Below are positions 1-64,000 of a DNA stretch of 64,000 nt, piece by piece. Both the position numbers and the translations under genes were made by a program. This stretch comes from Verrucomicrobiaceae bacterium (GTDB lineage Bacteria; Verrucomicrobiota; Verrucomicrobiia; Opitutales; Intestinicryptomonadaceae), in the NCBI GenBank assembly GCA_015061955.1, contig SUVO01000006.1, forward strand, positions 62,001-126,000. The letters run 5' to 3'. Position 1 is the first letter of the stretch, and each line of letters opens with the position of its first letter. The notes below the pieces were generated by a model. The model was not told the origin of the DNA, did not search any database, and worked only from the letters and a program-made list of their open reading frames with translations.

Positions 1-41
1 CTTATTGAATTTTAGCATTTATAATACGTTAGGAGATTTTT

Positions 42-770
42 ATGGAGTACACTGTAGTATCGATGAAATGGGGCAAAAAATATGGTGCCGATTACGTAAA
101 TCGTCTGTATAATATGGTTAAACGTAATACCACATTGCCATTTAAATTTATTTGTTATACAGATGACGCAAACGGTCTTCTGCCTGAAATTCAAGCCCGA
201 CCTCTTCCTGAAATGGATTTGCCCGAAGGTCCTGAACGTGGCTGGCGAAAGTTGTCGTTATTCAAGAAAGACATTGATCTTTCTGGCAGAATTTTGTTTT
301 TAGACTTAGACACCGTAATTGTTCGAAATATTGACGATTATTTTACAATTGATGGCGATTTTATTTTAATTCGTCACTGGAAACCTTCAAAAACGCAAGG
401 TATTGGCGAGACTGGTGTGTATCGTTTTGAAGCTGGTGCACATGCCGACTTATACGAAAACTTTATGGCAAATATCGACGAAGTTAAAGCAAACTTCCGT
501 CATGAGCAAGCGTACGTTTGCGATGCGTTATCGCGTCAGAATAAACTTTCATTTTGGCCTTCAGAATGGATGCCAAGTTTTAAATACGATTGTATGCGTT
601 GGTTTATTCTTGGTTTATTCCTCGAGCCAAAGCTTCCAGAAAAAGCAAAAATGATTGTATTTCATGGTCATCCAATGCCTGAAGACGCTCTTAAAGGTAA
701 AATGCGTGGTTTTAAAAAATTGTTTAGGTTTGTTAAACCTGCAAAGTGGCTAAAAGATGCTTGGAGATAA
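42..770 (+). CDS. Glycosyltransferase-like protein (GT-A fold, GT8-like)
   Basis: 242-residue soluble protein that probably transfers a sugar from a nucleotide-sugar donor. What is visible is a GT8-like core: an FLDLD segment near residues 86-90 that supplies the DxD-type metal site, following a GWRKLSLF segment, and a late HGHP motif near residue 217. No signal peptide or membrane segment is seen, so it acts in the cytoplasm. The ATG is preceded by a GGAG Shine-Dalgarno site about 7 nt upstream and a TATAAT box at 20-25. A PIG-L deacetylase follows after 6 nt, so the pair is probably one operon for a surface glycan or glycolipid. The acceptor cannot be read from the sequence. Confidence 0.7.
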   Translation: MEYTVVSMKWGKKYGADYVNRLYNMVKRNTTLPFKFICYTDDANGLLPEIQARPLPEMDLPEGPERGWRKLSLFKKDIDLSGRILFLDLDTVIVRNIDDYFTIDGDFILIRHWKPSKTQGIGETGVYRFEAGAHADLYENFMANIDEVKANFRHEQAYVCDALSRQNKLSFWPSEWMPSFKYDCMRWFILGLFLEPKLPEKAKMIVFHGHPMPEDALKGKMRGFKKLFRFVKPAKWLKDAWR

Positions 771-776
771 TTTTTA

Positions 777-1463
777 ATGGCTAAAAAAATCTTAGTAATT
801 GCTCCACACAATGATGACGAAACAATCGGCGTAGGTGGTACAATAGCAAAGCATATTGCACAAGGCGATGATGTCTTTATTGCTACTTGTACTTCGATTG
901 ACGAAGGGCATCCGGTAATGAAGCCAAACAAATCAATCATCAGAGCCGAAACAATCAAGGCTATGGAGATTTTGGGTGTAAAACGTGAAAATATAATTTT
1001 TGCTGATCTTCCAAATGTGCTTGTTCCCGATACTGCCATGCACAAGGTCAACAAAGTTATTTTAGATATCGTAAAAAGCGTTGCTCCCGATGTTATGTAT
1101 GTTCCATTCTTGTACGACTTACACAAAGATCATCGCGATATCGTTTATGCTACGCAAGTTGCTGCTCGAACAGTAACCGAATTTGGCAGAAACATAAAAG
1201 AAATTTATATGTACGAAACATTGTCGGAAACACACTGGAATATAGATCATGTTGAAGGTGGTTTCTTGCCAAACGTTTATGTAGATATTCATGGCGAATA
1301 TTTGGAAAAAAAGTTAAAAGCTATTGAGGCGTATCAAAGTCAGCTGTATTTAGCACCTAATGCACGTTCGGTTGAAGCATTGCGTGCGTTAGCTGTATTT
1401 CGTGGGTCTATTGTTCATATGCATGCGGCTGAGGCCTTTATGCTTGTACGTCGTTTAGGATAA
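777..1463 (+). CDS. PIG-L/LmbE family deacetylase
   Basis: 228-residue member of the PIG-L (LmbE-like) family of zinc-dependent N-acetylglucosamine-type deacetylases. The N-terminal metal site reads APHNDDE at residues 9-15, the usual (A/P)HPDDE with Asn replacing Pro, followed by GVGGT. A second conserved block, DLHKDHRD, lies near residues 114-121 and would supply another metal-binding His. No export signal is seen. It starts 6 nt after the glycosyltransferase gene, so the two likely act in sequence on one glycan, for example transfer of an N-acetylated sugar followed by deacetylation. The substrate is unknown; family members also deacetylate bacillithiol precursors. Confidence 0.85.
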   Translation: MAKKILVIAPHNDDETIGVGGTIAKHIAQGDDVFIATCTSIDEGHPVMKPNKSIIRAETIKAMEILGVKRENIIFADLPNVLVPDTAMHKVNKVILDIVKSVAPDVMYVPFLYDLHKDHRDIVYATQVAARTVTEFGRNIKEIYMYETLSETHWNIDHVEGGFLPNVYVDIHGEYLEKKLKAIEAYQSQLYLAPNARSVEALRALAVFRGSIVHMHAAEAFMLVRRLG

Positions 1464-1482
1464 CAAAACAGTTTAATAAATT

Positions 1483-1514
1483 AAAAAAGAGTAGTTATAA
1501 CTACTCTTTTTTTA
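1483..1514. terminator. Bidirectional terminator between convergent genes
   Basis: A perfect 30-bp palindrome with arms AAAAAAGAGTAGTTA/TAACTACTCTTTTTT. It has a U-run on either strand, so it can end the PIG-L deacetylase transcript and, on the other strand, rlmN, whose stop codon lies at its edge. Confidence 0.85.
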
Positions 1515-2579
1515 TTCTTCTTTTGATTTTTTTAAAGCAAGTTGTCCACAGGCAGCATCAATACCAGAGCCTTTTTCTCTGCGCAAGGTAAACGATATGC
1601 CAGCTTTTTCTAAAATCGATGCAAACGCTTTTCTTCTCGAGGCATCGCTACGTTTCCAAGGTAATCCTTCAACTGAATTGTATGGTATTAAATTTACATG
1701 GGCGTGCAATGTTTTAGCTATATTTACCAAGAGCGATGCTTGTTCAAACGAATCGTTTACTTGATGAATTAAAATATATTCAAGGGTAATCATTCTTCCA
1801 CACACGTTTGCAAATTCTTTTGCCGAGTTTATAACTTCCTTTAATGGAAATTTTTTGTTGATAGGCATTATTTGTGTGCGTACTTCATCTGTTGCTCCAT
1901 GTAGCGATATTGCTAACCGGAAGGGAAATTTTATTTTTGCAAGTTCCTTAATTTTGTCGGCAAGACCACATGTTGATACTGTTATTCTTCGTGCGCCAAA
2001 GGCGAATTTATCTGAAGCATTTAGTGTGTTTAATGCCAACATTAAATTGTTGAAGTTCGCAAGTGGTTCACCCATTCCCATTACTACTATATTTTCAAAT
2101 TCAAATTTTCTTTCGCGTTTATTTCCTGAAATTGTTTCGCATACAAATGGTAATGCTTGCGACAATATCTCGTTTGCTGTTAGGTTTCGTATAAAACCAC
2201 GCATTGCCGATGCACAGAATTTACAACCACTTGCACAACCTACTTGGGTACTCATACATAGCGTTTTGCGTATGTTGCCATCTTCTGAAGGGGCTTTTAG
2301 CATAACGGCTTCAACAAAGTTTCCGTCTTGAAGTTTAAAAAGGTATTTCTTTGTGTCGTCTTGTGAACTTTTATTACCAACTAATTCAGCCGATACAAAT
2401 TGAAAATTATTTTGAACAAATTCTTTTAATTTTGAATTTATCGAAGGAAAATTTTGAGGTTGAAAAATTTTATTTTTGTAGACTGCTTCAAAAATTTGTT
2501 TTGCACGAAACTTCTCGAAGCCATTTTTAACCAAAATGTCTTGTAGCTCTATCAACGATAACTCAAAGAAGTGTTGCAT
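1512..2579 (-). CDS. rlmN: Dual-specificity rRNA/tRNA (adenine-C2)-methyltransferase RlmN
   Basis: 355-residue radical-SAM enzyme that methylates C2 of A2503 in 23S rRNA and A37 in some tRNAs. The [4Fe-4S] motif CxxxCxxC is at Cys115, Cys119 and Cys122, and the SAM-binding GMGEP motif follows in the middle of the protein. The C-terminal DAACGQL segment supplies the methyl-carrying cysteine. Length is normal for the family. Its ATG overlaps the stop of the upstream 81-residue gene (TAATG), so translation is probably coupled. It reads towards a convergent terminator. Confidence 0.97.
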   Translation of the reverse strand: MQHFFELSLIELQDILVKNGFEKFRAKQIFEAVYKNKIFQPQNFPSINSKLKEFVQNNFQFVSAELVGNKSSQDDTKKYLFKLQDGNFVEAVMLKAPSEDGNIRKTLCMSTQVGCASGCKFCASAMRGFIRNLTANEILSQALPFVCETISGNKRERKFEFENIVVMGMGEPLANFNNLMLALNTLNASDKFAFGARRITVSTCGLADKIKELAKIKFPFRLAISLHGATDEVRTQIMPINKKFPLKEVINSAKEFANVCGRMITLEYILIHQVNDSFEQASLLVNIAKTLHAHVNLIPYNSVEGLPWKRSDASRRKAFASILEKAGISFTLRREKGSGIDAACGQLALKKSKEE

Positions 2580-2824
2580 TATTCTGTTTTACTTAAGAAT
2601 TTTGAATTTATAAAGAGTCTGCCCTTATATGTCCACTTGTATGTTTTAGTTTTATCGGAACGATACACTTGGATTTTTTCAAAAGTTATTTTATGATTTG
2701 TTCCAGAGATATCGGCAGTAAATGATGTTTCATCTGTTTTTGTAGGGTCGGGTAGTTGCGAAGATGCTTCTTCAACTTGCGATAACATTGGTATAAATTT
2801 TATTTTGTTTTCAGAGGAACTCAT
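2579..2824 (-). CDS. Small hypothetical protein
   Basis: 81-residue soluble protein of no recognised family. It has a polar, serine-rich N-terminus (SSSENK, SSQLPDPTKTDE), then an alternating pattern ending in KTYKWTYKGRLFIN that suggests a small beta-sheet domain. No signal peptide or cysteines. Its stop overlaps the rlmN start by one base, and its ATG lies 4 nt after the stop of the upstream CorC-type gene, which places it in the middle of a three-gene minus-strand operon. The tight spacing is the main reason to regard it as real. Confidence 0.6.
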   Translation of the reverse strand: MSSSENKIKFIPMLSQVEEASSQLPDPTKTDETSFTADISGTNHKITFEKIQVYRSDKTKTYKWTYKGRLFINSKFLSKTE

Positions 2825-2828
2825 ATTA

Positions 2829-3863
2829 TTACTTTTTTGAATTTCGTTTTTTTCTGGCTAATTCACGCATATCAACTGCCATATCGTCGTTATCAAAAAT
2901 TTCCGAACCAAGCAGATGTTCAAAAATATCTTCTAAACTAACTACACCTGTAAGCGATGAAAATTCATCAACAACAATGCCAACTTGTTGATGACGTTTT
3001 ATAAATTGTTTCAAAACGGCTAACGCACTGCCATTTTCTGGAATATACATTGCTGGGGTTGCAATTTTTTCCAAAGTTACAGAACCTCTATTTTCTGCGA
3101 TTGCCGTTAGAATTTCTCTTCTACGCACAATACCTATTATATTGTCGATAGAATCGTTATAGACGGGTATTCTTGAAAATTTCAAGCCACCTTGCATCTT
3201 GAAAGCTTCTTCAGCTGTTAGCGATGCTTCAAGCCCATAAACTACTGTTCTTGGTGTCATTATTTCGGCAATAGTTATGTCGTCTAATGATAATGAATTT
3301 GTTATTAAATCGCGTTCTTGTAAGGATAGGCTACCATCTTTCTGACTTTTTTGAGCCAAAAGGATAATTTCATCGCTACTTGTTGTGTGGTTTTTGCGTT
3401 TTGGTAAAACTTTTGTTATTATCCAAGATGCCAATTTTGATATTGGCGCCATTGCTATGCACAACCAGTACAACGGATAAACTATATATTTCTGCAGATT
3501 TTTTCTGTATATTATGCCAATATTTTTTGGTAGAATTTCGGAAAAGAACAAAATCGATATTGTCATGATAGCTGGAAATACATACATAGCTACAAATTCA
3601 TCTTCGATAATTTCTGAACACATAGAGCCAGCAAGTGTAGCACCAAAAGTGTTTGCTATTGTATTTGATGTAAGTATTGACGACGTTGTTTTATCAATGT
3701 TATTTATTAGGTTTTCTAAAAGTACTCCTCTGTTTTTTGAAATTTTTTTCAACGATTCGATTTCGATCGGAGTAGTTCCTAATACGATAGCTTCAAACAT
3801 TGAGCATATTGATGATATTAGTATTGTAAGTATAACCGTTATAATTAGACCAAAGTATTCCAT
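2829..3863 (-). CDS. CNNM/CorC (DUF21-CBS) membrane protein, hemolysin C-like
   Basis: 344-residue membrane protein of the CNNM/CorC (formerly TlyC-hemolysin) family, members of which export Mg2+ or bind adenine nucleotides. Roughly residues 1-160 form the DUF21 transmembrane domain (four hydrophobic stretches), followed by a CBS pair around residues 195-315 that starts at the typical IMTPRT motif. The usual C-terminal CorC/HlyC domain is missing or reduced to a short polar, lysine-rich tail (RELARKKRNSKK), so this is a short member. It leads the operon that runs into the 81-residue gene and rlmN. Confidence 0.85.
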   Translation of the reverse strand: MEYFGLIITVILTILISSICSMFEAIVLGTTPIEIESLKKISKNRGVLLENLINNIDKTTSSILTSNTIANTFGATLAGSMCSEIIEDEFVAMYVFPAIMTISILFFSEILPKNIGIIYRKNLQKYIVYPLYWLCIAMAPISKLASWIITKVLPKRKNHTTSSDEIILLAQKSQKDGSLSLQERDLITNSLSLDDITIAEIMTPRTVVYGLEASLTAEEAFKMQGGLKFSRIPVYNDSIDNIIGIVRRREILTAIAENRGSVTLEKIATPAMYIPENGSALAVLKQFIKRHQQVGIVVDEFSSLTGVVSLEDIFEHLLGSEIFDNDDMAVDMRELARKKRNSKK

Positions 3864-3910
3864 ATTTAAACAACAATAATTATTACAGAAAAAAATCTGT
3901 TCGCAACAAT

Positions 3911-4225
3911 TTATTTACAAGTATCGTTTACCCATTTTGCGTATTCGTTCGAAGCATTGACTTGTATAGTTATAAATTCTGGGCATTCGTATGGATGAAG
4001 GATTTTAAGCTTTTTTTCTAATTTTTCTATCGAGTTTATTGACGTTTTAAAGATTAACGGAATTTCGTTTTCAGAATACTGCTTGTTTTTCCAAATATAA
4101 GTAGAAGTTATAGTATTACCAATTTGGGCACATGCTACCAACCCAGCCGACACTAATTCTTTGGCAATTCGTTGCGCATCTTCTAAATTGGGGCATGTTG
4201 TTGAAACTATGTATATCTTATTCAT
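3911..4225 (-). CDS. cutA: Divalent-cation tolerance protein CutA
   Basis: 104-residue CutA1-type protein, a small trimeric cytoplasmic protein linked to copper and other divalent-cation tolerance. The family pattern is complete: an N-terminal strand leading into TTCPNLEDAQRIAKELV, the GLVACAQIG segment, a TYIWKNK strand and the late HPYECPEF motif. Length matches the family. It lies 47 nt upstream of the CorC-type gene on the same strand and may be co-transcribed, which would group two genes concerned with divalent metals. Confidence 0.93.
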   Translation of the reverse strand: MNKIYIVSTTCPNLEDAQRIAKELVSAGLVACAQIGNTITSTYIWKNKQYSENEIPLIFKTSINSIEKLEKKLKILHPYECPEFITIQVNASNEYAKWVNDTCK

Positions 4226-4408
4226 CTTTTATTTTTCTGATATAAAACAAAAATGGCTTGACCTTCAACTGTTTTTTTATGAATATTGTAAATGAAAAGA
4301 CGGTGATTTTTCTTGAAAAATTGTCTAAGAAAAAAAGGTTATTTGTTTCTTGTAATTTTTCATCGAAAGATTTTACCTAAAAACCAACTTAAAATAAGGA
4401 AAAATAAT

Positions 4409-5800
4409 ATGCAAACTCGTAGAAAATTTATAAAATCGGCTGCCGCATTGGGTGGTTTGATGTTCTTGCCATCGGCTGCAACAGCTCGTGTTAAAGGTGC
4501 AAATGAAAGAATGAATATAGCCCTCATTGGTGCTGGTGGTATGGGTGCTGCTGTTTTTGGTTATGTAAAAGGACAAAAAAATGTTAACATAACAGCTTTG
4601 TGCGACGTTGATACAGTTCGTGCAGCTAAGGGATTGAAAGCTAATCCATATTTGCCTTTCTTCAAAGATTATCGCGTTATGCTCGATAGACTTGATAGAG
4701 ATATCGATGGCGTATGTGTTTCAACTCCTGACCATATGCACTATGCACAATCGGCTTGGGCTATTGCAAAGGGTAAACACGTTTTCTGTCAGAAACCACT
4801 TACTCGTACAATCTGGGAAGCTGAAGAATTGAAGCGTTTGGCAGCTGAAGCTGGTGTGTTTACACAAATGGGTAACCAAGGTCATACAAACGAAGGTTGG
4901 CGTTTGGTAAGAGAATGGTACGAAGCTGGTATCATTGGTGAAATTGAAGACATTTATGTATGGACAAATCGTCCAATTTGGCCACAGGGCGACTTGAAAA
5001 TGCCAGTTGGTGAAAAAGTTCCAGAAACTTTAGATTATAAGAATTGGCTTGGTGTTGCACCATATCAACCATATAGCCATGAAATCGTTCCATTTAAATG
5101 GCGTGGTATGCGTAATTATGGTACGGGTGCATGTGGCGATATGGCTTGTCACTTCCTCGATGTTCCATATTCAGCATTCGATTTAGGTTTCCCATACGAA
5201 GTTGTTGCAAATTCAACTCCATTCAACGATTACAGTTGGCCATCGCAGTCGTCGGCTTTGATGAAGTTCAATAATAAGTGTGGTGTTGGTGGTAAGATTC
5301 GTTTGCACTGGTACGATGGTGGTAGAAAGCCAAAAGCTATCAAGGGTGTTGACGAGGCATTCCTCAAAGATAAACGCAATGCAAACTGCACATTTATTGT
5401 TGGTACAAAATGCACAGTTCACACAAACGAATATGGTGCTCCAGCTGCAACATACGTTTATCCAAAGCAAAAAATGCGTGAAATGCTCATATCTGCAAAG
5501 AAGGCTGGCAAAACAACTATTGCAGAACAAAAGTACGAACGTAGTACAAACCCAGGAAATCCAGTTATGGAGTGGGTCAATGCATGTATTGCAGGTAAAA
5601 ATCCACAAGGTAATTTCTCGTATGCAGCTCCATTTACAGAAATGTGCTTGTTGAACATGATTGCAATTAACTTCCCTAATCAGCCATTGCATTATGTTCC
5701 TTCTAAGATGAAGTTTGCAAATTGTCCTGAAGCCGACAAGTACGTTCGTAGTTTGTACGATTTCAATCAAGAATACTTGCCTAAGAAGATTACATTCTAA
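4409..5800 (+). CDS. Tat-exported Gfo/Idh/MocA family oxidoreductase
   Basis: 463-residue NAD(P)-dependent oxidoreductase-fold protein with an N-terminal Tat signal (MQTRRKFIKSAAALGG). The Rossmann motif is ALIGAGGMG near residues 33-41, and the family lysine sits in CQKPLTR near residue 130. The start was placed at 4409 because the RR motif follows immediately and TAAGGA lies 8 nt upstream; an earlier in-frame start would add 32 residues ahead of the Tat signal. Such proteins are numerous in PVC bacteria and usually act on sugars or cyclitols outside the cytoplasm. The substrate is not deducible. A terminator follows. Confidence 0.88.
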   Translation: MQTRRKFIKSAAALGGLMFLPSAATARVKGANERMNIALIGAGGMGAAVFGYVKGQKNVNITALCDVDTVRAAKGLKANPYLPFFKDYRVMLDRLDRDIDGVCVSTPDHMHYAQSAWAIAKGKHVFCQKPLTRTIWEAEELKRLAAEAGVFTQMGNQGHTNEGWRLVREWYEAGIIGEIEDIYVWTNRPIWPQGDLKMPVGEKVPETLDYKNWLGVAPYQPYSHEIVPFKWRGMRNYGTGACGDMACHFLDVPYSAFDLGFPYEVVANSTPFNDYSWPSQSSALMKFNNKCGVGGKIRLHWYDGGRKPKAIKGVDEAFLKDKRNANCTFIVGTKCTVHTNEYGAPAATYVYPKQKMREMLISAKKAGKTTIAEQKYERSTNPGNPVMEWVNACIAGKNPQGNFSYAAPFTEMCLLNMIAINFPNQPLHYVPSKMKFANCPEADKYVRSLYDFNQEYLPKKITF

Positions 5801-5824
5801 TTGAAATAATATATTTTTTATAAG

Positions 5825-5856
5825 AGAGCATTCTAATTTGAATGCTCTTTTTTTTT
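5825..5856 (+). terminator. Rho-independent terminator
   Basis: Arms AGAGCATTC and GAATGCTCT around a 6-nt loop, followed by a run of nine T. It ends the Tat-oxidoreductase transcript ahead of rubrerythrin. Confidence 0.88.
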
Positions 5857-5930
5857 GCAAAATTAACTTTGTAAAAGAAAAAGCTTATTGTTTTTCAAAA
5901 AAAATCGATTTCATTTTTTGAAAGGTTTTT

Positions 5931-6470
5931 ATGAAATTGAAAGGATCAAAAACAGAAAAATGTTTAATGGAAGCTTTTGCAGGCGAGTCTATGGCAACAA
6001 ATAAATATGCTTATTATGCGTCGCAAGCAAAGAAAGATGGTTATAATCAGATATCGGCAATATTTGAAGAAACATCGCTAAATGAACGTGAACACGCTAA
6101 GCTTTGGTTTAAATTGTTGCATGGTGGTCAAGTGCCTGATACCTTTGAAAATTTAATAGACGCCGCAGGTGGCGAGAATTATGAGTGGACAACTATGTAT
6201 GCAAACTTTGCAAAAATTGCACGTGAAGAGGGTTTTACCGATATTGCACGTCAGTTTGAAATGGTTGCAGGTGTAGAAAAAGTGCACGAGGCTCGTTATC
6301 TAAAACTTGCCGACAATGTGAAAAATAGTTTGGTGTTTAAACGCGAACAAAAACAAGTATGGCAGTGTGGAAATTGTGGGTATATAACTTCGGCTAAGGG
6401 AGCTCCAGAAATTTGTCCGGTGTGTAAACATCCTAAGGCATTTTTCTATATTCGACCAGAAAATTTTTAA
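5931..6470 (+). CDS. rbr: Rubrerythrin
   Basis: 179-residue non-haem iron protein that reduces hydrogen peroxide with electrons from rubredoxin-type donors, typical of anaerobes. The ferritin-like domain fills residues 1-135 with di-iron ligands Glu19, Glu52, His55 and Glu116/His119 in ExxH motifs. The C-terminal rubredoxin-like domain has CGNC at 146-149 and CPVC at 162-165. Length is normal. GAAAGG lies about 5 nt before the ATG. It stands alone between a terminator and the next gene. Together with a glycyl-radical-enzyme homologue at the end of the window it supports an anaerobic lifestyle. Confidence 0.96.
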
Positions 6471-6578
6471 TGAAATTTTTATAAAGTTAGAAGTTAAACA
6501 TAGTAATATTTTCTTTACAAAAGGTCAGTTATGTTTATGCTTTCTTTTCGATAAGCTTTTAACTGAACTATATTATTT

Positions 6579-7748
6579 ATGAATAAGAAAATATTACTAT
6601 CTATATTATCGTTGGCAAGTGTGTCGGCATTCAGTGCTGATTATTTTGTATCGTATCAAGGTGGAGTGTGGAGCAAGCCTTCAACGTGGGCGAAAAACGC
6701 AGTCCCCAATTCCTCTGTTTCGCTGAGAATGGCCGAAACATCGGGTAATCTCGAAGTTGATGGCGATAGAGTTGTGGCTAATTGGAGCGTGTGGGGAAAA
6801 CATCAAAATATCCATATTCTCAATGGTGCAAGTTTAACACTTGGTTCGTATGGTTTAAATCAACAAACTGTGTCGATGTGTGTGTCGGGCGAAGGATTTT
6901 TGAAATTCGCTAAAAACACAATGGTTGCCTATGGTGGCGATGGTGGTTCGTTGAATTTGGTAGGTAATACAATCTGCAATAAAATTACTTTTGATAACAG
7001 CAGAAAATTGTTGAAAAATATAACAATCTCAACACGTCAACCAATCGATAGAATTTTCAAGACAACGCTAAAAGATAATGGTCGTTATCATGATTTTTCG
7101 TTGTATGGCTTGAAAGGTGTAAATACAAAAGTTCGCTTTATGGGTAATACTACAATTGGTGATATCGACATCAATAACAATGCTCATTTGGTGATAAATA
7201 CTGCACGTTTGTTTATGTCTGGTCAGTATGGTAAAATAGAAGTAAATAATTCTACTTTAGAACTCATCAGAAAAGGTCCTCAGTATTTTATATCGTCTAA
7301 GGTACGCTTGAATGGAGATTCAAAGTTGGTGTTGTCGAATAATCCTTACGAAAATTTTGTTAATGTTTTGTTCAATAGTGGCAACACTAATACAGTGGAA
7401 ATAAAAGATGCTTCTGAATTTAGAGGTTTCTGTTTCTATGCTCCTAATAACAAATCTGTTAAGACTCTCAAGATTGTGTTGCCAAAAAAGGCACCAGCAA
7501 ATGCTTTGAAATTGCATACAATGGTATTTAATCCTAAGTCGAAAATGTGTATGAGCGATTGTTCGCTTACAAAAGGTGGCAATGGTCAGAAAGTTGATAA
7601 TTTATACATCGAGTTTGTGAACTTTAAAAATGGTGTAGTAAAATTAGACAAAGGCTTGGCTACTCCAGCAGATTACGCAAAAATCAAGGCAAAAGGTTGG
7701 AAAGATTTTCGTTTAGAAAAAGGATATTTAACAGCTACAAAACAATAA
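6579..7748 (+). CDS. Secreted beta-rich protein of unknown function
   Basis: 389-residue protein with a clear signal peptide (MNKKILLSILSLASVSAFS, cleavage before ADYF). The mature start, YQGGVWSKPSTWAKNAVPN, followed by many short strand-like segments rich in Asn, Gly and Val (ILNGASLTLGSYG, DIDINNNAHLVI), resembles the beta-solenoid passenger regions of autotransporter-like and PEP-CTERM proteins. It has no PEP-CTERM tail and no C-terminal beta-barrel, so it is probably periplasmic or released. It resembles the passenger regions of the PEP-CTERM proteins at 51.8-59.8 kb. A terminator follows. Confidence 0.6.
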   Translation: MNKKILLSILSLASVSAFSADYFVSYQGGVWSKPSTWAKNAVPNSSVSLRMAETSGNLEVDGDRVVANWSVWGKHQNIHILNGASLTLGSYGLNQQTVSMCVSGEGFLKFAKNTMVAYGGDGGSLNLVGNTICNKITFDNSRKLLKNITISTRQPIDRIFKTTLKDNGRYHDFSLYGLKGVNTKVRFMGNTTIGDIDINNNAHLVINTARLFMSGQYGKIEVNNSTLELIRKGPQYFISSKVRLNGDSKLVLSNNPYENFVNVLFNSGNTNTVEIKDASEFRGFCFYAPNNKSVKTLKIVLPKKAPANALKLHTMVFNPKSKMCMSDCSLTKGGNGQKVDNLYIEFVNFKNGVVKLDKGLATPADYAKIKAKGWKDFRLEKGYLTATKQ

Positions 7749-7770
7749 ATAAAAATTCTAATTGAAAACC

Positions 7771-7801
7771 AAAAAGAGCAAACAATCGTTTGCTCTTTTT
7801 T
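7771..7801. terminator. Bidirectional terminator
   Basis: Arms AAAAAGAGCAAAC and GTTTGCTCTTTTT around an AATC loop. It lies between convergent genes and carries U-runs on both strands. Confidence 0.88.
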
Positions 7802-7832
7802 GCTTTATAGATACTTATTGTGTGAGCTTTTA

Positions 7833-9152
7833 TTAGTAAAGTTTTTTACCATCTAATAATTTTTTCAACTGTGTTTGAGGTTCTGGTTTATTACCTAAAA
7901 GTGGCTCAATTACTTTCATTGATTCCTCAGGCAAGTCTTTGTTTTCGATAGCCCACACGCAGTATTGATCTACTCTATCGCAAATGTTGGCATTTCGCAA
8001 AAGAGATTTTATAGATAAAATATGAAGCATTCCCATTGTAAATTGATTTGTTTCTTTTTGCGTTTTTGGACGACGTTTTTGTTTTATGAATTGTTCTACA
8101 ATATCGGCTTCTTTGCTGTTTATTAGCAAATTCATTATTCTGCGAATTGGTTTATAATTGCCATTTGCGTAGAATTCGCCCCAAAGCATATCAATTTGAG
8201 CTGGTGCTAAAACTTTGTCCCAATGTTCGTAGGGATTAGGAATATTTGCTTTTTGAAGATTGCGTTGGTATTTTATTTCGATTTTGCTCAAGAGTTTTTC
8301 ATCTATTGGTTTTTTACCCAAAATACGCATTAGTAAAATTGCTTTTGATTTTTCATCAGGCTTTAGATTACTGAAATTTTTTGAGATTTCATCTACGAGA
8401 AAATCATAGTGTAAAAATCCAGCCTTAAAGAACCCCAACATCATAAAGTTTAACTGATACGGAGCATTACGTTTAAGCAAATTTAGTTTTTTAGAAAAGA
8501 ACATAGAGTACAATAACTCGGCAGATGGTTTTAAATGAAATGTATAAAATGCTTTGTCGAGTATGTCGTCTGAGTCAATAGGCGTTGGGGCAACCCAATC
8601 AATTATTTCAACTTTTGTTGTATTTGATACATTCTTTTTTGCAATTTCATCTAAAACTGCAATCGTGAAATAGTAGACACCTTTTTGGTATTGTGAATCT
8701 AATTTGATATCGATTATATCGGGACAAGCGAGGATATCGTACAATGTTTTTTTTGCACCTTCGTACGATGCTGAATCTACTATTGTCAGATTTTTTCCGT
8801 CAGGGGCTGTAGCCGTTATTGTATACTTGATTTTGAATTTTCCATCTTTAATCGAGGCATTTCGCACTAATGGAAAGAGCGAAAACTTTTCACCAAAACG
8901 TACTTTGTTTACTGACGTTAGTTGTGGAATTGCGTCTTTAGGCATTTTGTGCCAAGCGTCCATATCGGCATCAATGGTCGATGCAATTATTTGGGTGTCG
9001 AATTGTTTGTTTTCGTTTTTATCGAGTTTATTATCTAAAATAAACTGAGTATGTGGCGTTATATTTACCTCGGGCTTTACCTGTTGGGCTTGCAACGATA
9101 TTGTGAAAATCGTTGCAAGTAAAATTGTGGTAATTCTTTTTAATTTTGTCAT
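7833..9152 (-). CDS. Secreted hypothetical protein
   Basis: 439-residue protein with an N-terminal signal peptide (hydrophobic stretch then SLQAQQ). No family is recognised. The first half looks like an Ig-like or beta-sandwich region (KFKIKYTITATAPDGKNLTI, then QKGVYYFTIAVLDE), and the second half is largely helical with repeated Lys/Leu-rich segments. No lipobox or transmembrane anchor follows the signal. It lies 1 nt downstream of the nucleotidyltransferase gene on the same strand, so it is the last gene of the minus-strand run with ruvC and a Gfo/Idh protein, although no functional link is evident. Confidence 0.6.
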   Translation of the reverse strand: MTKLKRITTILLATIFTISLQAQQVKPEVNITPHTQFILDNKLDKNENKQFDTQIIASTIDADMDAWHKMPKDAIPQLTSVNKVRFGEKFSLFPLVRNASIKDGKFKIKYTITATAPDGKNLTIVDSASYEGAKKTLYDILACPDIIDIKLDSQYQKGVYYFTIAVLDEIAKKNVSNTTKVEIIDWVAPTPIDSDDILDKAFYTFHLKPSAELLYSMFFSKKLNLLKRNAPYQLNFMMLGFFKAGFLHYDFLVDEISKNFSNLKPDEKSKAILLMRILGKKPIDEKLLSKIEIKYQRNLQKANIPNPYEHWDKVLAPAQIDMLWGEFYANGNYKPIRRIMNLLINSKEADIVEQFIKQKRRPKTQKETNQFTMGMLHILSIKSLLRNANICDRVDQYCVWAIENKDLPEESMKVIEPLLGNKPEPQTQLKKLLDGKKLY

Positions 9153-9153
9153 T

Positions 9154-9996
9154 TTAAATTCTGCCGTTTTCGTGCAAGAAGTTTTCTACAACTGGGACAT
9201 CATCTTTGTAGGTAACACCTTGCCATTTTTCATCAGTTGGCAATATTTTTGCATTTGCCAAACCTTCTTTTATTGCTTTATCTACTGCAAATGGCAGATA
9301 AAACTCGGCTTTCATATCCTTTGAATTTTTAGACAAGAAATCTTCAAAATACGTTCCGAGTATTTGCATAAATTCCTTTGGAAAACTCCAGAAGTTTAGC
9401 GATGTAAATTCTTCGCCAGTAAAGACGTTTTTATCGGCATCAATAATAGTATTGTTATCGCGTTGCAGTCCACCATGTTCTTGAATGTTTGTCAGAAACA
9501 AATTGTCATCGGCTTTGCAAATTCCTCGCGATACTGTTCCGTTGTCGGATAGTGTATTTTTTAATTTGTATCCAGCTAAAGCGTATTCGTTTACAGATGC
9601 AGTTTTCAAGAAGTTTGCAGAATCGGCATAAACATTGCGTCCATAGTAGTCGTCGGCATTTATCGCCAAGAATGGTTCGTTTACATTGTTTATCATCGAC
9701 AACACAGCGTGTCCTGTGCCCCATGGTTTTGTTCTACCCTCTGGAAGTTTAGGTTCGCAGAGTTCTTGAAACGAGTAGCGAACATCTATTTGATTTTCGT
9801 ATTTTTTCGATACCGTTTCACGAAAGATATCTTCAATATCTTTTCTAATTACGAACGCTATTTTATTAAAGCCAGCGTTCATTGCGTCTTCAATGGCGAA
9901 GTCGAGCATAGTCTTTCCACCGAATTTTGCAGCCTGTTTAAGGCCTCCGAAGCGGCTACCCATTCCAGCCGCCATTGCTATAAGTGTCTTGTTCAT
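9154..9996 (-). CDS. Nucleotidyltransferase (sugar-nucleotide pyrophosphorylase-like)
   Basis: 280-residue GT-A-fold nucleotidyltransferase that likely makes an NDP-sugar or phosphocholine-type activated group. The signature loop AAGMGSRFGGLKQ is at residues 9-21, and the metal/substrate segment AINADDYYG lies mid-protein. The start was set at 9996 because the signature begins there and its ATG overlaps the ruvC stop (ATGA); an upstream start would add 13 residues inside ruvC. It is translationally coupled to ruvC, an odd pairing that probably reflects genome packing. The specific nucleotide and sugar are not deducible. Confidence 0.8.
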   Translation of the reverse strand: MNKTLIAMAAGMGSRFGGLKQAAKFGGKTMLDFAIEDAMNAGFNKIAFVIRKDIEDIFRETVSKKYENQIDVRYSFQELCEPKLPEGRTKPWGTGHAVLSMINNVNEPFLAINADDYYGRNVYADSANFLKTASVNEYALAGYKLKNTLSDNGTVSRGICKADDNLFLTNIQEHGGLQRDNNTIIDADKNVFTGEEFTSLNFWSFPKEFMQILGTYFEDFLSKNSKDMKAEFYLPFAVDKAIKEGLANAKILPTDEKWQGVTYKDDVPVVENFLHENGRI

Positions 9997-10646
9997 ATTT
10001 TGTGTGTAAAAATGTGTGCCATAGCCGCACCACAAGCGTCGGCTTCATCGTTTGGTAATTCGGGAGCACCCTTTACTATGGAGGCAATCGATTTTACAAT
10101 TTGTTCTTTGCTTGCCCGACCGAAACCAATTACAGCCTGTTTTATGCGAAGTGGTGGGTACTCGAAAACTTCTAATCCTAAATGTGCAGCGGCAGCAATT
10201 GCAGCACCTCGTGACGAACCTAAAATCATTGCAGTTTTAAAATTTTGCACGTACACGCTTTGTTCTATTGCAACGCATATTGGGCTTGTTTGTACAATGA
10301 TTTTTTCGGTTTCTTCAAAAATTCTTGCAAGGCATTGTGCCATTGTCAATTTAGGTTCGTTGCGAACTGTTGTTGAGCATATATAACGCAACGAGCCATC
10401 TGGCATTGCTTCAACTACTGCCAAGCCTGTTCCACGCAACGATGGGTCGATGCCCAATACGATACCACGCATCTGGCGACCTCGCAAATTTTGCTCCTTC
10501 TGTGCCGATTTGCGTTTTTCGCCAGCTGTTTGCGAAGCCTTTGCTTTTATAGATTCAAAAGTCCATGCCGATGTACTACGCGAAGTTACTTTAATTTCGC
10601 CATCAATGATTTTTTGAGTCCAAAGGTTGCGAGAAGACTTTGCCAT
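9993..10646 (-). CDS. ruvC: Crossover junction endodeoxyribonuclease RuvC with an N-terminal extension
   Basis: Holliday-junction resolvase. The RNase-H-like core carries the four expected acidic residues: Asp67 in GIDPS, Glu128 in AIEQS, and Asp200/Asp203 in PNDEADA. The spacing between the first two matches the family. Unusually the reading frame adds about 58 residues ahead of the normal start (MRGIVLGIDPS), and this extension is basic and lysine/serine-rich. Either the extension is a real DNA-binding tail or translation starts at the internal Met59. Its 5' end lies 1 nt from the stop of the upstream Gfo/Idh gene, and it overlaps the nucleotidyltransferase start. ruvA and ruvB are not in the window. 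Confidence 0.9.
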   Translation of the reverse strand: MAKSSRNLWTQKIIDGEIKVTSRSTSAWTFESIKAKASQTAGEKRKSAQKEQNLRGRQMRGIVLGIDPSLRGTGLAVVEAMPDGSLRYICSTTVRNEPKLTMAQCLARIFEETEKIIVQTSPICVAIEQSVYVQNFKTAMILGSSRGAAIAAAAHLGLEVFEYPPLRIKQAVIGFGRASKEQIVKSIASIVKGAPELPNDEADACGAAMAHIFTHKI

Positions 10647-10647
10647 A

Positions 10648-11943
10648 TTAAATTATTTTGTATTCTCCTGAAATTGGCAGTGGCTCTATTGGGAGTTTGC
10701 CAAATTTTAGATTTTCGGGCAAGAGCGATTTTTTTGGTTTACGCAAAGCCCAATCAAATTTAAATTTGAGTCCTGAATAGGCGCTCATTCTCGCTGATAT
10801 AGCGTACATGCAAGCATCGGTCATTTCTGCTATTGTGTTTATAGCCAAGCCTTCGCGTGCCGATTTTACAAGTGTTCGGTATTCTTCAAAAATGGGGTCT
10901 TCAACCTGTGGCGACTGCCAATTATTTTTGCCTCTGATTAATTGTTTTGAAAACAAACTTGTTTCCATTACGCCTTCTGTACCAATTATTCTTTCTACAA
11001 CTTGAGGAGCTGTATTTGGTTCTTGACGACATTGCGCAAACAAGCGTACATCGTTGCCAAAATCGAACTCGGCACTGAAGTGCGAAAATCTGTTTCCGTA
11101 TTGAGGCATTGGTAGATTTAAACGTCTGCCACCTATTGCGCTTACAAAGTTTGGGTTTCTACCAAAAGCCCAACGCATAATATCGAGATTATGCACTTGT
11201 TGTTCTACTATGTGGTCTCCACAAGTCCATGTAAAAAGCCCCCAGTTGCGAAGCTGATATTCCAATTCTTCTGGATCAAAATTTGGTGGAGTTTTTAAAT
11301 CCATACCATCGAAGTGCGACAGGAACCAATAGCACTGTGCGTATAAAATCTCGCCAATCTGTCCGTCTTGAACTCGTTTGATTGCTTCCTGATAACCCTT
11401 GTGATAACGGCGTTGTACACCACTTATTGCTGTTAGATTTTTCTGTGTTGCAATGCTTGCAAGCTGATACATTTTTCTGGCTTGAACAGAATCTACGCAA
11501 ATTGGTTTTTCCATCAAAACGTGTTTATTGTGCATTATCGCATACTCAACTTCTTGTGGACGGAACACTGGAGGAGTTGCCAATACTGCAATATCAGCAC
11601 AATCAATAGCTTCTTTGTAAGCATCTAATCCTACAAAAATTCGGGATTGAGGTACGTCGAAAATATCTGTTTTGTTCTGATATTTTTCGGATAGCTCTAA
11701 AGCTTTTTTGTGTAGAGCTTTTGCACAATCATCAAATGCGTCGGCAATTGCAACAATTTTAGTGTTCTGATTTATCTTAAAGAGGGCTTTTATAGCTTTC
11801 CAGCCACTTCTACCAGAACCGATAATTGCAACTTTTAGAGTATCGGAACCTTTTGTTTTGGCAGAAGAATACAAAGGCATTGCCGACAACGCAAGTGTTG
11901 TGGCTGTTGTTTTTAAAAAATTTCTTCTGCCGATAAAATCCAT
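10648..11943 (-). CDS. Tat-exported Gfo/Idh/MocA family oxidoreductase
   Basis: 431-residue oxidoreductase with a Tat signal (GRRNFLKTTATTLALSA) and a Rossmann motif AIIGSGRSGWK near residues 40-50. The conserved lysine lies in MEKPICVD near residue 150, and a TWTCGDHIVEQQVHNLD segment carries the His/Asp typical of the catalytic domain. It belongs to a different branch from the paralogue at 4.4 kb. It is the first gene of the minus-strand run into ruvC and the nucleotidyltransferase with almost no spacing. The likely role is oxidation or epimerisation of a sugar in the periplasm; the substrate is unknown. Confidence 0.88.
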   Translation of the reverse strand: MDFIGRRNFLKTTATTLALSAMPLYSSAKTKGSDTLKVAIIGSGRSGWKAIKALFKINQNTKIVAIADAFDDCAKALHKKALELSEKYQNKTDIFDVPQSRIFVGLDAYKEAIDCADIAVLATPPVFRPQEVEYAIMHNKHVLMEKPICVDSVQARKMYQLASIATQKNLTAISGVQRRYHKGYQEAIKRVQDGQIGEILYAQCYWFLSHFDGMDLKTPPNFDPEELEYQLRNWGLFTWTCGDHIVEQQVHNLDIMRWAFGRNPNFVSAIGGRRLNLPMPQYGNRFSHFSAEFDFGNDVRLFAQCRQEPNTAPQVVERIIGTEGVMETSLFSKQLIRGKNNWQSPQVEDPIFEEYRTLVKSAREGLAINTIAEMTDACMYAISARMSAYSGLKFKFDWALRKPKKSLLPENLKFGKLPIEPLPISGEYKII

Positions 11944-12080
11944 ATTGAAGTATTTTTCAAAAAAAACTCTCGGTTGCGAGTATTTTTTTTATTTTTTACA
12001 AATAAAATCTTTACAGTAATTTTGAAAGTTGCAAAATCAAAATAGAAAACAACAAGTGTTTGTTTGGTGTAAATTAAAAC

Positions 12081-12111
12081 TTTACATATCTTAGTAATAT
12101 TGTGATACTAT
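12081..12111 (+). promoter_or_regulatory. Putative promoter of the DivIC-like/pullulanase operon
   Basis: TTTACA (12081-12086) and TACTAT (12106-12111), separated by 19 nt. The -10 box ends only 10 nt before the ATG and no Shine-Dalgarno site is visible, so the message would have almost no leader. Confidence 0.45.
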
Positions 12112-12121
12112 AAAAGATAAT

Positions 12122-12853
12122 ATGAAAATAAAACTCCACAATTTTATTGCTTTTACAGTGCTACTTGCGTCTGCAATAGTAGGTTTGTGCTTTTATTCTG
12201 AGTGGAGTGGTATGGCAGAAGAAAATCAGCAACTTTTAGAACATAGAAAGCAATTGCAAGCTCAAGTAGATGCTCTTCAAAAAGATTGGGAAAATAAAAA
12301 CGAATATTATAATCGATTGTTGTCTGACCCAGAATTTGCCGAGCGTGTAATTCGCGAAAAACTCGGTTATGCTTATCCGAACGATATCGTTTTTAGATTT
12401 AAAGATTCAGATCCAGTAGATATTGCCGATGATTCAGAAAAAGGCGATTTTGATACGCCTGCATTGCCTCCAAAACGCAAAACTTTATTTGAAAAAATAA
12501 AAGAGTTTTTTGGCTTTGGCAAAAAAGAAAAATCGTTAGTAGCAAACAATTCTAAGGAATCGTTGCCAGAATTGAGAATAGATATGACAAACGCTTCTGT
12601 AGATGCTGTTGAAAATAAAAAACGTTTAGAAAGTAAAATGGCGCCTACTATTTCGACAGATAATGGAGTGTCGCAAAATGCGTTAGAATTGCCCAACAAT
12701 GTAAAATTGATTTCAGAGAAATCTGTTGGAACTTTGCAAGATATAAAAATGCGTTCGGTAAAAGTAAAATTGGGTGGAACAAATGCTTCTATTCGTAGAA
12801 TTACTGCGTTGCCTTTAAAACCTGTTCGTTTTGTTTCACGCCATAAAATGTAG
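12122..12853 (+). CDS. DivIC/FtsB-like septum-formation initiator protein
   Basis: 243-residue bitopic membrane protein. Residues 9-27 are a single transmembrane helix, followed by a coiled coil (EENQQLLEHRKQLQAQVDAL) and the segment DPEFAERVIREKLGYAYPND, which is the typical DivIC/FtsB ending (ExxAREKLGY). The family is usually 90-130 residues; here a long, charged and probably disordered C-terminal tail of about 140 residues is added. It would belong to the divisome at midcell. The pullulanase gene follows 3 nt later, a pairing without an obvious functional reason. Confidence 0.75.
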   Translation: MKIKLHNFIAFTVLLASAIVGLCFYSEWSGMAEENQQLLEHRKQLQAQVDALQKDWENKNEYYNRLLSDPEFAERVIREKLGYAYPNDIVFRFKDSDPVDIADDSEKGDFDTPALPPKRKTLFEKIKEFFGFGKKEKSLVANNSKESLPELRIDMTNASVDAVENKKRLESKMAPTISTDNGVSQNALELPNNVKLISEKSVGTLQDIKMRSVKVKLGGTNASIRRITALPLKPVRFVSRHKM

Positions 12854-12856
12854 TAT

Positions 12857-15250
12857 ATGAAGATATCGAAGGCATGGTGGTCGCAAAGTAGTGAAATTGT
12901 AGTCGAGTTCAATCGCGATTGTCAGATTGTACCTCGTGTAGAACTTGAAAATACTAATATAAAAGCTGTTTCTATTGTTCGGGCAAATAAGCATAGTTAT
13001 GCTGAATATAGCTCGTATTACATAGAAGATGATGTTGTTTGTTTTTTTATTTCGCAACGTAGTTTTCCTAATGTTGAGCGCAATAAATCGTATTATTTGT
13101 GTGGCGATTTCAACGATTGGGGCAGTGCTATTGGGCAACAACAATGGTATATGCAACCAGTTTTTAACAATGGAGCATTATGGTATAAACTATCGGTGGC
13201 AGTATCGCAATTAAATTTAAAAAAAGGCGTGTGCCAGTTCAAATTTGCCTCAGACGATGGTTCGTGGCTTGAACCAAATTCTAATGCAGTAAATTTGTAT
13301 TCAGATAAAAATGGCAACTCGAATTTGCATCTGAATTTATCTACAACAGGCAATCATTTATTTGTTGTAAAAACTTCGGTTGCGTGTCAGTTGGGTGAGC
13401 CAGTTCGTATATATTTTCCCGATTACAATTTACGTGTAGATGTAGATGAATCGGTTTTGCTTTCAAAAGTTTATTCAAATGCACATTTGGGAGTGTATCT
13501 TGAAAATAATAAGACAGTTTTTCGCTTATTTGCACCTCGTGCAACTCAAGTGTGGGTTGCATATCGCGATATAAATGAACGAAATGTACATCTGTTAAAA
13601 GCCGAGTGTTCCGATGGTGCTGTTTGGGTTGCTAAAGCCGATAGCGATTTGTGTGGCAAAGTATATGTGTATTTTATAGATGGTGAAAATTACAACAATA
13701 CAACGGCGTTCAATAAATCTAAATTTGTTGCCGATCCATACGCAAACGCAATGTTAAATTCGAAAGGTGAGTGTATTGTAAAGTATGATTTCAATTTGCC
13801 TAAAGCCGACAATTTTCAACCTCCTCATTGGCACGATTTGGTTATTGTTGAAGCACATTTGCGTGATGTTTTAGCTAATGCAAAAGCTCAAATAAGTAGT
13901 GAAGAACGGCTTACTTTTTCTGGACTCGAAAAGTGGTTGCAGTCTCCTGATTGTTATTTGCGAAAGTGTGGTGCAAATTGCGTAGAACTTCAGCCAATAC
14001 AAGAATTTACTTACGAGAAAAAGAGTGATTACGAGTGGGGGTATATGCCTGTAAATTGGTCGGCTCCAGCAAGTGCGTATGGGGTGTGCCCTGAAAAAGC
14101 CTCGCAAAACGATGAATTTGCAAGTCTTGTAAAAGCGTTTCACAAGGTTGGTTTAGCTGTTATTTTAGATGTTGTTTATAATCATTATGGCGAGCCAAAT
14201 TACTTAGAGCTTGTTGATAAACAATACTATTTTGTTACAGATTACCATGGCAATCTTTCAAATTGCAGTGGTTGTGGTAACGATTTTAGAGCATCAGCAC
14301 CAATGGCGAAGCGTCTCATATTAGATTCTCTTAAGAAACTTGTTGTAAATTATGGTGTAGATGGTTTTCGTTTCGATTTAGCAGAACTTTTAGGTGTTGA
14401 TGTTCTTGTTGAAATTGAGCGCGAGCTTAAAAAAGTAAAACCATCAATAATTTTAATAGCAGAGCCTTGGAGTTTTAGGGGGCATATAGCTCATCGCCTA
14501 AAAAATACTGGCTTTGCATCGTGGAACGATGGTTTTAGAGAATTTATTTTGCAGTATGCAAAGGGTAATGGAAATTTTGATGGTTTTAAACACTTTGTTT
14601 GTGGTAGTTTAGGTTCTGTTGCAAGCTTTTCTGCCCAAAGTGTAAATTATGTAGAAAGTCATGACGATATGTGTTTGTTTGATCGCATTACATCGCGTTA
14701 TGAAAACCCCACATACGAAGATATTTGCAGATATAAAATTGCTTATGCTATAACAATATTGTCGCATGGTATTCCAATGGTAGCAGAAGGTTTCGATATT
14801 GTTCGCACCAAAAATGGTAAAAATAATACTTATAAAGATGGTTATACAAATCGATTAGATTATAATCGAGGACAGCGTTTTTCTGGCGTATGCAATTGGC
14901 TTCGTAGTCTTGTAAAATTTAGACTTTCACAAAATGGTAAGGCTCTGCGTAGAGATGGTTGCGATAATCCTATGTTTTTTAAGTTTTACAAGTGTGCTTA
15001 TCACGAAGGTGCTGGGGCTGTTTTGTTTAACTCGAATGGTTGCGATAAATCTTGTATAAGTGTTTTTATGGGCTTTAATCCGTTGTCGGAAGATGTAGAG
15101 ATGTCGGTGGCTAACGACCTCGATGGTTTTATTCAAATTGCCGATATAGATTCATTTAACGAAAACGGTTTGTTGAGCGATTATCCTATCGAAAACGGCA
15201 TACTAAAGTTGCGTCCGTTGAGTATGGTTTTAATGATTAAACAAGTTTGA
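12857..15250 (+). CDS. GH13 pullulanase/isoamylase-type debranching enzyme
   Basis: 797-residue alpha-glucan enzyme of glycoside hydrolase family 13. Two N-terminal beta-sandwich domains precede the barrel (SYYLCGDFNDW near residue 80, then a CBM48-like VYLENNKTVFRLFAPRA segment). The four GH13 regions are all present: ILDVVYNHY near 434, GFRFDLAEL near 501 with the Asp nucleophile, LIAEPW near 533 with the acid/base Glu, and VESHDD near 596. This layout fits type I pullulanase, cleaving alpha-1,6 branches of glycogen or pullulan. No signal peptide is seen, so it likely debranches intracellular glycogen, complementing the branching enzyme at 21.3 kb. Confidence 0.85.
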   Translation: MKISKAWWSQSSEIVVEFNRDCQIVPRVELENTNIKAVSIVRANKHSYAEYSSYYIEDDVVCFFISQRSFPNVERNKSYYLCGDFNDWGSAIGQQQWYMQPVFNNGALWYKLSVAVSQLNLKKGVCQFKFASDDGSWLEPNSNAVNLYSDKNGNSNLHLNLSTTGNHLFVVKTSVACQLGEPVRIYFPDYNLRVDVDESVLLSKVYSNAHLGVYLENNKTVFRLFAPRATQVWVAYRDINERNVHLLKAECSDGAVWVAKADSDLCGKVYVYFIDGENYNNTTAFNKSKFVADPYANAMLNSKGECIVKYDFNLPKADNFQPPHWHDLVIVEAHLRDVLANAKAQISSEERLTFSGLEKWLQSPDCYLRKCGANCVELQPIQEFTYEKKSDYEWGYMPVNWSAPASAYGVCPEKASQNDEFASLVKAFHKVGLAVILDVVYNHYGEPNYLELVDKQYYFVTDYHGNLSNCSGCGNDFRASAPMAKRLILDSLKKLVVNYGVDGFRFDLAELLGVDVLVEIERELKKVKPSIILIAEPWSFRGHIAHRLKNTGFASWNDGFREFILQYAKGNGNFDGFKHFVCGSLGSVASFSAQSVNYVESHDDMCLFDRITSRYENPTYEDICRYKIAYAITILSHGIPMVAEGFDIVRTKNGKNNTYKDGYTNRLDYNRGQRFSGVCNWLRSLVKFRLSQNGKALRRDGCDNPMFFKFYKCAYHEGAGAVLFNSNGCDKSCISVFMGFNPLSEDVEMSVANDLDGFIQIADIDSFNENGLLSDYPIENGILKLRPLSMVLMIKQV

Positions 15251-15388
15251 ATATAATAAGATTTTGCTTGCTCTTGTGTTAGTAAGGGCGTATGTTTTAA
15301 CCTCGTTTTATAAAGCGATATTGTGCAAATTTGAGGTTTTGTTTAAAAATATTCAAATTTGTACAAGAAAAATCCGATGTAATCATAA

Positions 15389-15796
15389 ATGAATAACAAA
15401 GTAAGAGAATTGCAAAAGACTTTAGAAGCTATCGTGCGCGATGATTCTCGCTATGCGATAGGTGCGTATGTCTTTGTGCGTATGGGATTAGATTTTACTA
15501 TAAAGCGTCTGGCTGCAAAAGATAAAAATCGGAAAGATCGCAATGTTTCTGCACAAGAATTACTTGATGGCATTCGTGTTTTTGCGTTGGAAAGTTTTGG
15601 ACCAATGGCAATGACATTGTTTGAAGAATGGGGTGTGCATTCGTGTGCAGATTTTGGAAATATAGTTTTTAATTTGGTTGATGCTCATATTTTGGCTACA
15701 TCAAAAGGCGATAAAATTGAGGATTTTTACGATGGGTACGATTTTAACGAAGCCTTCGTAAAACCATTCTTGCCCAAGAAAAAGAAAGCAAAGTAA
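15389..15796 (+). CDS. Minf_1886 family protein, first gene of the Suf operon
   Basis: 135-residue soluble protein of the uncharacterised Planctomycetes/Verrucomicrobia family typified by Minf_1886. Recognisable parts are the [17 protein letters not shown] segment near the start, the central [21 protein letters not shown] block, and the acidic [12 protein letters not shown] stretch before a lysine-rich end. Its stop codon TAA shares a base with the sufC start (TAATG), so translation is coupled. This position suggests a role with Fe-S cluster assembly, but that is inference from context. It is one of the clearer phylum markers in the window. Confidence 0.75.
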
Positions 15797-16533
15797 TGAA
15801 AGGTTTGGAAATAAAAAATCTCGTCGTTAAAATCGGCGAAAGAGCAGTAATTGATGGCTTGAATTTAACAATTCCAGCTGGAGAAGTACATGCAATTATG
15901 GGGCCTAATGGCACAGGCAAAAGTAGTTTGTCGAAAGCTATTGCCGGACACCCAGATTATAAAATTGTATCGGGCGAAGTTCTTTTAGACGGTGAAAATA
16001 TTGTTGGGCTTGAGCCTGATGTTATTGCTCGTAAGGGATTCTTTTTGTCGTTCCAGTATCCAGTAGATGTTCCAGGGGTAAGTATTGCTAATTTTATAAG
16101 AGCATGCTTGAATGCTCGTTTGCCCGAAGGCGAAACACTCGATGCTGTTAAGTATTATAAGGAGCTTTATGCAAAAATGGACTTGCTTAAAATGGATAAG
16201 TCTTTTACTGCACGCAGTGTAAACGAGGGCTTTAGTGGCGGCGAAAAGAAGCGTTGCGATATTTTGCAAATGTTGATGTTAAATCCTAAGTTTGCAGTTT
16301 TAGATGAAACTGATAGTGGTTTGGATATCGACGCATTGCGTATTGTTTCAGAAGGTGTAAATTCTGCACGTTCTTCAGAGCGTGGAATGCTTTTAATTAC
16401 ACACTACAATAGACTTTTAGAATATATAAAGCCCGATAAAATTCATGTTCTCAATGCTGGTAAAGTAGTTTTAAGTGGTGGTGCTGAATTGGCGTTGGAA
16501 TTAGAGAAAAAAGGCTACGATTGGTTGAAATAA
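15796..16533 (+). CDS. sufC: Fe-S cluster assembly ATPase SufC
   Basis: 245-residue ABC-type ATPase that forms the SufBCD scaffold complex for Fe-S cluster assembly in the cytoplasm. The Walker A motif is GPNGTGKSS near residues 36-44, the signature is FSGGEKKR, and Walker B is [16 protein letters not shown], the SufC version of the motif. Length is normal. It is coupled to the gene before it and to sufB after it by single-base TAATG overlaps. Confidence 0.97.
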
Positions 16534-17942
16534 TGGAAAATCCAGAACAGTCTTTGAATTTGGATAGAAGTGCGGGCGATTTCAAATACGCTGAAGATTA
16601 CGCATATGATGCTGGCGTAGGCTTAAATGAAGACGTTATCCGTTATATCTCGAGTGTAAAAGGTGAAGATGAGTGGATTTTAAATTTCCGACTCGAAGCT
16701 TTAAAAACCTTCGAGAAAATGAAAAATCCAACGCATTGGGCATCGAAGCGTTTAGATGAGTTAGACTTTTCAAAAATTCGCTATTACTTGGCTAAAGGTG
16801 CTAAGAAAACACGCTCTTGGGACGAAGTTCCCGACGACGTAAAAAACACATTTGAACGCTTGGGTGTTCCAGAACAAGAACGTGCCTTTTTGGCTGGGGT
16901 TGAAGCTCAGTTCGACTCTGAATCGGCATATTCTAATATGAAAGAACACCTTGCAAAAGATGGTGTTATATTTGTTGATTCGACCGAAGGCTTAAAAAAG
17001 TATCCTGAAATTTTTCGCAAGTACTTTGGTAAAGTAATTCCAACTTCCGATAACAAATATAGTGCGTTAAATAGTGCAGTGTTTTCGGGTGGTAGTTTTA
17101 TTTATGTGCCAAAAGGTGTAAAGGTTCAACAACCTTTGCAGGCGTATTTCCGTATAAATGCCGAAAGCTTTGGTCAGTTTGAACGTACGTTGATTATCGC
17201 TGACGAAGGCGCAGAACTTATGTATATGGAGGGTTGTACTGCACCTCGTTTTGAAACTGGAACATTGCACTCGGCAGTTGTAGAGCTTGTTGCATTGAAG
17301 GGCGCTAAAATTCAGTATGTAACTGTTCAAAATTGGTCGGATAACGTTTTCAATTTGGTAACAAAACGTGGTATGGCTGAAGAAGATGCTCAAATACGTT
17401 GGGTCGATTGCAATATAGGTAGTGGCATTACAATGAAATATCCAGCAGTTGTACTCAAGGGCGAACGTGCAAGAGGTGAGGTAATTTCGATTGCTTTAGC
17501 AAATGCAAAACAGCATCAAGATACGGGTGCAAAGATGATTCATCTTGCTGATAACACAACATCTAATGTTACATCTAAGTCGGTAAGTATTGCAGATGGT
17601 AGAGCGTCGTATCGTGGTTTGGTATATATGCCAAAGAATGTAAAAAATTGCAAAAATAATACTGAGTGCGATGCTTTGTTGATAAATACAAATTCTAGAA
17701 CCGATACATATCCAGCAATAGTTTGTTCGGGTGAAGGTAATAGTATTCAGCACGAAGCAAGTGTGTCGAAGCTAAACGAAGAACAAATATTCTATATGCG
17801 TCAGCGTGGTTTGTCGGAAACAGAAGCTGTAAGCTTAGCAGTAAATGGTTTTGTAAACGATTTGGTAAAAGAGTTTCCAATGGAATATTCTGTTGAACTA
17901 AAACGCCTGATTGAACTTCAAATGGAAGGGTCGGTAGGATGA
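16533..17942 (+). CDS. sufB: Fe-S cluster assembly protein SufB
   Basis: 469-residue scaffold subunit on which nascent Fe-S clusters form. It has the SufB N-terminal segment ([20 protein letters not shown]), the beta-helix core, and the conserved C-terminal block [13 protein letters not shown]...[20 protein letters not shown]. The start was placed at the ATG overlapping the sufC stop (TAATG); a TTG four codons upstream lies inside sufC and is less likely. The stop overlaps the sufD start by ATGA. sufS and sufU/E are not in the window, so the cysteine desulfurase must be encoded elsewhere. Confidence 0.97.
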
Positions 17943-19084
17943 GTATTTCAAAAATTTCTCAGTGGGCCAAAAATAGATTCGGCGAAGTTTCGTTTCCTCA
18001 TAAAAAAGATGAGTATTGGCGTTTTGCTGATTTAAATGCGTGGGGTGTTGATGGTTTACATCCATTCTTTACATCGTCTAATCCTCCAACAAGTGGAGCG
18101 TGTGCAAGTGTGCGTTTGAAAGAGATAGAGCTTGCATCTTGCAATGTTTTGTTTAGCGATGGGCAGTTGTTGAAGGCAGAAGGTGTTGATGGTGTTGAAA
18201 TTTTGTCGATGGCAGATGCATTTGCAAATAATGCAGAAAGATTTGAAAAATTCTTTTTATCGGCAGAGGGTAAGTTCGACGTGTTTCAAGCATCGCGTGC
18301 TGAAAATGGTGTGTTTGTTCGTATTAAGGCAAATTCTGAAGCGCAGTTAGATGTTGGTGTAATTTCTAAAATGCATATAAGTGCTTGTGGTGTTTACTTC
18401 TTGCTCGAAGAAAACGCTAAGTTGCGTTTGAATAAAACTACGCTCACATTTGGTGGTGCATTGAGTTCGGCTCGCTTGGGGTTTGAGTTGCAAAAAGGTG
18501 CAAGTTTGGTGTATTCACAACATAAGTATTCCGAGAAATCTGCATTGATGTACGAACGTGAAGATTTTATACTTTCGGAAAACGCTGAAGTTGTTGATGC
18601 AATGGCTCAAGAAGGATTGTCGCATTCAAGAAGCGAACGTAATTTTTATTTGAATGGTTTTAATGCAAATGTCGATAGTAGAGTTTTCTTGAAAACATCG
18701 GGAAATATAACTGCCGATTTGCGTACAAAACAAATTCATTCGGTTGCTGGTGCAAAGAGTAATTTGGCAGTTAAAGCCGCATTGAACGATTCTTCGGCTA
18801 TTGCTTTTACGGGGCTTGTAGATGTTTGCGAGCAAGCTCAAAAGACCGAGGCGTATCAGAGTTGTCGCTCGTTGTTGCTCAGTAAAGATGCTAAAGCTCA
18901 AGCCTCGCCAATCTTAGAAATATCGGCAAACGATGTTCTTTGTTCGCATGGTTGTACTGTTGCTGAACCCGATAAAGAACAGCTTTTCTATATGCGTTCG
19001 CGAGGTTTAAGTTTAGAGCAGTCTCGAGAAATGATTGTTGAAAGTTTTGCAAATTCAACGTTTGAGAAAGTTTTGCAAAAATAG
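17939..19084 (+). CDS. sufD: Fe-S cluster assembly protein SufD
   Basis: 381-residue partner of SufB in the SufBCD complex, sharing the C-terminal core: the H-S-V-A-G segment near residue 270 and the block [14 protein letters not shown]...[10 protein letters not shown]. Its start overlaps the sufB stop (ATGA). The N-terminal region is more divergent, as is normal for SufD. A terminator follows 9 nt after the stop, closing the operon. Gene order C-B-D with a leading Minf_1886 gene differs from the E. coli A-B-C-D-S-E order. Confidence 0.93.
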
Positions 19085-19093
19085 TTTTTTTTA

Positions 19094-19122
19094 GGTGTAC
19101 TTGTAATAAGTACGCCTTTTTT
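19094..19122 (+). terminator. Terminator of the Suf operon
   Basis: Arms GGTGTACTT and AAGTACGCC (one G-U pair) around a 5-nt loop, followed by six T. Confidence 0.8.
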
Positions 19123-19152
19123 AGCTTTTTTGTTGGAAACAAGTAATAGTTC

Positions 19153-19181
19153 TTGATTTTTTAGTATCTTAGCCGTACTAT
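19153..19181 (+). promoter_or_regulatory. Putative promoter directly abutting the NfeD start
   Basis: TTGATT and TACTAT separated by exactly 17 nt. The -10 box ends 6 nt before the ATG at 19188 and no Shine-Dalgarno is seen, so transcription would start at or next to the start codon. Confidence 0.6.
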
Positions 19182-19187
19182 GTTTGC

Positions 19188-19649
19188 ATGAGTGAAATTG
19201 TATTTTATGTGTTGCTTGGAGCAGTGCTGTTTTTCTTAGAAACAATACTTGTTGGTGGTATTTGGTGCATTGCAGGTTTTTTATGTTGTGCGTGGGCTGT
19301 GTGGCTTTCGTATTGTGATTATGGCGTAATAGGGGCTGTATTGACAATTGTTGCGTCGGTAATATTAGGAATTAGTGCATTTTTAGTTTGGTTGTACGTT
19401 TTGCCTAAGACTAAATTTGGTAAAAAGATTTATTTGTCTACATCGCAAAGTGGTAAGGCGTCGAATATCGATTTTAAAAGTCTTGTTGGTAAAGAAGGTA
19501 TTGCCGAAAGTGCACTTATGCCTTCTGGAAAAGTAAATATAGATGGCGTTCTTTATGAGGCTCGTAGTGAGTTTCAACATATTGATGCAGGCGATAAAGT
19601 AAAGGTTTTTCAAGCCGATACATTTAATGTAATTGTTAAAAAAATTTAA
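19188..19649 (+). CDS. NfeD-like membrane protein (FloA partner)
   Basis: 153-residue protein with two to three hydrophobic helices in residues 1-75, then a soluble OB-fold-like domain ([22 protein letters not shown]). This is the short NfeD form without the ClpP-like protease domain. Such proteins are usually encoded next to flotillin-like SPFH proteins and act with them in membrane microdomains; here floA follows 16 nt downstream. The promoter sits immediately before the ATG. Confidence 0.85.
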
Positions 19650-19665
19650 TAAAAAAGGAATAAAA

Positions 19666-20667
19666 ATGGATATGATAACTCTGATAAGTGTAGCAATTGG
19701 AATAGTCGCATTAGTGGTATTCTTTGTTGTTGTTTCGTTCATAAATACATGGCTTAAGGCTATGTTGGCTGGTGCTCCGGTTGGTATGTTAACTCTTATT
19801 GCAATGCGTTTGCGTGGTGTACCATATGGTATGATTGTAGATTCTCGAATTATGGCAGTTAAGGCTGGTCTAGACTTAACTATAAATCAGTTAGAAGAAC
19901 ACTATTTGGCTGAGGGGCATCTTATTCCAACAATACAAGCTTTGATAGCATCGGAAAAAGCCGGTATGGATTTGTCGTGGAAACAGGCTTGTGCAATCGA
20001 CTTGGCTACAAAGGGCACAGCAAAGACTGTTGTTGAAGCTGTTAGAACATCAATTAATCCCAAAGTTATCGATTGTCCGAGTGCTGGCAGTGGCAGAACT
20101 TCTATCGATGGTGTTGCAAAAGACGGTATTCAAGTTAAGGTTCGTGCTCGTGTAACTGTACGAACAAACTTAGATAGATTTGTTGGTGGTGCTCAAGAAG
20201 AAACAATTATTGCTCGTGTTGGTGAAGGTATTGTAACTACAATTGGTTCTGCCGATTCTTACAAGTTTGTGTTGGAACATCCTGATAGAATTTCAAAAGT
20301 TGTGCTTGAACGTGGCTTAGATTCTGGAACAGCTTACGAAATATTGTCTATCGATATTGCCGATGTCGATGTTGGCGAAAACGTTGGTGCAAAGTTGCAG
20401 GAAGCTCAAGCAATTGCTAATAAGAATATGGCACAAGCTCAAGCCGAAATGCGTAGAGCTGCAGCAGTTGCTTTAGAGCAAGAAATGAAAGCTAAAGTTG
20501 TCGATATGAAAGCTAAGGTTGTCGAAGCCGAAGCACAAGTACCTCTTGCTCTTGCCGAAAGTTTGCGTTCGGGTAATATGGGCTTTATGGATTATTATAA
20601 ACTTCAAAATATCCAAGCCGATACAGCTATGCGTGAAAGCATTTCTACCGATTCAACTAAGAAATAA
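19666..20667 (+). CDS. floA: Flotillin-like protein FloA
   Basis: 333-residue SPFH-domain protein of the FloA (UPF0365) family that organises lipid-ordered membrane microdomains. A hydrophobic hairpin occupies residues 5-30. The SPFH domain contains the family segments [21 protein letters not shown] and [22 protein letters not shown], followed by an Ala/Glu-rich helix ([20 protein letters not shown]) typical of flotillins. The start was set at 19666, with AAGGA 6 nt upstream; an earlier in-frame codon overlaps nfeD. The stop overlaps the next gene by TAATG. A second, unrelated SPFH protein lies at 37.4 kb. Confidence 0.94.
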
Positions 20668-21266
20668 TGTTCTACTTACTTTTAATAGTTGGTATTATCG
20701 GATTCAGCTTGTGGGTAGAGCTTAAAAAAGAAGTAAATCACGAAGTTGAACCCGATGATATAGAGCCTTTTAATCCACCGTCGCGCGATACGGTGGATAG
20801 AAGAAGTGTGCGTAAAAAATATAACACAGCTGATGAGACTGAATATTCTGAAGATTTTGAAAATGCTCGCGATTTTGTAGAGCAGTTAAAACGTAAACGA
20901 TCTTCAACTAAAACCGATGTTTCGCCTCAGTTCGATAATTCGTTTGATGAACCAGAATTAGATTATCAAGAGCCTGCAACGTATTCTAATATTCCAAATA
21001 AAAATGTGGGCAGGAATTATGTCGATAAAGCATTGGTATGCAAAAGTATTGAACAAATGGAACGCGAAACTGCAGAAATTCAGGCTCGAGCAATACAAAC
21101 CTTGCAAGAAATTGAACAAATGAATGCCTCTGTTAAGACAGAAAAGAATGTAGAAACCGAAGTTCAGCCCGAGTTCAAAAGTGCGTTTTTTAAGGACAAC
21201 AATGATTTGCGCAGAGCTTTTGTGGTGTCAGAAATTTTATCAAAACCCCTATCGTTGAGAAAGTAG
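20667..21266 (+). CDS. Hypothetical protein with membrane anchor and coiled coil
   Basis: 199-residue protein of no recognised family. One transmembrane helix lies at the N-terminus (FYLLLIVGIIGFSLWVEL), followed by an acidic, low-complexity region rich in Asp, Glu and Ser, and a predicted coiled coil around residues 130-160 (IEQMERETAEIQARAIQTL). The start overlaps the floA stop (TAATG), so it is translated with FloA and may be a FloA partner at the membrane. glgB follows 10 nt later. Confidence 0.65.
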   Translation: MFYLLLIVGIIGFSLWVELKKEVNHEVEPDDIEPFNPPSRDTVDRRSVRKKYNTADETEYSEDFENARDFVEQLKRKRSSTKTDVSPQFDNSFDEPELDYQEPATYSNIPNKNVGRNYVDKALVCKSIEQMERETAEIQARAIQTLQEIEQMNASVKTEKNVETEVQPEFKSAFFKDNNDLRRAFVVSEILSKPLSLRK

Positions 21267-21276
21267 AATATAGTAT

Positions 21277-23511
21277 ATGATAATATCGCAAGATGAATTA
21301 AAGAAAATTACATCGGCAAAGTGTGCAAATATTTATGATTATTTGGGCTTACATAAATGTGATGGTGGCGTTGTTGTTCGTGCATATATTTGCGATGCTA
21401 ATGTATGTTGGGTTGTCAACGCTCGTACTGGTGAAAAAACACAAATGCAAAAACTTGATTCATCGGGATTTTTTGAAGCTTTTTTCAAAAGTAAACGAGT
21501 AGCCTTTAAACATTATTTTGAGGTTGAAGATTATCGAGGAAATATTCGCAGAGTCGAAGATTGTTATGCTTTTGAACCTACACTTTCCGATTACGATGTT
21601 TATCTAATAGGTAAGGCTGATGACCGAAAAATTTATGAGAAACTCGGTAGTCATTTTAGAAAAATAAATGGCGTTGAGGGCGTTAGTTTTGCAGTGTGGG
21701 CACCTACTGCACGCAGAGTAAGTGTGGTGGGCGATTTCAACGAATGGGATGGTCGTTATAATCAGATGCGACCTGTTGGCGATACGGGAATTTGGGAAAT
21801 TTTTATCCCAAATGTAAAGCATGGCGACAAATATAAATACGAAATTCTTTCGGCAAATAACGATACACCTTTTGTTAAGATTGATCCCTACGCAATTCGT
21901 TTTGAGCCAGCACCAAATAATAGTTCAATAGTTTGGAATTTAGGAAAGCACAAGTGGAAAGATGGAGCGTGGCTTAAAAAACGCCAATCGTCGAATTGGG
22001 CAGAAAAACCAATCTCTGTGTACGAAGTTCATCTCGGTTCGTGGAAACGCAATGTCGCTGAAGGTTTCCGTAGTTTAACATACGTTGAAATTGGTAAAGA
22101 GCTTGCTCAATATTGTAAAGAAATGAACTTTACGCATGTCGAGTTTATGCCACTTTCAGAATATCCATTTGATGGTTCTTGGGGGTATCAGGTAACGGGA
22201 TTTTATGCTCCTACACAGCGTTATGGTACACCTGAAGATTTCATGGAAATGGTCGATATTCTCCATCAAAATAACATTGGCGTGATTATGGATTGGGTGC
22301 CAGCTCATTTTTCGCGTGATGATTTTGCTTTGGCTGGTTTTGATGGTTCTTGTTTGTACGAGCATGAAGACCCACGCTTGGGGGCAAACCCCGATTGGGG
22401 AACGTTGTGTTTTAATTATGGCAGAAGTGAAGTGTCGAATTTCCTAATGGGAAGTGCTCTTGCGTGGTTTGATAGATTTCATATTGATGGTCTGCGTGTA
22501 GATGCAGTTGCATCTATGTTGTATCTTAATTTTTCTCGCAGTGAATGGTTGCCAAATAAGTATGGTGGTGCTGAAAATTTGGAGGCTATCGAGTTTCTAA
22601 AACGCACAACATCAGCAGTTCATAGTCAGTTTAAAGGTGCTATAATGATTGCCGAAGAAAGCACAACTTTCGAGGGCGTCACAAAACCAGTAGAGCAGGG
22701 TGGTCTTGGCTTTGACTTCAAATGGAATCTCGGTTGGATGCACGATACACTCGATTACATGAAAGAAGATCCCTTAAATAGAAAGTATCACCACAACAAG
22801 ATTACTTTCCCCTCGATGTATCAGTTCAACGAAAAGTTTATGCTTGTGTATTCACACGATGAAGTCGTACATGGTAAAAGTGCTATGGTCGGTAAAATGG
22901 GTGCATTTGATTGGGACGATAAACTTGCAAATTTGCGTGCCTTGTATGCTTTTATGTGGTTTTGGCCAGGTAAAAAAACTCTCTTTATGGGCGATGAAAT
23001 TGCACAGAGCAACGAGTGGTATTATGCCGATTCTATAAATTGGTCGTTGTTGGAATACGATGCACATAAGTCGGTGCAGTCGGTTGTTAGAGATTGTGCA
23101 AAATTGTATCTGCAAGATGAGAAACTTGCTCAGAACGATTTTAATCCAATAGGTTTTAGTTGGATAAACGCTGATGATGCTAATTACAGCGTGTATTCAT
23201 TCTTGCGTTATTGTACCGACGGTAAAACAGCTTATGCCATAATTTGTAATTTTACTCCCGTAAAACGCGAGGCGTACGGTGTTGGTCTGCCATTTGAGGG
23301 AGTTTGGAAAGAAGTTTTAAATACCGATGCCTTGTGTTATAATGGTTCGGGTGAAGGTAATTGTGGAAAAGTAAAAGCTTCTGCAAAAATGCCAATGAAT
23401 AATCAGCCATGTGGCGTGTTGCTTACGCTTCCACCAATGTCAACCATTGTCTTGAAAGGCGTAAGGAGTATCGCTAGGAAATACACTAACAGAAAAAAAT
23501 CTATTAAATAA
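21277..23511 (+). CDS. glgB: 1,4-alpha-glucan branching enzyme GlgB
   Basis: 744-residue GH13 enzyme that makes alpha-1,6 branches in glycogen. Two N-terminal domains (a GlgB-type N1 domain, then CBM48 with VSFAVWAPTARRVSVVGDFN near residue 145) precede the barrel. Conserved regions are MDWVPAHF near residue 338, GLRVDAVASMLY near 405 with the Asp nucleophile, IAEEST near 457, and the branching-enzyme hallmark SHDEVVHGKSAM near 525. Length fits the long two-domain GlgB form. Its TAA overlaps the ATG of the Sel1 gene. It probably works with the pullulanase at 12.9 kb in glycogen turnover. Confidence 0.96.
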   Translation: MIISQDELKKITSAKCANIYDYLGLHKCDGGVVVRAYICDANVCWVVNARTGEKTQMQKLDSSGFFEAFFKSKRVAFKHYFEVEDYRGNIRRVEDCYAFEPTLSDYDVYLIGKADDRKIYEKLGSHFRKINGVEGVSFAVWAPTARRVSVVGDFNEWDGRYNQMRPVGDTGIWEIFIPNVKHGDKYKYEILSANNDTPFVKIDPYAIRFEPAPNNSSIVWNLGKHKWKDGAWLKKRQSSNWAEKPISVYEVHLGSWKRNVAEGFRSLTYVEIGKELAQYCKEMNFTHVEFMPLSEYPFDGSWGYQVTGFYAPTQRYGTPEDFMEMVDILHQNNIGVIMDWVPAHFSRDDFALAGFDGSCLYEHEDPRLGANPDWGTLCFNYGRSEVSNFLMGSALAWFDRFHIDGLRVDAVASMLYLNFSRSEWLPNKYGGAENLEAIEFLKRTTSAVHSQFKGAIMIAEESTTFEGVTKPVEQGGLGFDFKWNLGWMHDTLDYMKEDPLNRKYHHNKITFPSMYQFNEKFMLVYSHDEVVHGKSAMVGKMGAFDWDDKLANLRALYAFMWFWPGKKTLFMGDEIAQSNEWYYADSINWSLLEYDAHKSVQSVVRDCAKLYLQDEKLAQNDFNPIGFSWINADDANYSVYSFLRYCTDGKTAYAIICNFTPVKREAYGVGLPFEGVWKEVLNTDALCYNGSGEGNCGKVKASAKMPMNNQPCGVLLTLPPMSTIVLKGVRSIARKYTNRKKSIK

Positions 23512-24587
23512 TGAAAAAGTTTTTTCTTATAGTTTTGTTGGTAGCAAATTATGCTTTTGTGTATGCTTCCGATATAGCCTCTTTGGAAACACTTGTCAAT
23601 AAAGGAGACGCAGAAGCTCAACTTAAGTTGGGCTTGAAGTATTATTTTGGTAAAGGGGTTGAACAAGATTATAAGAAAGCTTTTGAATTGTTCAAAAAAT
23701 CTGCAGAGCAAGGAAATAAAACAGCACAGTATAATTTGTGCATTGTATATGGGTTGGGTAGAGGCGTCGAAAAAAACGAAGATGAATCATTCAAGTGGTT
23801 GCTAAAATCTAAAGGCATAACTAAACAATATACTCCAGAAGAATTAGAATTTAAGCGCTTACAGCAAAAGCCTAAAGAGTTAGTAGAATGGTTAAATAAG
23901 CGTATCGCAATGGGAGGTAAAAAGTATCTTCTTGTTTTGGCTAAATGTTATTTTAATGGACACGGTGTTGAAAAAGATTATGATAAAGCTATAAAATTGG
24001 CAGTCGAAGCCGATAATGCTTCAGTTGAATCTTCAAGAGATTTTTTAGCTTCATTGCCGTGGGTGATTTCAAAAGAAGAATGTAAAAAACTCGTAGAGCC
24101 TTTGAAAAATGCTGCCGAGAATGGCTGTCTTAATGCTCAGGCTGTCTTAGGTAATATGTATGCCACTGGACGAGGTGTACAAAAGAATTACGAAAAGGCT
24201 TATAAGTTGATGCTTCGTCCTGCACAGGAAGGTATATTGACTGCTGTTAGGGATATGGCGTACTATTATCTTTATGCTCAATATGTAAAAAAAGATTTGG
24301 ATAAAGCTTTTGAATGGGCAAAGAAGGCAAATGCTTTTAACGATGGTTCTGCTCAATTTGTAATGGGTAGTATTTATGCTGATAAAGATTTCAAACATCA
24401 CGATGTAGTGAAAGCTTACGCATGGTATTTGACATCTTTTTCAAATAATGGGTACTCAAAAAATCGGAAGAAATTAGCAACAAAGTTGAAAGAATCTTTG
24501 ACGTATGAGCAATTGGTTGTTGCGGAAGCTTTATCTGTAAAATTGATAAGAGAAGCTTCAAAGAAAACTCCATCGTATAAAGAATAA
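23511..24587 (+). CDS. Secreted Sel1-repeat protein
   Basis: 358-residue protein with an N-terminal signal peptide (hydrophobic core then VYASD) and several Sel1-like (TPR-type) repeats, for example GDAEAQLKLGLKYYFGKGV, GNKTAQYNLCIVYGLGRGV and GCLNAQAVLGNMYATGRGV, each followed by Lys-rich DYKKAF-type helices. Sel1 repeats are protein-interaction scaffolds, often periplasmic. It is the last gene of the NfeD-FloA-GlgB operon, with a TAATG overlap to glgB, and ends 5 nt before the stop of the convergent deacetylase gene. The partner is unknown. Confidence 0.85.
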   Translation: MKKFFLIVLLVANYAFVYASDIASLETLVNKGDAEAQLKLGLKYYFGKGVEQDYKKAFELFKKSAEQGNKTAQYNLCIVYGLGRGVEKNEDESFKWLLKSKGITKQYTPEELEFKRLQQKPKELVEWLNKRIAMGGKKYLLVLAKCYFNGHGVEKDYDKAIKLAVEADNASVESSRDFLASLPWVISKEECKKLVEPLKNAAENGCLNAQAVLGNMYATGRGVQKNYEKAYKLMLRPAQEGILTAVRDMAYYYLYAQYVKKDLDKAFEWAKKANAFNDGSAQFVMGSIYADKDFKHHDVVKAYAWYLTSFSNNGYSKNRKKLATKLKESLTYEQLVVAEALSVKLIREASKKTPSYKE

Positions 24588-24592
24588 AAGTA

Positions 24593-26419
24593 TTACTTCA
24601 TAATAGGTGTTTTTAGTTGAAGATGCTTTTCGTTATCGCAAACCGATAGTGGTAAGTGTTGCAAGCCTCGGCATTGCAAGCTTTCCAAATTTACAAGAAT
24701 TCTATTTAAGCCTTTTTGCAATTTTACGTTTTTGTAGTTTGTGATTTTTTCACCATTTACATATACTCCACGAACTTTGTTTGTGTTTAATGTTCGTATT
24801 TCGTAAAAGTCTGTGCGTGGTGTTTCAATGTCGGCAATAGCAAATAGCCATTCGTCTTTTTGTTTGTTCCACATGTATCTAATCGACATTGTATATGGAT
24901 TGTTATTTGGACTGTTTTTTACCCATTTGAAATTTTTCGGTAATGGTTTGTTGTTTTTTGAAAATTCAATTATGTCAGCTTCTGTGTATTCTTTTTTGCT
25001 CAAGTAGGGCGATGATATTGCGTTGTCGCGTGCATATTGTGTTTTAGGCGCTTTTTGCTTTATAGAAGTTGTTACATATATACGTGCTGGAACATTCTCG
25101 TATAAGAAATCAATTTGAGTTGCAAATGTTGTATCTCCCATAAATAAATCGGTGTATTTACCATTTAATTTTAATGGGGCAGATGCAATGAATGTTTTGC
25201 AATCGTTCGTGGTTAAATGGCGAACTTTTGGCATTTCATAGTTCGGCTGAAGTATAAATTTTACAGACGCATTAGTCATTTTTTTGTTGAAAGGCATCTC
25301 TAAAATAAGAGTGTTATTTTTGATTTTTAAAGTTACAGATATGTCTGTGAATTTTTTTGAAGAACTTGTTTTTTCAAGCTCGCAAGCTATGTGGTCGATT
25401 TTCTTAGGGGTAGAATGGTAAATTGAAGGAGGCAATTTTAGCATATTTCTACCAAATTTGTCTTTCTTAGAAAATGAAACATAAAGAGGAATATCGCTAC
25501 CTAAGTGTGTTGTTGAAATTCTCGTAATTTTGAAAGTTGCAATATTGCCTTTTACTGCGAGCTTTTGAATTTTCGAGTTTTTATATTGTATTAAATACGA
25601 TGCCAATTCATTTGCGTTTGGTTTCCAGAAATCGTCGGTTATATATTTGTCGATAATCTTGCCGAGTGTTTGTAAGCCTTCGTCGGTTTGCCAGGTGTGG
25701 ATACCAAGCGTTAGATGTTTGTTTTTCTTAAACATATCAGATGCCATAGTTTGTTCTAACGATGTTTTGAAAAGCTCTTCGTCGGGAGCCCTGTCGTTGA
25801 CAGCGAAGCATGGCGTGTGTACAAGAAGTTTGTCGGCTGGTATTTTGTAAGAGTCAATATCGAAGTCTAATCCTTGAGGCGTAATTATGTAGCCTGCACG
25901 CCAAAAGCACTCGCCAATAATTTCTGAAGCGCGTGGGTCGGCTACGTTTTTGTAGTCGGTATTTGGCAGAACAAAACCAACGACTGATGTATCGAGTGCA
26001 GTTTCAAGAAAAATGCGTTCCATCATCATCTGATAAAAACAAACGTTTCCCATAACTTTGCTTACGTTTGTGTGCGATATCGTGTGTGATGCAATTGTTC
26101 CACCCTTCGCAAGAAGATCTTTACAAAGTTTAAGATCGTTGGGTTTTTTGGAAATGTCGCCTACAATGTAGAAAGTTCCGTTGCATCCACGTTGCGATAA
26201 CATTTCTTGCATTTGAATGTGTCGAGGGTTAGTGTCGTCCCAGCGAGATGAAAATGCGTATTTTTTGTTGTCTGGGAAAGGCATTATGTGTGCTTGTGTA
26301 GCTTGTGCGTCTGCTTCTGAGGCATATTCTACGTTGCATTCGAAAGATAATGTTTGGAACGATGCGCCCAATAATGTTGATGCTGATGCTAAAATAAAAA
26401 AAGAAAAAGTTTTTTTCAT
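24593..26419 (-). CDS. Secreted polysaccharide deacetylase (CE4, NodB-like) protein
   Basis: 608-residue exported protein (signal peptide ending near STLLGASF). Residues 50-280 form a NodB-homology domain: SSRWDD supplies the catalytic base and metal Asp, GCNGTFYI is a conserved strand, and ASHTISH supplies the metal-binding His pair. The C-terminal half is a beta-rich region with no recognised family, perhaps a carbohydrate-binding or sandwich domain (the late segment KVRGVYVNGEKI looks like one). The likely role is removing N- or O-acetyl groups from a polysaccharide outside the cytoplasm. It is convergent with the Sel1 gene. Confidence 0.82.
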   Translation of the reverse strand: MKKTFSFFILASASTLLGASFQTLSFECNVEYASEADAQATQAHIMPFPDNKKYAFSSRWDDTNPRHIQMQEMLSQRGCNGTFYIVGDISKKPNDLKLCKDLLAKGGTIASHTISHTNVSKVMGNVCFYQMMMERIFLETALDTSVVGFVLPNTDYKNVADPRASEIIGECFWRAGYIITPQGLDFDIDSYKIPADKLLVHTPCFAVNDRAPDEELFKTSLEQTMASDMFKKNKHLTLGIHTWQTDEGLQTLGKIIDKYITDDFWKPNANELASYLIQYKNSKIQKLAVKGNIATFKITRISTTHLGSDIPLYVSFSKKDKFGRNMLKLPPSIYHSTPKKIDHIACELEKTSSSKKFTDISVTLKIKNNTLILEMPFNKKMTNASVKFILQPNYEMPKVRHLTTNDCKTFIASAPLKLNGKYTDLFMGDTTFATQIDFLYENVPARIYVTTSIKQKAPKTQYARDNAISSPYLSKKEYTEADIIEFSKNNKPLPKNFKWVKNSPNNNPYTMSIRYMWNKQKDEWLFAIADIETPRTDFYEIRTLNTNKVRGVYVNGEKITNYKNVKLQKGLNRILVNLESLQCRGLQHLPLSVCDNEKHLQLKTPIMK

Positions 26420-26504
26420 AAGTGTTAAAAATGTTCAAATTGTCTTTAAATAGCGTAGTTTTTGAAGAAATTTTAGTCAAATAAAAAAAAGTTGAAAAAA
26501 AGTC

Positions 26505-26532
26505 TTGATTGAAAAAATAGATGTGCTACATT
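26505..26532 (+). promoter_or_regulatory. Putative tRNA-Tyr promoter
   Basis: TTGATT (26505-26510), a 16-nt spacer and TACATT (26527-26532), placing the start about 18 nt before the mature tRNA. The -10 type (TACNNT) resembles those of other promoters in the window. Confidence 0.55.
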
Positions 26533-26556
26533 ACTATCTTATAAAATCTTTTGAGC

Positions 26557-26640
26557 GGTGGGGTATCCAAGAGGCCAAAGGACGCGGACTGTAAATCCGT
26601 TCAGCTACGCTGTTCGTGGGTTCGACCCCCACCCCCACCA
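26557..26640 (+). tRNA. tRNA-Tyr (GTA anticodon)
   Basis: 84-nt class II tRNA. The acceptor arms GGTGGGG and CCCCACC pair fully. The anticodon loop CTGTAAA between GCGGA and TCCGT gives GTA. A long variable arm is present, as expected for bacterial tRNA-Tyr. The T-arm is GTGGG-TTCGACC-CCCAC. The discriminator base is A and CCA is not encoded. Confidence 0.95.
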
Positions 26641-26648
26641 CTCGAAGT

Positions 26649-26683
26649 AAGCCCTGATTTTTCAACACTTCAGGGCTTTTTTT
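26649..26683 (+). terminator. Terminator after tRNA-Tyr
   Basis: Arms AAGCCCTGA and TCAGGGCTT around a 12-nt loop, followed by T7. The stretch from here to 26816 contains a second possible stem (CCCACTTT/AAAGTGGG at 26763-26789) but no gene. Confidence 0.82.
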
Positions 26684-26816
26684 ATGCCTATTTTCAAGGG
26701 ATTGAAGGCTGTTCTCTTATTTTTAATGTGGAAATAGAGTGGGAATAAAGTCTTGAAAAGTCCCCACTTTTCTCCATTGCTAAAGTGGGATTGGTGATTG
26801 TTGAAAAGATAAGCAC

Positions 26817-26849
26817 AAAAAAAGAGAAACTAAATGTTTCTCTTTTTTT
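26817..26849. terminator. Bidirectional terminator before the aldolase gene end
   Basis: Arms AAAAAAAGAGAAAC and GTTTCTCTTTTTTT around a TAAAT loop. On the minus strand it ends the HpcH/HpaI aldolase gene. Confidence 0.85.
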
Positions 26850-26856
26850 ATAATTC

Positions 26857-27699
26857 TTAAATTTTACTATCACTACAATGTTGTTGGAACGCGCAACTTT
26901 TACATTCCGATACAGAGCATGTTGTATATTTATTTACCTTTCTTGCTTCGGCAAGCATTGCTCTATAACTATTCGAGAGTGCAGCTTCGTCGAACGACAA
27001 CGATATCCAGTCGGCTCCTCTACGCTTCCAAGTTTCATAATCGTGTCCTCCAAAAGCACCAACAACAATACCTTTTGCACGTGCTTTCTGACAAATCTCG
27101 TCTAACATATCCGAAACTTCTGGATCATTCAACATTCCTGGTTTATTTACAGAACACGATAGGTCGTATGGACCAATACAAATACTATCGATACCTTCAA
27201 CATTTAAAATTTCATCTAAATTTCTGAAAGCATCGATATGTTCTATTTGTGGGATTATCCAAGGTTCGTATTTCGACAACTCAAGAAAATCTGACGCAGG
27301 CATATTCCCATACATATATCCTCGACGTGGACCATAACCTCGCGAGCCACCATCCATTGGAAATCTGCATGCTTGCACAACTTTGCGTGCTTCTTCTGCT
27401 GTATTTACCATAGGTACTATTATGCCTGCTGGAGCAAGGTCGATAACCTTTTTTATGCGAGTATGTGTATTGTCGGCAACACGCACAAACGGTGCGCAAT
27501 TTGTACCACGCAATGCCATTACGTGATGCATTAAGTCGGTATCCGACATTACTCCGTGTTCCATATCTATCCAACAGAAGTCGAAACCAGCATCGGCTGC
27601 AATTTCGCTTATAGTTGCATCGTGTAGCGATATACACGTTCCAAATGCCATTCTACTTTTTATTGTGTTTTTGAAAATTTCTAAATTGTTTATTTTCAT
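26857..27699 (-). CDS. HpcH/HpaI family 2-oxo-acid aldolase
   Basis: 280-residue class II aldolase of the HpcH/HpaI family, which cleaves 2-keto-3-deoxy sugar acids or 4-hydroxy-2-oxo acids to pyruvate plus an aldehyde. Core motifs are FCWIDMEHG near residues 40-48, APFVRV, GIIVPMVNTAEEA with the following RFPMDGGSRGYGPRRG, and CIGPYDLS for the metal and pyruvate site. About 20 extra C-terminal residues carry four cysteines (CSVSECKSC...HC), not usual for the family. A KDG-type kinase at 46.0 kb would supply a related keto-deoxy sugar-acid pathway. Confidence 0.88.
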   Translation of the reverse strand: MKINNLEIFKNTIKSRMAFGTCISLHDATISEIAADAGFDFCWIDMEHGVMSDTDLMHHVMALRGTNCAPFVRVADNTHTRIKKVIDLAPAGIIVPMVNTAEEARKVVQACRFPMDGGSRGYGPRRGYMYGNMPASDFLELSKYEPWIIPQIEHIDAFRNLDEILNVEGIDSICIGPYDLSCSVNKPGMLNDPEVSDMLDEICQKARAKGIVVGAFGGHDYETWKRRGADWISLSFDEAALSNSYRAMLAEARKVNKYTTCSVSECKSCAFQQHCSDSKI

Positions 27700-27839
27700 A
27701 GTTTTTAATTGGTAGTATGAAAACTTTTAGTAAACAACAAACTTATTGTTTCTAATAATTTAATAACAATGTTCCCTAGCACAATTTAAGTCAAGTGGAA
27801 ACTTATTCAAGAGTTTTTGTTGTAATATTTATTGGTAGT

Positions 27840-30179
27840 TTATTTTAAAACATTACCCTCAAAAAGTACATTTTTTACGGTATCTGAATCGTAGTAAACA
27901 CCAACATCTTTTATCAAAGGCGATGCTATCCAAGTATTATTTACAATATTTACATTCTCTGCTCTATTTAAATACAAGGACCCCCTATAATAATGTTCTT
28001 CAATACGTTTTCTTTTACTTGAAATTGTATTATTTCTAAACGTTATATTTTTAGCCGATGAAATTAGTGCAACTACGCCATAAGAATCGTTAAAGGTGTT
28101 GTTTTCTAACAGAATATTGCTAATTACAGGAAAGTCAGATTGCTCGAACGACGGGTCTTTATGCAGATAAACCCCCATAAAGATAGTAAATGCCTTATCT
28201 TGATATTTTCTATCCATTACATTAGTATTATCGAAAACGCAATTACGAACAACAACGTTATTAACGCCAAAACCTTCGCACCACGATTTTCTTGTAAAGC
28301 CCGATTCAAACTTAATTGCGCCCATCTGAGTATTGAAAAACTTGCAATTTTCAATAGTAATATTCTTGGTCAACATAAGTAAACTTCGAGCTCTATTTGC
28401 CGAAAACGTGCAATTGCGTATTATCAAATTTGATGAATCAAAATTGTTATTATACATTACAAAGCCATCGTATTTAGGTTCAGGCAATTTTTTATCGAGA
28501 ATAATTTTACGATTATTTTTATCTTTATAATTTGTCTTAACAACCTTTGCCTTAAAATTAGCTGGCTCGTAATTACTGTGTACAAACTCTAAAGTATCGC
28601 CTACTTTATAAGAAATTCTGGATTTCAACGTGATTTCATTTTCACCACTTTTTAAACCAAACGAAGTTACATCGTGAACATTCATACAATCGTCGGAACC
28701 CAACGATAAATCGCAATTTTCAAGTTTAAAATTCCCCAAAGAACGCACAACGTGGATATGGTCGGCAGTGCAAGTTATAACACGCAATTTATCATTTTCA
28801 GGAGGCAGTATATCAACATTTATAAACTGATAATTTTGTTGAGCACCATTTATATGAATGGCATGCCCCTTGCACGATAAAATTCTGACATTTTCCATTG
28901 TAAAATGCTTATTACCGAACAATTCAAAACCACCTATGCCATAGTGCATATGTTTCATTCTATAATATTTATTTAGGGCAAGTTTATAATCTAATCTCTG
29001 ATAATATTTTTGAGCAATATACACTCTCAAACGCGAATCCGACATCCATTTCATTCGTGGACCTTTGTCTTTAGGAGAAAAACCAAAGAAGATATTTGGC
29101 ACTTTATCGGCGCCAATAGAGCGAGTTTGAGGATTCCACGCTTCAAAATTAGCAATGCGAATTTTCTTATTAGCCAATGCGTATTTGTTATCTGAATTGT
29201 TGTAATCAACAAGTTCAAACTCCCAATAATAACTTTTATTTTCTTTGCCATGAGACACCATTTTTACTATTGCCGCAAGTGGATCGGTTTGCCAATCGTA
29301 ATCCATTTTTAAATTTGAAATTTTTGTACGAAGGCAATTTTTTACATGCATATTCGCCGACCCATTTTTTCTACAAAATACAAAAGTAGAGCCATTGGCG
29401 TCGAAAGTAAAGTCGGTTAGATTCTCGAACATAACTGGAGTATCTGAAAAAAACTTATATGTGCCATGTGGAATAACCAAATGCGTTGCTTTAATCTTTC
29501 TAGCATGAGCTATTGCCTTATTTAAGGCTATTGCACAATTTTCATTACTATCAACAACGCCAAAATCAGCTCCGTTTACGACAATTTTTTTTGCAATTTT
29601 TGGAAATTGAACTTCAAATTCGGTAGCACCTGTTGGAAGATTTTTTAAAGTTGTGGTCGATGTTGTTGCATTTGGGGTTGCGGGTATAAATTTTTCACCA
29701 TTGCCTTCAATTATCTTAATATTTGTCAATTCAGCAACAAATTGACCTTCGCCCGACAATTCAAACCATGCCTGTTTGCATTCTTGTGGAACATCAAATT
29801 TTAGCTTAGCAATGTTGTTCGGCTTCGACGCAAACAAATTATATGTTGCAATTTCATTGTTATCGGCAATAGCCTTAAGTTGCATTTTTGCAAACTTAGC
29901 CGAATTTGCATTGGCTATATTATATTTTATTGTAGCAGTATATGTTTTACCCGTAGAAAACAAACTCTTGTTAGTTCTAAATATTAAAACAGATGCAGTC
30001 GCATTTTTAGTGGTATCTACAACTAACGATTTTGCATTTGTAGATGCTTTTGCTACATCGACATTTACATATTCAACACCTGATTTTTCCGAAAAACAAT
30101 CTACAAATACATTGCTATTAGAAAAGCAATAATTTACCAACAATAATAAAACTACAATTACAAAAGATTTTTTTAGCAT
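27840..30179 (-). CDS. Secreted right-handed beta-helix protein, GH110-like
   Basis: 779-residue exported protein (signal peptide MLKKSFVIVVLLLLVNYCFS). After an N-terminal beta-sandwich domain of about 170 residues, the rest is a parallel beta-helix with repeated NCTF/ENCKF/ENNTF rungs. The segment GSDDCMNVHD, followed by a strand-rich insert and NFDSSNLIIRNCTF, resembles the region around the acidic residues of GH110 alpha-1,3-galactosidases; a pectinase-like role is the alternative. The start was set at 30179 with a GGGGG Shine-Dalgarno site just upstream; a TTG six codons earlier is less likely. No neighbouring gene is co-transcribed. Likely a host- or algal-glycan glycosidase. Confidence 0.6.
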   Translation of the reverse strand: MLKKSFVIVVLLLLVNYCFSNSNVFVDCFSEKSGVEYVNVDVAKASTNAKSLVVDTTKNATASVLIFRTNKSLFSTGKTYTATIKYNIANANSAKFAKMQLKAIADNNEIATYNLFASKPNNIAKLKFDVPQECKQAWFELSGEGQFVAELTNIKIIEGNGEKFIPATPNATTSTTTLKNLPTGATEFEVQFPKIAKKIVVNGADFGVVDSNENCAIALNKAIAHARKIKATHLVIPHGTYKFFSDTPVMFENLTDFTFDANGSTFVFCRKNGSANMHVKNCLRTKISNLKMDYDWQTDPLAAIVKMVSHGKENKSYYWEFELVDYNNSDNKYALANKKIRIANFEAWNPQTRSIGADKVPNIFFGFSPKDKGPRMKWMSDSRLRVYIAQKYYQRLDYKLALNKYYRMKHMHYGIGGFELFGNKHFTMENVRILSCKGHAIHINGAQQNYQFINVDILPPENDKLRVITCTADHIHVVRSLGNFKLENCDLSLGSDDCMNVHDVTSFGLKSGENEITLKSRISYKVGDTLEFVHSNYEPANFKAKVVKTNYKDKNNRKIILDKKLPEPKYDGFVMYNNNFDSSNLIIRNCTFSANRARSLLMLTKNITIENCKFFNTQMGAIKFESGFTRKSWCEGFGVNNVVVRNCVFDNTNVMDRKYQDKAFTIFMGVYLHKDPSFEQSDFPVISNILLENNTFNDSYGVVALISSAKNITFRNNTISSKRKRIEEHYYRGSLYLNRAENVNIVNNTWIASPLIKDVGVYYDSDTVKNVLFEGNVLK

Positions 30180-30233
30180 ATTACCCCCTTCCGACAAAAA
30201 AGTTAATATGTTTTTTTACACTATATCAATAAA

Positions 30234-30257
30234 AAAAACTCCGTATTCGGAGTTTTT
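30234..30257. terminator. Terminator of the Bro-N gene
   Basis: Arms AAAAACTCCG and CGGAGTTTTT around a TATT loop. The T-run continues on the minus strand. Confidence 0.85.
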
Positions 30258-30273
30258 AATCGGGAAGTAATTT

Positions 30274-30684
30274 TTATTTCTTTTCTTCTTTTTCAGGCTC
30301 TGAAATCATTTCAGGCTTGAGTGCATTGATGTTTTCAAACGCCAATTTTGCGAGCCATTCTTTTAAAACTTCAGCTTTTGGTGTCTGAATGCTTTGAACC
30401 AAGCGAAATACACCTTCAACAGTTGCACATTTTATTTTTTGTGTGCCACCATTAGTTTTTATCGGAATTAGAGGAGCTAATGCATGCCAATCTTTCGACA
30501 ACATTCTGTCTTTTTTGCGCATCTTGGAAATATAGTCTTTTGTGTCCTCGCGCTCTGTAAGCCAAAGCACCAAGTCGGCAATGACATAATATTTTGTTCC
30601 GTTGAAAACTGTTCTACGAATTTTTTCGTTTTCCAAGAGATTCAACCCCAAATTAATATTGATATCTGATGTTTTGTTTACCAT
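30274..30684 (-). CDS. Bro-N domain (phage antirepressor-like) protein
   Basis: 136-residue protein matching the BRO family N-terminal domain: FNGTKYYVIADLVLWLTE, then a DTKDYISKMRKKDR segment and CATVEGVFRLVQSIQTPKAEVLKEWLAKL. The domain occurs in phage antirepressors and related chromosomal proteins and binds DNA. The C-terminus ends in an acidic/lysine tail (EPEKEEKK). AAAGGA lies 8 nt before the ATG. It stands alone with its own terminator and no other phage gene nearby, so it is either a domesticated regulator or a leftover of a prophage. Confidence 0.75.
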   Translation of the reverse strand: MVNKTSDININLGLNLLENEKIRRTVFNGTKYYVIADLVLWLTEREDTKDYISKMRKKDRMLSKDWHALAPLIPIKTNGGTQKIKCATVEGVFRLVQSIQTPKAEVLKEWLAKLAFENINALKPEMISEPEKEEKK

Positions 30685-30915
30685 TTGTTTTTCCTTTTAA
30701 TGTACTCTCTTTTTAGACAATATTTTTTTTAATTAGTTTCAAGTTTTTTTTTACAATAGAAGTGATTTTTTTTGTTTTTTAAGGCAATTTTAATTGATTT
30801 TATGGTAGTTGTGGGCTTTTTGAGTGTTTTTTGGTATTTGTAATAACTATTCTTTTTAGTATAAAAATTTAAATATGTTTTTAATTGAGTGAAAATGTTT
30901 GTTGTAAAAAAAATA

Positions 30916-30943
30916 AAAAACGTTCCTTTTGGGGAACGTTTTT
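30916..30943. terminator. Terminator after tRNA-Lys
   Basis: Arms AAAAACGTTCC and GGAACGTTTTT around a 6-nt loop. The minus strand continues into a U-rich run, which would end the tRNA-Lys transcript. The 230 bases between this and the Bro-N start hold nothing recognisable. Confidence 0.8.
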
Positions 30944-30954
30944 ATTTTTAGAAG

Positions 30955-31026
30955 TAGGCCGGCCGGGATTTGAACCCGGAACCAATTGCTTAAAAGGCAA
31001 CTGCTCTACCGTTGAGCTACCGGCCC
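30955..31026 (-). tRNA. tRNA-Lys (TTT anticodon)
   Basis: 72-nt tRNA. The acceptor arm GGGCCGG pairs with CCGGCCT, including one G-U pair. The anticodon stem GTTGC/GCAAT encloses CTTTTAA, giving TTT. The T-arm is CCGGG-TTCAAAT-CCCGG. The discriminator is A and CCA is not encoded. It lies 70 nt downstream of pgpA on the same strand. Confidence 0.95.
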
Positions 31027-31095
31027 TCCTTGACTAAATTAAGTACAACATACTGCATTTATTTGTTTTAAATGCAAGCTTTTTTTTTAAAAAAA

Positions 31096-31605
31096 TTAAA
31101 TAATTAAGAAATTTGTAAAGAAACTAATAGAAATCAAGCAGATACAAGTTACAATTCCAGCTGCAATATCATCGGCAACACAGCCTAAACCTCCTTCAAG
31201 AGCTTGCAATTTGTTTATAAAAAGAAGTTTTGTTATGTCGAAAAGTCTGAAGAGTGCAAAACCAAGCAATAGCCCCCAAATCGAGTATTGAGTTTCAAAT
31301 GGATTAAAAAAGCACACTGGCATTGCAACAAATTCATCTAAGTTTATCATTCCAGGATCACGAACTTGTAAATGTCTTTCGGCTGCATCGCATATACCAA
31401 CTGCTATGTATGCCAACACAATGCACGCCAATATGTATAAAGGAACATTGAGTTTACAAAATAGTGGGTATAGGGCAATGCCAACTGCCGATCCCCATGT
31501 TCCAGGAGCAGCTAAATTGCCTATTCCGAAAAGCGTAGCAGTTTTTACAGCAACGTTTTTGCTGAGCTTATCAGCCCAAGGGTAGAGTTTTTCTTTTATA
31601 GGCAT
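31096..31605 (-). CDS. pgpA: Phosphatidylglycerophosphatase A
   Basis: 169-residue integral membrane enzyme that dephosphorylates phosphatidylglycerophosphate to phosphatidylglycerol. Family motifs are GIGNLAAPGTWGS near residue 27, ICDAAERHLQVRDPG, and the catalytic NLDEFVAMPV near residue 90. Three to four hydrophobic helices are visible. It is encoded 1 nt after pgsA, which makes its substrate, so the pair gives the last two steps of phosphatidylglycerol synthesis. Confidence 0.95.
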   Translation of the reverse strand: MPIKEKLYPWADKLSKNVAVKTATLFGIGNLAAPGTWGSAVGIALYPLFCKLNVPLYILACIVLAYIAVGICDAAERHLQVRDPGMINLDEFVAMPVCFFNPFETQYSIWGLLLGFALFRLFDITKLLFINKLQALEGGLGCVADDIAAGIVTCICLISISFFTNFLII

Positions 31606-31606
31606 C

Positions 31607-32206
31607 TTATTCTTTCATTAGGCTTGAGTATTTTATCGAGTACGAAAGAGCCGATATAATACTTAAAATTGTAGCTAATCCAAGTGTTGCCAAGCCTGAG
31701 TAAAAACTAAGGTTGAGCCAGAATTTGTACATAGCAGTATTTTCCATTCCTAAGAAGTCGCATCGCATAGCGTGTGCAAATATAATTGCGCCAATCGAAT
31801 ACATTTGGAAAGCAGCTTTGTATTTGCCCAATGTTTCTGCGGCAATAACAACACCTTTTTTAGAAGCTAACATACGAAAACCACTTATGTAGAATTCGCG
31901 CGACATCGATATTATAGCGCATATCAAAGCAAATATAGTCCATTCTTGGTATAAGTTGAGTGCAAATAAAGTCATAAACATGGTAACTACCATAATTTTG
32001 TCGCTCAGGGCGTCCATAAATTTGCCGAAATTTGTAATTATATTGTATTTTCTGGCAATGTAGCCGTCGAACCAGTCGGTTATTCCGGCAATAAAAAACA
32101 CAACAACTGCTATCGATGCAAAGTATTGATAGTTTATGAATAATAATGTAGTAGTTGTAAAAGTTAGTACAACGCGCATTAAAGTTAAAATATTTGGCAA
32201 ATTCAT
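31607..32206 (-). CDS. pgsA: CDP-diacylglycerol--glycerol-3-phosphate 3-phosphatidyltransferase
   Basis: 199-residue membrane enzyme joining CDP-diacylglycerol and glycerol-3-phosphate. The CDP-alcohol phosphatidyltransferase signature D-G-x2-A-R-x8-G-x3-D-x3-D is intact at DGYIARKYNIITNFGKFMDALSD, about residues 47-69. Several transmembrane helices flank it. It starts divergently from coaD, 48 nt away. Confidence 0.95.
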   Translation of the reverse strand: MNLPNILTLMRVVLTFTTTTLLFINYQYFASIAVVVFFIAGITDWFDGYIARKYNIITNFGKFMDALSDKIMVVTMFMTLFALNLYQEWTIFALICAIISMSREFYISGFRMLASKKGVVIAAETLGKYKAAFQMYSIGAIIFAHAMRCDFLGMENTAMYKFWLNLSFYSGLATLGLATILSIISALSYSIKYSSLMKE

Positions 32207-32254
32207 AGTCGAAAAGTCTTGCGGATTTTTTAGTTTTTACAAGTATTTAATTAC

Positions 32255-32737
32255 ATGAAGAAAAAATCGGCAATTTATCCTGGAACTTTCGACCCTGTTA
32301 CGAATGGTCATTTAGATGTTTTACGAAGAGCTTGCGAGCTTTTCGATGAAGTTGTTGTTGCAGTAGCGCAGAATGCTGGAAAAACACCAATGTTTGATCC
32401 AGAAACTCGTGTACGTTTGATTCGTGAAAATATAACAGATTTACCAAACGTGAAAGTTTGTTATATAGATGGGTTGACCGTAGATTTTGCAAAAAATTTG
32501 GGAGCAGTTGCAATAATACGAGGTTTGCGAGCAGTGTCCGACTTTGAGTTTGAATTTCAGATGGCACAAATGAATAGATTTTTAGATAGCCAAATTGAGA
32601 CTATATTCTTGATGCCATCGCACAAATATTTTTATACAAGCTCAACAATAATAAAGCAAGTTTGCATGTATTCTCCAGAACGCGTGAAAGAGTTTGTACC
32701 TACAAACGTGTTAGAGCTCATGCTTAAAAATAAATAA
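32255..32737 (+). CDS. coaD: Phosphopantetheine adenylyltransferase
   Basis: 160-residue enzyme of coenzyme A synthesis that adenylates 4'-phosphopantetheine. The nucleotidyltransferase motif [14 protein letters not shown] is at residues 8-21, [18 protein letters not shown] is the conserved mid-block, and [10 protein letters not shown] replaces the usual ISSTLVKEV. Length is normal. A TATTTA box ends 5 nt before the ATG, so the message may be leaderless. A terminator follows. Confidence 0.96.
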
Positions 32738-32741
32738 AAAA

Positions 32742-32762
32742 AACACTCTTTCGTAGAGTGTT
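32742..32762. terminator. Terminator after coaD
   Basis: Arms AACACTCT and AGAGTGTT around a 5-nt loop. A-rich sequence upstream gives a U-run on the minus strand; on the plus strand only a short TT follows, so it may serve the opposite-strand gene better. Confidence 0.55.
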
Positions 32763-32811
32763 ATTGCGATATATGTATAACAATTTAGAGTTAGAAATAA
32801 AAAAATAAAGG

Positions 32812-32997
32812 CTATTCGTTTGTTTTTGTTGCTGCCTGTTTTTGAAGCTTGCGCATTTTTTGTTCTAACTCTAATGCTATTTTTCTATGGGTTGGCGTTT
32901 TTTGTAATGAGTTTATTGACTTATATGCAATTTTTAGTTCGTCTAAAATTTTTTTTGTTTCTTGATCGTTTTGTTCGTTTTGGTGTGTATTATTCAT
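32812..32997 (-). CDS. Small hypothetical helical protein
   Basis: 61-residue, highly charged protein with a helical, coiled-coil-like body (ILDELKIAYKSINSLQK, then ALELEQKMRKLQKQ). No signal or membrane segment. Its start overlaps the end of the ECF sigma gene by 8 nt, which supports co-translation and hence a possible anti-sigma or accessory role, but no family is recognised. It could also be a non-functional frame. Confidence 0.4.
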   Translation of the reverse strand: MNNTHQNEQNDQETKKILDELKIAYKSINSLQKTPTHRKIALELEQKMRKLQKQAATKTNE

Positions 32998-33652
32998 TGT
33001 AGAATTCCTTCATTCTTTCGTCTTCAGATAATATTTGTTTTAGTTTTTTTACAATTCTATATATCCCATTATTTATAACGTGTGCCGAAACTCCTAATTC
33101 GTTTACAACGTCGTTTATATCGACATTATTAAGTTTTATCATTTCAAAAGCTGTACAAGTACGAGCATCGAAATTATCGCGTATTGTTAGGTATGCGTCC
33201 ATTATTAAAGAGTACTTTAATGCGCGCATTTCTTCTTCGGCAAGTTTTGTTTTTGAATTAGAGGCAAGTTCTAATTCTGCTTGATATAAGGCTGTGCTGT
33301 CATCGTTGTCGATTGATTCTATCTGCGATATGTCAGAGTGTTTTCTGATGTAATCTACAACGCGTCTATCGCAAATTGTTTTTAGTAGAAATCTAAATCG
33401 AGACTTTTTTGAATCGTATTTGTCGGCATTAAAAAGTTTGTTGAGCGATACCACTACTTCGCTTACAACTTCATCAATAACTTGTTTGGGTGTACCGTAC
33501 CAACCTTTGTTGTAAAATGAGTTTGAAACCATTACTGTTATTGGTGCGTGATAGATATCGAAAAATCTTTGCCATGCACCATTCCAGACTGCACTTTTTT
33601 GTGGGTCTATAAGCTGAGATATAATAGTTTTAGGTGTATTGGGAATTTTCAT
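32990..33652 (-). CDS. ECF-type RNA polymerase sigma factor
   Basis: 220-residue sigma-70 family protein with region 2 near residues 45-110 (KSRFRFLLKTICDRRVVDYIRKH) and a region-4-like helix-turn-helix near 170-205 (VDINDVVNELGVSAHVINNGIYRIVKKLKQIL). It lacks regions 1 and 3 and so is ECF-like. The linker is longer than usual, as in PVC sigma factors linked to kinases. A promoter with TTTACA and TATTTT 17 nt apart ends 4 nt before the ATG. It lies just downstream of the Ser/Thr kinase gene on the same strand. Confidence 0.8.
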   Translation of the reverse strand: MKIPNTPKTIISQLIDPQKSAVWNGAWQRFFDIYHAPITVMVSNSFYNKGWYGTPKQVIDEVVSEVVVSLNKLFNADKYDSKKSRFRFLLKTICDRRVVDYIRKHSDISQIESIDNDDSTALYQAELELASNSKTKLAEEEMRALKYSLIMDAYLTIRDNFDARTCTAFEMIKLNNVDINDVVNELGVSAHVINNGIYRIVKKLKQILSEDERMKEFYNE

Positions 33653-33656
33653 CTAC

Positions 33657-33685
33657 AAAATACATTCGTGCTTGTTTTTTGTAAA
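33657..33685 (-). promoter_or_regulatory. Putative promoter of the ECF sigma gene
   Basis: On the minus strand TTTACA, a 17-nt spacer and TATTTT, ending 4 nt before the start codon; no Shine-Dalgarno is seen. It gives the sigma gene its own promoter inside the kinase-sigma region. Confidence 0.45.
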
Positions 33686-33698
33686 ATCACGCAAGTGT

Positions 33699-35249
33699 TT
33701 ATTTTTTTATCTCTTTTTGGTATAAATCTATCAGATTTTTTTCATTTAGATGTTCAGAATATTGTTTTTCAACATAGTTTCTATAATTTTCTATTGTTGT
33801 GAACGTTTGAGCGTGTTGTTCCATTTTTTTGTATGATTCAAAAGATTTAAGCAAATTATCTTTTGCCATTTTTCTAAGGTATAGTTTTTCTTTTTTTATG
33901 CTAACAATTCCAGGATATATGTAGGTGGCGTAGAATTGTTGTTTTAATTGCTCAATATGATTTGAAGTTAGTTTTGGGTTGCGTTTATGAATTTTTTCTT
34001 TGCGTTGCCATTCTTCGTGTTGGTATTGCATTGCTTCTTCTGCTTCAATGTTTATCTGAGCATCAGATTTTTCTGCTAATTCTTTTTGTTGTAAAAATTG
34101 TTGTTTGAAGCTTTCGGCATTGTCGAAGTTCGATTTTTTCCATTCTTCAAATGATTGAATTTTAATTTTTGTGATAGAATTTGAAAAACCATTCTGCGAT
34201 ACTTCTCTGAAAAATGCGTCTGAAAGTATAGTCTTTTTTGTAGGTTGATAAGTTGGTTGATTCCCTATTTGAGCGTGTTTTGTGGTATTTTGTAATGTGA
34301 AATACATTGCAAGTGCGCCAGTGAAAACGCATCCGATAGCAATGCTTGTGTATAGTGTAGGTTTTAGATTTTTATTAGGCTTTTTTGTAGGCGTTGCGAA
34401 ATTGAGCGATGATGAAAAATCGGTTGATACAATTGCATTGCGAAAATCTTGAATAGTTAAAAAGCGCTCTGTTGGATTTTCAGCGATTGCTCGCATTATA
34501 CATCTATGCCAGTGTAGCCATTGAGCTTTGTCGGTATCGGAAATTGAATCTGTTATCTTTTCGGGGAAACGATACGCTGGACGCCCGATTGTGTCGGGTA
34601 GGTTGCCAGTTATTAGCGAGTAAAAAGTGGTGGCAAGTCCGTAGGTGTCGGGATTACCTCCTTTGGCAATGTACCAACTCGGAGCAATATAAAGTGGAGT
34701 TCCTACATTCGATAGTGTTCGGTGGTCGTTTTCCAATAAACTAAAGTCTGATAGAGTTGGTTTCCCGTCGAAGAATAAGATGTTGTCGGGTTTGATGTCG
34801 CGATGTAGCATCGAGTTTTCGCCTAAGGCTATAGTTGCGTCAAAAATTGGTAAGATGAGCGATAATATTTCGTCTCGAGAAAACCATTCGTTTTTTTGCG
34901 AGTCTATTTTAGCGTCGATTATATTTGCTAGCGATTTTTCTTGCCAGCGAAAATCTGAAGGTGGAAATTTCTCAGCAGATTCTAGAGTATCGGCAAGAGG
35001 CATTACATAAAATATGGCAGAATTGTTTATTTTGCCACTTTCTATAATTTCAATAAAATTAGGTATGTTTTTTAGATTAGAATATTTTTCTAAAGCATTA
35101 GTTTCGCGAGATGCGTTTTCCGACTTTATTATTTTTATAGCTACATAGTTGTTCGTTTTATCTTGAGCTAAGTATACGTCGCCAAAACCACCTTTGCCGA
35201 TAAGTCGTAATAGTTTATAGCCAGAAATTTGCTCAATGTTATTAGTCAT
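33699..35249 (-). CDS. Membrane-anchored Ser/Thr protein kinase
   Basis: 516-residue Hanks-type kinase. The glycine-rich loop is IGKGGFGDVY near residues 17-26, the catalytic lysine is Lys39 in VAIKI, and the HRDIKPDN loop has Asp151. The metal-binding DFG is replaced by DFS at 168-170. An Ala-Pro segment (TPLYIAPSWY) stands for the APE region. One transmembrane helix lies near residues 295-315 and the C-terminal 200 residues are Lys/Glu/Gln-rich and helical, probably extracytoplasmic. It is encoded upstream of the ECF sigma factor, a pairing known in PVC bacteria where the kinase controls the sigma factor. Confidence 0.88.
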   Translation of the reverse strand: MTNNIEQISGYKLLRLIGKGGFGDVYLAQDKTNNYVAIKIIKSENASRETNALEKYSNLKNIPNFIEIIESGKINNSAIFYVMPLADTLESAEKFPPSDFRWQEKSLANIIDAKIDSQKNEWFSRDEILSLILPIFDATIALGENSMLHRDIKPDNILFFDGKPTLSDFSLLENDHRTLSNVGTPLYIAPSWYIAKGGNPDTYGLATTFYSLITGNLPDTIGRPAYRFPEKITDSISDTDKAQWLHWHRCIMRAIAENPTERFLTIQDFRNAIVSTDFSSSLNFATPTKKPNKNLKPTLYTSIAIGCVFTGALAMYFTLQNTTKHAQIGNQPTYQPTKKTILSDAFFREVSQNGFSNSITKIKIQSFEEWKKSNFDNAESFKQQFLQQKELAEKSDAQINIEAEEAMQYQHEEWQRKEKIHKRNPKLTSNHIEQLKQQFYATYIYPGIVSIKKEKLYLRKMAKDNLLKSFESYKKMEQHAQTFTTIENYRNYVEKQYSEHLNEKNLIDLYQKEIKK

Positions 35250-35382
35250 TTTTTTATGGATAGCATATAACTAAACATTTACGCAACGAATTTTTTTGAG
35301 ATTTTTTGTTGTTTGCGTGGTTTTATACAAATTTTTGCGAGTGTATATATTGTATGCGCAAATTTACACAAATAAAAATTAG

Positions 35383-35592
35383 TTATTCAGTAGGCTTTTT
35401 ACGAGTTTTTACGGGTTTCATTTCGTATGGAAGCTCAATTTTACCACCGTTATTTTTTGCTTCTTCTAAGAGTGATTTTATTGCAATGCGTACAATATCT
35501 GCGGCGTTTAGGTTCCATTTCGTAGCGAGTTCTTCCAGAAGTTGTCGGTCTTCTGGTTCTAAGCGTATACCCATTGAATGTTTTGAACTCAT
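35383..35592 (-). CDS. Ribbon-helix-helix (CopG-like) DNA-binding protein
   Basis: 69-residue protein. A short strand (GIRLEPED) leads into two helices (RQLLEELATKW, ADIVRIAIKSLLEE), the ribbon-helix-helix pattern of CopG/Arc-type regulators, followed by a basic proline-rich tail. The start was placed at 35592; codons further up only add a hydrophobic run out of keeping with the fold. It is divergent from a second RHH gene at 35683, with both promoters inside about 90 bp, which fits mutual or self regulation. Confidence 0.7.
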   Translation of the reverse strand: MSSKHSMGIRLEPEDRQLLEELATKWNLNAADIVRIAIKSLLEEAKNNGGKIELPYEMKPVKTRKKPTE

Positions 35593-35599
35593 AATAAGA

Positions 35600-35673
35600 A
35601 TAATCGGAAATAATAATATAATTGTCAACCCGAATTAAAAAAACTTGACAAATATAAAAACGTGGCACAATGT
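35600..35673. promoter_or_regulatory. Divergent promoters between two RHH genes
   Basis: Minus strand: TTGACA (35623-35628), 17 nt, GATTAT (35600-35605), 7 nt before the ATG. Plus strand: TTGACA (35645-35650) with a weak CAATGT 17 nt on. The two -35 boxes form an inverted pair, TTGTCAA and TTGACAA, 16 nt apart. Confidence 0.5.
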
Positions 35674-35682
35674 AGCACATAG

Positions 35683-35826
35683 ATGAAAGAGTTAAATATA
35701 AAGCTTACTTTAGAAGAATTGAAAGCTCTTGAAGCGCTTGCCAAAACGATGGGCGTAAGCGTTGAAACTCTTATAAAACTCTCAATCAAACGAATTTGTG
35801 ATAGAAAGTCGCAAACAACTAAATAA
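35683..35826 (+). CDS. Short ribbon-helix-helix protein
   Basis: 47-residue protein too small for most gene finders. The sequence (strand NIKLTLEE, helix KALEALAKTMG, helix VETLIKLSIKRICD) follows the same RHH layout as the divergent gene at 35592, with conserved positions (I-x-L, ALA/ELA, IKLSIK/VRIAIK), so the two look like paralogues. It would bind DNA as a dimer. It is read towards the frameshifted small gene and the SPFH cassette and is a good candidate for their regulator. Confidence 0.65.
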   Translation: MKELNIKLTLEELKALEALAKTMGVSVETLIKLSIKRICDRKSQTTK

Positions 35827-35860
35827 ACCTCAGAACAATAATAGAAACTAAAATAGAAAC

Positions 35861-36089
35861 ATGAAAAAAAATAATATCTATAATATCAACCATTGCATTC
35901 GTAATACTAGCGTATGAAGTATACAATTGGTATGTATATAATTATGTATATAATTATGTATATAATTATGCATATAATTCAGAAATTCGTAGAATGCACA
36001 ATGAAGTAATTCAAGAAACAGAAAAGGCACAAAAAGAAATAATGCAAGAAGCTGCTAAGATGCAAAAAGCAATGCAGAACTTACAATAA
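35861..36089 (+). pseudogene. Frameshifted small membrane protein with VYNY repeats
   Basis: From the ATG the frame closes after 18 codons, but one base out of frame a long open frame runs to a stop at 36087. Removing one A from the run of eight A after the ATG restores a protein of about 75 residues: a single N-terminal membrane helix (ISIISTIAFVILAY), a VYNYVYNYVYNYAYN repeat region, and a polar helix (EVIQETEKAQKEIMQEAAKM). The repeat comes from three perfect 12-bp units at 35934-35969 and a partial fourth. It may be a pseudogene, a phase-variable gene, or a homopolymer sequencing error. Confidence 0.6.
35934..35979 (+). repeat. 12-bp tandem repeat (GTATATAATTAT)
   Basis: Three perfect copies at 35934-35945, 35946-35957 and 35958-35969, then a partial copy with one change. 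The unit is a multiple of three and encodes VYNY in the frameshifted gene, so copy-number change would leave its frame intact. Confidence 0.9.
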
Positions 36090-36096
36090 TAAAAAA

Positions 36097-36134
36097 GAGT
36101 TTGCTTGATTATCAAGCAAACTCGCAAGTACATA
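36097..36134 (+). promoter_or_regulatory. Palindromic operator-like site over the SPFH-cassette promoter
   Basis: Arms GAGTTTGCTTGA (36097-36108) and TCAAGCAAACTC (36112-36123) around TTA. They cover TTGATT (36105-36110), which with TACATA (36129-36134, 18-nt spacer) forms a promoter ending 6 nt before the ATG at 36141. Read on the minus strand the stem is followed by a T-run, so a terminator role is an alternative; read on the plus strand there is no T-run. Confidence 0.55.
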
Positions 36135-36140
36135 ATAATC

Positions 36141-37436
36141 ATGACAAACGAAGAATTAAGAAAAAAAGCACAGTGCCCTCGTTGTGGAGGAGAGATATCG
36201 TCAACAGACCTACAATGTAAATCTTGTGGTTTTGAAATTCCTAAGGCTGGAATTACGGGCGAATCTTATATAAAGGAATTGCAAGAAAAAATATATCAAG
36301 CCGGAAATGATGTATTTGTAATATCTAACGTAATTTCAACTTTTGCAATGCCAAATGATATAGAACATTTGTTAGAATTTTTAAGGTTTTGCGATTCATC
36401 TTACGAACAAAATTATTCTACAGTTGAAGTCTTTTCATATGATAAGAATTCTACTCCATCGTTTGTTCTTGCATCTGCATGGGGTGAAAAAGCCAAGTCT
36501 GCATATGATAGATTGTTGATAGCTACAAAAGATAATCAAGTAATAAAATCGCAAATTTCTATATTCGCCATAAAATATGCGGATGCTGATTCTGTAAGAA
36601 AACGTATTTTTAAAGCAAGAACTATAAAATCTATTCCTGTATTACCGGTTCTTATATTTAAATACTTTATAAAACATTGGTTCATTTTCTTAATATTCTT
36701 ATGCCTTGGTTCTTGTGCATTTATAATCATAGAAGATGAAACTAGACACGCTAAAATCGAAGAAAATCTTCAAAAGAAAGAAATTAAAGCAAAGGAGTAT
36801 CTAGAAAAATATGGATATTTCTCGAGTAAGACTGAACCTTTTGACTGCATTGTATATAGCGGCGTTATGGATATCGAACAAAATATCAATAAGTTTTTAG
36901 AAAAGAAAATGTACGAACAAGTACTTGCTAGCATGAAAAAATTATCGTTTGAAAAATCTGAAGATAATAATTTTAGAAGAATTTCAATAAAACGAAGAGA
37001 TGAAATTTTTTCTAAAATTTTATCAGATCCAAATGCAGGATTAGAAAAAGAAATAGAGTCATTAAGACGTTACTTGCAGTTAAGCGATTTATGTTTAGAC
37101 CAAGGAATAAGAAGAGAATATTTAAGTAAATATATAGACTTTTATAAGAAAGAAAACGACATCAGAAATCTTATCAAAGAGAAAAAATATTCGGAAGCAA
37201 TTTCATTGTTAAATGAATTTGTAGTAGATGAAAACTCATGGAGAATAGAGTATTATAAATTGCAAATTAGGGTTAGAAATTCTTTGATAGATGAGTTCTC
37301 AAATTCTGTACCTAAAGAAATATTAGAAAAAATTACTGAAATTATAAATAGATTAAACAAACAGCAAGAAGCACAATTAGAAGAGAAGAATAGAACTGAA
37401 ATGAGAACAAACATGAATTTAAATATTGATATATAA
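36141..37436 (+). CDS. Zinc-ribbon membrane protein
   Basis: 431-residue protein, first gene of the SPFH cassette. The N-terminus is a double-CxxC zinc ribbon (Cys12, Cys15, Cys26, Cys29). One strong membrane helix lies near residues 172-200 (FIKHWFIFLIFLCLGSCAFII). The following 230 residues are lysine/glutamate-rich and helical, with degenerate TPR-like segments (KKMYEQVLASMKKL, EKKYSEAISLLNEF). No catalytic motif is seen. The start was set at the ATG after the promoter; an upstream TTG would add 12 residues read from the palindrome. Translation continues into the SPFH gene 13 nt later, which has its own AAGGA. Confidence 0.65.
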   Translation: MTNEELRKKAQCPRCGGEISSTDLQCKSCGFEIPKAGITGESYIKELQEKIYQAGNDVFVISNVISTFAMPNDIEHLLEFLRFCDSSYEQNYSTVEVFSYDKNSTPSFVLASAWGEKAKSAYDRLLIATKDNQVIKSQISIFAIKYADADSVRKRIFKARTIKSIPVLPVLIFKYFIKHWFIFLIFLCLGSCAFIIIEDETRHAKIEENLQKKEIKAKEYLEKYGYFSSKTEPFDCIVYSGVMDIEQNINKFLEKKMYEQVLASMKKLSFEKSEDNNFRRISIKRRDEIFSKILSDPNAGLEKEIESLRRYLQLSDLCLDQGIRREYLSKYIDFYKKENDIRNLIKEKKYSEAISLLNEFVVDENSWRIEYYKLQIRVRNSLIDEFSNSVPKEILEKITEIINRLNKQQEAQLEEKNRTEMRTNMNLNIDI

Positions 37437-37449
37437 GAAGGATAAGATA

Positions 37450-38886
37450 ATGGGACTTTTTAATTTTGGCAAAAAAGGTGGCGTGTTTGCAGACGTCATA
37501 AGATGTGATGAACCTGACTATTTAGTTTGGAAATGGCGTCCTGAAGGATCAGAAGCAGATTCTTCAGGCAGAGAAAATTCTATTCGTTGGGGTAGTCAGT
37601 TACGTGTTAAAGATGGCGAAGTTGCTGTTTTTGTTTACAAACAAAAAGGTGGTTCTAATCAAGATTTTATAGAGGGACCTTTTGATGAAACTTTAAAAAC
37701 TGCAAACTTCCCAGTTTTATCAAATATAATGGGTGCTTTGTTTGATGGAAAAACACCATTTCAAGCTGAAGTATATTTCATTAATCTTGCTGGTGTAATT
37801 AAGCAAAATTTTGGTGTTCCATACTTCGACGTAGCTGATCCAAGACCAGATTTAGCATATCTTCCTGTTCCTGTTGCTGCGAGTGGAAATATAATTTATC
37901 AGATTACCGATTATAAGGCATTCATTAAATTACATCGTTTACAAGAATTTACTTTAGAGAAATTTAAAGATGAAGTTAAGAACACAATCATTACAAACTT
38001 TAGAGGAATTGTTACAAATGTACCACAGCAGTTTAATATTCCATTAGTTCAAATCGACAGAGCTACCTTAGAAGTAAATGATTTTGTTTCTAATCGTCTT
38101 AAAGGTATATTTGATGATGTCTTTGGTGTAAATCTAAAGCGTATCGACTTTGTTTTAAATGTAGATAAAGATTCTGCAAATTACAAAACGCTTTATAAGA
38201 TGACTGTTGAGCAGCAGATGAAGTTAAATGAAGCTCAAACAAATGTAAACGTAAAGAATTTATCCGAAATGCAAGCTATCAATGCTGAAAATATAAAGGA
38301 ATCTTTACGCATTCAAAGAGAAGAAGCTCAAAGGGCTCAAAAATTGCGTTCCGAATCTGGAAATATTTTTGCGCATCAAATTAACGTACAAGGTGGTGTT
38401 GCAAAAGAAGCTGCAAGTCATATTGGCGAAATTGGAGCTGGTGCTACTATGCCATTAGGTGGTGGTGATTCTACTGGTGGAATGAATATGGCTGGTATGA
38501 TGACTGGTATGATGGTTGGAGGTGCAATGGGAAGAGGCGTTGCTGATATGATGAATAACACAATGTCTGGTTTTGCTAATCCAATGGGGAATGTTGGTAT
38601 GGCGTCTCAAATGAGGGGAATGCCTCCTGTTCAACCTACTATGAATCCACCACAAATGAATGCAGACGATAACATTGTAATGCATGTTTCACAAAATGGC
38701 CAACAATTTGGTCCATATAAGGTGTCGGATATTAAAAATTATATATCTTCTGGAAACATAAATTCTTCTGCTCTTGTTTGGACAAATGGAATGAGCGAAT
38801 GGACACCAATTGCAAATTATCCTGCATTTTGTAATCTTTTTGGTGGTAGCGTACCACCACCTCCACCACCATCGCCAATGAGTTAA
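37450..38886 (+). CDS. SPFH-domain protein with C-terminal GYF2 domain (virion-core/YdjI-like)
   Basis: 478-residue protein. Residues about 20-260 are an SPFH domain of the type annotated as virion-core-like and found in Bacillus YdjI (KWRPEGSEADSSG, FGVPYFDVADPRPDLAYLPV, IDFVLNVDKDS). A coiled coil follows (LNEAQTNVNVKNLSEMQAI), then a Gly/Met-rich linker (MAGMMTGMMVGGAMG). The C-terminus is a GYF2 (DUF4339) module: QNGQQFGPYKVSDIKNYI...ALVWTNGMSEWTPI, ending in a proline run. It has no membrane anchor of its own and likely assembles at membranes with its neighbours. AAGGA precedes the ATG. Confidence 0.82.
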   Translation: MGLFNFGKKGGVFADVIRCDEPDYLVWKWRPEGSEADSSGRENSIRWGSQLRVKDGEVAVFVYKQKGGSNQDFIEGPFDETLKTANFPVLSNIMGALFDGKTPFQAEVYFINLAGVIKQNFGVPYFDVADPRPDLAYLPVPVAASGNIIYQITDYKAFIKLHRLQEFTLEKFKDEVKNTIITNFRGIVTNVPQQFNIPLVQIDRATLEVNDFVSNRLKGIFDDVFGVNLKRIDFVLNVDKDSANYKTLYKMTVEQQMKLNEAQTNVNVKNLSEMQAINAENIKESLRIQREEAQRAQKLRSESGNIFAHQINVQGGVAKEAASHIGEIGAGATMPLGGGDSTGGMNMAGMMTGMMVGGAMGRGVADMMNNTMSGFANPMGNVGMASQMRGMPPVQPTMNPPQMNADDNIVMHVSQNGQQFGPYKVSDIKNYISSGNINSSALVWTNGMSEWTPIANYPAFCNLFGGSVPPPPPPSPMS

Positions 38887-38890
38887 TACT

Positions 38891-39274
38891 ATGGATATAG
38901 AAAATCATTCTACACCAAGTTCCGACTTTCTTGTATCACCTATGGAAACAATGATGCAAGTTGGTTTAGGACTTTCTATCGGGCAACAAATGGCTAGAAA
39001 TATAAGCGATTATGTTTTTGCTTGCAACAAACAACAAATGTTGCGAGCCCCATTTATTCCTCCTTCAGAATCTACTGAACACTTATATTTTGTTGCGCAA
39101 AAAACAACGTATATAGGTCCATTCCCCATAAATGAAATTCTTAGAAAAATGGGAGATGGGACAATCACCACAGAAACATTAATTTGGCGAAAAGGACTTC
39201 CTTCTTGGATTAAATTAAAGGATTGTTCCGAGATTTCAGCAACTTTCTTGCCACCACCTCTTCCTCCACAATGA
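38891..39274 (+). CDS. Short GYF2-domain protein
   Basis: 127-residue protein. The C-terminal 60 residues are a second GYF2 (DUF4339) module (LYFVAQKTTYIGPFPINEIL...LIWRKGLPSWIKL), ending in a proline-rich tail (PPPLPPQ), as does the SPFH protein before it. The N-terminal half has no recognisable domain. It begins 4 nt after the SPFH gene and its stop overlaps the start of the next gene (ATGA). GYF2 modules bind proline-rich segments, so the two GYF proteins may bind each other's tails. Confidence 0.7.
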   Translation: MDIENHSTPSSDFLVSPMETMMQVGLGLSIGQQMARNISDYVFACNKQQMLRAPFIPPSESTEHLYFVAQKTTYIGPFPINEILRKMGDGTITTETLIWRKGLPSWIKLKDCSEISATFLPPPLPPQ

Positions 39275-39633
39275 AAAATATAAAAATAAATTGGATTTTG
39301 TTTGTATGTTCTCTTGTTCTATCTGCGTTGCTAGTTCTTATGGAATATAAGCTTTATGGTAGTAATTCGGAGCGTATCAGTTTTATTATATTGAATTTCA
39401 TTGGTGTGCTTATTCCTTTGGCAGGAATGTTAGCTACATCTGTTGGTGTTGATAGAACAATAGCGTTAGGAAAAACACTTAGCTTATTATTCTTCTTTGT
39501 GAATGTAGTTTTTTCGCTGTTGGGATTTGTTTCGTGGAGTTCAAGTACAGTAGCATTTATATTTTATGGGTTTTCTTTGTGCCTATATTTCTTGTGCAGC
39601 TATATGTTTTGTAAAGTGCAAATTTGTAAATAA
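39271..39633 (+). CDS. Small multi-spanning membrane protein
   Basis: 120-residue hydrophobic protein with four likely membrane helices (about residues 6-26, 36-58, 66-88 and 93-116). The start overlaps the preceding stop (ATGA), which fixes it at 39271; an earlier in-frame codon would read through the neighbour's tail. No family recognised. Co-translation with the GYF2 gene places it in the SPFH cassette, presumably as its membrane partner. Confidence 0.65.
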   Translation: MKNIKINWILFVCSLVLSALLVLMEYKLYGSNSERISFIILNFIGVLIPLAGMLATSVGVDRTIALGKTLSLLFFFVNVVFSLLGFVSWSSSTVAFIFYGFSLCLYFLCSYMFCKVQICK

Positions 39634-39692
39634 TTTTAAATTTTAAGGGATATTCTAATTTTATTATAAACCAAATTAAGAAAATAAAAACT

Positions 39693-40751
39693 ATGAATAC
39701 AAATATATTAAATAGCAATATGAAGGAGTTATACTTAACTAAAGTATCAAAAGAAGACGCTGTGCGTAAAGCTATTCTGCATATAATTGACAACCCATCT
39801 ATTTCTTCAGGATTGATAGAGGATGTAGATTGGGATTCTTTAGATGTTACTTATATTCCAACATATTCATATAGAATTTCTTGGAAAGCTCATTGGTCTG
39901 CTGATATAGGACATAATTACACAGTTCAGACCAATGGGGGTAATAATAGAACCGAAACAAGATGGACATCAAGTGTGGGAGCTGAATCTGGAAATGAAAC
40001 TTATACTTTAATTGCCAACAGAGACAGGTTTACAAGTGATATATTTGATGCTTCGGGTTTTGTAATGGGGCATACAAAAAGACCCATTACTGCGTCTGAT
40101 AATCAATATAAATTTTTAGAAGTAGATATGTCGGAATGTGATCATAGCGATACATTAGAAAGCCGAATTAATAATGTGGCAGAAAATACTTGTCGAAATG
40201 CTGCGAAAAATGAAGGTGATAAATATAGGAGTCTAAATGTATCGAGTAGTCATAGTATAAATATGCGTGAACAAGGATATGTTCCATTTTGGGAACTTAT
40301 ATTTAAGGAAAAAACAGATGAAAAAAAAGATGAAGAAAAAGATAGAGGTGTTTGTATAAATGCTGTAACAGGACATGTTGGTATGACTTATGAAAAAAAC
40401 ATTAGTTTCTATATTCGCCTTGTTTTTGCTTTTGTGATACCTGCTTTTATTATTGCTTCATTTTTCTTCGATGAGGGACCCAAGAATACAAATGCTATGT
40501 TAATAACTGGAGCCTCAAGTATTGCTATTGCTTTATTAATGTATCCAGCAATTAGCATATATCGACTTTTTAAATTTGAAAAATATATAAATTCAAAAGA
40601 TGTTGGCTTTATAAGAAGATTTATTTTATGGATATATAGATCAGTAAAAGGTTTGTTTACATCAAAGAACAATAAATCAGAATCTAAGTCCGATACAAAT
40701 GTTTCATCACAAGGAGATAGCGAGAAACTTGCCGACGTAGATAATAAATAA
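39693..40751 (+). CDS. Membrane protein of the SPFH cassette (YdjG-like region)
   Basis: 352-residue protein. The first 230 residues form a soluble, beta-rich domain with the segments VTYIPTYSYRISWKAHW and GYVPFWELIF, reminiscent of the domain in zinc-ribbon proteins encoded beside SPFH genes (B. subtilis YdjG type), but without the zinc ribbon, which here may be supplied by the protein at 36.1 kb. Two membrane helices follow near residues 240-262 and 268-293, then a polar Ser/Lys-rich tail. It is the last gene of the cassette; a terminator lies 30 nt downstream. The family link is tentative. Confidence 0.55.
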   Translation: MNTNILNSNMKELYLTKVSKEDAVRKAILHIIDNPSISSGLIEDVDWDSLDVTYIPTYSYRISWKAHWSADIGHNYTVQTNGGNNRTETRWTSSVGAESGNETYTLIANRDRFTSDIFDASGFVMGHTKRPITASDNQYKFLEVDMSECDHSDTLESRINNVAENTCRNAAKNEGDKYRSLNVSSSHSINMREQGYVPFWELIFKEKTDEKKDEEKDRGVCINAVTGHVGMTYEKNISFYIRLVFAFVIPAFIIASFFFDEGPKNTNAMLITGASSIAIALLMYPAISIYRLFKFEKYINSKDVGFIRRFILWIYRSVKGLFTSKNNKSESKSDTNVSSQGDSEKLADVDNK

Positions 40752-40781
40752 ATTTTAGAAAAATTCTCTCTGAAGAGCAAG

Positions 40782-40812
40782 GCGATAATCGAAAGATTAT
40801 CGCTTTATTTTT
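40782..40812 (+). terminator. Terminator of the SPFH cassette
   Basis: Arms GCGATAATC and GATTATCGC around a GAAA loop, followed by a T-rich tract. Confidence 0.85.
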
Positions 40813-40924
40813 ACGATGTCTAAAATATGTATTGTAAAAAACATCTATTTATAAAAAATAATAGCTTACATTTTCAAAACAGGATTTGAAAACCTACCAA
40901 AAGATAATCTCTATTATATTTACA

Positions 40925-42679
40925 ATGCAACATTCTTCGGCAAAATATTGGCTCTCCGATATCGCAATTTTACTATTTGCGTTTAGTTCATTGTATTTAG
41001 GTGCATCGTATTTTCGTCCAATAGCAAATCCAGATGAGGGCAGATATTCTGAAATTCCTCGCGAAATGCTCGCAACTGGCAACTACACAACTCCACACTT
41101 GAACGGGCTTCCATATTTCTACAAACCACCACTTTTTTACTGGCTTCAATGTGCTTCGTTCAAATGTTTTGGCATAAACAGAACATCTATCAGGTTAATG
41201 AACTCGCTCATGGCAATTATGGGAGTTTGTTTGACTTACTGGGCTGGGCGATTACTATACGGACGCAGAGCTGGAATATTTTCGGGGGTAATTTTAGCAA
41301 CGAGTTTTTTGTATTATGTGGTTGGATCGGTTGTAACTCTCGATATGAGCGTATCGGTATTTATGTCGGGGGCAATGTTTTCGTTCATTGTCGCAATTAA
41401 GAAAAGTGGCATATTCAGAAGTTTATTATTTTGTTTATTCTTTGTTTTCTGCGCATTAGCTGTTATGACAAAAGGCATAATTGGCATTTTAATCCCTTGT
41501 GCTGTTGTGTTTTTGTTCATTGTATTGGGTGGAAAAGAACGCATAAAAGGATTTTTTCAATCGCTATCTAAACGCGATATTTATGGAATTGTACTTGGTA
41601 TGGTTTTATTTTTTGTTATATGTGTTCCGTGGCATATAGCAGTGTGTTTGGAAAATCCTGCTACGAATATTTCAACAAACATATTTACTAAAAATCCAGA
41701 GGGGCAGGGCTTCTTTTGGTATTATTTTATTCACGAGCATTTCTTACGCTACATAGATTCGTCAACGAGTATGCGATACCAACCTTTTTGGTTCTTTTGG
41801 GTGATTGTGCCTGTCGGATTTATACCATGGATATTCCTTTTGCCTCGAGCTATTAAGCAATCTTCAAGCACATTAAATGGAAATCGCAACGTGCTTGCGT
41901 TTATGATTATCTGGGTTGTATTTATTGTGGCGTTTTTTTCAATATCGAGTTCAAAACTTGTTCCATACATAACCGGAGTGTATCCAGCGTTGGCGTTTAT
42001 TGTGGGTACATGGGCAAGTAAGGTTGAAAATCTGAAATTAAAACCTGAAAGCATTATAATAATTGTAGCTGGCTTTTTGGCGAGCATAGCCATTGTTGTT
42101 GCATATATAGTTTTGAGTAAGAAGCCAATAGAAGACGAAGTTAGAATTGCCGGTTTTTATGGTGCTATAATCTTCGGAAGTTTAATGATTGTAGTATCGA
42201 GTGTGGCTGTATGGTTGTATCGCATAGAAAAAATGAAGGCGTTTTGGATTTCAACCCTTGTTGGAGTTACAATTTTTTCATCAGCAGTAAACATAAATGC
42301 TGGTATGGGACAGAAGATAAACTCAGAGAAAATTGCGCTTGAAATTCAGAATTTAGCATCTGAAAAACCTGTTGCCATTGCGTTCAATTATGGCGCGTTT
42401 CACGATTTGCCAGTGTGGTTGAATAAAACACTCATCTTGATTGGTGAGCCTCCCGAAGAACAAAAGTTTGGTTGGCAACGTACAAAAGCAGAAAATGCTC
42501 ATAGAATTTTATCAACAAAACAATCTTTGGAAAATTTTTTGCGAAAATCCGATTTAATAGTTGTATTGCGTCAAGAAGATTTGCCAAAATTAAAAGCTTA
42601 TAAAATTCCGATTTTGATGACTGAAATTGCTCGCAACAAAAATATAATTGTATTAGAAGTTCGTTTAAATGAAAAATAA
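40925..42679 (+). CDS. ArnT-like glycosyltransferase (GT83 family)
   Basis: 584-residue polytopic membrane protein that transfers a lipid-linked sugar. The signature near the N-terminus is NPDEGRYSEIPREMLATGNY followed by NGLPYFYKPPLFYW, the GT83 active loop with the catalytic Asp/Glu pair. About 11-12 membrane helices are visible, and the C-terminal 130 residues are a soluble domain. Known relatives add aminoarabinose to lipid A or sugars to glycans, but the acceptor here is not identifiable. The start was placed at 40925; a TTG 13 codons earlier is an alternative. Its stop overlaps the next gene by 11 nt. Confidence 0.85.
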   Translation: MQHSSAKYWLSDIAILLFAFSSLYLGASYFRPIANPDEGRYSEIPREMLATGNYTTPHLNGLPYFYKPPLFYWLQCASFKCFGINRTSIRLMNSLMAIMGVCLTYWAGRLLYGRRAGIFSGVILATSFLYYVVGSVVTLDMSVSVFMSGAMFSFIVAIKKSGIFRSLLFCLFFVFCALAVMTKGIIGILIPCAVVFLFIVLGGKERIKGFFQSLSKRDIYGIVLGMVLFFVICVPWHIAVCLENPATNISTNIFTKNPEGQGFFWYYFIHEHFLRYIDSSTSMRYQPFWFFWVIVPVGFIPWIFLLPRAIKQSSSTLNGNRNVLAFMIIWVVFIVAFFSISSSKLVPYITGVYPALAFIVGTWASKVENLKLKPESIIIIVAGFLASIAIVVAYIVLSKKPIEDEVRIAGFYGAIIFGSLMIVVSSVAVWLYRIEKMKAFWISTLVGVTIFSSAVNINAGMGQKINSEKIALEIQNLASEKPVAIAFNYGAFHDLPVWLNKTLILIGEPPEEQKFGWQRTKAENAHRILSTKQSLENFLRKSDLIVVLRQEDLPKLKAYKIPILMTEIARNKNIIVLEVRLNEK

Positions 42680-43379
42680 TAAAAAAGAAAATGTATGGTT
42701 GAACTTGGGATGTAATATAGTATTGCCAAGTATTTTGTTAGTAAAAGGTCGCTCTTGGTTTGAAAAAACAGGTATAGCTTTAGACAATATAGATGTTTAT
42801 ATTCTAATACTTGCTCTACTTTTTCCTATTTTGTATGGCGCATTCGATTTAATGCAACGTCGAAAGTGGAATATGATTTCTATTATCGGGCTAGCGAGCG
42901 TTTTGCTAACAGGTGGTGTTGGGTTGCTCAAACTTCCAACAGAATGGATTATTGTAAAAGAAGGTGCAATTCCTCTCTTATTGGGCGCCGTTGTACTAGC
43001 AACTGCATATACAAAAAAACCTTTGGCTAAAATGATTATTTTGAGCGATTCAGTATTTGATGTCGATTTGATTGAAAGCGCCTTAAATGAGAAAAACACT
43101 AAAGCCGAATTTGATAAACAGATGAAAAAAATAACCTACATAGTGGCTACATCATTTCTACTTAGTAGTGTTTTGAATTTCGTTTTGGCGTATTGTATTT
43201 TTGAAAGTCCGGCAGGAACTCCAGAATTTAATGAGGAGGTTGGTAAAATGACTGCGTTATCGTTCCCTGTTATAGCTTTGCCAACAACTATAATTTTTAT
43301 ATTTGCTATGTTCAAATTTTTTAAAACATTAACGCTTTTAACAGGTCTTTCTATCGAAGATATTATGTTGAAAAAATGA
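42669..43379 (+). CDS. Polytopic membrane protein (VC0807-like)
   Basis: 236-residue membrane protein with five or six hydrophobic helices. The spaced pattern of a helix pair, a polar DSVFDVDLIESALNEK loop in the middle, and two later helices resembles VC0807-type proteins of unknown role; the family call is tentative. It overlaps the ArnT-like gene at its start and the BtuF-like gene at its end (ATGA), so it lies inside a translationally coupled string of four genes. Confidence 0.55.
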   Translation: MKNNKKENVWLNLGCNIVLPSILLVKGRSWFEKTGIALDNIDVYILILALLFPILYGAFDLMQRRKWNMISIIGLASVLLTGGVGLLKLPTEWIIVKEGAIPLLLGAVVLATAYTKKPLAKMIILSDSVFDVDLIESALNEKNTKAEFDKQMKKITYIVATSFLLSSVLNFVLAYCIFESPAGTPEFNEEVGKMTALSFPVIALPTTIIFIFAMFKFFKTLTLLTGLSIEDIMLKK

Positions 43380-44218
43380 AGCTTTTTTTGTGTATTGTTT
43401 TTTTGTGCGCGATTGCCTTTAGAAGTTTTGCCATAGATGTTGTTGATGGCAAGGGCGAAAGATTTTCTTTTGGTAAACCACCACATGCAATTGCAATTGC
43501 TCCTGTTGTAACCGACATAATTTTTGCCATAGGTGCTGAGGAAAACTTATTAGCAGTTTCTGCATTTAGCGATACGAAAGGTAAGTCTATTCAAAAAGTT
43601 GGTTCTGCGTATGGTCTTGATTGGGAAAAAATAATTTCGCTTAATCCAGATGTTGTAATATGCTCGTATCTGAACGATGATTCTATTGCAGAGCGTCTGA
43701 AAAAATGTGGTATAAAGCATATTTACTTACACAAAGAAGGTCTAATAAATATTCCTAAAGATATTCGTTTATTAGGGGGTATATTTGGCAAAGAAAAAGA
43801 AGCCAATGCAATTGCAATGCGAATGGAAAACACAATAAAAACTGCAAATTTTGAAAATAAATATAAGGCTTTATTTTTGTTTGGCAATGTTGCTGCAGGG
43901 CGTGGTTCGTTTGTGTCTGATGTACTGAATGTAAGTGGTTTTGAAAATTGTGCTGAAAAGATAAATTCGCCTTGGCCAGTATTACCGAGAGAGTTTATTG
44001 TAAAGGAAAATCCAGATGTTATATTTTTGACAACGTATGATGAACAATCAAAAGTATCTATTTTAAACACATTGAAATCCGATATAGCCTTTAGCTCGAC
44101 TTCTGCTGTAAAGAATAATCGCATTTACTTTGTACCATTTAATGATATAATTTTGCCGAGTGTTAGGGTGGTAAATGCCATAGAGTTGCTAAGGTCAATA
44201 AGGAGACAAATGAAATGA
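43376..44218 (+). CDS. Periplasmic metal-chelate/cobalamin-binding protein (BtuF-like)
   Basis: 280-residue exported binding protein (signal peptide ending near RSFA). The fold is the two-lobed BtuF/FepB type: SFGKPPHAIAIAPVVTDIIFAIGAEENLLAVS opens the N-lobe, ISLNPDVVICS is the classic strand, and ENPDVIFLTTYDE starts the C-lobe. Such proteins capture cobalamin, haem or ferric siderophores for an ABC importer. No permease or ATPase gene is adjacent, so the transporter must be elsewhere. The start overlaps the upstream stop; the end overlaps the next gene (ATGA). Confidence 0.82.
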   Translation: MKLFLCIVFLCAIAFRSFAIDVVDGKGERFSFGKPPHAIAIAPVVTDIIFAIGAEENLLAVSAFSDTKGKSIQKVGSAYGLDWEKIISLNPDVVICSYLNDDSIAERLKKCGIKHIYLHKEGLINIPKDIRLLGGIFGKEKEANAIAMRMENTIKTANFENKYKALFLFGNVAAGRGSFVSDVLNVSGFENCAEKINSPWPVLPREFIVKENPDVIFLTTYDEQSKVSILNTLKSDIAFSSTSAVKNNRIYFVPFNDIILPSVRVVNAIELLRSIRRQMK

Positions 44219-45831
44219 GACTTTTATTTGTAATTTTTCTGTTTGCATCTGCTTTAACGTGGGGTGCCATCGATAAAAACAAAGTTTTTGTTGTAGCAAA
44301 TTCTGCCAACGAAAAATCGGTGAAGCTTGCCAAAGATTATTGTAAGTTTAGAGACATTCCAGAAGCGAACATTGTGCTTTTAAATATTCCTCAAAATAAC
44401 GGGGTAGTCTCGCGTAAGTTCTTTAGCGATAATATCGAAAAACCTCTCTTTGCCGAATTACTACGCAAAGGTGGTGTATCGGCAATGGATTTAAAAGTGC
44501 TTGATTCAATGGGACGTCCAGAACTTTTGTTAAATGCAATAAATTTAGATTTTTTGGTGCTATGTAAAGGTATTCCATGGGGAGTTTCAGATTTACCTCA
44601 AGAAAAATGGCGTACAGTTAGCGTATCGAATGCAAGTGCTAGCGTTGATTCCGAAATATCGGCTCGTTTTTTATCAAGCAAAAGATATGATGGCTTTTTG
44701 AAAAATCCAGCGTTTAAAAAGATTGATAGTTTGTGGCGTTCTTTTGGGTTAATTCGCGTAGCTCGTCTTGATGGGGCAAGTTTTGATGATGTTTATAAAA
44801 TGATAGAAAATATTGCTTTTGTCGAAAACAATGGGTTGCGTGGTAGAGCCTATTTAGATAAATCTAAGCGTGCAAAATTGGGTGATGATTGGCTTGATAT
44901 GGCAAGTGATATTTTGCAAAAACAAGGGTTTGATGTATCGGTAGATGAGCGTACTTCTGTTATGGGTTGGGGACAACGAATGGATTATCCAGCTTTTTAT
45001 TTTGGCTGGTATTCTACTGTGCCTTGTGGATATTTTACTATGCCTGATTTTTCAGCTAAAGGCATGATTGGTTGGCACATTTACTCGTTCAGTGCGCTGA
45101 ATATGAATTTGAAAAACTCTTGGACTTCCACCTTGATTTCCAAAGGTGCAACATCTACCGATGGTAATGTGTTTGAACCGTATTTGGGGCTGACTCGTAA
45201 TATAGCAGTTTTTGTGAAACTTGTTTTTGAGCATAAATTATTGCCAGCCGAGGCAAGTTTTGCATCGCTTCAAGTATTGAGTTGGCAAAATATCTATATT
45301 GGCGATCCACTATATAATCCATTGAAAAAATCTTTAGATGAACAGCTGAAAAATTTATCTAACGACGATTTTTCGCAGTATTCGGTAATTCGTAAAGCGA
45401 ATTTAATTGAGCGTGAATTTGGTAGTGATAAAGCTCGAGTTTATTTAGCTTCTTTTGTTGGAAAAATTCCTGATAATGCTATAAAATGGAAGTTATACGA
45501 GCTATCTAAAAACAATGCCGAGAAGATTATATACGCACAGAGTGTTGCTGAAGATATATCTGTAAATTATTTAGGATTGGCTTTTGAAGCATGTACATTT
45601 TTAGAAAAAAATGGCAAATGGGATATTGTTTTTGATATATATGAAAAAATATTTCATAAGTATATCTCGAATGAAAAATTATTGCGTTTTGTTGCTTTAA
45701 AAGCGCAGGTGGCATCGAGGCATTGTTCCAAAGAACTTTCTCCCTTGATAAAAATAGTTTTGGAAAAAATAGAAGAAGAAAAACTCAAAGCTCAACAAGA
45801 GCGTCTTAAAAAACAACAAACAAAAAAGTGA
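44215..45831 (+). CDS. TIGR03790 family secreted protein
   Basis: 538-residue protein with a signal peptide (LLFVIFLFASALTWGA). It matches the TIGR03790 family, an uncharacterised group found mainly in PVC bacteria and other phyla: NANSANEKSVKLAKDYCKFRDIPEANIVLLN-type N-terminal region, DFLVLCKGIPWGV, and a WYSTVP/GWHIYSFSALNM block. The last 200 residues are helical and end in a Lys/Gln-rich coiled coil (EEEKLKAQQERLKKQQ). It is translated from an ATGA overlap with the BtuF-like gene. Function unknown. Confidence 0.72.
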   Translation: MRLLFVIFLFASALTWGAIDKNKVFVVANSANEKSVKLAKDYCKFRDIPEANIVLLNIPQNNGVVSRKFFSDNIEKPLFAELLRKGGVSAMDLKVLDSMGRPELLLNAINLDFLVLCKGIPWGVSDLPQEKWRTVSVSNASASVDSEISARFLSSKRYDGFLKNPAFKKIDSLWRSFGLIRVARLDGASFDDVYKMIENIAFVENNGLRGRAYLDKSKRAKLGDDWLDMASDILQKQGFDVSVDERTSVMGWGQRMDYPAFYFGWYSTVPCGYFTMPDFSAKGMIGWHIYSFSALNMNLKNSWTSTLISKGATSTDGNVFEPYLGLTRNIAVFVKLVFEHKLLPAEASFASLQVLSWQNIYIGDPLYNPLKKSLDEQLKNLSNDDFSQYSVIRKANLIEREFGSDKARVYLASFVGKIPDNAIKWKLYELSKNNAEKIIYAQSVAEDISVNYLGLAFEACTFLEKNGKWDIVFDIYEKIFHKYISNEKLLRFVALKAQVASRHCSKELSPLIKIVLEKIEEEKLKAQQERLKKQQTKK

Positions 45832-46033
45832 TATACTTGTTTTTAGTAGCAAGTTTTTATCAAAACTGATAATTTTTGTCTTTTTCGACCTTTATTTGCG
45901 ATAAAATGTTTGACAGTTTGCTAAGTTTTTGTGGTATTTATAGGCAGGATTAATAAATTATCCATCAATATGGCATTGCAAATTTTATTGTTAATGTCGG
46001 AAACAAGTTTAATAACCAACACACAAAATAATT

Positions 46034-47122
46034 ATGAAGATTCTATGTTTCGGTGAAGTAATGTTGAGATTTATGCCTCAACAACATAAAATGTTGCTCC
46101 AGTCGCTCCCTGGTGCTTTAGACGTAACTTTTGGTGGTGCAGAAGCCAATGTTGCTTGGGATATAACAATGCTTGGTGGCGATACATCGTATGTAACTGC
46201 ATTGCCTGATAATTTCTTGGGCAAGGCTTGTGCAAATCAGTTGCGTAGCATTGGTGTAGATGTTTCTGGTATAGTTTATGACAATGGCAGAATTGGTACA
46301 TATTACGTAGAGGCAGGTGCAAATCAGCGTGCAAGTAAAGTGGTTTACGACCGTGCAAACTCGTCGGTTTCTCTCACTCCTTTTGAAGCGTACGATTTCG
46401 ATAAAAAGCTCGAAGGTATTACGCGTGTACATCTCAGTGGTATTACACCAGCAATATCTGAAATAGCAGCCGATGCTTGCATAAAACTTGCAAAGTTGGC
46501 TCATTCAAAAGGTATAGCTGTTTCTTGTGACCTCAATTTTCGAGGTAAACTTTGGAAATGGCAAGATGGTAAAGCTCCACGCGAGTTAGCACGCGAAGTT
46601 ATGCCAAAGATTCTCGAAAATGTTGACTTGGTAATAGGTAATGAAGAAGACGCATTCGACGTTCTTGGTATAAAGTCGGGTAGTAGCGATGTTGAAAGTG
46701 GCGAGCTTGATATAGAAGCTTATAAAGAAACAGCTCGTAAGATTGCTGAAAAATTCAAGACAGTTAAAAAGGTTGCATTTACACTTCGCGAAAGCTTGTC
46801 GGCAACTCATAATAATTGGGGGGCAATGCTTTTTGATGTTGCATCAAATTCTGCAGTGTTGGCTCCTATGTCGAAAGATGGCAAATATACTCCGTATCAA
46901 ATTAAGAGTATAGTCGACCGTGTTGGTGGTGGCGACTCGTTTGCAGCTGGCTTGCTCTATGGCTTGGATAGTGGCGACTTTGATAACGATGCCGATGCCT
47001 TAGCTTTTGCTGTTGCAAATTCGTGCTTGGCGCACTCAGTTCTTGGCGATTACAGCTTTGTCCCAAAGTCTGACGTTGTTGCACTTATGAAAGGTGCAGG
47101 TTCGGGCAGAGTTCAACGTTAA
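46034..47122 (+). CDS. PfkB-family sugar kinase, probable 2-keto-3-deoxygluconate kinase
   Basis: 362-residue ribokinase-fold kinase. Motifs are CFGEVMLRFMP at the start, FGGAEANVAWDITMLGG near residue 40, SGITPAISEIA, and the C-terminal anion-hole DRVGGGDSFAAGLL with the catalytic Asp. The FGEVMLRF and GAEANVA forms match KDG kinases. It would phosphorylate 2-keto-3-deoxygluconate or a similar sugar acid. It is monocistronic with a likely TTGACA promoter near 45910 and a leader of about 90 nt. A strong terminator follows. It pairs functionally with the HpcH/HpaI aldolase at 26.9 kb. Confidence 0.82.
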   Translation: MKILCFGEVMLRFMPQQHKMLLQSLPGALDVTFGGAEANVAWDITMLGGDTSYVTALPDNFLGKACANQLRSIGVDVSGIVYDNGRIGTYYVEAGANQRASKVVYDRANSSVSLTPFEAYDFDKKLEGITRVHLSGITPAISEIAADACIKLAKLAHSKGIAVSCDLNFRGKLWKWQDGKAPRELAREVMPKILENVDLVIGNEEDAFDVLGIKSGSSDVESGELDIEAYKETARKIAEKFKTVKKVAFTLRESLSATHNNWGAMLFDVASNSAVLAPMSKDGKYTPYQIKSIVDRVGGGDSFAAGLLYGLDSGDFDNDADALAFAVANSCLAHSVLGDYSFVPKSDVVALMKGAGSGRVQR

Positions 47123-47136
47123 TTGTAAAAAGAAAT

Positions 47137-47167
47137 AAAAACGCCTCGAAAATTCGAGGCGTTTTTT
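47137..47167 (+). terminator. Terminator after the sugar kinase
   Basis: Arms AAAAACGCCTCGAA and TTCGAGGCGTTTTT around two A, followed by more T. Confidence 0.9.
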
Positions 47168-47250
47168 TGTTGGTTGTGTAAGAGTGCTTAGTCGCAAAGA
47201 TCTTGAAAAGTTGTTGTAATAGTCAAATAAAAAATATCATTGTGAATATG

Positions 47251-47664
47251 TTAGTTTGTTTTTGTGCTATTTTTTCTTTGTTTGTTTTTATATAATTGTT
47301 TTCTTATTGTTTTGTTTAAACTGTCAATCAATCTGATTGGTACGATTGGGACGTTGTCTATATTTGAGCCTTTTGAATTTATGTGTATGGTGTCGGTTGC
47401 GAATGTTATGTATAGTCTGCCATCAACGCCTCTATGGTTTATTTTTGCAACAATGGCATCGCCTTGTCGGGAGAGCGACCATTTTCTCAAAGTTAGTGCA
47501 TCGATTGTGGCTTCGCGTAATTCATCTGCCGATGCAATAAAATTTAAAGTTGTGTAATGCTTTCCAGCTTCAGCTAATTCGTAGCTTTTGCTTGTTGTTC
47601 CAGTATTACAACTTGCTAATAAAAATATGCCAATAAAAACAAATAGTTTATTTAGTGATTTCAT
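47251..47664 (-). CDS. Small lipoprotein
   Basis: 137-residue protein with a lipoprotein signal (FIGIFLLASC, lipidated Cys19). The mature part has one recognisable unit: a helix (ASADELREATIDALTL) followed by strands (WSLSRQGDAIVAKINH, YITFATDTIHI), suggesting a small alpha/beta domain, and a Lys-rich tail. No family assigned. It would sit on the inner leaflet of the outer membrane. It is flanked by gene-poor sequence upstream. Confidence 0.7.
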   Translation of the reverse strand: MKSLNKLFVFIGIFLLASCNTGTTSKSYELAEAGKHYTTLNFIASADELREATIDALTLRKWSLSRQGDAIVAKINHRGVDGRLYITFATDTIHINSKGSNIDNVPIVPIRLIDSLNKTIRKQLYKNKQRKNSTKTN

Positions 47665-47858
47665 ATCATTTTTCTAGTTAAATTTTTTATTATTCTAAGA
47701 AGTTTTTTCTCAAACTTATTATTACGAAAAATCAGAAATAAGTTTTTGTCAATTAGAAATCTAAAAATAAAAGGATGTTGTTCAGCAATATCCTTTCTTG
47801 TATTAGTTAGGAATTCTACTTATTTTACAGTTGGCCGAAATATAAATAAAAAAGCTTA

Positions 47859-47990
47859 TTACATTCTTCTGCAATATGCTACAAAACCAAGAGTGATTTT
47901 AACTGCTTCTTCATAGGTCTTAAAACATCGCCTTACACGTTTTCCATTAGCATAGTAATCGCTCTGAACGGAGAAGGAGATCGTGTTAAT
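47859..47990 (-). pseudogene. Relic of a PEP-CTERM protein gene 3' end
   Basis: On the minus strand an open stretch of 43 codons, with no start codon, ends in LGFVAYCRRM. The last 33 bases match the end of the PEP-CTERM gene at 55.7 kb in 30 positions. The upstream part (SDYYANGKRVRRCFKTYEEAV) does not match, and no PEP motif remains. A transposase C-terminus is the alternative. Confidence 0.45.
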
Positions 47991-48030
47991 TTAAGGGTAT
48001 TGGCAGAATTACAGAATTCCAAAAAATGCC

Positions 48031-48082
48031 AATTTTGGATCCATGTTTCATGAGCAAGATAGACACCTTAACGCCCCCTCCA
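48031..48082 (+). repeat. Dispersed repeat, copy A
   Basis: About 50 nt containing TTTGGATCCATG and GCAAGATAGACACCTT, matching copy B at 57481-57530 in roughly 80% of positions. It lies outside genes in both places. Confidence 0.6.
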
Positions 48083-48700
48083 TTTTTTACTACTTTTTGT
48101 CTAATTTTGAAGTTTCAAAATTTCCCAAGTGAAAAACATCTTTCAAAGAAAATTCTTGCAAATTTGAAGATAGAGTTCGAATTTGCAACCCAGCCAAAAA
48201 AACTGCTCATTTTTCCGCATATATAATAAACGTGCGTAGCACGTCATAATAAATATATATGCGCCCTTATGTTTCAAAAAATAGCTATTCTACCCAATTG
48301 TCTAATTGCGTACAACCATCATCTAATGTAATGATGTATAATATGTCCACGAAATTGGTCGGAAACTTCCATTAACATAAACATATTTCGCATTATAAAC
48401 TATATATTTAAATCAAAATAGACAGCAGGGATGTCCGACAGACCCCTTTGTTTAAGCGATTGCTATTTTTCAAATGTCCCATCCTGAATGTTGTAATGGA
48501 TGTTCCACAACGTAAGTAAAAATCGGTATTTCAAGCGATTTAACATATATTTTTACAAGGTGAAATAGGGTGAATTTTGTTGCTGTTTCGTTGCAGTTTT
48601 AAGCAGATTTTAAGACTTTTATCAACAACTTACAAACTTTACGCAGAAAATCATTAAAAATAACAATATTGAAAACTGCATAGAAATCAAAGACTTACTA

Positions 48701-48740
48701 TTGCCCCACGTGGAATCGAACCACGATTTGGCGTTTAGGA
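48701..48740 (-). repeat. tRNA 3'-end fragment
   Basis: On the minus strand the last 33 nt form a tRNA T-arm (CGTGG-TTCGATT-CCACG) followed by an acceptor strand (TGGGGCA) and discriminator A, but upstream sequence is AT-rich with no D-arm or anticodon arm. This is the form left when an integrating element copies a tRNA end. Confidence 0.55.
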
Positions 48741-48868
48741 ATATATAGTACAGTTTTTTTTGAAAATATTATTTTTTAGAAAACATATTCATTTTTTTTA
48801 GTATCGTTTTTCTTATATTTCGTATAAAATGAACTCATTGATTATAATAAAAAGAAAAATAGTTTATC

Positions 48869-50668
48869 ATGAGAAGTAAAATAATATCTATAATGGCAGT
48901 TCTATTTGTGGGAGTATCGGCATTTGCAGTCGATAGTGTAATTTTACGAATAGAAAAAAACGACAAGTCAATCGAAAACAAAACTGTTCAACTCGAACGC
49001 ATAAATAAAACAACATCTCGTTTGCGTTTTGATGTAAAAACTCTCGATTTTAACAATATTAGACACATCGATGTTTTAGCCGATAGTGCATTTGCAAATA
49101 AGGGAGATAAAGGTTTTTGGCTTCACAATAGAGGCTTGTATGGAGAGTTCTTAGCAGACAATGGCGAATTTCACAACGGTCGACATTATCAATTTTTGCC
49201 TTATTATGCGATGAAAACGCCAAAAGAAACTTTTATTGCTATTATTGATGGTATGCGTTTTGAGTATTTTACTCGTATTGAAGCAAAGAATGGTCGCTAT
49301 GAAATGTTTCCTCGTTTCTTGGTTTCAAAGAACTGGATTGGTTTTGATCCCTATGAAGATATCGTTATAACATACTACACTCTTCCTGCGTCGGCTGGTT
49401 ATGTTGAAATGGCAAAAACTTTCCGTAAGCATCGTCAGGCATCTCTTTCAGAACTTAAGCCAATGAAGGAACGTTTCAAAAAACAACCACTTTTGGAAGA
49501 GCAAACAAAGGTTATTGCATTGCGTATGAGCTTCGCGAATAAGAAAATTACCTTGCCGAGAGAAATTCATAAAAAAACAGACTACACCAGAGAAAATGAG
49601 CCAAAAATAATTGGTCGTCCGTTTTCTAAGGGTACAGAAATTCTAAAGAAAGTAAAAGCTTTAGGTGTTGAAAATGTCTGGGTTTGTACAGAAGGCTGGC
49701 AGAGTGGTGGTTACGACGGCAGAACTCCCGACACTTGGCCTATTTGTCCAGAAGCTGGAGGCGAAGAAGAACTCAAAAAATTCATCAAGGCTGGTCAAGA
49801 ACTCGGATACCTTATTGATGCTCATATGGATTACAGCGATTGTTACACTTGTGCTGCAATGTGGACTCCTGATATGGTCTGCAAGGGTCCAACAGGTAAA
49901 TTAGAAGTAAATGGTGGCTGGGCAGGTGGAAGAGCATATAATTTATGCTTGAACTATGCTTGGAATAAATGGATTCCATCGGAGCTTGAAAAAATCGGAA
50001 AGCTTGGTTTCAAAGGTGGACTATTCATTGACGTACTTTCAGCTGTTTTCCCTTATCGTTGTTGCGATTCAAATCATCCACTTACTCGTAGACAAGCAGG
50101 TGATATACAACACAAGGTTTTGAAAAAGAGTAGGGAAGTTTTCGGCGTTGTTGGTTCTGAATGCGAATACGACTACTACATCGACCAACTTGACTATATC
50201 AATTATGCTGCTGTTACCGATGTTATTGCTTTACGCAAGATGAATGACCCTCTTCCTAATAAATACAAGGGCCCTTACAATCTACCTTACATAGTTGTTC
50301 CTTTCTGGGAATTGGCTTATCACGATTGTGTGATTTCGTCGCCATTCAGATTAAATATATCTTCGGAAATCTACACAAAGCCAGAGTATGTTGATGTTCG
50401 TTTAAAGCTTGCAGAGTTTTGTGGTCGACCTATTTTTTACAGTGTAAAAGATGAGACATTGCCTGCAATCAAGGCAGCATGGGATTTTTACAAAAGATAT
50501 AGACATCTAATTCCAGAAGAAATAACAAATCATTCAAAACTTGCAGATGGAGTATTTAAGACTGACTTCGGTAATGGAGCATCTATCATTGTAAATTACA
50601 ACACAAGCGAATTCAAGTATGGCAGTAAGACTATTCCTGCAAAAGATTTTGTTGTAGTAAATCCTTAA
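48869..50668 (+). CDS. Secreted TIM-barrel-type glycosidase-like protein (DUF5696-like)
   Basis: 599-residue exported protein (signal peptide ending near VSAFA). An N-terminal beta-domain of about 220 residues leads into an alpha/beta-barrel-like region: KALGVENVWVCTEGWQSGGYDGR, GYLIDAHMDYSDCY, and GFKGGLFIDVLSAVFPYRCC with an Asp at a strand end. This pattern is seen in DUF5696/GH101-like proteins; no catalytic pair can be named with certainty. It is probably a periplasmic glycan hydrolase. A 15-bp-arm terminator ends it. A TATAAT box lies 19 nt before the ATG. Confidence 0.6.
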   Translation: MRSKIISIMAVLFVGVSAFAVDSVILRIEKNDKSIENKTVQLERINKTTSRLRFDVKTLDFNNIRHIDVLADSAFANKGDKGFWLHNRGLYGEFLADNGEFHNGRHYQFLPYYAMKTPKETFIAIIDGMRFEYFTRIEAKNGRYEMFPRFLVSKNWIGFDPYEDIVITYYTLPASAGYVEMAKTFRKHRQASLSELKPMKERFKKQPLLEEQTKVIALRMSFANKKITLPREIHKKTDYTRENEPKIIGRPFSKGTEILKKVKALGVENVWVCTEGWQSGGYDGRTPDTWPICPEAGGEEELKKFIKAGQELGYLIDAHMDYSDCYTCAAMWTPDMVCKGPTGKLEVNGGWAGGRAYNLCLNYAWNKWIPSELEKIGKLGFKGGLFIDVLSAVFPYRCCDSNHPLTRRQAGDIQHKVLKKSREVFGVVGSECEYDYYIDQLDYINYAAVTDVIALRKMNDPLPNKYKGPYNLPYIVVPFWELAYHDCVISSPFRLNISSEIYTKPEYVDVRLKLAEFCGRPIFYSVKDETLPAIKAAWDFYKRYRHLIPEEITNHSKLADGVFKTDFGNGASIIVNYNTSEFKYGSKTIPAKDFVVVNP

Positions 50669-50680
50669 AGATATTTTAAA

Positions 50681-50714
50681 CATAAAAAAAACTCCGTAAG
50701 GAGTTTTTTTTATG
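50681..50714. terminator. Bidirectional terminator
   Basis: Fifteen-base arms (ending ACTCC and starting GGAGT) around GTAA, with T8 on either strand. It lies between the convergent glycosidase-like and epimerase genes. Confidence 0.88.
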
Positions 50715-50727
50715 TTTAAGCTTACAA

Positions 50728-51723
50728 TTATTTAAGCTTTAGTTCTACACAAAAATTACCATCTTCTCCTGCTGGAATCTTTGGAGCATGTCTGCCAGCA
50801 GAGAACGGAGTAACCATCCAAGGCTCGACTGCCCAAAATGGAGTTTTATCAACTCTGCCGAATGTTACCAAAACAAACGTTGGTTCTATTTTACCATTGT
50901 TGATAATCATTTGTAAGTCTCCTTTTCCACTTTTTGAACGAATATTAACTATTGGCGACTGCAAGTCGGCATGAATGCGAGCTGCCATTTGGGGATTATC
51001 GCAACGCTTATTTTCAAAATTTGTAGGGATCAAATAACCTCCATTGTTATTGACGTAGTATGCTGATGCACAATCAAAATCAATATAATAATCTGCGTGT
51101 TTTTCACCTTTATTCCATGGCATTGCTACAAATGGATGATGTCCTGCTCCCCATGGAATTGCGATAGAATCTTTGTTCTTTAATTTCATTGAAACTTTGT
51201 AAGAAGTCGGGGTGAATTTGTAGTTTACATAAAATTCATATTTGAATGGATATGCTTTTTTGCTGTATTCACATTCGATGAATTTCAGAGTTATTTCTGT
51301 TGGAGAAACCGAAACAACTTCGTACTTGCCATTGTCGCTAAAACCAAACTTGCGCATTGGCAACTCTTCTCCAGTTGAAGAATTCCAAAAGTTTGGTTTA
51401 TTTCCACTATGCGACATCCCAGAAAATGGGAAGAAAATAGGGGCACCTCCATATACTGTATCGATTGTTCCTCGTACAGCACCCTCTGGCCAATGTATGA
51501 CTTCTCGAATAGAACCGTCATCGTTTTTTACAGACCATTTCATTAACAACGCACCTTCTTGGGCATTCATTAAATATCGAGACTTCCCGACATTGAATTC
51601 GTATAGTTTTGCATTATCTTTTGAAATTATATTCAACGATGTTTTTTCGTTTTTTTCTGCAGAAGGACAAGCTACAAGAGCTATCATAGCAACAGACGTT
51701 AATGTAATTATAATCTTTCTCAT
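50728..51723 (-). CDS. Aldose 1-epimerase-like lipoprotein
   Basis: 331-residue protein. Lipidation site IALVAC (Cys19). The body is a galactose-mutarotase-type beta-sandwich: SRYLMNAQEGALLMKWSVK opens the fold, the GAGHHPF segment supplies conserved His residues, and NGKIEPTFVLVTFGR closes it. The likely role is anomer interconversion of a sugar in the periplasm, or a related sugar-binding function. It accompanies the glycosidase-like gene in the carbohydrate region. Confidence 0.72.
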   Translation of the reverse strand: MRKIIITLTSVAMIALVACPSAEKNEKTSLNIISKDNAKLYEFNVGKSRYLMNAQEGALLMKWSVKNDDGSIREVIHWPEGAVRGTIDTVYGGAPIFFPFSGMSHSGNKPNFWNSSTGEELPMRKFGFSDNGKYEVVSVSPTEITLKFIECEYSKKAYPFKYEFYVNYKFTPTSYKVSMKLKNKDSIAIPWGAGHHPFVAMPWNKGEKHADYYIDFDCASAYYVNNNGGYLIPTNFENKRCDNPQMAARIHADLQSPIVNIRSKSGKGDLQMIINNGKIEPTFVLVTFGRVDKTPFWAVEPWMVTPFSAGRHAPKIPAGEDGNFCVELKLK

Positions 51724-51808
51724 ATTTTAGTTTAGTAAAAAATATATCTACAAAACGACACCAAATACAATGAATCGGTGTCGCTTTTTTTAAGTTGTTT
51801 TATATACT

Positions 51809-53740
51809 CTATTTTCTTCTGCGATACACTGCAAAGCCGAGTGCCAATGCACCGAGAATCATTGCGTATGTAGATGGCTCTGGAACAGATGCTATACTCC
51901 AATAATCGCCATTATCAACAAGCAACAAATTTTCGCCCAAAACACGCATATTTCCACTTTCATCATAGAAAACAATTGCGTTAGATGAACCATTGTCGAG
52001 ATATGCTTGCATTTCTGCGTCCATACCTGTGATGCGAAACTCACCAAGACCAATCCCATCAACGAGCTTTATAGCAACCAATTCTGTCGCACCACTGCCA
52101 TCGAGAGAAGCTGATGTGCCAATCTTACCAACAGTCAATACCTTTCCGTCCGCAATATCAATTGTTATCAATGTATTTGTATCACCATAAACGATTCTAC
52201 CAATGTTGTTGTTTGCGTTTACATCGAGGAGGATATTTGAATGTCCCGCATAGAAATTGAAATCGCTTGTTGCTTGATTTTCAGCACCTCCGACAGCAAA
52301 TGCATCTGTTGTGTTTAAAATGACAGTCGAATCTTTGTATATCATAAGCGGAGCATTCGCTGTCGATTCAAGGGCTCCAGATGTTGCTGTATTTACTTCT
52401 AATTTACCATAGATTCCAAAATATGTAGAATTTGTTGGTGCTACATATACAGAAGAATTTGCTCCTAAAATTACATCGCCTTTTTGTGCTGTAGTTGTAG
52501 AGAATGCACCAAATGCTAACGAATAATTCCAGCCATTTGAAGTCATACTAGTTGCATTTGTTATTATACGACCATGAATTTCTGCATCAGTAATTCGCGA
52601 ATATTTTGAAGTAATTATCGAGTTGTTACCTATATATACATTCTTGGTCTGGCTCGCACTTTGAACTACTTGGAATGTTCCATTTATAGTTACATTGTCG
52701 TTTATAGTTAACGTACCATGATCAACTTGAATAGCACCATTATATGTAATAGAATCAGTACCATTTCCAATAGTAAGTTTTGTGGTGGAACTACTAAGTT
52801 GTATTGATCCAGCTTCTGCATTTGATGTAATTGTAAAAGCTTTACTATCTTTAAAAATCATTGAATTTGTCCATTTTGCAGTGCCTTTGCCTGAAATTGT
52901 AGCTGACCCATTATCGGCAAGAGCAATAGCTCCCAATGTGTATACCTGACCTGTTGTTGCAAGATTCAACGATGCTCCATTTGCGAAAGAAGTGTTTGTC
53001 CAAATGTAATTTGCTCCCGCAAATTCATTAGAACCTGATAACAACAAATTGTAATCGCCACCAGAAGGTCGTCTAATTGCAAACTTTCCACCATTATTTA
53101 CCAAGCTACTATTATTAAGTGCAATTTCAACAGGTCCTGAAAAACTACCATCATCTCTACCAATTTTCAGTGTTGCTCCACTATCAACTATCAATTTACT
53201 ATTTGATAAAGATACCAACCCTGTTCTTAGCTCAACATCAGATGCCGATGATGAACCTCCATCAACTTTATTTTTTGCTGTAATGACAGAGTTTTCCAAC
53301 AAAACACTATTTCCTGTAATACGAACCCCCGAAGTGTTATTTCTTTGTAAGTTTACAGATAAATCTTTTACAGAAATATCATAAGCAAAACTTGGATTTC
53401 CACCACTATATCCACCATCTATTGCAAAATTTTGGAGAGTTAACGAAGAGTTTCCTTGTCCTGCTCCTGATAAAGTTGCATTTGAAGTTGCTCTTATCTG
53501 ATTTGTTGCCACTCCTTGCGTGATAGTTGCATTGACCCCATTGCCAACAATTATGTTGCCATTAAGAGTCGTATCACCAGAAACAGTTCCGACAGCACCA
53601 TTTTCGGTAAAATTGATGTTATTTATCGAACCAGTTATGCTTCCACCACTAGAGCCGATATCTAGATCATCGGCTGCATATGCACGCAAAGCACAAATAG
53701 CAGACATAGCCGTAATTAATATTCTCTTTTTATTTTTCAT
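51809..53740 (-). CDS. PEP-CTERM surface protein with beta-solenoid repeats
   Basis: 643-residue exported protein (signal ending near RAYA). It is Gly/Asn/Ser/Thr-rich with long stretches of short beta-strands, as in autotransporter passengers (TLNGNIIVGNGVNAT, SGNEFAG-type loops). It ends in VPEPSTYAMILGALALGFAVYRRRK-type tail: PEP motif, helix, basic cluster, which is the exosortase sorting signal. No exosortase gene is in this window. It is divergent from the AraC regulator with a 142-bp gap that holds a direct repeat. Confidence 0.85.
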   Translation of the reverse strand: MKNKKRILITAMSAICALRAYAADDLDIGSSGGSITGSINNINFTENGAVGTVSGDTTLNGNIIVGNGVNATITQGVATNQIRATSNATLSGAGQGNSSLTLQNFAIDGGYSGGNPSFAYDISVKDLSVNLQRNNTSGVRITGNSVLLENSVITAKNKVDGGSSSASDVELRTGLVSLSNSKLIVDSGATLKIGRDDGSFSGPVEIALNNSSLVNNGGKFAIRRPSGGDYNLLLSGSNEFAGANYIWTNTSFANGASLNLATTGQVYTLGAIALADNGSATISGKGTAKWTNSMIFKDSKAFTITSNAEAGSIQLSSSTTKLTIGNGTDSITYNGAIQVDHGTLTINDNVTINGTFQVVQSASQTKNVYIGNNSIITSKYSRITDAEIHGRIITNATSMTSNGWNYSLAFGAFSTTTAQKGDVILGANSSVYVAPTNSTYFGIYGKLEVNTATSGALESTANAPLMIYKDSTVILNTTDAFAVGGAENQATSDFNFYAGHSNILLDVNANNNIGRIVYGDTNTLITIDIADGKVLTVGKIGTSASLDGSGATELVAIKLVDGIGLGEFRITGMDAEMQAYLDNGSSNAIVFYDESGNMRVLGENLLLVDNGDYWSIASVPEPSTYAMILGALALGFAVYRRRK

Positions 53741-53810
53741 TGTTGTTCTTTCTTTGCAAAATTTTCAATTACGAGTATATGATAATCTATTATCCTAAAA
53801 GAATCATTCT

Positions 53811-53844
53811 AAAAAAATAAGTATGTTTACAAAAAAATAAGTAT
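53811..53844 (+). promoter_or_regulatory. Direct-repeat operator before the AraC gene
   Basis: AAAAAAATAAGTAT occurs twice, at 53811-53824 and 53831-53844, offset by 20 bp. A TTGACA -35 box begins at 53848. AraC-type proteins commonly bind two direct half-sites about two helical turns apart, so this may be the site for the adjacent regulator. Confidence 0.6.
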
Positions 53845-53882
53845 TTCTTGACAGAGCTATAAACATCGTAAAAATACATCGT

Positions 53883-54824
53883 ATGACAGGTAAAAATGAC
53901 AATTTTCTTTGGAAGTTTAAAAGTGAAGATAAAATACAAAATTGGCCAACAAGCGACTTCCAACGCTATATCTCACAACCTACAGAATTATTCCCTAAAC
54001 AATTCTTAAAACACAAAAACATACATGTTCCACAAAAATTACCAATAAACATACTCGATAATGCAGAAATTATAGCATCAGCATATTCGAAGCACGGGAG
54101 CAAATACTTTGTTTCGCACATGGGCGAAGAATTCATAACACTTATTGTTATGTTAAATGGTTTGTATTGTGCAAAAGTCGGCAATAAAACTTACGAAATA
54201 AACAAAAACCAGATTTTCATTCTTCCGGCACATACGCCTTGCGATTATTTTACGAGAGGAAAAAATTTTGAGCTTATTTGGTTTCATATAAAAAATACAA
54301 CAAAATGGAAATCTACTTTGGGTAAAGGTATAATTTGTCGAGATATGAAATACTTTGATAAATTTCTTACAGTATATAATTTGTATGCCGATGAACTTTA
54401 TCAAAAGACTCCATCACTAACATTTCTACAAAATTCTTTGGAGTTAATATTAGAGACTTTAAGAAAGGAATTCTGTGTAGATGCTGAGACTATGGAATGC
54501 AAAAAATATCAAGAATTGGCAAAAAGAGTTGCGAAAAATTTGGATAAGAATTGGTCGACTGAATTGGCTTCAAAAATGTTAAATACAACAACACCTATGT
54601 TAAATATTGCTTTTCAAAACATGTTTTCAGTTACATTTCCGAAATACGTTCTTCGCTTGAGAATGGATGTAGCATTGCGAATGCTCTTGAATGGTAAACG
54701 TCTTGCAGATATAGCCAAGAAAACTGGGTTTTCAACGCCTTACGCACTTTCTGCTACTTTCAAAAAATACTATGGAGTTTCTCCCAAAAAGAGAAAAGAG
54801 TTAGAAAAAAATAATAGAGGCTGA
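53883..54824 (+). CDS. AraC-family transcriptional regulator
   Basis: 313-residue regulator. The N-terminal 150 residues form a cupin-type sensor domain (EEFITLIVMLNGLYCAKVG, QIFILPAHTPCDYF). The C-terminal domain has two helix-turn-helix units: ELASKMLNTTTPMLNIAFQNMF and RLADIAKKTGFSTPYALSATFKKYYGVSPKK. It probably senses a sugar and controls the divergent PEP-CTERM gene or the genes around it. A TTGACA box lies 30 nt before the ATG, right after the direct repeat. Confidence 0.92.
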   Translation: MTGKNDNFLWKFKSEDKIQNWPTSDFQRYISQPTELFPKQFLKHKNIHVPQKLPINILDNAEIIASAYSKHGSKYFVSHMGEEFITLIVMLNGLYCAKVGNKTYEINKNQIFILPAHTPCDYFTRGKNFELIWFHIKNTTKWKSTLGKGIICRDMKYFDKFLTVYNLYADELYQKTPSLTFLQNSLELILETLRKEFCVDAETMECKKYQELAKRVAKNLDKNWSTELASKMLNTTTPMLNIAFQNMFSVTFPKYVLRLRMDVALRMLLNGKRLADIAKKTGFSTPYALSATFKKYYGVSPKKRKELEKNNRG

Positions 54825-54826
54825 TA

Positions 54827-55501
54827 TCAGATCTTGCCAATGTGGAACATTTGGAGGTAATATTTCTCAAAGACTTTGTACAACCCATCTTCGCGAGTAA
54901 GGCGTGCTATCATGCGTCGTGCCTCTTTGGACTCTTGGTTTTTCATTATATAGTAGAGTCTTTCTACCTGTGTTGTTTCTGGACGCATTCCATAGACAAC
55001 GATTTTCTCCAACTCGTAAAACATATCATTCTGCGAGCCAAACCAAACGAGTGCATCTGTCTTTGTTCCACCAAGAAAGTTAACCCACATCACTTGGTCT
55101 AACAACGATTCCGCAGGATTGTATTGTGGTTCTGGCAATGGCAATTGTGGTACATCATGCGTAAGTACTGTAAAGTATTTTGTCGCATAACGGGTTGGGC
55201 GTTCGCTTGGCAACCCATATGGATACTTCTTCATAAATGCCCTTAAAAACACTGGTCGGTCTTGTTCTGGTAGATGCGATTCAAACACAGCCAATGACTT
55301 TGGATTACTGTAATTGAGGTATTCAGATTCTTTGGCTTTATAGCCCGTAAACTTCTTTGAGTACTGCCAATCTTGAGTTTTGTAGGGAGTCCCACAACCA
55401 TTGTTAATTAGGAACAACTCAAGTGGCGAGCTATTGTATTTAGCTTCTGTCTCAGCAAAATACTTGAAAAAAGACGTTTTTGCAATGGGTATTACAAATA
55501 C
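54827..55501 (-). pseudogene. Truncated hypothetical gene without a normal start
   Basis: A minus-strand frame of about 225 codons, open up to a stop codon at 55502-55504 with no ATG in its first 90 codons; only a TTG near 55417 is available. The content (PVFLRAFMKKYPYGLPSERPT, QLPLPEPQYNPAESLLDQV) is protein-like and helical but no family is recognised. Its upstream edge falls in the repeat segment shared with 58.2 kb, suggesting the 5' part was lost by insertion. It could also start at a rare codon. Confidence 0.5.
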
Positions 55502-55515
55502 TCATGTCAAATAAA
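55472..55515 (+). repeat. Dispersed 44-bp repeat, copy 1
   Basis: Contains TTTTGCAATGGGTATT and TGTCAA and matches 58193-58237 with few differences. It holds the palindrome GGGTATTACAAATACTC (55487-55503). Confidence 0.6.
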
Positions 55516-55730
55516 ATTTATTATTTTTTTACCAAAGTGTATATTTTTAAGACATTGGAAGGTTTTTTAATTCAAGACAGCTTATTTGTTTTTACCTTTT
55601 TAGATAAATCAAGTTTTTGTATCATTCTAAACATCAATATATTATAAAAATAAAATGCAATGGGTATTTGTAATACTATATGTTTTTCACAATTTATTAT
55701 AAAGATTTAATGTTTTAACTTAAAAAACTT
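55506..55730. other. AT-rich leader region of the PEP-CTERM gene
   Basis: No gene. It holds the palindrome GGGTATTTGTAATACTA at 55662-55678, about 52 nt before the start codon, preceded by the sequence AAATGCAAT, and otherwise only A/T-rich runs. The palindrome is one of four related sites in the region. Confidence 0.55.
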
Positions 55731-57194
55731 ATGAAAAAAACAATATTAACAACATCAATATTAACACTGCTTGCTGGTTCAATATATGCAGACTGGCAAT
55801 ATTCAAATGGCAAGGGAGACGGATATTCTTACGATTCTAACGGAATTTATACTGATTCAAGAGGTTATGGTGCTATCGGTATAGAGGGTAGTCATACAGT
55901 AATTCAAGACGTTGATTATTCTAATAAAAGTTATGTTGTAAACGCTACAACTTCATCAAATAGCGATTTTGTAAATACAAAAATGGCTCTTTCCGGAGAA
56001 TATCAAGATGCCGTTTTTGGTATATACAATTCAACTGTGAAAGATTCAAATTTTTCGGGTAGTTCGTTTACGGGAACTTCAATATACGACCAGCATGCAA
56101 TGTATGTAAGTGCATCTGCAAGTCTTGAAAATGTGAATTTCTCAAATTCGTTGTTTTCATCGAAAGTCATGTCGAATATAAATAGTGGCTTTACTGCAGT
56201 AGGCACATTAAAGGATATAAATTTTTCAAATTCTACATTTGAATCATTTGGTTCGTTTTGCGAAAATATCTCATTTAGAGGAAACGTAGAAAATATAAAT
56301 CTTTCAGGTATTACATCTAAAGGCTTTAAAGAAGCGACCGATTCCTTTATTGATCATTTCGGAGAAGATATAAAAGATGCTACAAGTTCGTCGATAGGTT
56401 TTTATGCTAATGCTAAAAACATCAATTTAAACAATTCTAAACATAACGCCTTAAAAGGTATCGCTATTTGGAGTGGAAGTAATGTTGAGAATTTAACTGC
56501 CCAAAATGCAGAGTTTAAAAATGTAGATATGGGCAGTGATAAAATTGTCTATGGAAGTGGAACATTGAAAAATGCAGATTTTAGAGGTGCTACACTAACT
56601 GCGTTCGGTTCAGAAGAAGCTGTTGCTATAACTGCAGAAAACATTTCAGACTACTCAACACTCAAAAATGTAATGCTTTCAGATGGTACGATTTTTTCAA
56701 CAAAAGAAATATGGAGTACTGAGAATGCAGGATTAATCTTAGCAGAAGGCGAAACATTTACTGTATCAAAATATGAAAGTCCAGTTGCAACTTTTTCAAC
56801 AGAAGGAAATGATATTTCAGCAAAGCTTACAGTTGATTCAACTTTGAATGGTGGAACAATCGTTCTTGAAGACGGAGCGTTGTTAGAAATTTCAGAAGGT
56901 GTTACACTCACACTTTCAGATACAGTTGAATTTGTAGTAGCTGATGGAGTAAGCGATGTATCTGAGGTTTTGTCGTTAGGTGAAAATTCAACTATCGTAA
57001 TGGCTGGTTATACTGATGCAGAAGCATCTAATGCATTTGCAAACCTCTTTAAATCTGAAGACGGTTCTTCACTTGAATTCACAACACCTGAGTCATTCGT
57101 GATTAAAGGTAGCGAAGTTCCAGAGCCAAGCACATACGCTATTATTTTTGGTGCTATTGCACTCGGTTTTGTAGCATATCGCAGAAGAAAGTAA
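55731..57194 (+). CDS. PEP-CTERM surface protein with pentapeptide-like strands
   Basis: 487-residue exported protein (signal peptide MKKTILTTSILTLLAGSIYA). The mid-part has repeated N-x-[SNF]-x2 units such as ENVNFSNSLF, KDINFSNSTF, KNINLNNSK and KNADFRGA, which look like pentapeptide-repeat or short beta-solenoid rungs. It ends with VPEPSTYAIIFGAIALGFVAYRRRK-type tail. It is expected to be sorted to the outer surface by an exosortase not in this window. A terminator follows. Confidence 0.85.
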   Translation: MKKTILTTSILTLLAGSIYADWQYSNGKGDGYSYDSNGIYTDSRGYGAIGIEGSHTVIQDVDYSNKSYVVNATTSSNSDFVNTKMALSGEYQDAVFGIYNSTVKDSNFSGSSFTGTSIYDQHAMYVSASASLENVNFSNSLFSSKVMSNINSGFTAVGTLKDINFSNSTFESFGSFCENISFRGNVENINLSGITSKGFKEATDSFIDHFGEDIKDATSSSIGFYANAKNINLNNSKHNALKGIAIWSGSNVENLTAQNAEFKNVDMGSDKIVYGSGTLKNADFRGATLTAFGSEEAVAITAENISDYSTLKNVMLSDGTIFSTKEIWSTENAGLILAEGETFTVSKYESPVATFSTEGNDISAKLTVDSTLNGGTIVLEDGALLEISEGVTLTLSDTVEFVVADGVSDVSEVLSLGENSTIVMAGYTDAEASNAFANLFKSEDGSSLEFTTPESFVIKGSEVPEPSTYAIIFGAIALGFVAYRRRK

Positions 57195-57217
57195 TTGTTT
57201 TAATTTCATAATATACA

Positions 57218-57247
57218 AAAAGCCGTTTGGGACGCCAAACGGCTTTT
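57218..57247 (+). terminator. Terminator of the PEP-CTERM gene
   Basis: Arms AAAAGCCGTTTGG and CCAAACGGCTTTT around a GACG loop. Confidence 0.9.
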
Positions 57248-57262
57248 CTATTTATAAAACAA

Positions 57263-57300
57263 GGTTGCGATTAGCAAACACACAAACGCTAATCGCGACC
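57263..57300. repeat. Inverted repeat of unknown role
   Basis: Arms GGTTGCGATTAGC and GCTAATCGCGACC (one mismatch) around a 12-nt loop AAACACACAAAC, just after the terminator. No T-run follows, so it is not a standard terminator; an operator or structured RNA is possible. Confidence 0.55.
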
Positions 57301-57480
57301 TCTTTATATATGACAATTTTTTCTTTGTTGCTATTTAGCCATAAAATTTTCTCCTTCTTTGTTCTGCTTCTTTTTGCATTCATTTACAACTTAACTAATC
57401 GTTCAGTTGTTGTGGAAAACAATACCAAGAAGAGGATGGTTTATTTGCGAAATAAAATCTAAACAAAGTCGGTAAACGAA

Positions 57481-57530
57481 AATTTGGATTCATGATTTAT
57501 ATGCAAGATAGACACCTTTTCGCGTCTCCA
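57481..57530 (+). repeat. Dispersed repeat, copy B
   Basis: Matches copy A (48031-48082): ATTTGGATTCATG and GCAAGATAGACACCTT are shared, followed by a similar C/T-rich stretch. Confidence 0.6.
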
Positions 57531-57600
57531 GAATTCTTTAAGAAATTTCACGCTTAGCCAAAAGTGTGATACTAAAATTTTTCTCCGTAATTTGATTTAG

Positions 57601-57634
57601 AAACGAACCTTGATTAGACAAGGTTCGTTTTTTT
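57601..57634 (+). terminator. Orphan terminator
   Basis: Arms AAACGAACCTTG and CAAGGTTCGTTT around ATTAGA, followed by T-rich sequence. No coding gene ends here, so it may close a small RNA or be left from a lost gene. Confidence 0.75.
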
Positions 57635-57959
57635 GTGTCTGTATGCCTATTTAAAAGGCATTGCGAGTCATCGTTTGTCTAATTTTGGTTCGCCGTTAAG
57701 AGCTCTTTTTAACCTCTGTTTTTAGTCACTTTTTCGGGCAAAATTGCCTAAAATACCCTTTTACGATTAGACAATTATCAACAACTTACGTAATCGAAAA
57801 TTCCACAAAAAATGCTATTTATAGTCAAAATATTAAGATGCATAATTTCTTAACGGAGAAAAAACAAATATTCAAGCATCCTAAAAAATACAGTACGACC
57901 AAAAACTTGGCATATATATAACCTCCACATCCTTTCTTGTAATCTCATTTCACTCAAGA

Positions 57960-58085
57960 TTGAATAACTCTAAACGACTCATTGATCGTCCAGATTTTCA
58001 TCAGGCTTCTCAATCTGCACCTGAATGGTGTCGAGACGCTTTAAAAACTATCAATGCATTAGAATTGGAAATTGAACGAAAATGA
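57960..58085 (+). CDS. Short open frame, possible phage-type small protein
   Basis: 41 codons from a TTG start. The translation is polar (RLIDRPDFHQASQSAPEWC, then DALKTINALELEIERK), with a helix-rich second half and no homology I recognise. Its stop overlaps the next frame's ATG (ATGA), the type of coupling seen for real gene pairs. No clear Shine-Dalgarno site. Possibly a fragment. Confidence 0.35.
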   Translation: MNNSKRLIDRPDFHQASQSAPEWCRDALKTINALELEIERK

Positions 58086-58240
58086 CTCGCAGAGTGTTAG
58101 ATGTTGTTGGGAATCCATTAACCGACTTTACTATAAGAGTTACTTTAGAAATTGCGCTGTCAACGATAGCTCCAAGAGGTAATGACCAATTAAGACGCTT
58201 TTGCAATGGGTATTTAAAATACCCCTGTCAACCAAAATAA
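58082..58240 (+). CDS. Short open frame overlapping the previous one
   Basis: 52 codons starting at the ATG overlapping the previous stop. The content (VLDVVGNPLTDFTIRVTLEIAL) has strand-like pattern. Its last 15 codons (RRFCNGYLKYPCQ) are encoded within the dispersed 44-bp repeat, and the other copy at 55.5 kb would give the similar RRFCNGYYKYSCQ, so this may be a remnant of a duplicated gene end. Confidence 0.35.
   Translation: MTRRVLDVVGNPLTDFTIRVTLEIALSTIAPRGNDQLRRFCNGYLKYPCQPK
58193..58237 (+). repeat. Dispersed 44-bp repeat, copy 2
   Basis: Shares GACGCTTTTGCAATGGGTATT-like sequence and TGTCAA with 55472-55515. It holds GGGTATTTAAAATACCC (58208-58224), the best palindrome of the four. 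Confidence 0.6.
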
Positions 58241-58384
58241 TGAAACTTTTAATATAAATATTTAAATTACACATAAGTTATGCAAAACTTTAGTGTTTAG
58301 GATAGTCTCTATTTTTTATCTTTTATTTTTTTTGAAATTTGCTAACTTGCGTATTGTTATATTGTTGCAAACTCTAAATGCTAT

Positions 58385-58401
58385 AGGTATTTTAAATACT
58401 C
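58385..58401. promoter_or_regulatory. Palindromic operator-like site
   Basis: AGGTATTTTAAATACTC, related to the palindromes at 55487, 55662 and 58208. It lies 36 nt before the start codon of the broken gene at 58438, in the position of an operator. Confidence 0.5.
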
Positions 58402-58437
58402 TATATTAAAGCCCTCTAAATTTAGAAAAGGACATAT

Positions 58438-58592
58438 ATGAAAAATTAATATTAACAATTACAGCATTTCTTTGTGCTACTTTTGCATTTGCAGAAGCAG
58501 AATCAAAGTTGTTTTATTTCTATGATGCAACAGGAGTGGCTTATAGACCATTCTTTAGGGAAGACAGCTCTGAAGGTACTAGAAGCTCTTGA
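58438..58592 (+). pseudogene. Small signal-peptide gene broken in the A-run after its ATG
   Basis: AAAAGGAC lies 6 nt before the ATG, but the frame closes after three codons. Adding one A to the run of five after the ATG gives about 51 residues: a signal peptide (KKLILTITAFLCATFAFA) and a short mature part (EAESKLFYFYDATGVAYRPFF), ending at a TGA at 58590. It precedes the PEP-CTERM gene by 35 nt. Likely a decayed or phase-variable member of the same group, or an error in a homopolymer. Confidence 0.5.
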
Positions 58593-58627
58593 AAGTATTT
58601 TTACCTTAACAACAACATAACAACAAT

Positions 58628-59785
58628 ATGAAAAAACTAACAATACTAACGTCAATTCTAGCAAGTAGTGTATTATCTTTTGCGATAGAAATTACTTCAG
58701 ATAATGTAAACGATTATAACTTCAGTAGCACATCTCAAGATTTCACATTTGTTCCAACTGGTTCATCGACTCAAATTGATGCTTCTACGGTATGGAAAAG
58801 CAAGAAACAACTTATTGTTGAAAGTGGGACCACTGTCAATTTTACTCATTGGCAAACATCTTCTATTTATGCTGAAGGAAACGTTACAATCAAAGAAAAT
58901 GCAACTGTCTATTTTAATGGCGGTTTGATAAATACAGGAAATATTTCTGTAAATGGTTTATTAAAAACTAATTCACACGGAGGCGCTTGGAATCAAATTG
59001 GAAACGATAGCTATCCTGCATTTACTAATGTAGGAACGCTAACATTTGGTGCAAACTCTTCATTTTTGAGTGAATATTTACCTGATGGGAATAAGTTTAA
59101 AATGGTAAATCTCATTGGTGGAACCGTAAATGTAGCAATTAGCAAAGAAAACAATTACATTAAATTTGCAGATTATGTTGTTTTTAATAATACCAAACTT
59201 ACCTTAAATTCATCGAATGTTATAATTTCTGGATATGGAAGAAATTCGGCACAAACCCAAGCAGACTCAATCTTCATATTGGCAAATTGTGCAAATAATG
59301 TTTGGTCGAAATCTGATGTTACAATAACAGCAAATAAGGCAAATGAGTTTGGAACATTCAAGTTTTACGACGGCTCATCATTAACACTTGATTTAGTTGG
59401 ATTATCAAATGAAGATTCATTCATCATCAATACTCTTGAAAGTATAGCTCTTGTTGAAGGAAAACACCCACAAAGTAATATTAATACAATCAATCCAGAT
59501 GCGGTTATAACATTGAATTTGAAGTTGAATGAAGATTCAAAACTTCAAATTGGGAATCTTTATAATGATTTCACAAAAGAAGAAAATGGCGAAAGAATTT
59601 TGTCAAACCTCGCTGTAAACCTCTATAACGAAGATACAAAAGCCTACGATATAGCAGGTATATTAGGTGAAAACTTCTTCATTAGCGCTGATGGCTGGAT
59701 AAGTTCAGTTCCAGAACCAGCTGAATGGGCAATGATATTCGGAGCTTTAGCATTGGGCTTCGTTGCTTATCGCAGAAGAAAATAG
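58628..59785 (+). CDS. PEP-CTERM surface protein
   Basis: 385-residue exported protein (signal peptide MKKLTILTSILASSVLSFA). The body is rich in Asn, Ser and Thr with many short beta-strands (QLIVESGTTVNFTH, GNVTIKENATVYFNG), resembling the passenger of an autotransporter or the protein at 51.8 kb. It ends in VPEPAEWAMIFGALALGFVAYRRRK-type sorting tail, with PEPAEW replacing the more common PEPSTY. The GH71-like gene follows 83 nt later on the same strand. Confidence 0.85.
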   Translation: MKKLTILTSILASSVLSFAIEITSDNVNDYNFSSTSQDFTFVPTGSSTQIDASTVWKSKKQLIVESGTTVNFTHWQTSSIYAEGNVTIKENATVYFNGGLINTGNISVNGLLKTNSHGGAWNQIGNDSYPAFTNVGTLTFGANSSFLSEYLPDGNKFKMVNLIGGTVNVAISKENNYIKFADYVVFNNTKLTLNSSNVIISGYGRNSAQTQADSIFILANCANNVWSKSDVTITANKANEFGTFKFYDGSSLTLDLVGLSNEDSFIINTLESIALVEGKHPQSNINTINPDAVITLNLKLNEDSKLQIGNLYNDFTKEENGERILSNLAVNLYNEDTKAYDIAGILGENFFISADGWISSVPEPAEWAMIFGALALGFVAYRRRK

Positions 59786-59867
59786 TTAATTGCAAAATCT
59801 TTACTTGAAGAAAAAGAATGAAGCATTAAACTTTACTTTATTCTTTTTTTGTTATGGAGTAATAAGT

Positions 59868-62699
59868 ATGAATACTATCAAGATTGCTGTTTGTGCATTG
59901 CTTTCATTATTTTTGTTTTCTGAATCTTTTGCTGGTGGTGAGTTTCTAAAAAACATCAATACCCAAAAATACAAGTTAGTAAAAGGTGATGTTCCTAATC
60001 TGACACCAGATGATAAAGTTCTGGTTGCACACTATGTGCCTTGGGATAATTTTCATGCTACATCAAAGGCACGTGTCATTTATAATTCGGGTATAATTCC
60101 AGCAGCAAAAAATAGAGTAGAAACAATGCGTCGAGATATTGCAACTGCTCAGCGTGCTGGTATTACTGGGTTTTGGGTTGATCTCCCTGGTGGTGGAAAT
60201 CCCAAGCGTGTAAGTTTAGCATACACCGATGTTCTTGAGGATTTACTGAAAGCATCGGCAGGTTCGAGTTTTACTGTTGCTGGTTGTTTAGACTTTGGTG
60301 GTGACGACAAAAATTTGGAAAACGTTGCAAACAATATCCGACGCCTCGTAAAGTTGTCTCGCAAATATCCCAATTATATGCGAGTAAATGGCAAGCCAGT
60401 GGTATCGACATATTGTGCGTGTAGGCGTCCAGCAAATGAATGGGCAGAGATAAAAAATATTTTATCAAAGTCGGGCGACGATATCTTTTTAGTTCTCGAT
60501 ATGAGCTATTGGATGTTCAAAGTTTTGAAAGAAGACGTTGTTGATACCTATTCAAAAGTTGCCGATATGATTTATATATTTGAAGACTATGGTTCAACTG
60601 CATATTCTATAGTCCCCAATACAAAGCGTCTTTCGCACGAGCAACTCTTTGGCATATTAAACAAAGTTGCTCGCCTAAATTCGATAACTGCAGCCAAAAC
60701 AATTACTCCGGGGTATTGTGGTGGTTGGTTGGCAAATCAGCATAACTCTTACAATCCACATAGATGCTTTGATTTGATGTTAGAATCGTTTTCGGCATAC
60801 GATAAACAATACTGTAACTGGGTGCATCTGACTACTTGGAATGATCTCATCGAAACAGCAGTACATCCTCTAATGTGGGATTTTGCAACTCAAATGGATT
60901 TATTGCGTTGGTTTAAAAATGAAATAATGTTAGAAAAACAATCGCCAAAGAAACGTCAGCCACGTCTGTATTTTAGTTACTTTAGGGAAATTTTGGCAGG
61001 TTCAACTTTGCGTATTGAAACACTTGTTTTACCACGCAAAAACGCAAAAGAAATAGAAATCTCAGGACGTTTGCTGGATACCGATGGCAAAGAGATTGTC
61101 AAAATGCAACCTCAGAAATTTACCGATTCAAAGTTGTCTACAGCTGAATGGCTTATACCCACCGATAATGCTGTTCATTCAATGGCAGTAATTCCAGAAA
61201 TAACCACAACTATCGATGGTGTCTCGGAAACAAAAAAACTTCCTGCTACAATTCTAAAATACGGTTGGGTGCAAAATAATTCGACAATAAAAATTGCATT
61301 TACTACTCCTATCGAAATAGAAAGTTCGGTTGTTGTTTGTTCGTCTGCGACAGACAAAAATCTAATCAATGCAACAGTTAAATTTGCATCGCCTGAAAAA
61401 GTCAAAAGAGCAACGCTTTATAGAAACGATTTAAAACTTGCAACTCTCTTAGACGCAGATAATCGCAAACAAATAAATTTGTTTATGCTTAAAAAGAAAA
61501 AAGCTCGAATGAAGATGACTTTAGAAAATGCCGAATTTAGCTTTATTCAAGATATTCCAAGAACATCTTATACAAAAACAACTTTTGAAGCATATAACGA
61601 AAACTTCCCATTAGAAGCTCAAATAAAATTTGCCGACAATGCCGTTTGCAAAGTAAAGATTGACAACCTTCCAGAAGAAATTATAAATTTGGCAGAGCTA
61701 ACAAAAAAAGACTATTTTACCTTCTGCAATAAAATGCTGACTATAAAAACACAACCTATATCAATTGCTAAAAACGATGTATCGGAAGGTTGCGAAAATG
61801 GTGAGTTTTCGGTGTCGGTATATACTCGTACTCCTAGAGAAAGCGATATATTCTATGTTCGCTTTGAAACCGAAAATGGTAAAGTTGCATTCTCGAAATT
61901 GATTGCTCCGTTCTCGTCAAAAAAGAATGTAGAAATGAACATTCTAAAAACCGAAAGAACACTCGATTACACTGTAAATACAACCGGCTTTAAAACAAAA
62001 TCGACTTTGGGTCCTAATGAAATAGTAAAACGTAGCGTAAATCCTGTTGTATTGCGTTCGGCTTTGTACAACTTTGAAAATGGTTCAGAAGACTCGCTTG
62101 GCGAACGTCCAATCCCTGGAGGACGTTGGACTGGTCCAATATGGTTTGATCAACAAAAATTGTTAAAAGATGGAGGCGTTAACGGTAAAAAATATTTGTC
62201 ATTAGAAAAAGGACACGAATTACCACTGCACATACGCACATTCCCGTTGACAGCCTGTACAATTCAATTCGATGTAAGAATAAACGAACTACCCAAAAAG
62301 AAAAGTCGCTTATTTGGACGTAAATCGTGGAATTGGGGAAGTGCTTTCGATATATATGTAGATGCAAATGGTAAAATAGAAGCTTCAAAAGGCTTTGGCA
62401 GACCCACCGAAGCAGACTATGTTGCTAACACCATCATAAGTAGCGATACATCTTTACAACTCGGTAAGTGGACACGCATTACTTTAACCTTCAATGAAAA
62501 GACTGCAATATTGTATATAGATGGCAAACAAACAGCATCAGCTGAAATTCCATTAAATAGAGGCTTCGGGCACGAAAGCCCATTTTTGGGCGATGCATCT
62601 ACAGGCTTAGTTGTCGACTTCGACAATCTAATGTTGCTGAGCTATCCTATTGCTGAAACAGAAATACAAATACAATGTAGTAAAACTACAACCGATTAA
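59868..62699 (+). CDS. GH71-like alpha-glucanase with C-terminal LamG-like domain
   Basis: 943-residue exported protein (signal peptide ending ESFAGG). Residues 40-370 resemble the GH71 endo-alpha-1,3-glucanase barrel: KVLVAHYVPWDNFH near residue 52, then RRDIATAQRAGITGFWVDLPGG and a DMSYWMF strand. Beta-rich domains follow, and the last 180 residues look like a LamG/concanavalin-like domain (IQFDVRINELP, ATAILYIDGKQTASAEI). GGAG lies 8 nt before the ATG. The barrel catalytic residues are not assigned. It is probably exported to cut alpha-glucan or a similar glycan. Confidence 0.7.
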   Translation: MNTIKIAVCALLSLFLFSESFAGGEFLKNINTQKYKLVKGDVPNLTPDDKVLVAHYVPWDNFHATSKARVIYNSGIIPAAKNRVETMRRDIATAQRAGITGFWVDLPGGGNPKRVSLAYTDVLEDLLKASAGSSFTVAGCLDFGGDDKNLENVANNIRRLVKLSRKYPNYMRVNGKPVVSTYCACRRPANEWAEIKNILSKSGDDIFLVLDMSYWMFKVLKEDVVDTYSKVADMIYIFEDYGSTAYSIVPNTKRLSHEQLFGILNKVARLNSITAAKTITPGYCGGWLANQHNSYNPHRCFDLMLESFSAYDKQYCNWVHLTTWNDLIETAVHPLMWDFATQMDLLRWFKNEIMLEKQSPKKRQPRLYFSYFREILAGSTLRIETLVLPRKNAKEIEISGRLLDTDGKEIVKMQPQKFTDSKLSTAEWLIPTDNAVHSMAVIPEITTTIDGVSETKKLPATILKYGWVQNNSTIKIAFTTPIEIESSVVVCSSATDKNLINATVKFASPEKVKRATLYRNDLKLATLLDADNRKQINLFMLKKKKARMKMTLENAEFSFIQDIPRTSYTKTTFEAYNENFPLEAQIKFADNAVCKVKIDNLPEEIINLAELTKKDYFTFCNKMLTIKTQPISIAKNDVSEGCENGEFSVSVYTRTPRESDIFYVRFETENGKVAFSKLIAPFSSKKNVEMNILKTERTLDYTVNTTGFKTKSTLGPNEIVKRSVNPVVLRSALYNFENGSEDSLGERPIPGGRWTGPIWFDQQKLLKDGGVNGKKYLSLEKGHELPLHIRTFPLTACTIQFDVRINELPKKKSRLFGRKSWNWGSAFDIYVDANGKIEASKGFGRPTEADYVANTIISSDTSLQLGKWTRITLTFNEKTAILYIDGKQTASAEIPLNRGFGHESPFLGDASTGLVVDFDNLMLLSYPIAETEIQIQCSKTTTD

Positions 62700-62753
62700 G
62701 AGCATTATCGCTTAATAGATATTATCAATAACTAACAAAGGAGGAAATTACTT

Positions 62754-64000
62754 ATGAGTTTATCACGACGCACTTTTTTGAAAGGTTCACTACTTACAGC
62801 AACAGCCACGGGAGTGGTTGGACAATCCCTCTTAAATGCGGCAACGCTCGAAAAGATTGATTATTCAGCCTTGCGTAAGCAGTTGCGCGAATATTATCCC
62901 GATGAATGTCATGGTCGCGTAAAAGATAAACGTCAAGGGGATAGTGTAAAAAACATTGAAAATACTGTCAGAGCTTGGGTTAAAGCTAATCCAAATTACG
63001 ATGCTCTTGATATTCGTCGTGAAATTTATAAAGCAATTCCTGAAAATTTTGTTCCATATTTATTTTCAGAATCTCCATTCTACTTTGAGGCCGGTGTAAA
63101 TGGTGGTTGGGCTGGCGATATACCTGCGAAAATAGCTGAAAAAATGTGTGGACAATTTTACAAGCGTAAAAACCTTGTACCAGATGAGGCTTTTCAACTT
63201 TTGCGTAATCGCACAAAAGAAAAATTTATTCTTTGTTGCGGTCCATTTGTCGATAAAATGCACCATGTTCCACCAATGCGAACAATCATAAAAAAAGGCT
63301 TTGGTGGTGTTTATGACGAAGTTAAAAAAGCACTACAAGAATGTCCTAAAAACGATTATTTGGGTCGCAAAGAACTTGAAACCGCACTTGTAGGTTTAGA
63401 AACTATACATAAAATACAGCTCATTTTTGCCGAAGAGGCAAAGAAACGTTTGAAAGATTCTAATCTGAGTCAAATTGGTCGCAAAAATTTTGAACGCATT
63501 GCCGATTCAGCACAGCGATGCCCTTGGGAAGCCCCAAAAACATTTTACGAAGGCTTAAATACTTTGTGGTTTGTTCGAGAAATTCTTGGTTATGCTGATG
63601 GTACTTGGATTTATGCATTGGGTCGTCCCGATTGGTTATTAAAAGATTTATACGAAACCGATATTGCTTCAGGACGCCTGACTAAAACAGAAGCGTTAGA
63701 TTTAATAGCCAGATTTATGGTTGTGGCAGATTGTCATCACGATGGAATGATTCCAGTGAAAGGTTATGCTGATCACGAAATGGAAATCCCCATTACGCTT
63801 GGTGGATGCGACAAATTCGGCAAGCCTGTTTACAATGAACTAACTCGTGCATTTATAGATATGCACTACAAGGCAGATTGCGTTTTCCCCAAATTGCATT
63901 GCAGAATAGCATCAGATTCTCCACAAGAATATCTTTTGCATATCGGAGAAATGATGATGAAAGGTCATTGTGTTTTTGCACTCTTTAACGATGATCGCCA
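62754..64000 (+). CDS. Tat-signal-bearing glycyl-radical-enzyme homologue (PFL family), partial at the window end
   Basis: 415 codons visible, with the window ending inside the gene. The N-terminus has a Tat motif (SRRTFLKGSLLTATATG), then a sequence of pyruvate-formate-lyase-type pattern, including a CPWEAPKTFYEGLNTLWFVREI segment near residue 255 and the PFL-like KLHCRIASDSPQEYLLHI near the end. The catalytic Cys and the glycyl-radical Gly loop lie beyond the window. An AAGGAGG Shine-Dalgarno lies 9 nt before the ATG. Such enzymes are oxygen-sensitive and normally cytoplasmic, so a Tat signal is unusual. The substrate is unknown. Confidence 0.75.
   Translation, partial: MSLSRRTFLKGSLLTATATGVVGQSLLNAATLEKIDYSALRKQLREYYPDECHGRVKDKRQGDSVKNIENTVRAWVKANPNYDALDIRREIYKAIPENFVPYLFSESPFYFEAGVNGGWAGDIPAKIAEKMCGQFYKRKNLVPDEAFQLLRNRTKEKFILCCGPFVDKMHHVPPMRTIIKKGFGGVYDEVKKALQECPKNDYLGRKELETALVGLETIHKIQLIFAEEAKKRLKDSNLSQIGRKNFERIADSAQRCPWEAPKTFYEGLNTLWFVREILGYADGTWIYALGRPDWLLKDLYETDIASGRLTKTEALDLIARFMVVADCHHDGMIPVKGYADHEMEIPITLGGCDKFGKPVYNELTRAFIDMHYKADCVFPKLHCRIASDSPQEYLLHIGEMMMKGHCVFALFNDDR

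Follow-up and report, generated by a model that had tools for sequence, protein, structure and literature searches.

Gene content of the cassette

The window, a stretch of 64,000 nt from a Verrucomicrobiaceae bacterium, carries five genes on one strand (g1 to g5; Table 1): a zinc-ribbon membrane protein, an SPFH protein with a GYF_2 domain, a small GYF_2 protein and two further membrane proteins. Intergenic spacing is 13 nt for g1/g2, 4 nt for g2/g3 and 59 nt for g4/g5, with a 4-nt overlap of g3 and g4, and the g4-g5 gap leaves room for separate control of g5. Hydropathy predicts one transmembrane (TM) helix in g1, none in g2 and g3, four in g4 and two in g5. The tightly spaced, terminated same-strand arrangement of the initial annotation, and its four-helix and two-helix proteins, are thus borne out by open reading frames, Pfam and hydropathy. 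Terminator-like sites in the region numbered 4, compared with 1.9 in shuffled sequences; the promoter scan was uninformative (25 sites vs 28.6 in shuffles). The inverted repeat in front of g1 might be either a terminator-like element of the minus strand or an operator, and no second copy was found within the window at up to 3 mismatches (shuffle mean 0.00, n=100).

Table 1. Coordinates of the cassette genes and flanking elements in the window
Feature	Position	Strand	Description
Inverted repeat, near-perfect, directly 5' of g1	36097..36123		12-pair stem
g1	36141-37436	+	ORF, 431 aa
g2	37450-38886	+	ORF, 478 aa
g3	38891-39274	+	ORF, 127 aa
g4	39271-39633	+	ORF, 120 aa; start overlaps g3 stop by 4 nt
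g5	39693-40751	+	ORF, 352 aa
Intrinsic-terminator-like hairpin, T-rich tail, 3' of g5	40779-40806	+	terminator scan

The g1 protein consists of an N-terminal zinc ribbon, a helical domain of the FPIPNTKEDILEF type, a TM helix at ~179-197 and a helical C-terminal extension. The ribbon (CPRCGG...CKSCG) was recognised by eye, Pfam zinc-ribbon scores of g1 being under their cut-offs (best 17.1 vs 27.6), and Zn_ribbon_3 matched 43 of the 51 members of the g1-family alignment A3 (50 of 60 non-window rows used) at E <=0.01. The window served as seed for the iterated profiles, which were later rebuilt without it, their members still being those gathered by the window-seeded search; built in this way, a ribbon-less profile of 60 g1 relatives scores g1 at E 5.3e-11 (the g1 profile has 61 rows, nine of them second or third copies within one locus). 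The AF2 model of g1 is confident (mostly >90) over ~40-140, and Foldseek returned no match to it at E 0.001.

The g2 protein belongs to the Band_7_1 family of SPFH proteins (PF13421; 64.9 bits, gathering cut-off 24) and carries a GYF_2 domain (PF14237; 54.9 bits, cut-off 25.8) at residues 412-459, the order being SPFH domain, long helix, Met/Gly-rich segment, GYF_2 and a PPPPPP tail. It falls into an SPFH subfamily with an extra long helix, in which the linker after the SPFH domain has a median of 157 (63 long-helix SPFH-GYF2 proteins) against 97 in 40 ordinary ones, and which among the matches listed includes Bacteroidota, Bacillota, Actinomycetota and others. In the SPFH tree the window stands at the base of this subfamily, its exact placement being weakly supported, and the phylum label changes 7 times where the minimum possible is 6; the tree therefore lends no support to a recent inter-phylum transfer, and no donor was assigned. 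Fusion of SPFH to GYF2 is frequent in the host's phylum, being present in 24 of the 67 SPFH proteins with at least 280 aa encoded in the phylum loci retrieved; plasmid matches to the SPFH protein are at best partial.

The g3 protein is a small GYF_2 protein (PF14237, 43.4 bits; cut-off 25.8) with its domain at 66-114 and a PPPLPP tail; a profile of 32 relatives, with the window left out, scores it at E 1.4e-14, and the segment N-terminal of GYF2 scored alone is weak (E 0.068). For both g2 and the g3 profile the sole solved-structure match at E 0.01 is GltJ/AgmX of gliding motility (PDB 7z3c), which has the GYF_2 domain in common, the remainder being unmatched; the scores of 26.6 and 34.3 bits stay far short of the GltJ NCBIfam cut-off of 450.

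Pfam gave no family for g4 or g5, even with E values up to 1 admitted. A profile of 25 relatives, window left out, scores the four-TM protein g4 at E 6.8e-11. A possible lead is stlA, a salt-tolerance gene coding for a four-TM protein, which is reported from an Akkermansia-like fosmid that also carries DUF4339 and kinase genes (PMC3861447). The g5 protein, with two TM helices and a charged tail, contains a domain common to YdjG-type zinc-ribbon SPFH-partner proteins without their ribbons: a profile of 36 relatives, window excluded, gives 42.4 bits (E 3.6e-11), the best of 200 shuffles reaching E 9.2. The YdjG-like region of the initial annotation holds as homology to this partner family, the 36 relatives being what g5 was compared with. 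The structure model of g5 is poor (pLDDT 64.5, pTM 0.45) and gave no hit in Foldseek at E <=0.001, and a plasmid search with g5 led nowhere.

Distribution of the gene set

Loci of the g2 subfamily were drawn from 80 of at least 570 confirmed stretches; 63 were counted among the matches listed, L169, with an ORF without GYF2, being left out. A g1-type gene lies within 2.5 kb upstream in 49 of these 63 and has no match there in 14 (less than 600 bp was available in 6 of the 63), g3 occurs in 29 and g4 in 24, and many Bacillota loci show g1 and g2 alone. All of g1, g3 and g4 accompany g2 in 16 of the 63 listed loci, namely the window, 14 Bacteroidota and one Pseudomonadota. Cultured bacteria that carry the quartet include Gelidibacter gilvus IC158 and Propionivibrio limicola. 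In quartet loci such as L143, L154, L155 and L166 the order g1-g2-g3-g4 is identical and the best segments of the SPFH protein are 46-56% identical to g2, but, unlike in the window, no g5 adjoins; across the 63 listed loci g5 joins the quartet only in the window. Among the loci listed, the five-gene set occurs in the window alone and the quartet also elsewhere, and g5 is the local addition: uniqueness to the host genome applies to the five-gene set and not to g1-g4.

Conservation in related genomes was mixed, g2 and g5 being absent from 13 genus mates of the host whereas g1-g4 are present in distant bacteria. The recurrence of the g1-g4 order there indicates that the cassette is more than a chance assembly and, with domains and topology, supports its description as a coherent membrane cassette. 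The zinc ribbon on a separate protein and the added GYF2 modules, first described as particular to this locus, are indeed present, but the separate ribbon protein and the small GYF2 partner recur across the SPFH subfamily (49 and 29 of the 63 listed loci). As had been proposed, the combination appears to be unreported, no paper on it, and no experiment on any of its members, having been found in the literature searched.

GYF2 modules and polyproline tails

A published description presents the GYF domain as a eukaryote-associated reader of proline motifs (PMC12034629). A PPP motif lies within the last 45 residues of 69 of 103 GYF2-bearing SPFH proteins and of 1 of 46 GYF2-less ones, counts that are taken over related proteins without correction for shared ancestry; in the single GYF2-less case (L207) the short ORF that follows carries the GYF2, and 34 of the 103 lack a terminal PPP. 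Among short GYF2 ORFs, 33 of 34 have a PP tail (window and L207 included). Because terminal PPP tracks the presence of GYF2, contacts between the two within the cassette, as the initial annotation had suggested, are likely. A fusion of g2 and g3 in L140 was not accepted as proof of contact, since the junction contains a long run of C that could reflect an assembly error and the sister locus L146 keeps the two genes separate.

GYF2 is also found on HerA-like ATPases adjoining the SPFH gene in L150 (Pfam) and L162 and on a 309-aa protein in L148, the HerA-like ATPase of L137 being without it. Such ATPases would suit a role in quality control, in which the SPFH cage controls a protease or chaperone and the GYF2 modules select substrates or clients. 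HflKC, which controls FtsH, is the model for this reading. We consider it unlikely: although the long helix that follows SPFH, missing from ordinary SPFH-GYF2 proteins, fits cage-forming proteins of this class (PMC12624060) and family S9 peptidases match 2 of 110 flanking proteins, the HerA-GYF2 fusion is seen in just 2 of 63 close listed loci, and no protease family exceeds that count of 2 among the best 25 of 150 families. Since GYF2 and tail are adjacent in the same chain, they might alternatively pair within it as an autoinhibitory latch rather than as cross-links; this is quite improbable, as a separate small GYF2 protein, mostly proline-tailed, is co-encoded in the 29 listed loci with g3.

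Neighbouring genes

A membrane-stress or defence role had been proposed for the cassette, and some features do recall an anti-phage or other conflict system: the distribution is patchy (besides the genus mates above, the SPFH subfamily occurs in 8 of 151 genomes of the family of Bacteroides sp. 214, whose completeness was not given), TerB and DUF533 match 11 of 51 g1-type proteins, and a kinase gene lies near 7 of 63 close listed loci. However, none of g1-g5 matched a PADLOC-DB 2.0.0 family at E up to 1 (0 families each), and the flanking genes of Bacteroidota-type loci (110 proteins) are mixed, some of them housekeeping, only protein kinases matching more than 2 times (best 25 of 150 families). 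The PADLOC families listed for these flanks (25 of 82) are each matched by four of the flanking proteins, which equals the kinase count there. A specific association with the adjacent Ser/Thr kinase was rejected, since kinases are found just as often in the other SPFH neighbourhoods (7 of 68 loci; a further comparison, L194-L210, gave 0 of 17; locus sizes differ). Viral contigs scanned with g2 yielded no relative and PHROG no match for g1-g5 at E 0.001; a phage-borne origin, raised by one match in a phage collection (MT835670, unannotated), was set aside, its ORFs looking bacterial by eye. Defence is thus unsupported by these data, and we regard a conflict system as very unlikely.

Comparison with pspA-ydjGHI and related modules

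In B. subtilis the localisation of YdjI requires the membrane proteins YdjG and YdjH (PMC8581546), and YdjG is described as combining a pair of zinc ribbons with an NTF2-like domain related to YpeB and a TM segment (PMC11237479). The cassette resembles this system in that a TM-less SPFH protein is encoded beside membrane proteins (PMC8581546), and the g5 relatives resemble YdjG in architecture, a likeness by description and not by alignment (PMC11237479). It differs in that g1 carries the zinc ribbon and g2 and g5 have none, and in the GYF2 modules and polyproline tails of g2 and g3. A search for PspA (PF04012) gave no match in the host genome, which is 93% complete, and none in 31 of the 36 further genomes with the cassette (completeness not given), which argues that the cassette is not the pspA-ydjGHI system. 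A divergent pspA-ydjGHI copy still working with PspA is therefore highly improbable, despite an SPFH protein of the same Pfam family, the g5 domain and the five genomes with PspA, given also that g1-g5 contain no TPM/YdjH-type domain (Pfam, E up to 1).

Also comparable are two-gene modules (many of L096-L130 and L199-L210), which likewise combine an SPFH-GYF2-polyproline protein with an adjacent partner carrying the g5 domain; their linker is shorter, the partner mostly has two zinc ribbons, and no g1, g3 or g4 was flagged.

Proposed role

We favour, with moderate confidence, the view that the cassette is a PspA-independent SPFH membrane scaffold, whose most likely task under envelope stress is to maintain or reorganise parts of the membrane. 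As SPFH proteins of known structure are ring-forming, we infer that g2 would oligomerise at the membrane's cytoplasmic face, as a ring or a cage. The zinc ribbon and helical domain of g1, together with g4, might anchor this assembly. The GYF2 modules of g2 and g3 would bind the polyproline tails of adjacent g2 or g3 chains and so cross-link subunits, and similar contacts could recruit GYF2-tailed clients. The g5 protein may be a sensor or an extra anchor by virtue of its domain, the one with which partners of the YdjG type accompany ordinary SPFH proteins. Membrane-abutting cages formed by SPFH proteins have been described (PMC12624060). By analogy, envelope integrity is probably the job of the scaffold, and a surveillance or stress role like that suggested by YdjI is plausible.

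More tentatively, the cassette might represent a wide class of PspA-independent SPFH cages in at least four phyla, a plug-in scaffold held together and loaded by GYF2-polyproline contacts, with zinc-ribbon anchors, four-TM proteins, HerA-like ATPases and YdjG-type domains grouped around one kind of short tail. To our knowledge, the binding partners of bacterial SPFH proteins are mostly unclear. An SPFH protein, proline-binding modules and matching tails in a conserved gene set would offer a concrete assembly rule, set in genomes that mostly are without detectable PspA, and GYF domains, a reader associated with eukaryotes (PMC12034629), would in this case organise a bacterial membrane.

Composition and conservation of the cassette

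The five-gene, one-strand cassette of SPFH, zinc-ribbon and GYF2 proteins with a terminator, claimed in the initial annotation, is present in the window (table below). Its first four genes (g1-g4, the quartet) are a real, conserved gene set, to which g5, with a YdjG-type domain, is one local addition.

Genes of the cassette and the hairpin that follows it
Feature	Position	Strand	Description
g1-g5	36141-40751	+	five genes with short intergenic gaps
g1		+	zinc ribbon; one predicted TM
g2		+	SPFH (Band_7_1) and GYF_2 domain, PPPPPP tail; no predicted TM
g3		+	127 aa; GYF_2 domain, PPPLPP tail; no predicted TM
g4		+	four predicted TMs; no Pfam family matched
g5		+	two predicted TMs; no Pfam family matched
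Hairpin	40779-40806		terminator-like, after g5

An alignment of g2 with five further SPFH-GYF2 proteins served as the query for a scan of genome contigs, from which 80 of at least 570 confirmed stretches were kept. Among these, the loci most like g2 (L131-L193) showed 34-56% identity to it in their best segments, and their hosts are mainly Bacteroidota, Bacillota and Actinomycetota, with a few others. Neighbours were counted in 63 close loci (62 plus the window, L169 being excluded because its ORF has no GYF2). Of these, 49 have a gene of g1 type no more than 2.5 kb upstream (the upstream sequence reaches 600 bp or more in 57 loci); the count of 49 may be low because upstream zinc-ribbon/TM genes at L168, L170, L176 and L179 were not flagged by the g1 profile. 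In 29 loci a g3-type gene lies within 2.5 kb downstream, and 24 loci contain one of g4 type within 3.5 kb; 19 loci have both. All three types are present in 16 loci; the 15 besides the window comprise 14 from Bacteroidota and one from Propionivibrio limicola. When profiles were rebuilt with the window left out, its proteins scored at E 5.3e-11 (g1, ribbon removed), 1.4e-14 (g3), 6.8e-11 (g4) and 3.6e-11 (g5), the best of 200 shuffles across these tests reaching 0.33; the g3 segment before GYF2, scored alone, was non-significant (E 0.068).

Several loci showed additional features. L148 (8410-10975) contains the quartet with an extra g1-type gene and a 309-aa protein having, by eye, two GYF2-like stretches. 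TerB and DUF533 each matched 11 of 51 g1-type proteins (e.g., L143, 5842-6630), which may tie them to Ter-type stress systems. A record titled 'Bacteriophage sp.' (MT835670.1, L251) contains both an SPFH-GYF2 gene and one of g1 type, and its other ORFs look bacterial by eye (ABC transporter-like, response-regulator-like).

The near relatives were covered by 88 genomes: the host's own, 13 from its genus, five further from its family and 69 from its order. In these, the SPFH part of g2 was matched only in its own genome, matches in 21 others being confined to the GYF2 region (query 386 onward), and g5 had no match outside its own genome. Nine fetched genus mates keep the block starting with a sugar-transferase gene at 40886, and at a threshold of E 1e-10 over 100 aa no ORF in their stretches matched any of g1-g5. 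For these reasons the cassette looks, from its sequence distribution, accessory in the host lineage. Joint conservation in related genomes therefore failed for g2 and g5 among near relatives, whereas it held for the quartet in distant bacteria (15 loci besides the window). In the host phylum, PF13421 matched 128 of 387 genomes; among the loci compared, L090 came closest to g2 (211.6 bits; next 99.5) and has zinc-ribbon genes downstream, one only weakly resembling g1 (E 0.013).

The fifth gene

The g5 domain was seen in 27 ORFs from host-phylum loci, window counted, as well as in L172, L199, L200, L202-L205 and L207-L210. Its genes usually adjoin an ordinary SPFH gene and usually encode two zinc ribbons and a TM. 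It was beside the SPFH-GYF2 gene in none of the 62 other close loci: in L172 it accompanies a further SPFH gene, and at L148 a weak match (E 0.0027) lies on the opposite strand. The window thus joins the quartet to a g5 protein without zinc ribbons. Whole-genome searches with the g5 alignment matched 14 of 36 cassette genomes at E 0.001. The nine that matched strongly (E 5e-28 or better) contain Bacillota loci; matches in four Bacteroidota genomes were short and no better than about 1e-5. A seemingly parallel assembly is found in L093, where SPFH, three-TM, g5-domain and two GYF2 genes stand in a row.

GYF2 modules and polyproline tails

In SPFH proteins 280 aa or longer from all loci read, kinship ignored, PPP occurred in the last 45 residues of 69/103 with GYF2 vs 1/46 without, and anywhere in 95/103 vs 11/46. 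For the single GYF2-less protein with terminal PPP (L207), the GYF2 lies in the short ORF that follows. A PP tail is carried by 33, and PPP by 28, of the 34 short GYF2 ORFs, those of the window and L207 counted. In 31 g3-type sequences the GYF2 core shows no variation at G-P or at either W. In the close subfamily a long helix-like stretch separates SPFH and GYF2: the median linker is 157 in its 63 proteins vs 97 in 40 others, and the longest P/GG-free run 98 vs 36.5. HerA-like ATPases with a GYF_2 domain follow the SPFH-GYF2 gene in L150 (7221-8966) and L162 (2178-3886). GYF2 modules would read polyproline tails of other chains, giving a scaffold; tail counts, linker and HerA-GYF2 proteins are compatible with this, short of proof because the counts ignore relatedness.

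By eye, the tails of GYF2-less SPFH proteins in L113, L116-L119 and L124 resemble a helix-turn-helix domain replacing GYF2 or the zinc ribbon.

Flanking genes and possible function

The proposed defence role was not borne out: PADLOC gave no match for g1-g5, and flanks of Bacteroidota-type loci hold mixed families, the commonest being protein kinases (4 of 110 proteins), with no other listed family above 2 (S9 peptidases, 2). The kinase beside the window cassette was rejected as a special mark, because kinase genes lie near 7/63 close vs 7/68 other loci. That Ser/Thr kinase gene adjoins an ECF-type sigma factor gene (32990-35249, - strand), divergent from the cassette, and relatives of both are likewise adjacent in another genome (G003, L222). 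A small + strand ORF at about 35862-36089, with a TM-like segment and by eye a tandem YVYN-like repeat, is apparently interrupted near its start at an A run (sequencing error or real).

The combination had been called unreported; no paper on an SPFH/GYF2/zinc-ribbon set was among the matches listed, few subscription journals being covered, and as far as these searches reach the conserved gene set is undescribed. PspA had no match in the host genome; of 36 other cassette genomes, 31 gave none and five have it, the search being positive in 9 of 14 control genomes. In contrast to the B. subtilis pspA-ydjGHI system, the cassette lacks the defining PspA and YdjH features. By analogy with the SPFH protein YdjI, its products may act as a scaffold of the YdjI type.
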